This document shows, piece by piece, positions 1-42,666 of a stretch of DNA of 42,666 nt. Origin of the DNA: Thermoleophilia bacterium (GTDB lineage Bacteria > Actinomycetota > Thermoleophilia > Gaiellales > Gaiellaceae); contig JAOUHF010000008.1 of NCBI GenBank assembly GCA_029865325.1, forward strand, positions 1 through 42,666, given 5' to 3'. Every line of letters begins with the position of its first letter. Within the stretch, counting starts at the first letter, position 1. Under the pieces are notes generated by a model. It worked only from the letters and a program-made list of their open reading frames with translations. It was not told where the DNA came from and made no database searches. Made by a program: the position numbers and the translations under genes.

Positions 1-1145
1 GCGAGCCCGACCGCTCGAATGTCGTCGCCCGCCTTCGGGGAGGCGACGGACCCACGCTGGCGTTCCTCTCGCACACTGACACGGTGCTCGCGGATCCCGA
101 CGAGTGGGATCGGGACCCCTGGTCGGGCGACCTCGTCGACGGCGAGATCTGGGGGCGCGGCGCGCTCGACATGAAGGATCAGGTTGCTGCGTCCGCGGTT
201 GCGCTCGCGTCGATGAAGCGCGAGGGGTTCGCTCCGACAGGCGACCTGCTGTTCGTCTCTGTCGCGGACGAGGAGGTAGGGGACGGCTGGGGCCTGCGGT
301 GGCTCGTCGAGGCCCACCCGGATGCCGTCCGCTGTGACTATGCCGTCAACGAGGGTGGCGGCGAGCGCCTCGTCCTTGGTGGGACCCCTTTCTATTTCTG
401 CGCCACTGCGGAGAAGATGTCTGCCCCGTTCAAGCTCAAGGTTCGCGGCCGCAGCGGCCACGGGTCGATGCCCGGGATCGCCGACAACGCGCTCATCAAG
501 GCCGCTCGCTACATCGAAGCTCTCGCCGCGTATGAGCCGGAGCCGACAGCCATCCCGGAGGCGCGCGGGTTTCTGGAGGCGGTGCTCGGGGAGATGCCCC
601 CACTCGACCGAGCGCTGGATCGAGCGCGGGCGGTGCATCCACTATTGCCGGCACTCGTCCAGCCGCTTCTTGCGCTGACGCTTTCGCCGACGATGATCGA
701 GGCGTCGCAGAAGCACAACGTGATTCCGGGCCTGTGCGAGGTGACGGTCGACTGCAGGCTGCTTCCCGAACAGACACCTGCCGACGCCGAGCCGCTCATC
801 AGGGCGGTGCTCGGCGAGGGGGACTACGAGCTCGAGTGGATCGACGCCCAGGGTGGCACGCGTTCGCCTATCGACTCCCCGCTCTGGGTTGCCCTCGAGC
901 GCTTCACGACGGAGATCGAGCCTGACGCGCGGCTCGCACCGATCGCCTGTCCCGGGTTCACGGACAGCCACTATCTGCGGGAGGCGTACGGGACGACCGC
1001 GTACGGGTTCTTCCCGATCAAGGAGATGGATACCGAGCTCGCAACGAAGCTGATCCACTCGGCGAACGAGCGGATTCCCGTAGACGATCTCGAGCTCGGG
1101 ATGAACATGCTGCGCTTTACGGCGGAGTCGCTACTCGGCCCGTGA
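1..1145 (+). CDS. M20 family metallopeptidase (ArgE/DapE/CPG2-like), 5' end outside the window
   Basis: The gene is cut by the left edge; the frame is open from base 3. The family consists of cytoplasmic zinc hydrolases that remove acyl or aminoacyl groups from amino acids or small peptides. Visible zinc-site motifs are the HTDT stretch near base 80, GRGALDMKD near 155-185 and DEEVGDGWG near 268-294, with the late histidine in IHSANE near 1055. The lid or dimerisation domain carries SGHGSMP near 455-475. The TGA stop overlaps the GTG start of zwf by 4 nt, suggesting co-translation. The exact substrate cannot be read from sequence. Succinyl-diaminopimelate, acetylornithine or a dipeptide are all possible. 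Confidence 0.87.
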
Positions 1146-2533
1146 GCGCCGCTGTGCCTGCCGACGCGCTCGTTGCGTTCGGGATCACCGGCGATCTCGC
1201 GCGGAAGATGACGCTGCCCGCGCTCTACCGCCTCACAAAGCAGGGCCTGCTCACGTGCCCGGTCATCGGCGTCGGGCGTCGCCCGATCCGGGATGACGAG
1301 CTCGCGCAGCATGCACGCGAGGCGATCGCCGCGGCCGAGGAAAAGATCGACGAGAAGGTGCTCGGCGAGTTCCTGTCTCGCCTGACGTACATAGGTGGAG
1401 ACGCCGAGGAGGGCCCACTCTACGACCGCTTGCGCACAGCGCTCGGTGGTGCGTCGGCGCCGGTCTACTACGTCGCAACGCCGCCCTCGACTTTCCTCGA
1501 GGTCGCCGAGGAGCTCGCAGCGGCGGATCTGGTGGGGAACGCCAGGCTCGTTGTCGAGAAGCCGTTCGGCACGGATCTGCACTCCGCGCGGGAGCTGAAC
1601 GAGCGGTTGACGAGGATTTTCCCCGAGGAGCGCCTCTTCCGTATCGACCACTTCCTGGGCAAGGAGCCGGTCCAGGACATCATGTACCTCCGGTTCGCAA
1701 ATGCTCTCTTCGAGCCGCTGTGGAACCGCGAGCACGTCGAATCGATCCAGATCACCATGGCCGAGGACTTCGGGGCCGAGGCGCGAGGCAGGTTCTACGA
1801 TCCGGTCGGGGCGATTCGGGACGTCGTGCAGAACCACCTCTTGCAGGTGCTCGCACTCGTCGCCATGGAGCCGCCGTCGGGCGATCACGACGCGATCCCC
1901 CGGAGACGCGAGGACGTCTTTCGGGCGATGCCGGCGGCCGATCCAAAGGTCGCGGTGCGCGGCCAGTACGTCGGTTACCAGGACATCGAAGGCGTCGAGC
2001 CCGGGTCCAACACGGAGACGTTCGTGGCGCTCCGCCTCGAGATCGAGAACTGGCGCTGGGCGGGAGTCCCTATTCTCGTTCGAGCCGGAAAGGCGCTTCC
2101 CACCACGGCGACCGAGATCGTCATTCGGCTCCAGCGCGTTCCTCACCTGCAGTGGGGGCGGCATCGTCTCGACTCCCCCGGGCACGACGACGTCGTTCTC
2201 CGCATCGGACGGCAAGCGGGTGTGTCGGTCTTCCTCCGCGCCAAGACCCCGGGGAAAGAGGTCTCGCGTCCAGTCTCGCTCGACCTCGACTTCGCCGAGG
2301 AGCTCGGCGAGCCGCCGCAGCCGTACGAGCGGCTTCTGGCGGACGCGCTACGAGGAGACAGCACGCTCTTTCCGCGCTGGACGGTGATCGAGGAGACGTG
2401 GCGAATCGTTCAGCCGCTGCTCGACGCCCCGCCCCGCGTGGAGATGTACGAGCCGAGGACCTGGGGGCCGGTCTCGTCACACGACCTCGCCGCGAGGCAC
2501 GGCGGGTGGCGCGAGCCACAGTCTCCGTCCTAA
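1142..2533 (+). CDS. zwf: Glucose-6-phosphate 1-dehydrogenase
   Basis: The protein (463 aa) oxidises glucose-6-phosphate to 6-phosphogluconolactone with NADP in the cytoplasm, the entry step of the oxidative pentose phosphate pathway. The N-terminal nucleotide-binding motif GITGDLAR is at residues 14-21, EKPFG at 140-143 and the family signature RIDHFLGKE at 167-175. The catalytic-base histidine sits in QNHLLQ near residue 232. Length is slightly under the usual 480-510. It starts with GTG inside the stop of the preceding peptidase gene (GTGA overlap). The next gene but one step in the same pathway, rpe, lies 24 nt downstream but has its own apparent promoter. Confidence 0.96.
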
Positions 2534-2543
2534 CGGTCTCGGC

Positions 2544-2549
2544 TAGCGT
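2544..2549 (+). promoter_or_regulatory. Putative -10 box (TAGCGT) of a leaderless rpe transcript
   Basis: TAGCGT lies in the 24-nt gap after zwf and ends 8 nt before the ATG of rpe. No Shine-Dalgarno sequence is visible in between. The spacing would place the transcription start at or next to the ATG. This is one of eleven similarly placed TANNNT boxes in the window. Confidence 0.5.
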
Positions 2550-2557
2550 GCGCTGAC

Positions 2558-3250
2558 ATGGGCTGGACGGAGTGGGCAGAGACTGTCGAGGTCGAGCCGT
2601 CGATCTACGCCTCCGACTTCTCGCGGCTCGGAGCCGAGCTCGGCGCGCTGGTCGACGCGGGCGCGCGGGTCTTTCATTTCGATGCCGGCGACGGGCATTT
2701 CATCCCCGAGATCACCATTGGCCCGATCGTCCTCGCCTCGATCTCGCCGCTCGTGCGTGGGTGGGGAGCTCGACTGGACTGTCACCTGATGGTGAGCGAG
2801 CCCGAGCGGCACTTCGAGGCGGTTGCAAATGCGGGCGGCGACAGCGTCACCTTTCACGTCGAAGTGTGCGATGAGCCAGTACGCGCAATAGAGCACGCGC
2901 GCGCTCTCGGCCTCGGTGTCGGTGTAGCGCTCAATCCGGAGACGCCGGTGGAAGATGCGGTAGCGGCAGCCGAGGGCGCGGACCTCGTCCTGTGCATGTC
3001 GATTCATCCCGGCTACTCGGGTCAGGAATTCATGGCCGCCGCCCTCGACCGAGTCGCGCAGCTGCGCGCGCTCCTTCCTGCCGACGTTCGCATTCAGGTG
3101 GACGGTGGGATCAACCGGGGAACGATCGGAGCCGCTCGGGACGCAGGCGCCGATCTCCTCGTCTCCGGGAGTGCGATCTTTTGGAACGACGATCCCGCAG
3201 CCGCTTTTCGCGAGCTGGTGGAGACGGTTGCCGGTGCCGAGCGTGAGTGA
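2558..3250 (+). CDS. rpe: Ribulose-phosphate 3-epimerase
   Basis: The protein (230 aa) interconverts ribulose-5-phosphate and xylulose-5-phosphate on a TIM barrel with a metal centre. Conserved positions are visible: Ser in EPSIYASDF (residue 15), His40 and Asp42 in HFDAGDGHF, His76 in CHLM and Asp182 in VDGGIN. Two signatures deviate from the usual form: the common D-V-M-D-G-H reads D-A-G-D-G-H, and MTVNPGFGGQ reads MSIHPGYSGQ at about 147-156. All presumed catalytic and metal residues remain, so I still call it Rpe; a related ketose-phosphate epimerase specificity is possible. The start is ATG 2558. The 3' end overlaps pabB by 8 nt. Confidence 0.9.
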   Translation: MGWTEWAETVEVEPSIYASDFSRLGAELGALVDAGARVFHFDAGDGHFIPEITIGPIVLASISPLVRGWGARLDCHLMVSEPERHFEAVANAGGDSVTFHVEVCDEPVRAIEHARALGLGVGVALNPETPVEDAVAAAEGADLVLCMSIHPGYSGQEFMAAALDRVAQLRALLPADVRIQVDGGINRGTIGAARDAGADLLVSGSAIFWNDDPAAAFRELVETVAGAERE

Positions 3251-4319
3251 GGCGCTGTTCGAGCTTCGCGAGGCGGTGGATGCCTACCGGCGGATCGAGG
3301 ACTGGCTTCACGCGCAGGGCTTCTTCGTGACCGGTGACGCCGAGCTCGTGGCGGATCTGTATCTCGGTTACGGGCTCTCGCAGGCGATCAGGCGAAGCAC
3401 CGAGCCCCCGCCACCCGAGCCGTGTGTCGAGCTGCCGCTTGCCGCATGCCGTGTGCGTCCGGCAGAGCGAACCGGGCAGTTCGCGGCCGAAGGCTGTCAC
3501 ATCGGCGCGTGGGAGCGGACGTGGACGGCGGCCGAGTATCAAGCAGCGATCGACGAGGTGAGAAGCGCTGTCGCGCGTGGCGACGTGTACCAGGTCAACC
3601 TCGTCCAGCACCTCTCCGCAGCGTTCTCGGGCGACCCGAACGCGCTTGCCGCACGTCTGGCGTCGCTGCGGCCACGCTCCTCCGTGCCGTTCGTCACAGC
3701 GTCGTGGGCAGTTGTCTCGGCGTCGCCCGAGCTCTTCCTCGCTCGCCGCGGCGACCGTGTGTGGACGATGCCGATCAAGGGGACCCGCCCGCTCGGGGGT
3801 GCAGCCCAGCTTCGGGGATCGGAGAAGGACGCCGCGGAGCACGTGATGATCGTCGACCTCGAGCGGAACGACCTCTCGCGGGTTTGCAAAGCCGGCACCG
3901 TTCGCTGGCCCGAGCTGATGGCGACGCAGGAGCTCGCCGGCGTCGAGCACATGGTGTCGACCGTCGAGGGGCAGCTTCGAGAAGCGATCGGGCTGGCCGA
4001 GATCCTCGAGGCGACGTTCCCCGGTGGCTCCGTGACCGGCGCGCCGAAGATCGCCGCGGTCGACCTCATTGCCGAGCTCGAGCCGGTCGGGCGAGGCGCA
4101 TCGATGGGCGCGATCGGAGCGGTGTATCCGAACGGGGACTTCGATCTCACGTTGACCATCCGCACCTTCGCCGTCGCGGCGGGCGCTCTCCACCTCTGGG
4201 TCGGTGGCGGGGTCGTGTGGGACTCGGACGCGGCGAGCGAGGTCGAGGAGTCGTGGACGAAGGCGCGACCATTGCTGGACGCAATTGGGTCCCGCGTGCC
4301 CGAGGCATTGGCGTCGTGA
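3243..4319 (+). CDS. pabB: Aminodeoxychorismate synthase component I
   Basis: This chorismate-binding enzyme (358 aa from GTG 3243) makes 4-amino-4-deoxychorismate for folate synthesis with a glutamine amidotransferase partner that is not in this window. GDVYQVNL is at residues 113-120, PIKGT at 177-181 and PGGSVTGAPK at 260-269. The lysine in PIKGT is typical of PabB; anthranilate synthase has PIAGT, which favours this assignment over TrpE. It is shorter than E. coli PabB (about 450 aa) because the N-terminal domain is reduced. The frame is open further upstream inside rpe, but GTG 3243 gives a sensible N terminus and a coupled 8-nt overlap. It is followed by pabC with a GTGA overlap. Confidence 0.92.
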   Translation: MSEALFELREAVDAYRRIEDWLHAQGFFVTGDAELVADLYLGYGLSQAIRRSTEPPPPEPCVELPLAACRVRPAERTGQFAAEGCHIGAWERTWTAAEYQAAIDEVRSAVARGDVYQVNLVQHLSAAFSGDPNALAARLASLRPRSSVPFVTASWAVVSASPELFLARRGDRVWTMPIKGTRPLGGAAQLRGSEKDAAEHVMIVDLERNDLSRVCKAGTVRWPELMATQELAGVEHMVSTVEGQLREAIGLAEILEATFPGGSVTGAPKIAAVDLIAELEPVGRGASMGAIGAVYPNGDFDLTLTIRTFAVAAGALHLWVGGGVVWDSDAASEVEESWTKARPLLDAIGSRVPEALAS

Positions 4320-5146
4320 CGACGCTGGCGTTGGCTGTCACGGGCCGCGGGCTCCTGGACCCGGCCGAGCCGGTCGTCCGGGCAGACGACGAGGCGTTGC
4401 TGCGCGGCCGGGCTGCGTTCGAGACGCTGAAGGTGTATGGGGGGCGGCCGTTCCGCCTCGAAGCGCACCTCGACCGCTTGACCGCCTCCGGCGAGAGCAT
4501 CGGCCTTCCGCCGGTCGAGCGACGCCGGCTCCAGGTGCTTGCCGGTCTCGTCCTGCCGAAGGCAGCCGGCGGCGATGCGTCGCTTCGACTCGTCTGGACG
4601 GCGGGCCCCGCCGGAGGACCTCCGTCCGGGATCGCCTTGCTCAGCGAGGTTCCCGGTTGGATCGAAGCCGCGCGCGAGCGTGGCGCGAGCGCCGTGTCTC
4701 TCCTGGGAGTGCGAGCGGCCGTCCCCTGGCTTCTTCCGGGCGTGAAGTCGACGAGCTATGCGGTCAACATGGCCGCTGAGTCCGAAGCGAAGAGAAGAGG
4801 GGCCGACGAGGCGGTCTTCGTCGACGGTGACGGCATCGTGCTCGAAGGGACGGTGACGAACGTCTGGTGGCGGTCCGGCCACGTGCTGCATACGCCGTCG
4901 CTCGATCTGGGAATCCTCGCGGGTGTGACGCGGGCGACGCTGATGGAGCTCGCCCCCGCATGTGGCTACCAAGTGGAGGCGGGCGCGTATCCGCTGGCGG
5001 ACCTCCTCGAGGCCGACGAGGCGTTCACGTCCTCGTCCGTGCGAGAGGTCATGCCCCTCGTCGAGATCGACGGTCGCCCTCTCGGCCGCGGGCCCGCGGC
5101 AGACGAGCTGCAGCAGGCGCTTCGTACGCTCGCAGCTAAGGTCTGA
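4316..5146 (+). CDS. pabC: Aminodeoxychorismate lyase (class IV PLP enzyme)
   Basis: A fold-type IV PLP protein (276 aa from GTG 4316), which would release pyruvate from aminodeoxychorismate to give 4-aminobenzoate. The PLP lysine is K144 in PGVKSTSYAVN. The conserved EGTVTNVWW segment and the C-terminal FTSSSVREVMP segment fit the branched-chain aminotransferase / PabC superfamily. The frame is open far upstream through pabB, but GTG 4316 overlaps the pabB stop in GTGA and yields a normal-length protein. Sequence alone does not cleanly separate PabC from branched-chain or D-amino-acid aminotransferases; the coupling to pabB decides the call. Confidence 0.85.
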   Translation: MTTLALAVTGRGLLDPAEPVVRADDEALLRGRAAFETLKVYGGRPFRLEAHLDRLTASGESIGLPPVERRRLQVLAGLVLPKAAGGDASLRLVWTAGPAGGPPSGIALLSEVPGWIEAARERGASAVSLLGVRAAVPWLLPGVKSTSYAVNMAAESEAKRRGADEAVFVDGDGIVLEGTVTNVWWRSGHVLHTPSLDLGILAGVTRATLMELAPACGYQVEAGAYPLADLLEADEAFTSSSVREVMPLVEIDGRPLGRGPAADELQQALRTLAAKV

Positions 5147-5148
5147 GT

Positions 5149-5928
5149 GTGGACGAACGACCTGTTCGGCTCGGAGGAATGGCTCTCCAGAACGGAGTGC
5201 TCGTGCACGGGATGACGTCCTGGGCGTGTGCCGTGCGCGACGCGGACGGCGAGCTCCATGTCGCGTCTGGCCGCAAGCCCCACCTTGCGCCGGCGGCCCG
5301 CGTGCGCATGCCGATCCTGCGTGGGCCGATCGCTCTGGCCGAGGCGTTTGCCCTCCTGCCGATGATCCGACGAGCGCTTCCACAAGCGCGCTTCCCGTTC
5401 GAGCAGCCGGCCGTGCTCGGTTCGATCGCTGCAACAGCGGTTGCCGCGCGCGCGTTGCGTCGCTCGGGCTTACCCGCCGGAGCGAGAGAGGTCGTTGCCG
5501 GCGGAGTTGCATTTCTACCCGCTCTCCTGGCGCTTCGTGGGCCCGGCCTCGCCGCTTACCACGGGGCCGAGCACGTCTCGATCGGAACGTATGAGAACGG
5601 AGGCACGCCTGCTCCCAAGGAGCATCCGCGGTGCGGCTCGCAGCTCATCGCGCCGATGGTCGTGTCCACGCTTGCTGCGAACATCGTCGCGTCGAAGGCG
5701 CCCGCTGGAACTCGCAGACTGGCGAGACTCGTGGGGATGGTGGCTGCTGTCGGCGGCTCCGTCGAGCTCTTCTCATGGGTTGCGCGCAACCCGGAGAATC
5801 GAATAGCGAACGCGCTCGCCCGACCCGGCTTCGAGCTCCAGCGGCGATTCTCCACCGCAGAGCCTTCGGACGCACAGCTCGAGGTCGCGAACGTAGCCCG
5901 CGACGCCTGCCTCGCACTCGAGCGCTGA
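5149..5928 (+). CDS. DUF1385 (YqhQ-like) membrane protein
   Basis: The protein (259 aa, GTG start 2 nt after pabC) matches the DUF1385 pattern. It has an N-terminal GGMALQNGVLVHG segment, a central YHGAEHVSIGTYENG segment followed by HPRCGSQL, and a C-terminal GFELQRRFSTAEPSDAQLEVA segment. Hydrophobic stretches around residues 85-105, 112-135 and 165-205 indicate membrane insertion. The conserved His, Glu and Cys residues suggest a metal site, but no activity is established for the family to my knowledge. Tight spacing to pabC and ftsH suggests a shared transcript. Confidence 0.85.
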   Translation: MDERPVRLGGMALQNGVLVHGMTSWACAVRDADGELHVASGRKPHLAPAARVRMPILRGPIALAEAFALLPMIRRALPQARFPFEQPAVLGSIAATAVAARALRRSGLPAGAREVVAGGVAFLPALLALRGPGLAAYHGAEHVSIGTYENGGTPAPKEHPRCGSQLIAPMVVSTLAANIVASKAPAGTRRLARLVGMVAAVGGSVELFSWVARNPENRIANALARPGFELQRRFSTAEPSDAQLEVANVARDACLALER

Positions 5929-5940
5929 CGCCGCACGCGC

Positions 5941-7467
5941 TTGAGGCGCGCTCCCCACCTGCCGATACGCCGAGAGGTGGATCTCGAGAACACGCTCCTC
6001 ACCTGGCTCCCGATCATCTTCTTTGGGGTCGTCATCGTCCTGCTGCTCTACACGATGCGGTTCATGCCGCGCGCGAAGCCTGCGCCGGTCGTCAAGGGAT
6101 CGCAGGTGGAGGTGTCCTGGAGCGACGTCGCGGGCCTGGACGAGGCGAAGGAGGAGTTGCAGGAGGTTGTTGAGTTTCTTCGCGACCGCAAGCGCTTCGA
6201 GCGGCTCGGAGCTCGCGTGCCACGCGGAATCTTGCTTCACGGTCCACCCGGAACGGGGAAGACGCTGATCGCCAAAGCGGTCGCGAGCGCGTCAGGTGCG
6301 AACTTCTACTCGCAGAGCGCATCCTCGTTCGTCGAAATGTTCGCGGGGCTGGGCGCCGCCCGGATCCGCAAGCTCTTCGAGGAGGCGCGAAAGCACGAGC
6401 CCGCAATCGTCTTCATCGACGAGCTCGACGCCGTCGGTACGGCGCGTCAGGGGGGTGGGTTTCATCGCGAGCACGACCAGACGCTCAACCAGCTTCTCGT
6501 CGAGCTCGACGGGTTCAGCGCTCGAGACGAGGTTGTGGTCATGGCTGCGTCGAACCGACTTCAAGATCTCGATCCCGCGCTCCTTCGCCCAGGGCGCTTC
6601 GACCGGCAGGTTCACGTCTCCGCCCCAGACGTATCCGGCCGGGAGGCGATCCTCTTCGTCCACACCCGAGGCAAGCCGCTCGCGCCCGATGTCGACCTCG
6701 GTCAGGTTGCCAGGCAAACCGCAGGACTGACAGGCGCGGATCTCGCGAACCTCTGCAACGAAGCCGCGATCCTCGCCGGGCGCAACAACGCTCAGCACAT
6801 CCGGCACGCGGACTTCGATGCGTCTATGGAGCGCATCGTTGCGGGACTCCAGCAGCGCCGGGTCGTCTCCGAGAAGGAGAAGCGGATCCTGGCGTACCAC
6901 GAGGGAGGCCATGCGGTCATGTCCCATCTCGTCGGCGAGCTCTTTCCCGCGCAGAAGGCCACGATCGTCTCGCGCGGCGACGCGCTCGGATACACGCTCA
7001 ACATGCCGACCGAAGATCGCTATCTGCACACACGCGAGGAGTTCGTCGATCTGATGATGGTGTTCCTGGCGGGGCGGGCAGCCGAGGAGGTGGTGTTCGG
7101 GCGGATCACGAACGGCGCCGCGAGCGACCTCGAGCGCGTGACGCAGATCGCGCGTTCGATGGTTTTCGAGTTCGGGATGTCCGAAGTCGCTCCGTCCCGG
7201 ACGATGCGCGCAGACAACTACGCGCTGTCCGAGGAGACCAAGCGCTTGCGGGACTCGGAACAGGCGCGGCTCACCGATCAGGCGTACGACGAGGCGCAGA
7301 GGCTGCTTCGTAAGCATCGCCTGTCACTCGATCGCGTGGCAGAGGCGCTCCTCGAGAAGGAGACGCTCGACCGAGCCGAGCTCGAGGCGCTTCTTGTGGA
7401 CATCAAGCCCGAGTCGCGCTCGTCGGAGACGATCGGCACCATACGCGCATTGCCGGCGCGCGACTGA
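5941..7467 (+). CDS. Short FtsH-like AAA+ zinc protease with one membrane helix
   Basis: An ATP-dependent membrane protease (508 aa). One hydrophobic helix (about residues 19-40) is followed at once by the AAA domain: Walker A GPPGTGKT 101-108, Walker B IVFIDELDA 156-164 and SRH motif RPGRFDR 216-222. The M41 zinc site is HEGGH 320-324 with third ligand Asp396. Ordinary FtsH has two helices flanking a periplasmic domain of about 70 residues and runs to 610-650 aa; here that domain and the first helix are absent. The zinc motif is HEGGH rather than HEAGH, and the pore loop reads MFAG rather than MFVG. The start is TTG 5941 or in-frame GTG 5977. It could be a paralogue of a full-length FtsH elsewhere. 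Confidence 0.9.
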   Translation: MRRAPHLPIRREVDLENTLLTWLPIIFFGVVIVLLLYTMRFMPRAKPAPVVKGSQVEVSWSDVAGLDEAKEELQEVVEFLRDRKRFERLGARVPRGILLHGPPGTGKTLIAKAVASASGANFYSQSASSFVEMFAGLGAARIRKLFEEARKHEPAIVFIDELDAVGTARQGGGFHREHDQTLNQLLVELDGFSARDEVVVMAASNRLQDLDPALLRPGRFDRQVHVSAPDVSGREAILFVHTRGKPLAPDVDLGQVARQTAGLTGADLANLCNEAAILAGRNNAQHIRHADFDASMERIVAGLQQRRVVSEKEKRILAYHEGGHAVMSHLVGELFPAQKATIVSRGDALGYTLNMPTEDRYLHTREEFVDLMMVFLAGRAAEEVVFGRITNGAASDLERVTQIARSMVFEFGMSEVAPSRTMRADNYALSEETKRLRDSEQARLTDQAYDEAQRLLRKHRLSLDRVAEALLEKETLDRAELEALLVDIKPESRSSETIGTIRALPARD

Positions 7468-7490
7468 TCGCGCGACGCCTCAAATTCCAA

Positions 7491-7505
7491 GTAACAAGTT
7501 GTTAC
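7491..7505. repeat. Perfect palindrome GTAACAAGTTGTTAC upstream of methylmalonyl-CoA epimerase
   Basis: Two 7-nt arms (GTAACAA and TTGTTAC) flank one central base in the 47-nt gap between the ftsH-like gene and the epimerase, ending 9 nt before the GTG. It is AT-rich against its surroundings. The size and position suit a dimeric repressor site. It is not followed by a T-run, so it does not look like a terminator. Confidence 0.5.
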
Positions 7506-7514
7506 AAGGCCTGC

Positions 7515-7937
7515 GTGAGTAGCATCGCGTCGGTGAAGGTACGCGGGATCCATCATCTTGGGATTGCCGTCGCTGATCTGGACGAGGCGATCTCGACCTA
7601 TGAGCGGCTCTTCGGCGCGCGCGTCGAGGACCGCGACGAGCTCTCCGAGCTGGGCGTCAGCGCGGCCTCGTTGTTCGTCGGCGCCAGCCGCATCGAGCTC
7701 GTCGCCCCGACGGGCGAGGACACGCACGTTGGACGCTTTCTCGCGCGCCGCGGGCCCGGCATGCATCACGTCGCGCTCGAGACAACCGACATCGAGGAGA
7801 CGATCCGACGGTTGCGTGGCGAAGGTGCGCAGATGATCGATGAGACCCCGCGGCGTGGGCTCTTCGGCCTCGAGGTCGCGTTCGTGCATCCAGGCGCCGT
7901 CCACGGCGTGCTCACGGAGGTGGTGTTCAATGGTTGA
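7515..7937 (+). CDS. mce: Methylmalonyl-CoA epimerase (VOC family)
   Basis: A single glyoxalase/VOC-fold protein (140 aa) that would interconvert (R)- and (S)-methylmalonyl-CoA in propionate metabolism. Likely metal ligands are His14 (GIHHLGIAV), Glu61 (RIELVAP), His85 (GMHHVALE) and Glu135 (LTEVVF), the expected order for the family. GRGL-type loop residues RRGLFG near 113-118 also fit. GTG 7515 is taken as the start; GTG 7533 is an in-frame alternative. The palindrome just upstream may be an operator. Mutase genes are not in the window. The stop overlaps the next gene by 8 nt. Confidence 0.88.
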   Translation: MSSIASVKVRGIHHLGIAVADLDEAISTYERLFGARVEDRDELSELGVSAASLFVGASRIELVAPTGEDTHVGRFLARRGPGMHHVALETTDIEETIRRLRGEGAQMIDETPRRGLFGLEVAFVHPGAVHGVLTEVVFNG

Positions 7938-8157
7938 CAACGGCTACGTCCGGGTCGAGATCGGGCTCGACGGCGGACAGATCTTGAGCATCCTCATCAC
8001 ATCGACTAGTGCGGATGCTCTCGAGGCCTCGTTGGCCGCGGGAGCGCTCGGCGCCCTCGGCCTCGAGGCGCAGGACGGGAACATCCTGCTCGTGCTCTCG
8101 CGAGTGCTGTATGCCAAGCGGTTCGCCCGCGAGACGCGCGTCGGCTTCGAGGCCTAG
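7930..8157 (+). CDS. DUF3107 family small protein (TB9.4-like)
   Basis: A 75-aa protein starting at ATG 7930, inside the end of the epimerase gene. It begins with VRVEIGLDGGQ and ends with ARETRVGFEA, matching the beginning and the R-V-G-F end of the small actinobacterial DUF3107 family (Mycobacterium TB9.4). The middle segment, GNILLVLSRVLYAKR, matches the family's conserved L-hairpin-I-A-Y-V stretch less strictly. Function is unknown to me. The frame is open further upstream, but that part is a shadow of the epimerase gene. Confidence 0.7.
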   Translation: MVDNGYVRVEIGLDGGQILSILITSTSADALEASLAAGALGALGLEAQDGNILLVLSRVLYAKRFARETRVGFEA

Positions 8158-8166
8158 CGGCTCTCG

Positions 8167-9105
8167 TTGCCTCTGCAGGTCGGGATCGTCGGCCTCCCCA
8201 ACGCGGGGAAGACGACTCTGTTCAACGCGCTCACGCATGCGGGCGCCGAGGTCACGGCGTATGCGGCCGTGACGGAGAAGGCGAACGTCGGCATGGCGGT
8301 CATCTCCGACGATCGGCTCGAGCGGCTCGCGACCCTCATCGGCTCGAAGAAGACGACGCCCGCTGCGATCCGCGTCGTCGATGTGCCGGGCGCCGGGGTC
8401 GAGGTGCCGGGGGGCTTGCGGCAGGCTGATGCGCTGCTGGCGGTGCTCGACGGCTTCTCGCAGGGAGCCGACCCGGATGCCGATCTGGAGAACCTGCAGC
8501 TCGAGCTGATCGTCGCGGATCGGGATCACGTCGAGCGCCGGCTGGAGAGGGTGCGCAAGGAGGCCAAGTCCGGGGACCGCGCGAAGCGCCTCGAGGCAGA
8601 GCAGCTCGAGAAGCTCCTCGCGCATCTCGAGGCCGGAAGGCCACTTGCCGACTGGGAGGGTGATCTCGCCCCTGAGCTCGAGCCGCTCACCACGAAACCG
8701 CTCATCCCGCTCGAAAATGGTCCGCGGGGAATCGACTGCGCTCTCGAGATGGAGCTGGCGGAGCTCCCAGAGGAGGAGGCGGCCGAGTTTCGCTCCGGGC
8801 CGTCGGCTCTCGACGACGTCGTGCGCCGACTCAAGGATGCGCTGGGTCTCATCACGTTCTTCACGATCGGCGACACCGAAGCGCGTTCATGGACGCTGCG
8901 CTACGGCGAGACCGCACTCGACGCGGCGGAGTCGATTCACTCCGACATCGCGCGTGGGTTCATTCGCTGTGAGGTGATCCGTTGGGACGACCTCCTCGAG
9001 TGCGGCTCCCACGCCGAAGCGGCCCGGCGCGCGCTGCAACGTCTCGAAGGGAAGGGCTACGTCGTCGAGGACGGGGACGTCCTCAACGTGCGCTTCAACG
9101 TCTAG
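8167..9105 (+). CDS. YchF/OLA1-like GTPase or ATPase, shortened, with degenerate G4 region
   Basis: An Obg-family P-loop protein (312 aa; YchF is normally about 363). The P-loop GLPNAGKTT is at residues 9-17. The switch II region reads VVDVPG (71-75) instead of VDIAGL and lacks the G-x-G-N-x-F-L helix. The NVDE-type G4 loop, which lets YchF accept ATP, is not visible; the matching place reads TKPLIPLENGP at about 176-186. The C-terminal TGS domain is intact (LGLITFFTIGDTEARSWT 226-244, then GFIRCEVI and GDVLNVRFNV). It starts with TTG 8167, 9 nt after the DUF3107 gene. It may be a divergent paralogue of a canonical YchF. Confidence 0.85.
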   Translation: MPLQVGIVGLPNAGKTTLFNALTHAGAEVTAYAAVTEKANVGMAVISDDRLERLATLIGSKKTTPAAIRVVDVPGAGVEVPGGLRQADALLAVLDGFSQGADPDADLENLQLELIVADRDHVERRLERVRKEAKSGDRAKRLEAEQLEKLLAHLEAGRPLADWEGDLAPELEPLTTKPLIPLENGPRGIDCALEMELAELPEEEAAEFRSGPSALDDVVRRLKDALGLITFFTIGDTEARSWTLRYGETALDAAESIHSDIARGFIRCEVIRWDDLLECGSHAEAARRALQRLEGKGYVVEDGDVLNVRFNV

Positions 9106-9737
9106 GCCTCGCTCTGCTCGAGGCGGCTCGCCGCGAGCGCACCGAACCACAGGGTCGAGAGCAGGACGAGTGTCACGGCGAGCGGCCGGAGCAAGCTCTC
9201 ATCCGCCACGGCCGTGAGCCCGATGGGCGACAGCGGTGTGACCTCCCCCCCGGTGGACCAGATCAGCCACGTCGCGATGAGACCCGCGAGGATCGCCGCC
9301 AGCGTTGCTCCGAGGTAGAGCGCCCGCGCGAGCTGTTCCCGAGGGCGAACGGCGAGGGAAAGCCCGAGCAGCGGAAGGCCGAAAAGTGTCCACACGAACG
9401 CGATCGCTGTGAGCTTCGCGTAGGTCTCGTCGTCGATCTCGCGCCAGGTCGCCAACACGAAGAGGTCGATGGCGAGAGCCGACGCGGCAATCGCCCCGAG
9501 AGCGAGGATCTCGGTGCGACGGCGTACGAGGCACGCGAGCGCGCACGCGATGGTGCCCCCCGCGATGAATACGGTCAGCGCGACGCCGGCGCCGGTTCCG
9601 ACGGCCGAGCCGGTGCCGTCGGCGTCAGCGATCGCGATCACTCCGATCAGTGCGGCGAAGCCCAGCGCGGCCAGGGTCATGAACGCCCCGATCCGAACGG
9701 GAGACTGCTCCGCCACCGCCGATGGCACTTCGCTCAC
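9102..9737 (-). CDS. Hypothetical integral membrane protein, six predicted helices
   Basis: I do not recognise this 211-aa protein. Hydrophobic segments lie at about residues 16-36, 48-68, 79-97, 108-127, 136-157 and 182-203, so six membrane spans are likely, with short loops and Arg-rich cytoplasmic turns (VRRRTE, RPREQ). No catalytic motif is seen. GTG 9737 is taken as the start. It converges on the YchF-like gene so tightly that both TAG stops share the palindrome CTAG at 9102-9105. Confidence 0.75.
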   Translation of the reverse strand: MSEVPSAVAEQSPVRIGAFMTLAALGFAALIGVIAIADADGTGSAVGTGAGVALTVFIAGGTIACALACLVRRRTEILALGAIAASALAIDLFVLATWREIDDETYAKLTAIAFVWTLFGLPLLGLSLAVRPREQLARALYLGATLAAILAGLIATWLIWSTGGEVTPLSPIGLTAVADESLLRPLAVTLVLLSTLWFGALAASRLEQSEA

Positions 9738-9848
9738 GACCCCGCGTTCTGCTTACGTCGGCTTGGTCCTGCCCCGACCATGTGAAGCAGATCGCAGCGG
9801 CCGCGAAGCGGGCGTCTCAGAGATCTGCGTGCGGCCTGGCGCTGAGGC
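9738..9848. other. Intergenic gap without a recognised feature
   Basis: This 111-nt gap separates the YhaM-like gene from the membrane-protein gene; both are read on the minus strand. I see no tRNA, no T-tailed hairpin and no clear -10 box near the GTG at 9737. Confidence 0.4.
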
Positions 9849-10688
9849 TCAGTCGTCGCCGACGGGGCGAGTTGCGGCTTGGGCGTCGAGCTGGTTCGCG
9901 TGGTAGAGGACCGCCGCTTCTGCAGTTCGCGCTGCCGGGCGGTCGTGGTGGCAGGCGATCGCGTGGAGGAGCTCGGCGAGCACCGACGGCTCGACGTCCC
10001 CGGCGCGCTCCTCGATCATGCGCAGTCCGAGATGGACGTGGCCGAGGAGGCGGCCCTCCTCGGTCTGCCGGAACGACGGGCCCGATCTCAGCTCCCGTAT
10101 CCGGCCGACGTCGTGGAGCAGGGCTGCCGCGAGCAGGAGGTCGAAGCGCAGGCGCGGGTGGAGCTGCGCCGTCTCGCGACAGAGGGTTGCGACTCCTACC
10201 GTGTGCTCCAGCAGTCCCCCTGCATAGCCGTGATGACGGTCCACGCCTGCTGCGGGGAGCAAGCGCAGCGAGCCGCGAATCTCGGAGTCTCCTACGAAGG
10301 AGCCCACGACTGCCACGAGCCCAGGATGCGAGATCTCGGATGCGAGGAACTCGAAGAATCCGTCGAGCTCTTCTGCGTCTCGGCGCAGCGAAGGCGTGAG
10401 CGAGGCGGGGTCGGCGTCCTCTGCCGGCTCCACCGCACGCACCTGCACCTGAAGCTTGCCGCCGAAGCTCTCGACGCGCCCGAGGACATGAACGGCGTCT
10501 CCCTCCTCGAAGCGACGGTCGAGCAGCTCGACGTCGTTCCACACCCTGGCCTCGACGCGACCGCTCGCATCGGCTAGCTCGAGTGCGAGGTATGAGGCGC
10601 CCGCACGGGTGCGGCGTCGCTCTTTCTTCGTCACCGCGAAGACGCCTTCGACGGTGCGATCCTCGCTCAGGTCGGCGATCGTGGTCAT
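9849..10688 (-). CDS. YhaM-like OB-fold / HD-domain 3'-5' exoribonuclease
   Basis: A 279-aa protein. Residues 12-90 look like an OB-fold nucleic-acid-binding domain (GVFAVTKKE, LELADASGRVEARVW, GKLQVQV). Residues 145-265 are an HD domain with HHGYAGGLLEHT (152-163) and LLHDVGR (191-197), plus a later CHHD near 256. This order and the GGLLEHT motif match B. subtilis YhaM, a 3'-5' exoribonuclease, and related cmp-binding-factor proteins. Substrate is inferred from the family only. ATG 10688 is preceded by a TAGACT box 6 nt upstream and no Shine-Dalgarno, suggesting a leaderless transcript divergent from DUF1015. Confidence 0.82.
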   Translation of the reverse strand: MTTIADLSEDRTVEGVFAVTKKERRRTRAGASYLALELADASGRVEARVWNDVELLDRRFEEGDAVHVLGRVESFGGKLQVQVRAVEPAEDADPASLTPSLRRDAEELDGFFEFLASEISHPGLVAVVGSFVGDSEIRGSLRLLPAAGVDRHHGYAGGLLEHTVGVATLCRETAQLHPRLRFDLLLAAALLHDVGRIRELRSGPSFRQTEEGRLLGHVHLGLRMIEERAGDVEPSVLAELLHAIACHHDRPAARTAEAAVLYHANQLDAQAATRPVGDD

Positions 10689-10694
10689 GTCCCG

Positions 10695-10700
10695 AGTCTA
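10695..10700 (-). promoter_or_regulatory. Putative -10 box (TAGACT) of a leaderless YhaM-like gene transcript
   Basis: On the minus strand TAGACT runs from 10700 to 10695 and is followed by 6 nt and the ATG at 10688. It faces away from the TACGCT box at 10718-10723 that serves the divergent DUF1015 gene, so the two promoters lie within 30 nt of each other. Confidence 0.55.
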
Positions 10701-10717
10701 TGGCGCGAGGCCGTTGG

Positions 10718-10723
10718 TACGCT
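10718..10723 (+). promoter_or_regulatory. Putative -10 box (TACGCT) of a leaderless DUF1015 transcript
   Basis: TACGCT ends 7 nt before ATG 10731. The 10-nt context GGTACGCTCG is identical to the one in front of the mrp gene at 12611-12620. No Shine-Dalgarno sequence precedes the ATG at normal spacing. Confidence 0.55.
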
Positions 10724-10730
10724 CGCCAGG

Positions 10731-11810
10731 ATGGACGTGAAGCCGTTCCGCGCGGTTCGCTACTCCGGCGCGGCCGGTGCTCTGGCGGATCTGGTCGCTC
10801 CTCCCTACGACGCCGTCGGCGAGGCTGAACGCGCGCAGCTCTTCACGCGGAGTCCGTACAACGTCGTCCACGTCACGCTGCCCGAGTCGGCGGACGAGGC
10901 GGGACTTCTCTACCGTGCGTGGCTCGAGGACGGGATCCTCGAGCAGGACGACGACCCGGCGGCGTGGCTCGTGGTCGAGGACTACGTCGGCCCCGACGGA
11001 GTCGCTCGCGAGCGTCGTGGGGTGGCGGTCTCGCTCGCTGCCGAGCCCTATGCGACAGGAAGCGTTCTTCCCCACGAGCGCACGCATCCACGCATTCGCG
11101 AGGGGCGGCTCCGTCTTCTGCGAGCAATCCGCGTCCAACCCGAGCCGATCTTTCTCCTTACCGACGCTCGGCTTGACCTCGAGGTGCCCGAGCGAGCGCC
11201 TGATCTCGAAGTCGACGAGACACGTCTATGGACGCTCGCGTCGTTCGACGCTGCTGCACTCGCGCGATCGGAGCTGCTGATCGCCGACGGCCATCACCGC
11301 TACGAGAGCACGGTTGAGCTCGGGGCCGAGTTGGGTCCGGCCGGGGCACGGATCATGGCGCTGGTCGTCTCCGTCGACGACCCCGGGTTGCACGTCTTCC
11401 CGACGCACCGAGTTTTCTCTCATCGGCCTGATCTCCTGGACACGAGGGACGGCGAGCCATGCGAAGACCTCGACACGGCTCTCGGGTTCCTTGCCGGCGA
11501 GCCATTCGAGCGCTCCGCGGCGGTCGCATACCGCCGAGGAAGCGTCGAGCTCATTCGCGGATCCGAAGGGGAGCTCGACGTCGAGCTCGTCGATTCGTAC
11601 GGGCTTGACGGCATTCGCTATACGCCGCGGGCAGCAGAAGCGGCCGCATTCGTGGACGGCGGCGCTGCAGATGTCGCATTCCTTCTCCGCGCGCCGCGGG
11701 TGGAGGACGTGTTCGCGGTCGCACGTCGCGGCGAGCGCATGCCCCCCAAGAGCACGTACTTCTTCCCGAAGCCGCTCTCGGGTCTCCTCTTTCACCCGGT
11801 CGAGTCGTGA
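10731..11810 (+). CDS. DUF1015 family protein
   Basis: The protein (359 aa) carries the DUF1015 hallmarks: N-terminal KPFRAVRY, APPYD at residues 23-27, SPYNVVHVTLP at 41-51, the PHERTH segment at 114-119 and the strongly conserved IADGHHRYES at 184-193. DGHHR looks like a metal or active-site motif, but no reaction is established for the family to my knowledge. Members are sometimes found near serine or phosphoserine metabolism genes, which is not the case here. The downstream phosphatase gene starts inside its stop (GTGA), so the two are probably co-expressed. Confidence 0.88.
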   Translation: MDVKPFRAVRYSGAAGALADLVAPPYDAVGEAERAQLFTRSPYNVVHVTLPESADEAGLLYRAWLEDGILEQDDDPAAWLVVEDYVGPDGVARERRGVAVSLAAEPYATGSVLPHERTHPRIREGRLRLLRAIRVQPEPIFLLTDARLDLEVPERAPDLEVDETRLWTLASFDAAALARSELLIADGHHRYESTVELGAELGPAGARIMALVVSVDDPGLHVFPTHRVFSHRPDLLDTRDGEPCEDLDTALGFLAGEPFERSAAVAYRRGSVELIRGSEGELDVELVDSYGLDGIRYTPRAAEAAAFVDGGAADVAFLLRAPRVEDVFAVARRGERMPPKSTYFFPKPLSGLLFHPVES

Positions 11811-12604
11811 CGAGCTGGCTCGACACCTGCCGGCTCTGCGTCTCCGACATCCAGGACATGCTTCAGCGCTTGCCGACGCGCCGCGAACGAGAACCGGTTC
11901 TCCGCATGGGCGAGGGCGGAGATGAGACAACAGCGATCGATCAGGCAGCGGAGGACGTGGCGGTCGCGCGGCTCGAGGCTCGTGGCGGTGACTTCGTGCT
12001 CGTCTCCGAGGAGCTCGGCGAGCGTGTCTTCGGCGCGGGCGGGGAGCATCGCGTCGTTGTCGATCCCATCGACGGGTCCGTGAACGCGAAGCGCGGCATC
12101 CCGTTCTTCTCGTTCTCCTTGGCCGTTGCGGAAGGGCCGACCATGGGCGACGTCACGTTCGGATACGTCTACGACTTCGGAACGGGAGAGGAGTGGACGG
12201 CCGAACGCGGCGGCGGAGCGTTTGTGAACGGCACGCCGATCGGGGGCGTCCGGCCGAAGGAGCGGATCGAGATCCTCTCCTTCGAGGGGACGACGACGCC
12301 GATCATCGCCGACCGGGTCGGTCACGTGTTGGGGGTTGCGGATCGCGTCCGCGTCATGGGCTCGCTCGCGCTGTCTTTGTGCCACCTCGCGGACGGACGC
12401 GTCGATGCCGTGTGCTCGCTCAAGCCCGCGCGCTCGGTCGACATTGCAGCGGCGCAGCTCCTCGTGCGGGAGTGCGGGCTGGCGATCGAGCTGTTCGAGG
12501 ATCCGCCTTTCGAGCGCGCGCCGCTCGACCTCGAGATGCGTTCCCGGCTTGTGGCGGCCGGTTCGGAGGCTCTTGCGGCGGAGCTTGCCGCCGTTCTTCG
12601 CTGA
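11807..12604 (+). CDS. Inositol monophosphatase family protein
   Basis: A lithium-sensitive-type sugar phosphatase fold (265 aa). Metal-binding motifs are visible: Asp45 in TTAIDQAAE, SEELG at 67-71, the signature VVDPIDGSVNAKRG at 84-97 and Asp212 in ARSVDIAAAQ, which replaces the usual W-D-x-A-A-G motif. The substrate could be inositol-1-phosphate, fructose-1,6-bisphosphate or 3'-phosphoadenosine-5'-phosphate; the altered C-terminal motif prevents a firm choice. It starts with GTG overlapping the DUF1015 stop. The mrp gene follows 21 nt later with its own promoter-like box. Confidence 0.86.
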   Translation: MTSWLDTCRLCVSDIQDMLQRLPTRREREPVLRMGEGGDETTAIDQAAEDVAVARLEARGGDFVLVSEELGERVFGAGGEHRVVVDPIDGSVNAKRGIPFFSFSLAVAEGPTMGDVTFGYVYDFGTGEEWTAERGGGAFVNGTPIGGVRPKERIEILSFEGTTTPIIADRVGHVLGVADRVRVMGSLALSLCHLADGRVDAVCSLKPARSVDIAAAQLLVRECGLAIELFEDPPFERAPLDLEMRSRLVAAGSEALAAELAAVLR

Positions 12605-12612
12605 CCCGCTGG

Positions 12613-12618
12613 TACGCT
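12613..12618 (+). promoter_or_regulatory. Putative -10 box (TACGCT) of a leaderless mrp transcript
   Basis: TACGCT ends 7 nt before GTG 12626 in the short gap after the phosphatase gene. The surrounding 10 nt repeat the sequence in front of DUF1015 at 10716-10725. Confidence 0.5.
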
Positions 12619-12625
12619 CGATCTC

Positions 12626-13708
12626 GTGAGGCCCGACCGCGACGCGATCCTCAAGGCGCTCGAGAACGTCATCGATCCGGAGCTCAGGCGCCCCGTGACT
12701 GAGCTCGACATGGTGCGCGATGTCCTCGTCGAGGACGACGGTTCCGTATCGGTGACGATCGCGCTCACCGTCGTCGGCTGCCCCCTCCGCGAGTCGTTCT
12801 CCGAGCAGGTGTCGCGCTACGTCGGCGAGGTGCCCGGCGTCACCCGCGTGCGGCTCGGGTTCGACGTCATGAGCCCGGAGGAGAAAGCTGCGTTGGTAAC
12901 GCGTCTGCGCGGCGGGCGCGAGGAACGGACGATCTCTATTTCGGCGGGTACGCGCGTCGTCGCGGTCGCCTCGGGGAAAGGCGGCGTCGGCAAGTCGACG
13001 CTCACGGCCAACCTCGCGCACGCGCTTTCGAGCCTCGGCGAGCAGGTCGGAGTGCTCGATGCGGACGTTTACGGGCACTCGATCCCGCACATGCTCGGCG
13101 TTCACCAGAAGCCCATCGCCGTCGACGAGATGATCGTGCCGCCCGTTCGCGGTGACCTCAAGCTCATGTCGATCGGCTTCTTCCTCGACGAGAACGCCCC
13201 GATCATGTGGCGCGGGCCGATGTTGCACAAGGCACTCGAGCAGTTCCTCTCGGACGTTCACTGGGGCGAGCTCGACACCTTGCTCGTCGACATGCCGCCC
13301 GGAACAGGGGACGTAGCCATGTCGCTCGGGCAGCTCCTGCCGCGCGCCGAGGCCCTCGTTGTGACGACACCACAACCCGCGGCGCAGCAAGTCGCCGTGC
13401 GCGCGGCGCAGATGGCGCAGAAGACCGGAATGCGCGTTCTCGGTGCGGTCGAGAACATGTCGTACCTCGTCGGCACGGGCCAGGAGCTCTTCGGCTCGGG
13501 CGGCGGTCAGGCGCTCGCGGACGAGATGGGCGTTCCGCTCCTCGCTCGGATCCCACTCGATCCGGTGCTGCGGGAGTCGGCGGACGAGGGCCGTACGGTG
13601 TTCGAAGTCGCGCCGGACTCCGAGTCGGCAGAGGCGATCCTGGCGCTCGCGAAGTCGGTTGCAGCATCTCGCGCCGGGCAGATCCGGAAGCCGCTCACGG
13701 TCCTCTAG
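12626..13708 (+). CDS. mrp: Mrp/ApbC family P-loop ATPase (iron-sulfur cluster carrier), without CxxC
   Basis: The protein (360 aa) has an N-terminal MIP18/DUF59 domain (about residues 1-90, with VVGCPLRE near 49-56) and a Mrp/NBP35 ATPase domain. The deviant Walker A GKGGVGKST is at 117-125 and DMPPGTGD at 222-229. Family members carry or insert Fe-S clusters on target proteins in the cytoplasm. The CxxC that bridges the cluster between subunits in canonical members should lie just after ENMS (276-279). Here that stretch reads YLVGTGQELFGSGGG, with no cysteine. Cluster binding may therefore differ. A complex I operon and other Fe-S genes lie nearby. Confidence 0.88.
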   Translation: MRPDRDAILKALENVIDPELRRPVTELDMVRDVLVEDDGSVSVTIALTVVGCPLRESFSEQVSRYVGEVPGVTRVRLGFDVMSPEEKAALVTRLRGGREERTISISAGTRVVAVASGKGGVGKSTLTANLAHALSSLGEQVGVLDADVYGHSIPHMLGVHQKPIAVDEMIVPPVRGDLKLMSIGFFLDENAPIMWRGPMLHKALEQFLSDVHWGELDTLLVDMPPGTGDVAMSLGQLLPRAEALVVTTPQPAAQQVAVRAAQMAQKTGMRVLGAVENMSYLVGTGQELFGSGGGQALADEMGVPLLARIPLDPVLRESADEGRTVFEVAPDSESAEAILALAKSVAASRAGQIRKPLTVL

Positions 13709-14199
13709 GCTCCCGACGATCGTCGAGGCTCGTACCCGCTCGGCGCTCTCGGGCTCGACGAGGCGGCGGCACGACCCGTCAGCGTGGTGGCCGAAGAGAA
13801 GTTCGAACGCTGGGACGGGAAGGGTGCGCTCGGGTATCCGGTTCTCGATGAGATCGTGCGCGGCTTCCCCATCCCGAGGGCGGTTCGCCACTCACCGGCA
13901 CGAATCCAGTCGCGATCGCAATTCCCCCGAGTGATGCGATGCCGGCGGTAACGGACGTTTCGATGGGCGCGGTCACGCACGGGGACGTCCTCGCGGGGTC
14001 AGCGAAGCCCCAGGACATCGTCCCGTTCGGCGGCGAGCATGCGTACAAGGCTTTCGCACTCGCCGTCGGACTCGAGCTGATCGTCTCGTCGCTCGCCGGG
14101 TCGGAGCACGGAGCAGTTCTCGTCGTCGTGCGGCCGGAGCACGATTCCGTTCCGGGTCTCAGAGAGCTTGCAGCGGGCCGCCGACTCCCCGCCGCCTAG
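13709..14199 (+). pseudogene. Decayed Ldh-family (malate/L-lactate/ureidoglycolate-type) dehydrogenase remnant
   Basis: Two fragments in different frames resemble one family. From 13852 to the TAG at 14199, frame 1 reads LTGTNPVAIAIPPSD, then VTDVSMGAVTHGDVLAG and VPFGGEHAYKAFALAVGLEL, the order seen in Ldh family NAD(P)-dependent oxidoreductases (TNPxAIA, D-x-A-T-S, PFGGYKGYGLAL-x-V-E). About 13730-13860, another frame reads GLDEAAARPVSVVAEEKF and GALGYPVLDEIVRG, which can be laid against the family's N-terminal helix region. Roughly 100 central codons and the C terminus would be missing, and the usual active-site D-S-H-G reads D-G-K-G. The C-terminal match is fairly clear; the N-terminal match is weaker inference. 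Confidence 0.55.
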
Positions 14200-14362
14200 C
14201 TTCGAGCCAAGAGCCTCTGGTGGATGTCGAACACACGTCGACGGTTGGCTCCGCCCACGGGACGATGGCCCCGACCGTGAGGAACTTTGACTGGAGACGG
14301 CGACACCCCACTGGCGCTCGCCGAGGTCGCACGCGCAGATGGAGTACGTCGAGACGACCGGC
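14200..14362. other. Non-coding stretch after the dehydrogenase remnant
   Basis: I see no convincing gene, RNA or terminator hairpin here. It may be further eroded coding sequence, because it lies between a pseudogene and the end of the minus-strand operon. Confidence 0.4.
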
Positions 14363-14635
14363 CTAGCCGTACGTCATCTCCGCGAGGTTCAGCGAGAGAA
14401 GCGACTCGTCGCGCACGAGGGCGCACGAGACCGCTCCGAGCGAAAGGGCGGCGTGGATCTCCGCTGCCGACGAGGCGCGCACGACGACTGGCCTGCCGGC
14501 TTCGTGCGCTTCGTGGATCGCCGCGAGATCGGAGACGTCATCGACCACGAGCGCCGGCTCGAGGTCGATCGTGCCCTCGAGCGCGATCGCCGGCACCTTG
14601 CGGCCGGTCGCGCCGAACCAGCGCTCGCGTATCAC
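14363..14635 (-). CDS. Unrecognised 90-aa protein coupled to the UPF0173 hydrolase
   Basis: Starting at GTG 14635, which overlaps the stop of the hydrolase gene in GTGA, this frame encodes 90 aa. A beta-alpha-like pattern is visible: PALVVDDVSDLAAIHEAHEAG, then RPVVVRASSAAEIHAALSLG and VSCALVRDESLL. This resembles the last strands of a TIM barrel but I cannot name a family. The frame is open farther upstream, but that part is the antisense-frame shadow of the hydrolase. The coupling and the residue composition make a real gene likely. Confidence 0.65.
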   Translation of the reverse strand: MIRERWFGATGRKVPAIALEGTIDLEPALVVDDVSDLAAIHEAHEAGRPVVVRASSAAEIHAALSLGAVSCALVRDESLLSLNLAEMTYG

Positions 14636-15330
14636 AGCTCGATCGTCTCCCCGGGATCCGGCGAAAGGACCTCGATGCCAGGGGGAGCCAGGCCTCGTAG
14701 GTTGTCCGGCGTACCGGTGAGAAGCCCAAAGGTGCCGTAGTGGCACGGCACGCAACGGACTACGCCGAGGAGTTCCAGCGCCACCGCGGCCTCTCCCGGC
14801 CCCATCGTGAAGTGGTCTCCGATCGGAAGGACGGCGACGTCTGGTGAATAGATGCGACCGATCAGAGACATGTCGCCGAAGACGTTCGTATCGCCTGCGA
14901 AGTAGAGCTTGAACCCGTCTTCGAGCTCGAGGACGATGCCGCAGGGCTCGCCCGCGTATGTGCCGTCCGCCGTGCTTGACGAGTGATTCGCATCGGTGAG
15001 GGTGATCTTGACGCCCTCGACCGTCACGGTGCCGCCCTTGTTCGGTGAGTTCGCCATGCCGTCTTCGGCAACGCCCTGGCGCGTAAACCAGGCGCGCAGC
15101 TCGACCTGCGCCACCACGGGACACCCGAAGCGCTCGTGGATTGCGACAGCGTCGCCCGTGTGGTCACCATGGCCGTGAGTGACGAGGATGAGGTCGCAGC
15201 GCTCGGGCTCGAGCTCGCTCTCCGGGCATTTCGGGTTCCCGCTCAGGAAAGGATCGACGTAGATGCGCTTGCCGCCCGGGGAATCGACACGGAATGCCGA
15301 GTGCCCGAGCCAGGTCAGTTCGGTGGCCAC
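14632..15330 (-). CDS. UPF0173 metal-dependent hydrolase (metallo-beta-lactamase fold)
   Basis: A 232-aa protein with the N-terminal LTWLGHSAF, the metal motif THGHGDH at residues 51-57, DANHSSS near 114, FAGDTNVFGDM near 144 and CHYGTF near 195. This set is that of the UPF0173 (YtkL-like) group within the metallo-beta-lactamase superfamily; the physiological substrate is not known to me. GTG 15330 is preceded by TAGATT 6 nt upstream, overlapping the nuoN stop codon, so it may have its own leaderless transcript in addition to read-through from nuo. The next gene overlaps it by 4 nt. Confidence 0.9.
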   Translation of the reverse strand: MATELTWLGHSAFRVDSPGGKRIYVDPFLSGNPKCPESELEPERCDLILVTHGHGDHTGDAVAIHERFGCPVVAQVELRAWFTRQGVAEDGMANSPNKGGTVTVEGVKITLTDANHSSSTADGTYAGEPCGIVLELEDGFKLYFAGDTNVFGDMSLIGRIYSPDVAVLPIGDHFTMGPGEAAVALELLGVVRCVPCHYGTFGLLTGTPDNLRGLAPPGIEVLSPDPGETIEL

Positions 15331-15336
15331 GCTCGT

Positions 15337-15342
15337 AATCTA
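15337..15342 (-). promoter_or_regulatory. Putative -10 box (TAGATT) overlapping the nuoN stop codon
   Basis: On the minus strand TAGATT runs 15342-15337; its first three bases are the TAG stop of nuoN. Six nt separate it from GTG 15330 of the hydrolase. A promoter here would uncouple the two last genes from the nuo operon. Confidence 0.45.
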
Positions 15343-16803
15343 GAACGGAAGCGACGCGGCTGCGTCGGCTGCTGCGTCCAGGATGGGCTGGGCGGCGAAG
15401 AAGGACCCGACCGTGACGAGCACGGCAGCGCCGATCGCAACTCCGAGTGCCGGATCTGTTGGCGGTGATCCACCCGCGGGCGCGAGCCGCAGCTCTCCAC
15501 CCGCCCGCATGTACATCCAGCGCACGACGTTGAGGTAGTACCCGAGCGAGACGGCCGTTGCCGCAACTCCGATGAGAACGAGCCACCAGTCGCCGGAGTC
15601 GTACGCGGCCGAGAAGACGAACAGCTTCCCGAACAGGCCACCCGTCAGCGGGAAGCCGGCCATGCCGAGCATGAAAGTCCACATCGCGATTCCGTAGAAC
15701 GGGCGCTCCCAGCCGAGGCCGGCGAGCGACTCGAGCGTCACGGGGCGCTGCAGTTCGCGCTCGCGAACTGCCACCACTGCGAAGGCACCAACGGACATCG
15801 CGGAGTAGGGGACGAGGTAGTAGAGAAGCGCTTCGGCGCCACGCTCCGAGTCAGCGGCGATCGCCATCAGCATGAAGCCGGCGTGCGAGATCGAGGAGTA
15901 CGCGAGCAGGCGCTTGACGTCTCGTTGCGCCAATGCCGCGAGATTTCCCCACGCGAGCGAGATACACACGAGCACAGCCACGGCGATCGTCCAGATCTCG
16001 CTTTGGTCAGGGAAAGCCGTGACGAGGACGCGCAGCATCACGACCATCGCTGCGGCCTTGGTTGCCGCGGACATGAAGGCCGTCACGGACGTGGGCGCAC
16101 CCTGGTAGACGTCGGGCGTCCACATGTGGAACGGCGCGGCCGAGACCTTGAAGGCCAATCCCGCCAGGATCATCGCGAGACCGGCGAGGAGGAACACGTC
16201 GTCGGTGGGGTTGGCCGCCGCGATCTCGGCGAATCCGAGCTCGCCCGTCGCCCCGTAGACGAACGCCGACCCAAAGAGCAGCACAGCAGACCCGAAGCCG
16301 CCAACGATGAGGTATTTGAGCCCGGCCTCGAGCGACGTCGCGCGCTCGGTGTCGAGCGCAACGAGGATGTAGAGGCAGAGCGAGAACCACTCGAGCCCGA
16401 GGAAGAGCGTCATGAGGTTGTCGGCGCTGACGAAGAACACCATCCCGGCGCCGGCAGCTGCGAGCAGGGCGTAGTACTCGCCGTGGTTGTCGCGGCGCCG
16501 CTCGGCCCAGGAGGCGAGGACGACGACCGCCCCGGTCACCGCAAGGATGACCTGTGTCAAGGCGGCGATTCGATCGCGCACCATCGAGCCGTCGAGGAGC
16601 ACCTCGGGGGTCGGGGTCTCGTCGAAGACGACCCCTGCCAGCACGGCTGCCAGCACGAATCCAATGAGCACCACGCCCGCCGCGACGCTCTTCCGCATCC
16701 AGTCCGGGACGATTACCGCAGCGAGGAGCGCGACTCCGGAGGCGCCGAGCAGCGCAACCGACGGGGAGAGCGCGAGCCAGTCGACGGTCGGCGTGTCGAT
16801 CAT
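15340..16803 (-). CDS. nuoN: NADH-quinone oxidoreductase subunit N
   Basis: A 487-aa antiporter-like membrane subunit of complex I with about 14 hydrophobic helices. Typical signatures are LFLGLEWFSLCLYILVALD, the lysine-bearing EAGLKYLIVGGFGSA, AFKVSAAPFHMWTPDVYQGAP and DVKRLLAYSSISHAGF. It forms one of the proton-translocating modules in the membrane arm. It is the last nuo gene. Its ATG overlaps the nuoM stop by 4 nt (ATGA), so translation is probably coupled. Confidence 0.96.
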   Translation of the reverse strand: MIDTPTVDWLALSPSVALLGASGVALLAAVIVPDWMRKSVAAGVVLIGFVLAAVLAGVVFDETPTPEVLLDGSMVRDRIAALTQVILAVTGAVVVLASWAERRRDNHGEYYALLAAAGAGMVFFVSADNLMTLFLGLEWFSLCLYILVALDTERATSLEAGLKYLIVGGFGSAVLLFGSAFVYGATGELGFAEIAAANPTDDVFLLAGLAMILAGLAFKVSAAPFHMWTPDVYQGAPTSVTAFMSAATKAAAMVVMLRVLVTAFPDQSEIWTIAVAVLVCISLAWGNLAALAQRDVKRLLAYSSISHAGFMLMAIAADSERGAEALLYYLVPYSAMSVGAFAVVAVRERELQRPVTLESLAGLGWERPFYGIAMWTFMLGMAGFPLTGGLFGKLFVFSAAYDSGDWWLVLIGVAATAVSLGYYLNVVRWMYMRAGGELRLAPAGGSPPTDPALGVAIGAAVLVTVGSFFAAQPILDAAADAAASLPF

Positions 16804-18242
16804 CTGAACGCCTCGACGATCGACTGAGCGGCGCCCGAGCCCGCGAACGAGCTCTGGCTGATGAGTGCGGGCCAGGCGGAGAGCACGAGAAGGACGAGCA
16901 GCAGCGGTAGCACGAGGGCGAGCTCACCCGGTCGGAGGTCGAGAGCCTCGTCACGCACGGCCGATCCGGGCTTCACGTGCAAGAGCGCGGAGATGACGCG
17001 CAGCGTGTACATCGCTGCGAGCACGATCCCGAGTGCGACGACGACCGAGTAGCCCCAACCCTGGTCATAGACCCCGGCCATGATCAGGAACTCACCCGCG
17101 AACGTCGCCGAGCCCGGCACCGCGAGCGCGATCATTCCCGCAACGATCACGACCGTTGCCAGCACCGGTCGCCCGCGAGCCATTCCTCCCAGCGAAGTGA
17201 GTTCGCCGGTTCCGCAGCGGTGCTCGACCATGCCGACGAGCAGGAACATGCTCGCCGAGATGAGGCCGTGCGCAACTGACTGGAGCACGGCGCCGTCGAG
17301 TCCGAGATCGTCGAAGGCAAAGATGCCAAGCGTGATGAGCCCCATCTGCGCCATCGAGGAGAAGGCGACGACTCCCCGCAGATCGGGCGCGCGGAACGCA
17401 AGGAGCGACCCGTACACGAGGCCCGCTGCGGCGAGTACCAGAATGACGCCGGAGAGATCGTCCGCCGGCTCGGGGAACTTCGGAAGGCCGATGCGCAGGA
17501 ACCCATAGATCGCGGTCTTCGAGACGACGGCAGACAGAACGGCCGCGACTTCGACGGGCGCCTCGCGGTACGCGAGGGGTAGCCAGCCGTGGAAGGGGAA
17601 GAGCGGTGCTTTGATCGCGAACGCGACCGCGAAGCCGAGGAAGATCCAGACGTTGTCGCTCGTCCCCGATTCGAGCAGGCTGAAGGTCCCCTGCGTCACG
17701 CCGAATGCGACGACGGACGCGAGCATCAGCAGCGAGCCCGCCATCGTGTAGACGACGAACGTGAGCGTGGCGGCCTGGCGCCGAGCACCGCCCCACACGC
17801 CGACGAGGATGTACAGCGGGATCAGCATCGCCTCGAAGGACACGTAGAAGAGGAGCAGGTCCTGCGCTGCGAAGGTTGCGACGATCGCGCCGGTGAGGAA
17901 GAGCATCAGGGCGTGGTACGCGCGCGGCCGGTCCCTCCCCACCCACATCGCGTAGCCGATGGCGGCCGCCGAGACGATCGCCGCGGCGCCAGTCAGCCAG
18001 AGCGAGAAGCCGTAGAAGCCGACCGAGTAGGAGATGCCCAGGCTCTCCACCCACTCGCGCGACGTTCCGAGTTGTAGACCGCCTTCGTCGAAGTCGAAGC
18101 GGGAGGCGGCAACGATCCAGAGGCCGACCTCCATGAGTGCCACGAGGAACGCGAGCCCAGCAGTGGTGGTGCGCGGGAGCGGTAGCACCGCCACGACGAG
18201 CGCACCGATAAGTGGAAGCAGGATGAGAGCCGTGGTCAGCAT
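16800..18242 (-). CDS. nuoM: NADH-quinone oxidoreductase subunit M
   Basis: A 480-aa antiporter-like complex I subunit with about 14 helices. The conserved charged residues thought to form the proton path are present: Glu in FYVSFEAMLIPLYILVGVWGG, Lys in FAIKAPLFPFHGWLP and Lys in VLSAVVSKTAIYGFLRI. The segment after WLP reads REAPVEVAAVLSAVVSK rather than the enteric TEAPTAGSVILAGVLLK. It starts at ATG 18242, 3 nt after the nuoL stop, and overlaps nuoN by 4 nt. Confidence 0.96.
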   Translation of the reverse strand: MLTTALILLPLIGALVVAVLPLPRTTTAGLAFLVALMEVGLWIVAASRFDFDEGGLQLGTSREWVESLGISYSVGFYGFSLWLTGAAAIVSAAAIGYAMWVGRDRPRAYHALMLFLTGAIVATFAAQDLLLFYVSFEAMLIPLYILVGVWGGARRQAATLTFVVYTMAGSLLMLASVVAFGVTQGTFSLLESGTSDNVWIFLGFAVAFAIKAPLFPFHGWLPLAYREAPVEVAAVLSAVVSKTAIYGFLRIGLPKFPEPADDLSGVILVLAAAGLVYGSLLAFRAPDLRGVVAFSSMAQMGLITLGIFAFDDLGLDGAVLQSVAHGLISASMFLLVGMVEHRCGTGELTSLGGMARGRPVLATVVIVAGMIALAVPGSATFAGEFLIMAGVYDQGWGYSVVVALGIVLAAMYTLRVISALLHVKPGSAVRDEALDLRPGELALVLPLLLVLLVLSAWPALISQSSFAGSGAAQSIVEAFR

Positions 18243-18245
18243 GAC

Positions 18246-20129
<1,884 letters not shown>

Positions 20130-20438
20130 CTAGCCGCGAAGCGCGCTTGCCTGGTCGACGTCGAGGACGATCCGGCGTCGTGCCATTGCCACGATCAGAC
20201 CAAGGCCGATGGCGACCTCGGCCGCTGCGACGGCCATCACGGCCAGCGCAAATATCTGTCCGTCCAGATCGCCCTGCTGGCGCGCGAACGCAATTAGGGT
20301 CAGGTTCGCAGCGTTGAGCATGATCTCGGTTGAGAGCAGGACGATCAGCGGGCTCCGCCGCATCATCACGCCGAGCGCTCCGATCCCGAACAGAAGCGCA
20401 GCGACGATCAGGTACCAGCCGATATCTGGACCGTCCAC
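20130..20438 (-). CDS. nuoK: NADH-quinone oxidoreductase subunit K
   Basis: A 102-aa MrpC-like membrane subunit with three helices. Signatures are the second-helix glutamate in LLSTEIMLNAANLTLIAFAR and the third-helix glutamate in AVAAAEVAIGLGLIVAMAR, both needed for proton movement in E. coli NuoK. The GTG start at 20438 shares one base with the nuoJ stop (TAGTG). The open frame runs further upstream, but only as a shadow of nuoJ. The stop abuts the nuoL ATG. Confidence 0.95.
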   Translation of the reverse strand: MDGPDIGWYLIVAALLFGIGALGVMMRRSPLIVLLSTEIMLNAANLTLIAFARQQGDLDGQIFALAVMAVAAAEVAIGLGLIVAMARRRIVLDVDQASALRG

Positions 20439-20968
20439 TACTCGGCTTCCTCCTTCTCGGGCGTCGTTCCCAGCACGACGCCCCCGATCGCAGCCACGAG
20501 GAGCACGATCGAGGTGATCTCGAACGCAAGCAGGTGGCTCGTGACGAAGAGCTCGCCAATCTCGGCCGGGCTTCCGAAGGAGTCCGACACTTCCGCCGGT
20601 TCCTGCAGGTTGTCTCCCCACGCGAGCCCGACCACGACGACAACCTCGACGAGGAGCGCCGCTGCGGCGACGACCGCGGCCGCTCTCAGGAGCGGCGGCC
20701 CTCCAGCCCACGGTGCGTCGGCCCGACCGCCGAGGTAGGCGACCACGAAGAGGAACATGACCATGACCGCGCCTGCGTAGACGAGCACCTGAGCCGCAGC
20801 GAGGAACTCTGCGGCGAGGAGGAGGTAGAGAACGGCGAGTGATGCGAGATTCCCGATGAGCGCGAGAGCCGAATAGAACGGGTTCGTAACGCTCACGACC
20901 GCGACTCCTGTCGCCAGGCACCCGCCGGCCGCGAGGAACCAGATGATCCAGACGAGGACGTTGCTCAT
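20438..20968 (-). CDS. nuoJ: NADH-quinone oxidoreductase subunit J
   Basis: A 176-aa membrane subunit with five helices (AAGGCLATGVAVV, SLAVLYLLLAAEFLAAAQVLVYAGAVMVMFLFVV and further C-terminal helices). AAQVLVYAGAVMVMFLFVV contains the pi-bulge helix found in NuoJ. It is the only nuo gene preceded by a sizeable gap (64 nt), which contains a T6 run and one copy of a 24-nt repeat. ATG 20968 lies just after TTTTTTGAGCA with no clear Shine-Dalgarno sequence. Confidence 0.94.
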   Translation of the reverse strand: MSNVLVWIIWFLAAGGCLATGVAVVSVTNPFYSALALIGNLASLAVLYLLLAAEFLAAAQVLVYAGAVMVMFLFVVAYLGGRADAPWAGGPPLLRAAAVVAAAALLVEVVVVVGLAWGDNLQEPAEVSDSFGSPAEIGELFVTSHLLAFEITSIVLLVAAIGGVVLGTTPEKEEAE

Positions 20969-20979
20969 TGCTCAAAAAA

Positions 20980-21003
20980 CCCTAAAGGCGTCCGCTTCGC
21001 GGC
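20980..21003. repeat. 24-nt dispersed repeat, copy 1, between nuoI and nuoJ
   Basis: The stretch contains AAGGCGTCCGCTTCG and matches 41335-41358 at 22 of 24 positions, in the same orientation on the + strand. On the minus strand it includes CCGC-GAA-GCGG, a small stem, and is followed by T6, which together look weakly like an attenuator inside the nuo operon. Both copies are intergenic. Confidence 0.6.
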
Positions 21004-21032
21004 AGCTGTGTCGGTGGTGGTCCGTGTCACGT

Positions 21033-21530
21033 CTAACTCCTGGTCTTGTAGGAGGGCTCAGGAGTGTCGAAGCGATCACGATCTGCCACGGGCACTCGCT
21101 TGATCGGCTCGGCCAGGAGCATGTCCTTGGTGTAGATGAGGTCGTCACGCGAGTACTCGGCGATCTCGAACTCGTTCCCGAGCGTGATGGCGTCGAACGG
21201 ACAGGCGAGCTCGCAGTAGCCGCAGAAGATGCAACGGCTCATGTTGATCTCGTAGATCCGAGCGTAGCGCTCGCCCGCGGAAACCCGGTTCTCAGCGGTG
21301 TTCTCCTCGGCGACCACGCGAATGCAGTCGGCAGGACAAGCAGCCGCGCAGAGCGAGCAGCCGACGCACTTCTCCAGCCCGTTCTCGTGCTTCCAGAGCC
21401 GATGTCGGCCGCGGAAGCGCGGATACACCGGGCGCTTGTATTCCGGATACTGCTGCGTGATCGGCCTACGGAAGATCTGCCGGAAGGTGACCCCGAAACC
21501 CTTCAGGGTGCCGAAGGGCTGAGGGCTCAT
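21033..21530 (-). CDS. nuoI: NADH-quinone oxidoreductase subunit I
   Basis: The 2x[4Fe-4S] ferredoxin-like subunit of complex I (165 aa), passing electrons towards cluster N2. Cysteines are in [15 protein letters not shown] (55, 58, 61, 65) and [15 protein letters not shown] (100, 103, 106, 110). I choose ATG 21530 because GGGAG lies about 8 nt upstream; an upstream in-frame GTG at 21557 lacks a ribosome binding site. It is 40 nt from nuoH and 64 nt from nuoJ. Confidence 0.95.
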
Positions 21531-21570
21531 AGATCGGCTCCCGCGAACGCGAGCCACAGGCGGGCGTTGC

Positions 21571-22569
21571 TCATACGGCGACCACCACGATCGCGGTCAC
21601 GATGGCGTTCAGGATTGCGACCGGCAGGAGGATCTTCCAGCCGAAGCGCATGAGCTGGTCGTAGCGAAGGCGCGGCAGCGTCGTACGCATCCAGATGAAC
21701 AGAAAGAGGAGGATGAGGAGCTTCGCGATGAACCAGAGCGGGCCGGCCCAGGTGGCGCCTTCCCAGCCGGGGCCGTGCCAGCCGCCGAGGAAGAGCGTGA
21801 CGGAGAGCCCCGAGAGCGTGATCAGGTTGATGTACTCGGACATCGAGTAGAGCCCGAAGCGCATTCCGCCGTACTCGGTGTGGTAGCCGGCCACCAGCTC
21901 TTGCTCGGCTTCCGGGAGGTCGAAAGGTGCGCGAGCGGTCTCGGCCGTACCTGCGAGGGAGAAGACGACGAGTCCGACGAACTGGGGCCCCGCGTACCAG
22001 ACGGTGTCGGACTGCGCTTCGACGATCGCGGTGAGCGACAGCGACTTGGCCATGATCACGACGCCGAGGACGGAAAGTGCGAGCGAGACTTCATACGAGA
22101 CAAGCTGCGCGCAGGTGCGCATGGAGCCGAGGAGCGCGTACTTCGAGTCGGATGACCAGCCGCCGATGATGAAGCCGTAGATCCCGATGGAGCCGATGGC
22201 GAAGATAAGGATCAGCGCAATGTCGATGTCGGCGACCTGACCCGGGACGTAGACGCCGCCGATCTCCCAGCCGGGCCCGAACGGGATCACCGAGAACGTC
22301 GTCAGCGCGGTGAACGCCGCCAGGAAGGGCCCGAGGACGTAGAGCCAGTCGATCGCCGCGGTCGGCTGGAAGCTCTCCTTGTTGAGCAGCTTGAGGAGAT
22401 CGGCGATGGGCTGCAGGAGACCGTACGGCCCGGCTCTGTTCGGCCCGTAGCGCAGCTGCATTCGCCCCATGATCTTGCGCTCGGCGAGCGTGAGGTACGC
22501 GAATGTGACCATCACGAGGTTGATGACCACCAGGGCCTGGATGAGGCTCACGTACCACTCGACTTGCAT
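21571..22569 (-). CDS. nuoH: NADH-quinone oxidoreductase subunit H
   Basis: The quinone-site membrane subunit (332 aa, about eight helices). Signatures are [35 protein letters not shown] near the N terminus and [27 protein letters not shown], the acidic E-channel loop, near residues 215-240. ATG 22569 shares its first base with the last base of the nuoG stop (TGATG). Confidence 0.97.
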
Positions 22570-24800
22570 CAGGCTTTCACCACTTCGACGACAGCGTGGA
22601 GGTCGGAGGCGTGCTCGTCGGCAATGCGTGCGACCCCCTCGATCAGCTTGCGGTTCACACGCGCTCGAAGCTCAACTGACGTTCCGTTCGAGCGGACGAA
22701 GACGGCGTCGCCCGAGGTGATCCCACGTCGCTCGGCCTCCGCGGTCGCCAGCTCGACTTCGGCATCGGGTCGCTGGAAGTCGAGCTGTGCGACGCGCTCG
22801 ACCGCGGGCCCCGAGAAGAGCGCGCGAAAACGCTGCAGGCGCAATGCGCCGTCCTCAGTCTCGAGGGACGCGGCGGGTGACGCCGCTGGCAAGGAGCTTG
22901 ACGGCGCCGGGGTCTCGTAGGTCTGGCGCGCGGGGAGAGGGGCGTGGAGGCCAAGATCGTCGAGCGCCAGGTCACGGAAGAGATGTCCCGCCAGCTCCTC
23001 GAACACTCCTGGCGCCTCAGACGCGAGCTCGACGTCGAAGCGCGCCGCGAGCTTCGCGATCCAGGCGAGCTCGTCTGGGCAAGGGGGCGGAACCGCGCGG
23101 CGGAGCCGCTGCACGCGGCCCTCGAGGTTCATCGTCGTGCCGTCTCGTTCGAGCGCAGCGGTCGACGGGAGAATCAGATCGGCCCAGCCTGCTGCGAGCT
23201 CGTGGAACATCGTCAGGACGATGACGCGCTTGGCCTCCTCGGCGAGCGCGCGAACGCTCGGGTCGGCCGCGGCCTCGTCGCCGGACACGATCAGCAGCTC
23301 GATCGGCTCCGGATTGGCCTCATCCGCATCCGCTGACGCCGCCCAGGCAGCCGCGGCGCCGAGCGCATTCGCCGTCGCTGGAAGGTGGAAGGCGCCCGAT
23401 CCGGCTTTCTCTTCGAGCCCGAGCTCGTGCGCGAGCTCGGCAAGGCGCGCGCCTCCGCCGCCGCCCGGCCCCGACCAGATCAGGACGGCACGCTCGGCCG
23501 CGCGGAGCTTCTTTCCGAGAGCGTCGCGCGGAGTCGCGAGCTCCTGACAGCGAGCTGCCGCGCCGCCCGGTTCCGTCGCAAGGTCACCTGCCGGCGAGCA
23601 CACGACGATCTCGGCGCCGTGTCGGCGTGCCTCCTTGATCCAGAGGTCGACGATCGGCGCCCTCTCGACGACCGGATCGTCCCCGACCACGACGATGATC
23701 TCGGCGTCACCGATTGCGCTGAGCGGCAGGTGGAACGCCTCGAGTGCGGTTGACGTCGCCTCGGGCATGACGGCGGAATGTGCTCCGTGGCCCCCGCGGA
23801 GGAGCCGGCCTAGCGCATACGCGATCTCGGTCGTCTCCGAGCCGGAGAGAGCGGTGACGATCGCGCCGCCCGCGTTGCGCAGCATCTCCTCGGCGGAGTC
23901 GAGCGCGTCGTCCCACGTGATCTCCTCGAGACCCTTCTTCCCGCGGCGCAGTGGCGTCGTGATCCGGTCCTCGGCGCGGAGATGCGGGTACGAGAAGCGC
24001 CCCTTGTCGCACAGCCAGCCGCGGTCGATCTCCGGATGGTTGCGGGAGAGGATGCGCTTGACCTTCCCCTCGCGAATCGTCGCCGAGACGTTGCAGCCGA
24101 CCGGGCACGCCGTGCAGATCGTCGGGACGTTCTGGATGTCCCACGGGCGTGCCGCGAAGCGGTAGAGCGTCGACGTGAGCGCGCCCACGGGACAGAGCTC
24201 GATCACGTTGCCCGAGAACGGCGAGCGGTACGCCTCGTCCTCGAACGTGGCGATCTCGGTGCGTGCACCGCGGTTTCGCGCGATCAGCTGACCGTCCTCG
24301 GCGACGTCCTCGGAGAAGCGCGTGCAGCGGTAGCAGAGGATGCAGCGCTCGCGATCGAGCGCGATCAGCGGCGAGACGGGGATCGGCTTGTCGACCGTGA
24401 GCTTGGGGAGCGTCATCCGCGTGTTCCCCGGCCCGTAGCGGAACGCGAGGTCTTGGAGCGGGCACTCGCCACCCTTGTCGCAGACGGGGCAGTCGAGCGG
24501 GTGGTTGACGAGGATGAACTCGAGGGTGGCCTCCTGGCCCTCGGCAGCCTTGGCCGACGTCGCGGCCGTGTGGATGACCATGCCGTCGGTGGCGGTGAGC
24601 GTGCATCCGGCCTGCAGCTTCGGCATTCCCTCGATCTCGATCAGGCACATGCGGCACGCGCCGACCGGTGGGCCCAAGCGCGGCTCGTAGCAGAACACCG
24701 GGATCTCGACTCCCGCGGCCTGCGCTGCCTCGACGAGCCCTGTGCCCTTCGGCACTTCGACCGGCCGGTCGTCGATGGTGACAGCGACGAGCTCAGACAC
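22569..24800 (-). CDS. nuoG: NADH-quinone oxidoreductase subunit G
   Basis: The large Fe-S subunit of the NADH arm (743 aa from GTG 24800). The N-terminal [2Fe-2S] site has Cys37, 49, 52 and 66. A His-Cys3 [4Fe-4S] site follows (His100, Cys104, 107, 113), then Cys153, 156, 159 with Cys203. An extra N7-type site is present: C-x2-C-x3-C at 229-236 plus Cys264, as in E. coli and Thermus. The C-terminal half is a molybdopterin-oxidoreductase-like domain without a clear cofactor ligand, as usual for NuoG. An upstream TTG at 24806 is an alternative start. It overlaps nuoF. Confidence 0.95.
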   Translation of the reverse strand: MSELVAVTIDDRPVEVPKGTGLVEAAQAAGVEIPVFCYEPRLGPPVGACRMCLIEIEGMPKLQAGCTLTATDGMVIHTAATSAKAAEGQEATLEFILVNHPLDCPVCDKGGECPLQDLAFRYGPGNTRMTLPKLTVDKPIPVSPLIALDRERCILCYRCTRFSEDVAEDGQLIARNRGARTEIATFEDEAYRSPFSGNVIELCPVGALTSTLYRFAARPWDIQNVPTICTACPVGCNVSATIREGKVKRILSRNHPEIDRGWLCDKGRFSYPHLRAEDRITTPLRRGKKGLEEITWDDALDSAEEMLRNAGGAIVTALSGSETTEIAYALGRLLRGGHGAHSAVMPEATSTALEAFHLPLSAIGDAEIIVVVGDDPVVERAPIVDLWIKEARRHGAEIVVCSPAGDLATEPGGAAARCQELATPRDALGKKLRAAERAVLIWSGPGGGGGARLAELAHELGLEEKAGSGAFHLPATANALGAAAAWAASADADEANPEPIELLIVSGDEAAADPSVRALAEEAKRVIVLTMFHELAAGWADLILPSTAALERDGTTMNLEGRVQRLRRAVPPPCPDELAWIAKLAARFDVELASEAPGVFEELAGHLFRDLALDDLGLHAPLPARQTYETPAPSSSLPAASPAASLETEDGALRLQRFRALFSGPAVERVAQLDFQRPDAEVELATAEAERRGITSGDAVFVRSNGTSVELRARVNRKLIEGVARIADEHASDLHAVVEVVKA

Positions 24801-26118
24801 GCGCAATCCCGTGAGCGGGGCTCTCGTGCATCGCCGAGGGGGCGAGGATCCCCTCGAGCGACGACTCGCCGTCGAAGGGACAGCGGCCGAGGTCGATGTG
24901 CGCCTGGTACTCGTCGCGGAAGCGGTCGACGTAGCTCAGCACCGCGATCGCGTCAGAGTCGCCCAGCGGGCACAGACACTTGCCCATGATCCGGTCACAG
25001 ACGGAGAGCAGGAGGTCGAGATCGGGCTGAGATGCGCGGCCGCCCTCGATCTTCTGGAGGATCTGCGTCAGCCAGCGCGTCCCGACGCGACAGGGAGTGC
25101 ACTTCCCACACGACTCGTGCTCGTAGAACTGGGAGACCCGGATGCCGAGCTGCACCATGCAGCAGCGCTCGTCGATGACGATCACGCCAGCCGATCCGAT
25201 CGAGGAGCCGGCCTGCACGAGTGAGGTGAAGTCGAGAGGCGTGTCGATGTCGGCTCCGGTCAGGATCGAGGTCGACGATCCGCCGGGGATGATCGCCTTC
25301 AGCTCGCGCCCGCCGGGGACACCGCCGCCGACGTCGTAGATCAGCTCGCGGAGCGTGATCCCGTGCGGCAGCTCGTAGTTCCCAGGGTTCACCACGTCTC
25401 CCGAAAGCGAGAAGACGCGCGTTCCCGTGGAGTTCTCGACACCGAGCTTCGCGTACTCCGTGGCGCCAAGCTCGAGCACCGATGTCACGGTCGTGATCGA
25501 CTCGACGTTGTTCACCGCCGTTGGCGCGGCGTAGAGCCCGGCGATCGCGGGGAAGGGCGGCTTGGTACGCGGTTGGCCGCGCTTGCCCTCGAGCGACTCG
25601 AGCAGTGCGGTCTCCTCGCCGCAGATGTACGCACCGGCACCACGATGGATGACAACCGTGACACCGCCCAGCAGGTCGGCCTTGCGCATCGCTTCCAACG
25701 ACTCGCGCAGCACCTCGAACTCCTGCTCGTACTCGCCACGGATGTAGACGAACACGTGCTGCGAGGAGATCGCGTGGGCGGCGATGAGGCATCCCTCGAG
25801 AAATCGGAACGGGACGCGAAGCATGATCTCGCGGTCCTTGAACGTCCCGGGCTCCGACTCGTCGGCGTTCACCACGAGGTAGTGCGGCTTCGCGAGCTGG
25901 TCGGGCTTGGGCACGAACGCCCACTTTCGACCCGTGGGGAAGAACGCGCCTCCGCGCCCGCGGAGTCCCGAGGATTCGAGCTCGGCGATGACGTCGTCGG
26001 GCGCCATCGAGCGTGCTTTGCGGAGCGGTGCAAACCCACCGACTGCTGCGTAGTCCTCGAACTGCGTGAGAGCGCCGCCGTTCGTCCCCGCGAACACGAT
26101 CTGCGGCCGCTCAGGCAC
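24793..26118 (-). CDS. nuoF: NADH-quinone oxidoreductase subunit F
   Basis: The NADH- and FMN-binding subunit (441 aa). The NADH motif GAGAYICGEETALLESLEGK (about residues 167-186) is canonical, as is the [4Fe-4S] ligand set CGKCTPCR with a later CLCPLGD. The FMN-binding glycine-rich loop, normally GRGGAGFPTG, reads GRGGAFFPTG (residues 54-63): Phe59 replaces a glycine, encoded by TTC at 25944-25942. The start is GTG 26118, overlapping the nuoE stop by 8 nt. Confidence 0.96.
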   Translation of the reverse strand: MPERPQIVFAGTNGGALTQFEDYAAVGGFAPLRKARSMAPDDVIAELESSGLRGRGGAFFPTGRKWAFVPKPDQLAKPHYLVVNADESEPGTFKDREIMLRVPFRFLEGCLIAAHAISSQHVFVYIRGEYEQEFEVLRESLEAMRKADLLGGVTVVIHRGAGAYICGEETALLESLEGKRGQPRTKPPFPAIAGLYAAPTAVNNVESITTVTSVLELGATEYAKLGVENSTGTRVFSLSGDVVNPGNYELPHGITLRELIYDVGGGVPGGRELKAIIPGGSSTSILTGADIDTPLDFTSLVQAGSSIGSAGVIVIDERCCMVQLGIRVSQFYEHESCGKCTPCRVGTRWLTQILQKIEGGRASQPDLDLLLSVCDRIMGKCLCPLGDSDAIAVLSYVDRFRDEYQAHIDLGRCPFDGESSLEGILAPSAMHESPAHGIARV

Positions 26119-26572
26119 GGAGCTCCTCCACGATCCCAGGGACGTCAGCTGCCTGGACGCGCAACCGATGGCGGTTGTCGACCGCTACCACCGTGGCCCA
26201 GCCGCAGCCTCCCAGACACTCGACAGAGCCGAGCGTGAACGCGCCGTCCTCCGAGGTCGAGCCGGCGTCGATTCCGAGCTCCCGCTCGAATGCCTCGACG
26301 ACCTGCTGCGCTCCCGAGAGCGCACACGAGACGTTCGTGCAAACCTCGATGACGGTTCGGCCCATCGGCTCGAGGCGAAATTGGTCGTAGAACGACGCGA
26401 TCGAGAGGCAATGTGCGGGCGTGAGATCGAGCGCCTCTGCAACTTCACGGAGCGCCTCGGGCGGGAGCCAGCCGCCGTGTTCCTCCTGCGCGAGGCGGAG
26501 CGCGGGCAAGACCGCCGACGTCGACTCGGGGTACTGCTTGCGGAGCCTTTGGATCTGGGCGCCCACGCTCAT
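26111..26572 (-). CDS. nuoE: NADH-quinone oxidoreductase subunit E
   Basis: A thioredoxin-fold [2Fe-2S] subunit (153 aa). Ligands are C-x4-C in EVCTNVSCALSG and C-x3-C in VECLGGCGWA. The helical N-terminal domain contains LRLAQEEHGGWLPPEAL. The start is ATG 26572, whose ATGA overlaps the nuoD stop. Longer upstream reading in this frame is a shadow of nuoD. Confidence 0.95.
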   Translation of the reverse strand: MSVGAQIQRLRKQYPESTSAVLPALRLAQEEHGGWLPPEALREVAEALDLTPAHCLSIASFYDQFRLEPMGRTVIEVCTNVSCALSGAQQVVEAFERELGIDAGSTSEDGAFTLGSVECLGGCGWATVVAVDNRHRLRVQAADVPGIVEELRA

Positions 26573-27837
26573 CGGTCGGCGTCCCCCATGACCGGATCGA
26601 GCGACCCGGCCACGGCCACGAGATCCGCGATCAGGAGGCCCTGCACGACGGTTGCCGTGGCCTGAAGCGCAGCAAAGCTGGGGGCGCGGAAGCGAACGCG
26701 CCATGGCCGCGCGCTCCCGTCCGACACGAGGTAGCACCCCGCCTCGCCTCTGGGCGACTCGATCGCCACGTAGACCTCTCCTTCGGGAACCGTGAATCCC
26801 TCGGTGACGATCTTGAAGTGATGGATCAGCGACTCCATCGAGGTGTGCAACTCATGCCGCGGAGGGAGCACGACCTTGCGGTCGTCGGCGATCCACGGCT
26901 CGCCGTCCATCTCGTCGAGGCGGTCGAGGCACTGGCGGACGATGCGCACCGACTCGCGCATCTCGTCCATGTGAACTTTGTACCGGTCGTACACATCGCC
27001 GTTTGGGTACACCGGCACGTCGAACTCCACCTCGTCGTAGGCGAGGTACGGCATGTTCTTCCGCAGGTCCCAGTTGACGCCGGATGAGCGAAGCATTGGG
27101 CCGGACTGCGCCAAGGCGAGCGCGTCATCCGCGGAGAGAAGCCCGATGCCCTTTGTGCGCTCGAGCCAGATCGCATTGCGGTCGAGGAGCGCCTCGTACT
27201 GGTCGACCGACTTCGGCATCGACTCGCAGAACTTCCGGGCCTCTTTCGTGAAGTTCGGCGGCAGGTCCTCGGCGAGCCCGCCGACCTGGACGTAGCGCGT
27301 ATGCATGCGCGTCCCACCGGCCATCTCGAATAAGTCGAGGATCTCGTCGCGATCGTCGAACGCGTACCAGAAGAGCGAGATCGCCCCGATCTCGAGGGCG
27401 GAGGTTCCAAGCCACACGAGATGGGAGTGGATGCGGTTGAGCTCCGCCATCGCCATCCGGGCCCACGTAGCGCGGCGCGGCACCTCGATACCGAGGAGCT
27501 TCTCGATCGCGAGGACATACAGAAGCTCGTTCGCGTGGAAGGCGACGTAGTCGACACGCGGCGCGTAGGTGATCGACTTCCACCACGACTTCGACTCCAT
27601 GTTCTTCTCGAAGCCGGTGTGGAGATAGCCGATGACCGCGCGGATCCCCGCCACTGTCTCTCCGTCCAGGTCGACGATCAGGCGAAGGACGCCGTGCGTG
27701 GATGGGTGGTTCGGGCCGAAGTTGATCCTGAGGATGTCCTCGAGCCGATGCTCAGTCGGGTCGACCTCGAGAATGGTCGGCACCGGGTGCGGAATGCGCG
27801 TGCCTTCGTAGATCCGCGTGGAAGGGAGGACGGTCAT
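26569..27837 (-). CDS. nuoD: NADH-quinone oxidoreductase subunit D
   Basis: The 49-kDa-type subunit (422 aa) that forms the quinone pocket with NuoB. The conserved NFGPNHPSTHGVLRL (residues 39-53) carries the pocket histidine; YLHTGFEKNMES, DYVAFHANELLYVLAIEKLLGIEVP and the C-terminal DPVMGDADR ending are typical. It is separate from nuoC, not fused as in E. coli. It starts at ATG 27837, 5 nt after nuoC, and overlaps nuoE by 4 nt. Confidence 0.97.
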   Translation of the reverse strand: MTVLPSTRIYEGTRIPHPVPTILEVDPTEHRLEDILRINFGPNHPSTHGVLRLIVDLDGETVAGIRAVIGYLHTGFEKNMESKSWWKSITYAPRVDYVAFHANELLYVLAIEKLLGIEVPRRATWARMAMAELNRIHSHLVWLGTSALEIGAISLFWYAFDDRDEILDLFEMAGGTRMHTRYVQVGGLAEDLPPNFTKEARKFCESMPKSVDQYEALLDRNAIWLERTKGIGLLSADDALALAQSGPMLRSSGVNWDLRKNMPYLAYDEVEFDVPVYPNGDVYDRYKVHMDEMRESVRIVRQCLDRLDEMDGEPWIADDRKVVLPPRHELHTSMESLIHHFKIVTEGFTVPEGEVYVAIESPRGEAGCYLVSDGSARPWRVRFRAPSFAALQATATVVQGLLIADLVAVAGSLDPVMGDADR

Positions 27838-27842
27838 CGCGC

Positions 27843-28391
27843 TTAGTTCTCGTCCGAGAACCGCACCGGCTCGCCGCCGAGCGGATAGTCCTTGCGCAGC
27901 GGATGGCCCTCCCAGTCATCCGTCATGAGGATCCGAACGAGGTTGGGATGGCCTTCGAAGCGGATCCCCATCATGTCCCAGGCCTCGCGCTCGAACCAGT
28001 CGGCGGCGGGCCACACTGGAAGCACACTCGCGACGGGCTCGCCGTCGTCGAGCCAGACCTGAACCCGGACGCGCTCAGGCTCGTCGCCGACCCGCATGAG
28101 TTGGTACGAGACCGAGAACCGTTTCGGCTTTGGTGCCGGCACGTGTGAGAGTCCCTGCGATCCGGGCTCGTGGAGGTCGCGGCCCGATGCCGTGCCGATG
28201 TAACCGGCAACCTGCTGCTCGCCCCAGCCGAGGAAGTCGGCGGCCGCGATGTCGCTCAGGAAGTTGCACCCGTGCTCGTCGCGCAGGTATGTGCAGGCCT
28301 CGACCAGGCGGGCAGGATCGACGACGAGCGTCGTCTCTCCCAAGGCCTCGCGCGTCTCGATGACTCCGGGAACACCTGCGTACGCGCTCAT
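27843..28391 (-). CDS. nuoC: NADH-quinone oxidoreductase subunit C
   Basis: The 30-kDa-type subunit (182 aa). Signatures include [47 protein letters not shown], the family's most conserved block, at residues about 125-171. Residues 75-95 ([16 protein letters not shown]) are a likely flexible insertion. ATG 28391 overlaps the nuoB stop as ATGA; the longer open frame upstream is a shadow. Confidence 0.95.
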
Positions 28392-28972
28392 TCCGCCACT
28401 CCGCGGATCTGATACGCCGGCGGCACGCCACCGCGGATCTTCTCGTGGAGCCTGACGATGCCTTCCATCAGCGCCTCGGGACGGGGCGGACAGCCGGGAA
28501 CGTGGATGTCGACGGGAACGATCTTGTCGACGCCCTGCAGGATCGTGTAGTTGTTGAACATCCCGCCAGAGCTCGCGCATGCGCCCATGGCGATGACCCA
28601 TTTCGGCTCGAGCATCTGATCGTAGACCTGGCGCAGAGGTGCGGCCATCTTGTGGGCCACGCGCCCGGAGATGATCAGCAGGTCGGCTTGCCGCGGCGAG
28701 GAGCTGAATCGCTCCATGCCGAAACGCGCGATGTCGTAGCGCGACGAGACGATCGACATCATCTCGATCGCGCAACAGGCGAGCCCGAAAGTGTCCGGCC
28801 AGACCGAGTTCGACTGCGCCCACGCGACGGCCTTCTCGACCGTCGTGAGGAGGAGCGCGTCCTCGATCTCGGCGACCTCACGCTCGAAGACGCCGGATCC
28901 ACGCTCGGGCCAGAGCACCCGTTCGGACTGGAGGCCGGCTCTTGCGAGCGGACGATCGCTGACGAGCGGCAA
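28388..28972 (-). CDS. nuoB: NADH-quinone oxidoreductase subunit B
   Basis: The subunit carrying cluster N2 (194 aa), the last Fe-S centre before quinone. The tandem cysteines C66-C67 ([11 protein letters not shown]), Cys132 (MGACASSGG) and Cys161 (VPGCPPRPE) are the N2 ligands. TTG 28972 is taken as the start, 8 nt after the nuoA stop; GTG codon 19 is an in-frame alternative that would drop a poorly conserved leader. Confidence 0.95.
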
Positions 28973-28980
28973 CTCTCGTT

Positions 28981-29346
28981 TCAGTGCCAGTTCAGTGCTC
29001 CCTTGCGCCAGACGTAGATGTATGCGACGCCCAAGATCCCGACGAACACGAGAAGCTCACCGAGCCCGAACCAGCCGAGCGCCTCGAGTTGCACGGCCAG
29101 CGGGTAGAGGTAGACGATCTCGATGTCGAAGAGGATGAAGAGGATTGCCGTGAGGTAGAAGCTCACTGTGAACCGGCGCTGTTGGCTCGGCGCGCCTTCG
29201 GAGACTCCCGACTCGAACGGGAGCATCTTCTGACGCGTGCCTGCGACCGGACGTTTCGGGACGATGAACGAGCCCGCGATCATGGTCGCGGGGATGACTG
29301 CCGCAAAGATGGCGTAGAAGAGGAAGGGCAGCCAGTTCGAAAGCAC
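28981..29346 (-). CDS. nuoA: NADH-quinone oxidoreductase subunit A
   Basis: The first gene of the nuo operon (121 aa, three helices). The conserved acidic loop [42 protein letters not shown] is diagnostic; the usual cysteine after SG (ESGxxP..C) is not seen here. The GTG start at 29346 is preceded by GGGGG about 8 nt upstream. A TAGGTT box at 29395-29390 and a TATTCT box further up are candidate -10 elements, implying a short 5' leader. Confidence 0.94.
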
Positions 29347-29506
29347 GGGTTTACCCCCGCGTGGACCTCGGACGTCTGTCTCGCGGCGAAACCTAGCACT
29401 CCCCCTTTAGGCGCACGAAGGGATCGGAAATCCCGCACAGAATAAGCGATACGAGTGTTACAAACTCGCGGCTGGCATCCGGTACGCCGTCCGCTACGAT
29501 GAGCCC
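29347..29506. promoter_or_regulatory. Divergent promoter region between nuoA and the A-type carrier gene
   Basis: This 160-nt AT-richer gap must drive the nuo operon leftwards and the Fe-S carrier rightwards. Towards nuoA, TAGGTT (29395-29390, minus) is the best-placed -10 candidate. Towards the carrier, TACGAT (29495-29500) ends 6 nt before the ATG, with CTGGCA 17 nt upstream of it as a weak -35. An inverted repeat CGAGT-N7-ACTCG lies at 29452-29468 with GTTACAA as its centre, a possible operator. Confidence 0.5.
29495..29500 (+). promoter_or_regulatory. Putative -10 box (TACGAT) of the leaderless A-type carrier transcript
   Basis: TACGAT is followed by 6 nt and ATG 29507. CTGGCA at 29472-29477 gives a 17-nt spacer and matches four of six bases of a TTGACA -35 box. 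No Shine-Dalgarno sequence is visible. Confidence 0.55.
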
Positions 29507-29926
29507 ATGGCAACCGTCGAGCACCCGACCGACACCCTGATCTCCCTCACGCCGGTGGCGGCGACGAAGATCAGGGAGCTCATGGCCGAGGAGGAGGACA
29601 CGCAGACGCTCGTCCTTCGCGTTGCCATCCAAGGCGGCGGTTGCTCGGGCTTTCAGTACGGGCTGGGCTTCGACGCCGGGGCGGCCGAGGGCGACGTCGA
29701 GCTCTCACTCGAAGGCATCCCGGTCGTGGTCGATCCCTACAGCGCTCCCTACTTGCGTGGAACGACGATCGACTTCCTGAACACGATCGAAGAGTCCGGG
29801 TTCAAGATCGACAATCCCAACGCCGTCTCCTCGTGCGGCTGCGGCCACTCCTTCCAGGTGGAGGAGGGCGAAGATCTTCCCGAGGGCACCGAGCTAGGTG
29901 GTTGCGGCTCGGGTTGTAGCCACTGA
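29507..29926 (+). CDS. erpA: A-type iron-sulfur cluster insertion protein (ErpA/IscA-like)
   Basis: The protein (139 aa) delivers Fe-S clusters to apoproteins. The three cluster cysteines are Cys46 in GGGCSGFQY and Cys110 and Cys112 in SSCGCGHSF. It carries an acidic tail ending GGCGSGCSH (residues 131-139) with two additional cysteines, which many relatives lack. It sits divergent from the Fe-S-rich nuo operon and next to a ferredoxin reductase, a plausible functional grouping. ErpA and IscA cannot be told apart with confidence here. Confidence 0.9.
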   Translation: MATVEHPTDTLISLTPVAATKIRELMAEEEDTQTLVLRVAIQGGGCSGFQYGLGFDAGAAEGDVELSLEGIPVVVDPYSAPYLRGTTIDFLNTIEESGFKIDNPNAVSSCGCGHSFQVEEGEDLPEGTELGGCGSGCSH

Positions 29927-29948
29927 GCTCCCGCTGACGCGAAAGCTC

Positions 29949-29954
29949 TAGATT
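29949..29954 (+). promoter_or_regulatory. Putative -10 box (TAGATT) of the leaderless fprA-like transcript
   Basis: TAGATT ends 7 nt before ATG 29962, in the 35-nt gap after the carrier gene. This spacing supports ATG 29962 over the in-frame TTG at 29953, which overlaps the box itself. Confidence 0.5.
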
Positions 29955-29961
29955 GCACCGG

Positions 29962-31329
29962 ATGTCCGTCCGGTCGTTTCGCGTAGCAGTAGTCGGCGCC
30001 GGCCCGGCGGCGTTCTTTGCAGCCGGCCAGCTGCTGGCGAGCGAGGATCCGGCGATCGAGGTCGACATGATCGAGCGGCTGCCGACGCCGTGGGGGCTCG
30101 TTCGGCTCGGAGTCGCACCCGATCACCCGAATCTGAAGACCGCTTCCCGTGTCTTCGAGAAGATCGCGCAACGTCCGGGATTTCGCTTTCACGGGAACGT
30201 CGAGGTCGGGCGGGATGTCGCCCACGACGAGCTGACGTCGGCGTACGACGCCGTTCTCTACGCCAACGGTGCACAGACCGATCGCCGGCTCGGGATTCCT
30301 GGAGAGGATCTCTCCGGCTCGTGGGCCGCAACCGAGCTCGTCGCCTGGTACAACGGCCACCCCGATTTCCAGCACCTCTCCTTCGATCTCTCGCACGAGC
30401 GCGCGGTCGTGATCGGGAACGGGAACGTCGCGCTCGACGTGGCTCGCATGCTCGCCCTCACGCGTGAGGAGCTCGCCCCGACGGACACCACCGACGCAGC
30501 GATCGAGGCGATCGTCGCCTCGGGAATCAAGGAGATCCTCGTCCTCGGGCGGCGCGGTCCCGTCCAGGCTGCGTGGACGCCGACCGAGCTGCAGGAGATG
30601 GGGGAGCTCGCAGGCGCTGACGTCCTCGTCGATCCCGCGGCGCTCGAGCTGGACGCGGCGAGCGAGGCGGAGCTGGCCGGCGCTTCGAACATCGTCGGAC
30701 GGAACGTCGAGATCTTGCGGGAGCTCGCTGCGCGGAGGCCGGCGGGAAAGCCCCGCGTCGTGCGGCTCCGCTTCCAGGGCTCTCCCGTCACTGTCCTCGG
30801 GGACGAGCGAGTCGAGGCGCTGGAGATCGTCCACAACCGGCTCGAGGCCGACTCTTCCGGGCGGGTACGCGCCGTCGCGACCGATGAACGTGAAGTCATC
30901 CCCTGCGGGATCGTCTTCCGCAGCGTCGGCTACCACGGCGTGGCGCTACCGGGAGTCCCGTTCGATGAGACGAGCGGGACGATCCCGAACACCGACGGTC
31001 GTGTGCTCGGGGGCGATGGCATTCCCGTCCCCGGTGTCTACTGCGCCGGGTGGATCAAGCGGGGGCCGACGGGTGTGATCGGGACGAACAAGAAGGACGC
31101 CGCCGAAACCGTTGAGCTACTCCTCGAGGATGCTCGCAATGGAGCGCTCCCGAAGCCGAGCGGTAGAAGCATCGACGAGCTACTCGCCGAGCGCGGAGTC
31201 GAAGTCGTCACATATGCGGGATGGGCGGCGATCGACACGATCGAGCGCTCGCGTGGCGAGGAGCAGGGTCGCCCACGCGTCAAGCTCTGCACCTGGGAAG
31301 AGCTTCTCGCGGCGGCTCGATCAGCCTGA
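29962..31329 (+). CDS. Ferredoxin-NADP(+) reductase, FprA / adrenodoxin-reductase type
   Basis: A two-dinucleotide-domain flavoprotein (455 aa) transferring electrons between NADPH and ferredoxin. The FAD motif VGAGPAAFFAA is at residues 11-21, with PTPWGLVRLGVAPDHP at 41-56 typical of the adrenodoxin reductase group. The NADP motif VIGNGNVALDVAR is at 150-162 and LGRRGP follows near 193. The late GWIKRGPTGVIGTNKKDA segment is the conserved flavin-contact region. The mycobacterial FprA is the best-known relative. Its 3' end overlaps the convergent aminotransferase gene by 9 nt. Confidence 0.92.
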   Translation: MSVRSFRVAVVGAGPAAFFAAGQLLASEDPAIEVDMIERLPTPWGLVRLGVAPDHPNLKTASRVFEKIAQRPGFRFHGNVEVGRDVAHDELTSAYDAVLYANGAQTDRRLGIPGEDLSGSWAATELVAWYNGHPDFQHLSFDLSHERAVVIGNGNVALDVARMLALTREELAPTDTTDAAIEAIVASGIKEILVLGRRGPVQAAWTPTELQEMGELAGADVLVDPAALELDAASEAELAGASNIVGRNVEILRELAARRPAGKPRVVRLRFQGSPVTVLGDERVEALEIVHNRLEADSSGRVRAVATDEREVIPCGIVFRSVGYHGVALPGVPFDETSGTIPNTDGRVLGGDGIPVPGVYCAGWIKRGPTGVIGTNKKDAAETVELLLEDARNGALPKPSGRSIDELLAERGVEVVTYAGWAAIDTIERSRGEEQGRPRVKLCTWEELLAAARSA

Positions 31330-32358
31330 AAGCACGCCGAGCGTACGATCGACGTCGCTCTCGGTGTTGTAGACGTGCCAGGAGGTGCGGAGGCGTCCTC
31401 CGCGCACGGCCGCCTGGATTCCGGCGACAGCGAGCTTCTCGGCTGCCCCGGGCGCGTCCGACATCACGATCGCGGAATTTGACGGCTCGAGGCCCAGTCC
31501 GGCGCGGAAGCGGTTGGCGAGCGCGACGTCGTGGCGAGTGATCGCTTCGACGCCGACTTCCTCGATGATCGCCAGAGTGGGCGCCGCCGCGACCCACATG
31601 AACCACGCCGGAGAGGTGTCGAGCCGTCGGGCGCTGTCGGCGAGTCGGAGTGGCGGACCGAAGAACGTTTCGAGCGGGTCTTCGCCTGCGTACCAGCCTG
31701 CCGTGGTGGGAACGATGTCGCCGAGCCGCTCTGGCCTGATCGACATATATGCCGTTCCACGCGGCGACATGAGCCACTTGTAGCCGTGAGCGGCCACGAC
31801 GTCGAAGCGGCTTGCGTGGAGCGGGAGCCAGCCGATCGCTTGAGTGGCGTCGACGACCGTCATCACGTCGTGCTCGGCGGCTGCGAGCGAGATCGCGTCC
31901 AGGTCGGCGACCTCCCCCGACGCCATCTGCACTGCACTGAAGGCGACGACGTCGACATCCGGGCCGATCTCGCCAGGTAGCTCCCGCGCAGGTACCAAGC
32001 GGACGCTCACGCCCCGGTGCTGCTGCACGAGGAACGGGAAGAGAAGGGACGTGAACTCCACGTCAGGGGCCAACATGCGTGTGCCGTCGGGAACCGAGGC
32101 GGCGATCAAGCCGATCAAGCCGGAGACGGTTGCGCCGATTGCGACCGTCTCGGGGGGAACGCCAACGAGTCGCGCGAACGACGCACGCGCTTCCTCGCCG
32201 GGAGTGCCCCAGTGCTCCCAACTCGTGCGCCCGCCGCGCCAGTCGTCGAGCGCCTCCTGAAGCGCGTCCCACGCGGGCCGCGGCGGCAGTCCGTACGACG
32301 CCGTGTTGAGGTACGTGCCCGCCGGCTCCCACAGGTCGGGCATGAGCGCCCCGGTCAT
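31321..32358 (-). CDS. Class V PLP-dependent aminotransferase / cysteine-desulfurase-like protein
   Basis: A fold-type I PLP enzyme (345 aa). The PLP lysine is K194 in AAHGYKWLMSPRG, with D170 and Q173 in VVDATQAIG contacting the cofactor. The N-terminal YLNTASYGLPPRPA segment is usual for class V proteins related to kynureninase, isopenicillin N epimerase and EgtE. The active-site cysteine loop of true cysteine desulfurases is not evident, so I leave the reaction open. ATG 32358 is chosen because AAGGA lies about 8 nt upstream; the frame continues upstream only as a shadow of fumC. Confidence 0.85.
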   Translation of the reverse strand: MTGALMPDLWEPAGTYLNTASYGLPPRPAWDALQEALDDWRGGRTSWEHWGTPGEEARASFARLVGVPPETVAIGATVSGLIGLIAASVPDGTRMLAPDVEFTSLLFPFLVQQHRGVSVRLVPARELPGEIGPDVDVVAFSAVQMASGEVADLDAISLAAAEHDVMTVVDATQAIGWLPLHASRFDVVAAHGYKWLMSPRGTAYMSIRPERLGDIVPTTAGWYAGEDPLETFFGPPLRLADSARRLDTSPAWFMWVAAAPTLAIIEEVGVEAITRHDVALANRFRAGLGLEPSNSAIVMSDAPGAAEKLAVAGIQAAVRGGRLRTSWHVYNTESDVDRTLGVLSG

Positions 32359-32421
32359 GCCGGGGATCCTTCCACACAGGCGCTGCGGGGAAACCACGAC
32401 GATCGGGCGCAATCGGGCCTC

Positions 32422-32427
32422 TAGACT
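32422..32427 (+). promoter_or_regulatory. Putative -10 box (TAGACT) of the leaderless fumC transcript
   Basis: TAGACT ends 7 nt before ATG 32435. It supports this ATG as the start rather than upstream in-frame codons back to 32303. Confidence 0.55.
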
Positions 32428-32434
32428 CGGTCGC

Positions 32435-33763
32435 ATGAACAACACGACTTCCACCCAACCACTCTGGGCAGGCGAGACCGAAAAGGCCGTCGCCAACTTC
32501 CCCGTCTCCGGCGAGCCGATTCCCACCCCCGTCGCCCGCTGGCTCGGCCGAATCAAGGCCGCCGCAGCCCGCGTGAACGCGGACCTCGAGCTGCTCGATC
32601 GGGGCATGGCAGATCGAATCGCAGCTGCCGCCGATCGCGTCGCAGCCGGCGAGTTCGACGACCAGTTTCCGATCGACGTCTTCCAGACGGGCTCCGGCAC
32701 GAGCTCGAACATGAACGCGAACGAGGTGATCGCCTCGCTTGCCGGCGAGGACGTGCACCCGAACGACCACGTCAACATGGGGCAGTCCTCGAACGACGTG
32801 TTCCCGTCCGCTGTCCATCTCGCGGCATTGGGCGAGATCGCCCACGACCTTCTTCCGGCGCTCGAACGGTTGGCCGCGTCGCTGGAGCGGAAGGCCTTCG
32901 AGTTCGACGACGTCGTCAAGTCAGGGCGGACGCACTTGATGGACGCGGTGCCGGTAACGCTCGGCCAGGAGTTCGCCGGGTATGCCGCCCAGATGCGCCA
33001 GGGAATCGCGCGCGTCGAGGACGCGATGCCGCGTCTCGGTCAGATCCCGCTCGGCGGTACGGCGACGGGCACCGGTCTCAACACCCATCCAGAGTTCGCC
33101 GCCCGCGTTCGCGACTACCTCTCGCGAGACACCGGTCTTACCGTGTCAGCTCCGGTCGACCACTTCGAGGCGCAGGCGGCCAGAGATGGGCTCGTAGAGG
33201 CGTCGGGCGCGCTCAAGGTCGTGGCCGTCTCGCTGACGAAGATCGCGAACGACCTCCGGCTGATGGGATCCGGGCCGCGCGCGGGCCTTGCTGAGATCTT
33301 CCTGCCCGAGCTCCAGAAGGGCAGCTCGATCATGCCGGGCAAGGTCAATCCGGTCATGCCCGAGGTCGCGACCCAGGTCGCGGCTCAGGTCATCGGGAAC
33401 GATGCCGCGATCACCATCGGCGGCATGAACGGGCAGTTCGAGCTCAACGTCTACATCCCGCTGATGGCCCGGAACCTCCTCGACTCGATCAAGCTCCTTT
33501 CGAGCGCCTCGCGGTTGCTCGCCGAGAAGTGCGTGGACGGGATCGAGGCGAACCGGGAGCGGAACGAGCAGTACGCAGAGGGCACGCTCTCGGCCGCGAC
33601 TGCGCTCAATCCCCACATCGGCTACGACAAAGCGTCGGAGATCGTGAAGGAAGCCTCCGCGTCGGGCCGCTCGCTCCGCGAGGTTGCCCGTGAGGCCGGC
33701 GTGGCCGACGAGATCCTCGACGAGGCGCTCGACTACCACGCGATGGCGAAGCCGCACCGGTAG
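32435..33763 (+). CDS. fumC: Class II fumarate hydratase
   Basis: The iron-free fumarase of the TCA cycle (442 aa), hydrating fumarate to malate. TGSGTSSNMNANEV is at residues 85-98, SGRTHLMDAVP at 163-173 and the superfamily signature GSSIMPGKVNPVMPE at 296-310 with the catalytic serine. The N terminus is about 15-20 residues shorter than in E. coli FumC, lacking the E-x-D-x-x-G-x-x-x-V-P-x-x-x-Y-W-G lead-in in its usual form (here LWAGETEKAVANFPVSG). Aspartase shares many motifs, but the context and the N-N-M segment favour fumarase. Confidence 0.93.
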   Translation: MNNTTSTQPLWAGETEKAVANFPVSGEPIPTPVARWLGRIKAAAARVNADLELLDRGMADRIAAAADRVAAGEFDDQFPIDVFQTGSGTSSNMNANEVIASLAGEDVHPNDHVNMGQSSNDVFPSAVHLAALGEIAHDLLPALERLAASLERKAFEFDDVVKSGRTHLMDAVPVTLGQEFAGYAAQMRQGIARVEDAMPRLGQIPLGGTATGTGLNTHPEFAARVRDYLSRDTGLTVSAPVDHFEAQAARDGLVEASGALKVVAVSLTKIANDLRLMGSGPRAGLAEIFLPELQKGSSIMPGKVNPVMPEVATQVAAQVIGNDAAITIGGMNGQFELNVYIPLMARNLLDSIKLLSSASRLLAEKCVDGIEANRERNEQYAEGTLSAATALNPHIGYDKASEIVKEASASGRSLREVAREAGVADEILDEALDYHAMAKPHR

Positions 33764-33776
33764 GGACGGTTCTAGG

Positions 33777-33832
33777 TTGACGGCCGCACGGGTGACGCGC
33801 AGACTGAGCGCGTCGCCCGGGTGAGCCGGGCG
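33777..33832 (+). promoter_or_regulatory. Possible promoter and two adjacent hairpins upstream of the secreted protease
   Basis: TTGACG (33777-33782) and CAGACT (33800-33805) are separated by 17 nt and could be a promoter. Two perfect stems overlap this area: GACGCGC/GCGCGTC (33794-33814, 7-nt loop) and CGCCCGG/CCGGGCG (33814-33832, 5-nt loop). There is no T-run. They could instead mark the 3' end of fumC or a structured leader. Confidence 0.4.
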
Positions 33833-33857
33833 TCGAGAGACAAAGGGGAGAGAAACG

Positions 33858-34706
33858 GTGCGGAAGCTCATTACGCTCCTTGCCGGGCTCGTCGCAGCGG
33901 CAGCGATCGCCGTCGTCCCGGCCGGCGCGATTACAAACAACTACGTGCCCGACTTCGAGCATCCTTTCGTCGGCCTCGTCGTCTTCTACGACGGCGAGGG
34001 CGACTTCATGTGGCGCTGCTCGGGCTCGCTGCTGTCGGAGACGGTGTTGCTAACGGCCGGCCACTGCACCGATCAGGATGCTGCAGAGTCGCCGGTCACG
34101 GCTCGTGTGTACTTCCAGCAGAACGCTGGGGCGAACTTCAACGGGACGATCGACCCGGTGACCGGGTACCCGGAGTCCTGTGCTTCCGGCACGCTCGGCA
34201 CGCTGTGCGCGACGTCCGGCGAGCTGTACGACTACGGCTTCGACAACTTCGCCGGCTTTCCGAACACGAGGGACGCCGGGCTCGTGATCCTCGATCAGCC
34301 GATCGCGATGCCGAAATACGGCGCGCTGGCGCCGGAGGGGACGCTCGACGATCTCATCTCGAAGCCGAAGAACGATGATGCGTTCACGGTCAGTGGGTAT
34401 GGAGTCACGTATCGAGACCCGACGAAGGTCGTGTCCTTCCGATCGCGTTTGATGGGGCCAGCCAAGCTCGTAAACGTCAAGGGTGGTCTCAACAAGGGCT
34501 TCAACCTCCAGACGAACGGAAACGGCGGCGATCGTGCCGGGACGTGCGGCGGCGACTCGGGAGGGCCTGTCTTCCTCGGCGGGGCCTCGTCGAACGTCAT
34601 CGTCGCAGTGACGTCCTTCGGCCTCAACGAGTGGTGTCGCGGCACCGACTTCGCGTATCGCGTCGACACCGAAGACGTTCAGGACTGGATCGACGAGCAC
34701 AGTTGA
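33858..34706 (+). CDS. Secreted trypsin-like (S1 family) serine protease
   Basis: The protein (282 aa) has a Sec signal peptide: MRKL, a hydrophobic core LAGLVAAAAIAVV and a likely cut after PAGA (about residue 24). The catalytic triad is visible: His69 in LTAGHC, Asp139 in TRDAGLVIL and Ser234 in GDSGGPVF. Six cysteines (54, 70, 108, 117, 230 and one near 257) could form disulfides, consistent with export. There is no clear propeptide or anchor. The GTG start is preceded by AAAGGGGAG, a strong ribosome binding site and one of few in this window. The target is unknown. Confidence 0.9.
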   Translation: MRKLITLLAGLVAAAAIAVVPAGAITNNYVPDFEHPFVGLVVFYDGEGDFMWRCSGSLLSETVLLTAGHCTDQDAAESPVTARVYFQQNAGANFNGTIDPVTGYPESCASGTLGTLCATSGELYDYGFDNFAGFPNTRDAGLVILDQPIAMPKYGALAPEGTLDDLISKPKNDDAFTVSGYGVTYRDPTKVVSFRSRLMGPAKLVNVKGGLNKGFNLQTNGNGGDRAGTCGGDSGGPVFLGGASSNVIVAVTSFGLNEWCRGTDFAYRVDTEDVQDWIDEHS

Positions 34707-34730
34707 GCAACGGAGCTGACTGATCCAGCA

Positions 34731-34764
34731 AGCAGAAGGGCCGCCTCCGGGCGGCCCTTCTGCT
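34731..34764. terminator. Bidirectional 15-bp hairpin terminator with UCCG loop
   Basis: Perfect 15-nt arms at 34731-34745 and 34750-34764 enclose the loop TCCG, a UNCG-type tetraloop closed by C-G. It sits between the convergent protease and lipA genes, and the arms carry AAGCAGAAG/CTTCTGCTT flanks, giving weak T-rich tails in both directions. This is the clearest terminator in the window. Confidence 0.85.
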
Positions 34765-34765
34765 T

Positions 34766-35686
34766 CTAGTAGGCGACCGCGCCGCGGCCGGTCTCGACCG
34801 CGTGGCGCTGCTCGTCGGCGCGATACGACGAGCGCACGAGCGGGCCCGAGAACACCGACCCGAACCCGAGCGCCTCGCCCTGCTCGCGGAACCAGCGGAA
34901 CTCTTCCGGGTGAACCCAGCGGTCGATCTCCGCGTGCTTCGGCGTGGGTTGTAGGTACTGGCCGATCGTGACGACGTCGACGTCGTGGGCTCTGAGATCT
35001 CGCATCGTGTCGACGACCTCGTCGTTCGTCTCGCCGAGGCCGACGATGATCCCCGATTTCGTCATCACTCGATACACCGCGAGCTCCTTGACCCGCCGCA
35101 GGAGCCAGAGCGCCTTGTCGTAGCTCGCCTTCGCTCCACGCATTCGCGCGTGGAGGCGGCGAACGGTCTCGATGTTGTGGCCGAAGACGTCGGGACGTGC
35201 TGCGAGCACGGTCGCGAGCGCCTCTTCCTCGATGTCCAGGAAGTCCGGCGTGAGGATCTCGACGGTCGACTCCGGGAGCTTCCGCTGGAGAGCTCTGATC
35301 GTGGCTGCGTAGTGCCCGGCACCGCGATCGGGGACATCGTCGCGGTCGACCGAGGTGACGACGACGTGCGAGAGCCCCATCTGCGCGGCGGCTTGGGCGA
35401 GACGGAGCGGCTCGAGCGGGTCGGGCGGCGAGTCCGGCTTCCCCGAATGGACGTCGCAGTAGCGGCACGCGCGCGTGCAGGTGTCGCCGAGGATCTGGAA
35501 GGTCGCGGTTCCGCGGCCCCAGCACTCACCGATGTTCGGGCAGCGCGCCTCCTCGCAGATCGTGTGTAGCCCTCCCTGCCGCAGGAGGCCCTTCACCTCG
35601 AAGTAGCGCGAGTTCACACTCGGCGCGCGCACCTTCATCCATTCGGGACGGCGCGGGCGCTCCGCGACGGGGAGCGACTTCTCCAT
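34766..35686 (-). CDS. lipA: Lipoyl synthase
   Basis: A radical SAM enzyme (306 aa) that inserts two sulfurs into octanoyl groups on E2 and GcvH proteins. The auxiliary cluster cysteines are 44, 49 and 55 in CEEARCPNIGEC, and the radical SAM triad is C70-x3-C74-x2-C77 in CTRACRYC. The C-terminal LVRSSYRAD supplies the conserved serine ligand. ATG 35686 has no ribosome binding site but TAGACT lies 8 nt upstream, so a leaderless transcript is likely. Its partner lipB and an E2 gene lie within 4 kb. Confidence 0.97.
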   Translation of the reverse strand: MEKSLPVAERPRRPEWMKVRAPSVNSRYFEVKGLLRQGGLHTICEEARCPNIGECWGRGTATFQILGDTCTRACRYCDVHSGKPDSPPDPLEPLRLAQAAAQMGLSHVVVTSVDRDDVPDRGAGHYAATIRALQRKLPESTVEILTPDFLDIEEEALATVLAARPDVFGHNIETVRRLHARMRGAKASYDKALWLLRRVKELAVYRVMTKSGIIVGLGETNDEVVDTMRDLRAHDVDVVTIGQYLQPTPKHAEIDRWVHPEEFRWFREQGEALGFGSVFSGPLVRSSYRADEQRHAVETGRGAVAY

Positions 35687-35693
35687 TGCGAGT

Positions 35694-35700
35694 TAGTCTA
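35694..35700. promoter_or_regulatory. Overlapping divergent -10 boxes (TAGTCT / TAGACT) for the cupin gene and lipA
   Basis: On the + strand TAGTCT (35694-35699) ends 7 nt before GTG 35707. On the - strand TAGACT (35700-35695) ends 8 nt before ATG 35686. The two boxes share five bases, because TAGTCTA is nearly palindromic. Two RNA polymerases could not occupy both at once, so the genes may be expressed in competition. Confidence 0.55.
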
Positions 35701-35706
35701 GAGCCC

Positions 35707-36243
35707 GTGGTACCCGAAGCTCCCCTCGAGCACAGCGATCACGGCGTGTTTCCCGTCGGAGACGGCTGGTTCGTCGTGAACGCCTGCGAGGCGCAGTGGT
35801 TCGAGAGCGAAGGCCTCGGGTTCTACGCGCCGTTCGAGGGCGAGAACGCACCGTTCGGCGAGCTCGGTTTCAATCTGAACATCCTGCGCCCGGGCGAGCC
35901 GAGCTGCATGTACCACGCCGAGGAGACGCAGGAGGACTTCCTCGTGCTCGCGGGTGAATGCATCCTGATCGTCGAGGGGCAGGAGCGAGGGCTCCGCGCG
36001 TGGGACTTCGTGCATTGCCCGCCGTGGACGGAGCACGTCTTCGTCGGCTCAGGCGACGGCCCCTGTCTCATCCTGGCGGTGGGTGCTCGCCAGAGGGGTC
36101 GCGGTCTTCGCTACCGCGTCGACGAGGTTGCGCTGAAACACGGGGCCGGCGTCGAGAAGGAGACGACGGATCCGAAGGAGGCCTACTCGCGCTTCCCCGA
36201 GCCCAAGCCGGTTCGCTGCCCGGACGAGTTCCCTAGCGGCTAG
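35707..36243 (+). CDS. Cupin-domain protein
   Basis: A single small-barrel cupin (178 aa from GTG 35707). The first cupin motif region reads LRPGEPSCMYHAEETQEDFLVLAGE, with His and Glu in place for a metal, and the second reads AWDFVHCPPWTEHVFVGSGDGPCLILAV. Such stand-alone cupins may be enzymes, binding proteins or sugar isomerase-like; no function is assignable. An in-frame TTG at 35686 is open too, but it would place the -10 box within the gene. The 3' end overlaps lipB by 11 nt. Confidence 0.85.
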   Translation: MVPEAPLEHSDHGVFPVGDGWFVVNACEAQWFESEGLGFYAPFEGENAPFGELGFNLNILRPGEPSCMYHAEETQEDFLVLAGECILIVEGQERGLRAWDFVHCPPWTEHVFVGSGDGPCLILAVGARQRGRGLRYRVDEVALKHGAGVEKETTDPKEAYSRFPEPKPVRCPDEFPSG

Positions 36244-36958
36244 CCAGGGACGCGTGGATCCTCTGTGGCCAGAGACCCGCGCGGTCGTCCGCAGGTAGCT
36301 CCTCGAAGTCGAGCTCGAACACCTCTGCGCATGCCTCGACTGCCGCAGGCCGCACGTCGTCGACGGTGATTGGGCGTTGGAGTTCTCGCGCCATCGTCGT
36401 GAAGGCGGCGTCCTCGAGTCCGCAGGCCGTGATCCATTCGGTGAAGGGAGCAGGATCGAGGTCGACGTTGAGCGCGTAGCCGTGCGTCGTCACCCAACGG
36501 GACACGTGCACTCCGATCGACGCGATCTTCCGTGGCCCCTGGCCGCCGCCGGGCGGCATCCAGACGCCGGTGAGACCTTCGATCCGACGCCCGTCCAGCG
36601 CGAACGCCGCGAGCGTGCGAATCAGCGCTTCCTCGAGGGTGCGGACGTAGAGCTTCACGTCCTTCCCGTGGTTCACGAGATCGAGGATCGGGTAGCAGAC
36701 GAGCTGCCCAGGACCATGGAACGTCGACTTGCCGCCGCGGTCGGTCTCGGCGATCTCGACCTCCGCGCTCTCCGGAATGTGGAGCTCACGGCCGGTCTCG
36801 GTTCGGCGGCCGAGGGTGACCACCGGCGGGTGCTCGACGAAGACGACCGTCTCCGGGATCGCCCCCTGCGAGACGGCTCCGGCGAGCGAGCGCTGCAGCG
36901 CGAATGCGTCGCTGTACGGCACGAGGCCGAGGTTCATCACGTACGCGCCGCGTCTCAC
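36233..36958 (-). CDS. lipB: Octanoyl-[acyl-carrier-protein]:protein octanoyltransferase
   Basis: The protein (241 aa) moves octanoate from ACP to lipoyl domains, the step before LipA. The signature RGGKSTFHGPGQLVCYPILDL is at residues 74-94, with the catalytic Lys144 in RKIASIGVHV and Cys179 in ITACGLEDAAFTTM. GTG 36958 overlaps the stop of the AlkD-like gene (GTGA); ATG 36937 is a possible later start. The E2 component encoded upstream on the same strand is a natural substrate. Confidence 0.95.
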   Translation of the reverse strand: MRRGAYVMNLGLVPYSDAFALQRSLAGAVSQGAIPETVVFVEHPPVVTLGRRTETGRELHIPESAEVEIAETDRGGKSTFHGPGQLVCYPILDLVNHGKDVKLYVRTLEEALIRTLAAFALDGRRIEGLTGVWMPPGGGQGPRKIASIGVHVSRWVTTHGYALNVDLDPAPFTEWITACGLEDAAFTTMARELQRPITVDDVRPAAVEACAEVFELDFEELPADDRAGLWPQRIHASLASR

Positions 36959-37635
36959 GGAAGGAGCCTAGCCAGGTTCTTCGTCGCCTCGCGGCGCGAG
37001 AGCGGGCTCAGCCGATCGGCATGCTCGCGCACGTAGCGATCCACCTCGATGGGGTCATGCCACGCGTAGTCCCTCAGCGCCCAGCCGATCGCCTTGCGGA
37101 CGAAGAACTCCGGGTCGTCGAGGTTCGGCTCGATGCAGTCGTACAGGAGTGCGAGGTCGGTCCGCTCCTTGAAGCCGAGCTGGGAGATGATCGATACGCG
37201 GCGTTTCCACATGTTCCCGTCGCGGCTCCATGCGCGCATGTCCTCCGCGACTGACGGGTCGCGCTGGAGCAAGCGGCCGACCTTGCGGGCGATCGTGTCG
37301 ACGAGATCCCACCACGCACCTTCGACGATGAGCCGCTCGAGGAGGGTGAGCGAGACCCATTGCCGGTAGCGATCGAGCAGTGCAAGGGCGGTGTAGCGGT
37401 CCTCTCGGAATTCCGCGTCGTCCCAGAGGTCTCGGAGCTCGGCGGCGAACTCTTTTTCGGTCTCGATCGGATGCGCGTCGAAGACGCTGCGCCACGCGCG
37501 GCGAAGGTCAGGCGTGCGGACGCCGAGGTACGGTAGCTCGCTCTTCATGTACGCCTGCGCTCCGACCGCATACGCGGGGTCGCGCGTCCTCTCGATAGCA
37601 GCGTGGAACTCCGGGCGCAGAACGCCATGGGTCAC
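36955..37635 (-). CDS. AlkD-like DNA alkylation repair glycosylase
   Basis: An ALK/HEAT-repeat DNA glycosylase family protein (226 aa). The AlkD family's key WWD-x-V-D motif is at residues 108-113, with Asp113 matching the B. cereus AlkD catalytic residue number, and Arg145/Arg146 in MWKRRVSII. FFVRKAIGWALRDYA near 188-202 is also typical. Family members remove positively charged alkylated bases. The GTG start is only 30 nt after the E2 stop, and its stop overlaps lipB, so it sits between lipoate-related genes for no obvious functional reason. Confidence 0.9.
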   Translation of the reverse strand: MTHGVLRPEFHAAIERTRDPAYAVGAQAYMKSELPYLGVRTPDLRRAWRSVFDAHPIETEKEFAAELRDLWDDAEFREDRYTALALLDRYRQWVSLTLLERLIVEGAWWDLVDTIARKVGRLLQRDPSVAEDMRAWSRDGNMWKRRVSIISQLGFKERTDLALLYDCIEPNLDDPEFFVRKAIGWALRDYAWHDPIEVDRYVREHADRLSPLSRREATKNLARLLP

Positions 37636-37665
37636 TGCATCGTGGACCGTCGTGGTTCCGTCTTT

Positions 37666-39210
37666 CTAGTACGCCGCTTCGTCCCAGGTCTCGAGGCGCT
37701 CGCGAAGGTCTCGGAGGAAGCGCCCAGCGAGGGCGCCGTCGACGAGACGATGGTCGTACGTCAGTGTCAGGTTCATGATCGGCCGGATCGCGATGACGTC
37801 CTGGCCCATCTCGTCCTGGACGACCCATGGGCGCTTGACGACTGCGTAGGTGCCGAGGATTGCGGCTTGAGGCTGGCTGATCACGGGAGTCCCGTGGAAC
37901 GTGCCGTAGCCGCCCGGATTCGTGATCGTGAACGTCCCGCCCTGCACCTCGTCGGGGAGGAGCTTCTTCTCGCGGGCGCGCTGCGCGATGTCGGCGACAC
38001 CCTTCGCGATGCCGAGGAGGTTGAGCGTCTCGGTGTTCCTGAGGACCGGGACGATCAGGCCCTTGCCGTCGGCGAGCTCGACCGCGAAGCCGAGGTTGAC
38101 ATAGCCGCGCGTGACGATTTGCTCATCGCGAATCTCGCCGTTGATCCACGGGTAGTCCTTGATCGTCTCGATGACCGCACGGGCGACGAACGCGAGGTAC
38201 GTGACGTTCACGCCGTGGTTCGCCTCGTACTCGGGCTTGAGTTTGTTGCGTAGAGCGACGACGCGCGACATGTCGACCTCGATCGCGCTCGTAACGTGCG
38301 CCGACGTATCGAGCGAGCGGCGCATGTGCTCGGCAATCCCGCGGCGCATCGCGGTCATCGGCTCGAGGGCCTCGCCAGACATCTGCGCGGGAGCTTCGGC
38401 GGCGGCCGCCACCACCACCGGCGCGGGAGCCGGCGCAGGAGCCGCTGGGGCGGGAGCTGGGGCGGGAGCCGCTGGGGCGGGAGCAGGAGCCGACGCGGGG
38501 GGCGCGGGGGGCGGCGGAGCTGGAGGCGCGGGCACCGCAGCCACTGGCGCGGGCTCGGACACCACGGGCTCGGGCGTTACCGGAGCAGACATCGGCTCGG
38601 GACTCCGGGCGGGGGCGCGCGGGCTCTCCGGGGCAGGGACGGCCATGGCACCGGATTCGAGGAAGGAGAGAATGTCCTTCTTGGTCACGCGCCCTCCCGT
38701 TCCGGTGCCGGGCACTACGGACGGGTCGACTCCGTGCTCGGCCGCTATTCGGGCGACGACGGGCGAGACGAACGTCCTCCCGTTCCCGGAGACCGATGGA
38801 GCCGCAGGAGGAGCGGGCGCAGAAGCGGGTGCAGCGGCTTGCGGTGCGGGCACAGGCGCGTCGATGGGAGGCTCTGCCGCGACCATGGCCGGCGGCGTCT
38901 CGACGACGGGAGCGGGAGCTGGAGGTTCGGGAGCGGGCTCGGGGGGCGCGACCGCTGAGCCGGCAGGCGCGATAACCGCGAGCACGGTGCCGACCTCGAC
39001 GGTCTCGCCTTCAGCGACGAGGATCTGCGCGACTACTCCTTCGGCGGGGCTCGGCACCTCGGTGTCGACCTTGTCCGTCGAGATTTCGAGCAGGGGCTCG
39101 TCGCGTCCGATGGGATCGCCGACCTGTCGGAGCCACTTGGTGATCGTCCCCTCGGTGACGGAGACGCCCATCTGGGGCATTACGACCTCGGTCTGCGTTC
39201 CTGTGGACAC
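37666..39210 (-). CDS. Dihydrolipoamide acyltransferase (E2) of a 2-oxoacid dehydrogenase
   Basis: The protein (514 aa) holds, in order, a lipoyl domain with Lys47 in STDKVDTEV, an Ala/Pro-rich linker (about 85-140), a peripheral-subunit-binding domain (FVSPVVARIAAEHGVDPSVVPGTGTGGRVTKKDIL, 147-181), a second long Ala/Pro linker with repeated APAPA units (about 190-275), and the acyltransferase core ending in TYDHRLVDGA with catalytic His and Asp. The substrate could be pyruvate or branched-chain 2-oxoacids. GTG 39210 has a strong AGGAGGAGA ribosome binding site. The E3 gene is not in the window. Confidence 0.93.
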   Translation of the reverse strand: MSTGTQTEVVMPQMGVSVTEGTITKWLRQVGDPIGRDEPLLEISTDKVDTEVPSPAEGVVAQILVAEGETVEVGTVLAVIAPAGSAVAPPEPAPEPPAPAPVVETPPAMVAAEPPIDAPVPAPQAAAPASAPAPPAAPSVSGNGRTFVSPVVARIAAEHGVDPSVVPGTGTGGRVTKKDILSFLESGAMAVPAPESPRAPARSPEPMSAPVTPEPVVSEPAPVAAVPAPPAPPPPAPPASAPAPAPAAPAPAPAPAAPAPAPAPVVVAAAAEAPAQMSGEALEPMTAMRRGIAEHMRRSLDTSAHVTSAIEVDMSRVVALRNKLKPEYEANHGVNVTYLAFVARAVIETIKDYPWINGEIRDEQIVTRGYVNLGFAVELADGKGLIVPVLRNTETLNLLGIAKGVADIAQRAREKKLLPDEVQGGTFTITNPGGYGTFHGTPVISQPQAAILGTYAVVKRPWVVQDEMGQDVIAIRPIMNLTLTYDHRLVDGALAGRFLRDLRERLETWDEAAY

Positions 39211-39223
39211 GTTCTCCTCCTAA

Positions 39224-40198
39224 TCAGTACGCGGCAAGGTCACGGAGGGCCGCGACGACATCGGCTACCTGTGGGATGAAGGCCTTCTCGAGCGGGGGTG
39301 AGAACGGAACCGGCATGTCGGGCGCTGCGACACGGATGACGGGAGCGTCGAGATGCTCGAAGGCCTCCTCGGCGATCGTCGCCGCGATCTCCGCTCCGAA
39401 GCCTCCTGTACGCGTGTCCTCGTGGAGGACGAGCACCTTTGAGCAGCGCTGGACACCCTCGAGCACGCGCTCTTTGTCCCAGGGGATCAGAGTCCGTAGG
39501 TCGAGCACCTCGGCCTCGAAGCCCTCCTTGGCGAGCTCGTCTGCGGCCTCGGTTGCCGTGTGCACCATGGCTCCCCAGGTCACGATCGTGGCGTCGTCTC
39601 CGGGGCGGTGGACGTTCGCGAAGCCGAAGGGAACCGTGTAGCGCTCCTCCGGAACCTCCCCTTTGATGCGGCGGTAAAGATGCTTGTGCTCGAAGAAGAG
39701 GACAGGGTTCGGATCCTCGATCGCCGAGGCCAGGAGACCCTTTGCGTCGTGCGGCGTTGCCGGGCAGACGACTTTGAGACCTGGGATGTGCGCGAACGAG
39801 CTCTCCGGGCTCTGGGAGTGGAAAGGACCACCCGAGAACCCGCCTCCTGAAGGGAGCCGAACGACGATCGGCACGGGCGTGCCCCCGCGGAAGAACTGCT
39901 TCGCGGCGACGGTCACGAGCTGGTCCCAGGCGCAGGAGATGAAGTCCGCGAACTGCATCTCGGCGACGGGCCTCAGCCCCATAAGCGCCGCGCCCGTTGC
40001 GCCGCCGACGATCGCCGTCTCGGACAGCGGCGTGTCGATCACTCGCCACGGCCCGAACTCCTCCTGGAACCCGAGCGAGACCTTGAACGCCCCACCGTAG
40101 ACACCGACGTCCTCGCCGAGGATGAATACGCGCGGATCGCGCCGCATCTCGAGGCGCAAGGCGTCTGAGATCGCCTGGATGTAGGTCATCTCGGCCAT
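39224..40198 (-). CDS. 2-oxoacid dehydrogenase E1 component, beta subunit
   Basis: The beta subunit of the thiamine-diphosphate-dependent decarboxylase (324 aa). The N-terminal MTYIQAISDALRLEMRRDPRVFILGEDVGVYGGAF is typical, with glutamate for TPP activation near residue 62 (LSETAIVG), the GGPFHSQSPE segment near 123-132 and FFEHKHLYR near 168-176. It could belong to a pyruvate, branched-chain or acetoin dehydrogenase. ATG 40198 shares a base with the alpha-subunit stop (TAATG). Confidence 0.94.
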   Translation of the reverse strand: MAEMTYIQAISDALRLEMRRDPRVFILGEDVGVYGGAFKVSLGFQEEFGPWRVIDTPLSETAIVGGATGAALMGLRPVAEMQFADFISCAWDQLVTVAAKQFFRGGTPVPIVVRLPSGGGFSGGPFHSQSPESSFAHIPGLKVVCPATPHDAKGLLASAIEDPNPVLFFEHKHLYRRIKGEVPEERYTVPFGFANVHRPGDDATIVTWGAMVHTATEAADELAKEGFEAEVLDLRTLIPWDKERVLEGVQRCSKVLVLHEDTRTGGFGAEIAATIAEEAFEHLDAPVIRVAAPDMPVPFSPPLEKAFIPQVADVVAALRDLAAY

Positions 40199-41241
40199 TA
40201 CTTGTGATGTGGCGTGTCGAGGTCCTCGAAAGAGGCGAAGACGCCGCCCGCGAGCGATGACGGGTCCGGCAGAGGCGATTCGTCAGCACGGTCCAGTGCC
40301 TCGATCAGGATGCGCTTTACGGCAGACGTGATCTCGCTCTCCTCGTCGTCGGTCATCCCGGCGTGGTTGTGGAGCCAGGTGCGGTAGCGCTCGACTGGAT
40401 CCTGCGCTGCCCACTGCTCGAACATCTCCTTCGGCACGTAGAACGCGTCGTCGTGAACGGCATGACCCTCCATGCGCAGGGTGAGGCACTCGAGCAGAGT
40501 CGGACCGCCGCCTTCACGGGCCTTCTCGATAGCTCGTCGGGCCTCTCGATAAACAGCGAGGACGTCGGTGCCGTCGACGACGACACCCTCGAATCCGTAT
40601 GCGGCGGCTCGGTCGGCAATGTGCTCGACGGAATACGAGAGGTAGGTCGGGGTCGAGTACGCCCACTGGTTGTTGTCGCAGACGAAAACGACGGGGAGCT
40701 GCCGAACGCCGGCCATGTTCATGCTCTCGTGCGCGTCGCCTCGCGCCGCCGAGCCTTCGCCGAACCAGCCGACCGCAACGCGCCGATCCCCGCGGATCTT
40801 GAACGCAAGTGCCATGCCCGTCGCGACGGGGAGCATCGCCGGAAGGTGACTCACCATGGTGTGCAGCCCGAGTTCTGCATTCGCCATGTGGACGTTGCCG
40901 TCACGGCCTCCTGTCGGTCCGCCCTCGCGTCCCATGTACTGCGCGAATACGCGCCATGGCTCGACACCACGCGTAACGTGGACGCCCATGTCGCGGTGCA
41001 GCGGGGTCCCGACATCGTTTGGGCCCATCGCCGTGCCGACGCCTACCGCCGCGCCCTCGTTCCCGCGACCCGTATAGAACGACCCCGGGATCTTTCCCTG
41101 CTTGTAGAGGATGTGCCCACGCTCCTCGATCCCGCGCGTAAGCAGCATGTGCCGGTAGATGGCGAGGAGGTCCTCGCGGTCGAGTCCGACCTCCTTTACC
41201 TCCTGGAGCGAGCCCACGGGCTCGGCTTCACGTACGGCCAT
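40198..41241 (-). CDS. 2-oxoacid dehydrogenase E1 component, alpha subunit
   Basis: The alpha subunit (347 aa), pairing with the next gene as a heterotetrameric E1. The TPP-binding motif runs from GEG (161-163, Glu replacing the Asp of the usual GDG) to DNNQWAYSTP (189-198). HRDMG at 82-86 and the RMEGHAVHDDA loop near 254-264 are typical. Substrate is not settled by sequence; the SFYTGRGNEG opening is shared by branched-chain and pyruvate enzymes. ATG 41241 has GGGAG about 9 nt upstream, and TAGAGT (41282-41277, minus) is a candidate -10 box. Confidence 0.93.
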   Translation of the reverse strand: MAVREAEPVGSLQEVKEVGLDREDLLAIYRHMLLTRGIEERGHILYKQGKIPGSFYTGRGNEGAAVGVGTAMGPNDVGTPLHRDMGVHVTRGVEPWRVFAQYMGREGGPTGGRDGNVHMANAELGLHTMVSHLPAMLPVATGMALAFKIRGDRRVAVGWFGEGSAARGDAHESMNMAGVRQLPVVFVCDNNQWAYSTPTYLSYSVEHIADRAAAYGFEGVVVDGTDVLAVYREARRAIEKAREGGGPTLLECLTLRMEGHAVHDDAFYVPKEMFEQWAAQDPVERYRTWLHNHAGMTDDEESEITSAVKRILIEALDRADESPLPDPSSLAGGVFASFEDLDTPHHK

Positions 41242-41289
41242 TCGGCAATCTCCCGTCGTCCGGTTGGGTCGGCTTCACTCTAACTAAGG

Positions 41290-41329
41290 CGTAAGACCGC
41301 AATCCGCGACCGCGGATTGCGGTCTTACG
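41290..41329. repeat. Perfect 19-bp inverted repeat (2-nt loop) upstream of the E1-alpha gene
   Basis: The arm CGTAAGACCGCAATCCGCG (41290-41308) is repeated as its exact reverse complement at 41311-41329, with AC between. It lies between two divergent genes, so it cannot terminate either of them. It may be an operator, a cruciform-forming site or a REP-like element; the second copy of the 24-nt repeat begins 5 nt later. Confidence 0.75.
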
Positions 41330-41334
41330 AAGAT

Positions 41335-41358
41335 CCCTGAAGGCGTCCGCTTCGAGGC
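41335..41358. repeat. 24-nt dispersed repeat, copy 2
   Basis: This stretch contains AAGGCGTCCGCTTCG and matches 20980-21003 at 22 of 24 positions. It directly follows the large hairpin in the gap upstream of the dehydrogenase operon. Confidence 0.6.
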
Positions 41359-41392
41359 CGCCGCGCTCGCGTTGCCACGCACCGTGTCGCAC

Positions 41393-41398
41393 TACAGT
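41393..41398 (+). promoter_or_regulatory. Putative -10 box (TACAGT) of the leaderless zinc-ribbon gene
   Basis: TACAGT ends 8 nt before ATG 41407. TTGCCA at 41372-41377 lies 15 nt upstream of it and is a plausible, slightly close -35 box. Confidence 0.5.
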
Positions 41399-41406
41399 GA
41401 ACGGTA

Positions 41407-41688
41407 ATGCCGAGGCCGAAGCGGAACTGGATTCAGGAAGAGCGCCGCAAGACGCTCGGGGACTGGGTGGCGTTCTGCCTCGTTTGTGGCCACACGCTGC
41501 GGTACTTCCTCGACGACGAGCCGGCGCTGCCCGGCGGTTGCCCGCAGTGCGGCGGCGAGCTTCGACACCGCTGCCCGAGTTGCCGCGCACCGATCGCATC
41601 TGCGTTCGCAGTCGACTGCGAGGAGTGCGGCGACCCGGTCCGCTCAGCGGAGCTGTTCGGCGTGACGATTCGTCGACCCGGGAAGTAA
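41407..41688 (+). CDS. Small zinc-ribbon protein with four CxxC pairs
   Basis: A 93-aa protein of unknown role. Four CxxC pairs are visible: CLVC near residue 24, CPQC near 45, CPSC near 56 and CEEC near 71, enough for two zinc ribbons. The N terminus MPRPKRNWIQEERRK is strongly basic, which would suit nucleic-acid binding. It is divergent from the 2-oxoacid dehydrogenase operon and convergent with the ASCH gene, 17 nt apart. I cannot assign it to a named family. Confidence 0.75.
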   Translation: MPRPKRNWIQEERRKTLGDWVAFCLVCGHTLRYFLDDEPALPGGCPQCGGELRHRCPSCRAPIASAFAVDCEECGDPVRSAELFGVTIRRPGK

Positions 41689-41705
41689 CTGCGGCGCGTA
41701 CAGAG

Positions 41706-42056
41706 TCAAACGATTTGGGAGAACCGGATGAATGTCACGATGTCGTCCTCGCCCACTTCACGGTTGTACAGCTGGCTGAGGAACCACACCATCTCGTCGA
41801 CGCGGCGGATCTGTGGGTTGTCGTGCTCGATCTCGCGCGGCGACAGCTCGCCCAACGTCTTTACCTCCACCTTGTCGATCACCGCGTCGAATATTCGGTC
41901 GCGCTGGCCGTAGCGAGCGCCGCAGAGGACAGTCACGATCATCCCCTTGCGGTACTTCGCTGACTTGTCGCCGAGCCGGATCGTGGCGGTCTTTCGGCTC
42001 GTTCGAAGCTGCTCGGCGACGGCGGGGTTGTAGAAGTTGAGGGCGAACGTCGGCAT
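41706..42056 (-). CDS. ASCH-superfamily protein, putative RNA-binding
   Basis: A 116-aa protein with features of the ASCH/PUA-like fold: KTATIRLGDKSAKYRKGMIVTVLCG in the first half and RIFDAVIDKVEVKTLGELS followed by DIVTFIRFSQIV at the end. ASCH proteins are linked to RNA binding or to small-molecule amidohydrolysis, and neither can be chosen here. ATG 42056 is preceded by TATAGT on the minus strand (42075-42070), 13 nt upstream, overlapping the Nudix stop codon; this could give a very short leader. Confidence 0.75.
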   Translation of the reverse strand: MPTFALNFYNPAVAEQLRTSRKTATIRLGDKSAKYRKGMIVTVLCGARYGQRDRIFDAVIDKVEVKTLGELSPREIEHDNPQIRRVDEMVWFLSQLYNREVGEDDIVTFIRFSQIV

Positions 42057-42070
42057 CGGCGACGGGGCAA

Positions 42071-42514
42071 CTATAGAGGGTCGTCGCGGAGGGTCTCCAG
42101 CGCCTTCGCGCCGATCTCGCGCTCGCCTTTGTGCGTAAGAAGCTGCGCTGAGTCAGCGAGCGGAAGCCAGCGTACGTCTGCCACCTCGCGCTCCATCCCG
42201 GCCGGAAGCTCTCCGATTCGGCCCCCGCGCCTGTGTGCGAGGTAGAAACTGACGATCTTGAAAACGCGCTCGCCCTCCCACGTGTAGACGTAGCGGACGT
42301 CGCCCAGTTTCGAGGAGAGGCGTGCGCGCAGGCCCGTTTCTTCGTAGCCCTCGCGGAGAGCAGCCTCGGAGGGCGTCTCGCCCGGGTCGATGAGCCCCTT
42401 CGGGAGAACCCAGGTCCCTACACGCTTTCCCTGTGGGCGAACGGCGGCAAACCACGAACGTCCGCGCATTCGGCGCACCAGGACGACTCCTGCCGAGAAC
42501 TCACGCCGCATCAC
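42071..42514 (-). CDS. Nudix hydrolase
   Basis: A 147-aa pyrophosphohydrolase-family protein. The Nudix box G-x5-E-x7-R-E-x2-E-E-x-G-L is visible as GLIDPGE, then REGYEETGL, at about residues 40-62. The PKG motif before it and the C-terminal EVADVRWLPLADS match the common ADP-ribose/diadenosine-polyphosphate group, but the substrate cannot be named. GTG 42514 is directly followed by ATG 42511, so either may be the start. GTTACAA precedes it on the coding strand. Confidence 0.9.
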   Translation of the reverse strand: MMRREFSAGVVLVRRMRGRSWFAAVRPQGKRVGTWVLPKGLIDPGETPSEAALREGYEETGLRARLSSKLGDVRYVYTWEGERVFKIVSFYLAHRRGGRIGELPAGMEREVADVRWLPLADSAQLLTHKGEREIGAKALETLRDDPL

Positions 42515-42576
42515 GACTTTGTAACACCAGACTGCACGATTTCCCCAAGATCTAAGCGCGATCGACTCAAATCGGC

Positions 42577-42605
42577 TTGGCGAGAAGCCTGGGGAGTGCT
42601 ATGGT
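42577..42605 (+). promoter_or_regulatory. Promoter (TTGGCG-N17-TATGGT) of a heat-shock gene beyond the window
   Basis: TTGGCG (42577-42582) and TATGGT (42600-42605) are 17 nt apart, a standard housekeeping-sigma layout. The predicted transcription start near 42612 falls inside the CIRCE element, so a bound repressor would block initiation. Confidence 0.65.
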
Positions 42606-42609
42606 GGGG

Positions 42610-42636
42610 CTGGCACTCGGACGGTCTGAGTGCCAG
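42610..42636. promoter_or_regulatory. CIRCE element (HrcA operator)
   Basis: CTGGCACTC (42610-42618), a 9-nt spacer and GAGTGCCAG (42628-42636) form the classic CACTC-N9-GAGTG inverted repeat bound by the heat-shock repressor HrcA. The consensus arms are TTAGCACTC and GAGTGCTAA; only the outer bases differ, symmetrically. The controlled gene, most likely groES-groEL or another chaperone gene, lies just past the right edge. Confidence 0.9.
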
Positions 42637-42655
42637 AATTGTCACAAACTCTGTA

Positions 42656-42666
42656 TCAAGGGAGGT
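42656..42666 (+). promoter_or_regulatory. Strong ribosome binding site at the right edge
   Basis: AAGGGAGGT ends the window and is close to the full anti-Shine-Dalgarno complement. It shows that a + strand gene, presumably the HrcA-controlled chaperone, starts within about 10 nt outside the window. Its untranslated leader carries the CIRCE hairpin. Confidence 0.75.

Follow-up and report, generated by a model that had tools for sequence, protein, structure and literature searches.

Bidirectional promoters have been described in which the -11A and -7T of both promoters are reciprocally paired; their start sites are most often 18 bp apart, with 10 and 23 bp as further frequent distances (PMC12825309, PMC10268837). 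In five such promoters of E. coli, basal activity was too low for competition. Activating one direction can nevertheless repress the other, and interference was observed only then (PMC12825309). For leaderless genes of Actinobacteria, PMC3160421 places a TANNNT motif about 12 bp upstream of the start; Gaiellaceae is not among the matches for the named terms in that source.

The window analysed here is a 42.7-kb stretch of Gaiellaceae (Actinomycetota) MAG DNA, in which lipA and a cupin gene diverge from coding regions separated by only 20 bp (Table 1). Between them lies TAGTCTA, read directly as T35694, A35695, G35696, T35697, C35698, T35699 and A35700, which is likely to be the symmetric -10 of a bidirectional promoter serving two leaderless genes. 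In the sequence, TAGTCT on the plus strand lies 7 nt from the cupin GTG (35707-35709), and TAGACT on the minus strand (35700-35695) lies 8 nt from the lipA ATG (first base 35686). Lying on opposite strands, the hexamers have five bases in common: T35694 is the sole base of the cupin box outside the lipA box, and A35700 serves lipA alone. The earlier note had described both boxes and their five shared bases, and this reading is exact; its naming of the genes likewise holds on the Pfam matches (Radical_SAM and LIAS_N for lipA, Cupin_2 for the cupin). In named genomes, lipA has its close matches in Gaiellaceae/Thermoleophilia MAGs. A35695 and T35699 of TAGTCT pair with the T and the A of TAGACT in the TANNNTA register, which is the reciprocal -11A/-7T pairing. 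The start codons are 21 bp apart, not far from the 18 and 23 bp known for such promoters, and this would also be the start-site distance if both mRNAs begin at the start codon.

Table 1. Positions of the predicted promoter elements and adjacent genes in the window, and of the shared-box gene pairs of genome G010.
Feature	Position	Strand	Basis
lipA, lipoyl synthase, 306 aa, ATG	34766..35686	-	ORF; Pfam Radical_SAM + LIAS_N
Cupin gene, 178 aa, GTG	35707..36243	+	ORF; Pfam Cupin_2, E 9e-11
lipB, octanoyltransferase, tail to tail with the cupin gene	36233..36958	-	ORF; Pfam LplA-B_cat
TAGTCTA, candidate symmetric shared -10 core, 7 bases	35694..35700	.	Sequence; same in five genus members
TAGTCT, predicted cupin-gene -10	35694..35699	+	7 nt before GTG in 5/5 pairs
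TAGACT, predicted lipA -10	35695..35700	-	Box kept in 63/81 distinct lipA upstream regions
Four G010 shared-box pairs	L196:14962/14985; G010 contig 1180956/1180977; L260:7649/7670; L262:15965/15986		

No recognisable or conserved -35 was found on either side of TAGTCTA. A 7-bp dyad, GGGGAGC (35669-35675) and GCTCCCC (35719-35725), is centred exactly on 35697 with its arms at a -35-like distance on both sides. It was rejected as a symmetric -35, the arms being coding and the pair not being conserved in relatives. The in-frame TTG at 35686 was also discarded as the cupin start, its frame not being conserved among relatives: because the start-to-start gap differs by 1-2 nt among five relatives, not by multiples of three, and GTG-GTN-CC is conserved, GTG was retained.

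TANNNTA occurs three times in the window, TAGTCTA being the only one flanked by divergent start codons at leaderless spacing. In simulation, such an arrangement has a chance of about 6e-4 per 20-nt divergent gap, which, over all divergent pairs of a genome, is not decisive alone; conservation was therefore tested. lipA and the cupin gene stand back to back in five species of the genus, with TAGTCTA identical in all of them; the distance to the cupin GTG is exactly 7 nt in every pair, and the lipA-side spacing ranges from 7 to 9 nt. The five pairs form one clade, so that T35694 counts as a single gain; in the cupin tree, four of the five fall with G007 in one supported clade, G006, whose cupin frame is broken, having been left out. 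Selection is the likely reason for the retention of TAGTCTA in the genus, since the motif was kept although the lipA fourfold sites are well diverged, with pairwise identities of 0.48-0.65 among the five species and no invariant site among the 24 T-bearing and 31 A-bearing ones. Rarity by itself would be insufficient; it is on this conservation that a chance match was rejected. The check that the earlier note had proposed beforehand, conservation of the overlap in related genomes, thus came out in its favour within the genus (five out of five).

The distribution of the box among lipA loci indicates which base serves which gene. The lipA box was found in 63 of 81 distinct lipA upstream regions, family-wide and with or without a cupin gene; the usual exception is a lipA directly following lipB. 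Of the 19 loci with lipB directly upstream in the same direction (within about 100 nt), 16 lack it and 3 carry it, whereas 60 of the 62 other loci have it (Fisher p = 6e-13, G007 set aside), although in some of the 62 other loci lipB is merely not within the fetched flank. Because it is kept without a cupin and mostly lost where lipB directly precedes, the box is predicted to be first of all a lipA promoter. At position 35694, T is present in all five pairs of the genus and in none of the 58 other boxed lipA loci, which carry C, G or A. This pattern is best read as one gain of T in the genus pairs, which was then kept.

Other arrangements of the two genes provide a further view of the cupin side. 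G007 groups with this genome in the cupin tree and has a PIN-domain/RHH (vapBC-like) gene pair between lipA and the cupin gene (L038:820-1466). There, TACAAT precedes the lipA ATG by 7 nt and TACCCT precedes the cupin GTG by 7 nt; in the alignment, the T, A and T of the cupin side are retained, and A35700, the lipA-only base, is now T. This one case shows that the two predicted promoters are able to exist apart. At the level of sequence comparison, the box, its spacing and conservation, the lineage-specific T and the separate boxes after separation are shown. Where this gene pair occurs in other genera, the cupin side carries CAGTCT or CAGTGT, and some of these pairs have the ATG 9-10 nt away. 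Of 39 cupin relatives away from lipA, 27 have NANNNT at 6-8 nt from the start, versus 0-7 at other spacings, so that CAGTCT may also work, more weakly.

Cupins back to back with lipA on CAGTCTA or CAGTGTA in other genera were noted at L041, L042, L046, L066, L081, L161 and L165. Across the order, a genome may carry as many as seven copies of the cupin family (35707-36243; G000:C152:2206-2751). Those adjacent to lipA do not make up a single clade: they form several clusters in the cupin tree, with at least 6 label changes, and hence reflect either repeated capture or repeated loss. Searches of the PDB gave only weak structure matches to assorted cupins, none of them linking the cupin to lipoate. 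It could be imagined that lipA repeatedly captures cupins back to back on its -10 because their product antagonises or responds to lipoate metabolism, the shared box then coupling the two genes inversely with no need of a regulator protein, but we accord this idea little probability.

The spacing of both hexamers agrees with a wider leaderless architecture in the genus. In G010, a closed genome of the same genus surveyed over 1.6 of its 2.62 Mb with gene calls from a simple home-made caller, TANNNT lies 6-10 nt before a candidate start in 349 of 1372 genes, versus 27-51 at control spacings; about 25% of G010 genes therefore look leaderless. Both genes have a leaderless-spaced TANNNT in 37 of 175 divergent pairs, and in four of the 175 TANNNTA is shared in the same register, the two starts lying 21-23 bp from each other; none of the 175 pairs shares TANNNTA at control spacings. 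The genes of these four pairs seem ordinary: two glycosyltransferases, a 486-aa protein with a UvrC-like protein (by eye only), a 2-phosphosulfolactate phosphatase with a rhomboid, and a formiminotransferase with an ABC transporter. The suggestion of the earlier note that spacings of 7 and 8 nt fit leaderless starts is backed by the spacing in relatives and by this genus-wide enrichment. Taken comparatively, it is credible that both boxes are leaderless -10 elements, and lipA and the cupin gene are probably both leaderless.

We propose that sigma-bound RNA polymerase would load on TAGTCTA in either orientation. Facing left, it would read TAGACT and start the lipA mRNA at or beside the ATG; facing right, it would read TAGTCT and start the cupin mRNA at or beside the GTG, slightly longer discriminators giving the 21-bp start distance. 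The box would have originated as lipA's own -10, conserved in the family, and in the lineage where the cupin gene lies back to back with lipA the gain of T at 35694 would have completed a cupin -10 on the same base pairs. We infer where transcription actually starts, which sigma factor acts and how strong the two promoters are.

The conservation of AGTCTA for lipA where there is no cupin at all, lipA alone imposing the five-base core, raises the question of whether only lipA uses the box, with the cupin match as a side effect of TANACT being nearly symmetric, and with transcription of the cupin gene coming from elsewhere. T35694 is dispensable for lipA yet fixed only in the genus pairs, exactly 7 nt separate box and cupin start in every one of the five, and this box recurs at an equal distance both in cupin paralogues elsewhere and in the separated G007 cupin; we thus consider an exclusive use by lipA quite improbable. 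Still less plausible, to the point of being very improbable, is that the near-palindrome CTAGTCTAG serves a DNA-binding regulator as its operator instead of being a promoter core: a 9-bp near-palindrome is present in four of the five species, but its outer bases are variable, and dozens of lipA loci that lack the palindrome conserve AGTCTA at promoter spacing.

Transcription from lipB must also be considered. To the right of the cupin gene, lipB and then a DNA_alkylation protein are encoded on the minus strand, and the cupin gene (+) and lipB (-) share 11 nt (36233-36243) where they meet tail to tail. Transcripts of lipB may therefore run antisense through the cupin gene into lipA. lipA could accordingly be served mainly by lipB read-through, the local box being minor, and in favour of this the overlap leaves no room for a terminator outside coding sequence, lipB directly precedes lipA in other genomes, and the layout has been described in S. 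aureus (PMC7154746). The retention of the lipA box where lipB is not directly upstream suggests, on the contrary, that the box is needed, and we regard a mainly lipB-driven lipA as unlikely. Read-through from lipB and a local lipA box are in any case compatible. In the stretch 36959-36988, TAGGCT was also observed 6 nt upstream of the lipB GTG (first base 36958), within the 3′ end of the DNA_alkylation gene; because of this position, lipB may have its own predicted leaderless promoter.

With TAGTCTA taken as a symmetric -10, the regulatory meaning of the overlap is a separate matter. The 7-bp geometry implies steric exclusion, as stated for such promoters in PMC12825309, and in this respect the earlier note was right that one polymerase at a time can occupy the site, which would limit maximum output. 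Its further proposal of an intrinsic switch between lipoate synthesis and the cupin protein is unsupported, considering the basal activity without competition in E. coli (PMC12825309), the CAGTCT boxes outside the genus and the separate G007 boxes. That polymerase bound for one gene shuts the other, giving reciprocal control of lipoate and cupin, would fit a geometry that forbids two polymerases at once, the retention of the overlap in five species and the repression of the opposite direction upon activation in E. coli (PMC12825309). Such control is unlikely, however: the basal activity of the tested bidirectional promoters was too low to compete (PMC12825309), the G007 boxes are separate, the cupin-side box is weaker in other genera, no activator site was recognised at the lipA/cupin promoter, and lipB may read through into lipA. 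Because interference in E. coli appeared only upon activation, exclusion would amount to a switch only at high occupancy or with one of the two directions activated; at ordinary activity, exclusion would probably not set a regulatory switch.

Since the cupin gene sits on the other strand between lipB and lipA, the locus resembles a noncontiguous operon in its layout. As in the menE-menC-MW1733-ytkD type (PMC7154746), the opposite-strand gene lies between genes of the same pathway; here, in contrast, lipA has its own conserved promoter box and co-transcription of lipB and lipA is putative. The leaderless genes of Actinobacteria described in PMC3160421 are alike in that TANNNT precedes the start by 6-10 nt in about a quarter of genes in this genus, and differ in that here two divergent leaderless genes are predicted to rely on one box.

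The closest likeness is to the symmetric shared -10 promoters of Warman, Grainger and colleagues (PMC12825309, PMC10268837), with which this locus has in common one -10 that can be read on both strands, the reciprocal -11A/-7T, predicted starts about 20 bp apart and the possibility of mRNA in two directions. It differs in that both mRNAs are probably leaderless with coding regions only 20 bp apart, that the predicted start distance is 21 bp and not the commonest 18, and that the prediction comes from comparison and not from mapped 5′ ends. On this comparative evidence, the lipA/cupin site is probably a new, conserved case within a known class, that of bidirectional promoters with a symmetric -10. 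It would carry this concept over to leaderless genes standing back to back in an uncultured family of Actinomycetota, where promoters of this kind would allow coding regions to be 20 bp apart, and it offers a clean evolutionary case, in which the bases needed for each gene can be read from relatives with one gene, with both, or with both separated. If true, the locus would be useful as a model and would not represent a new mechanism.
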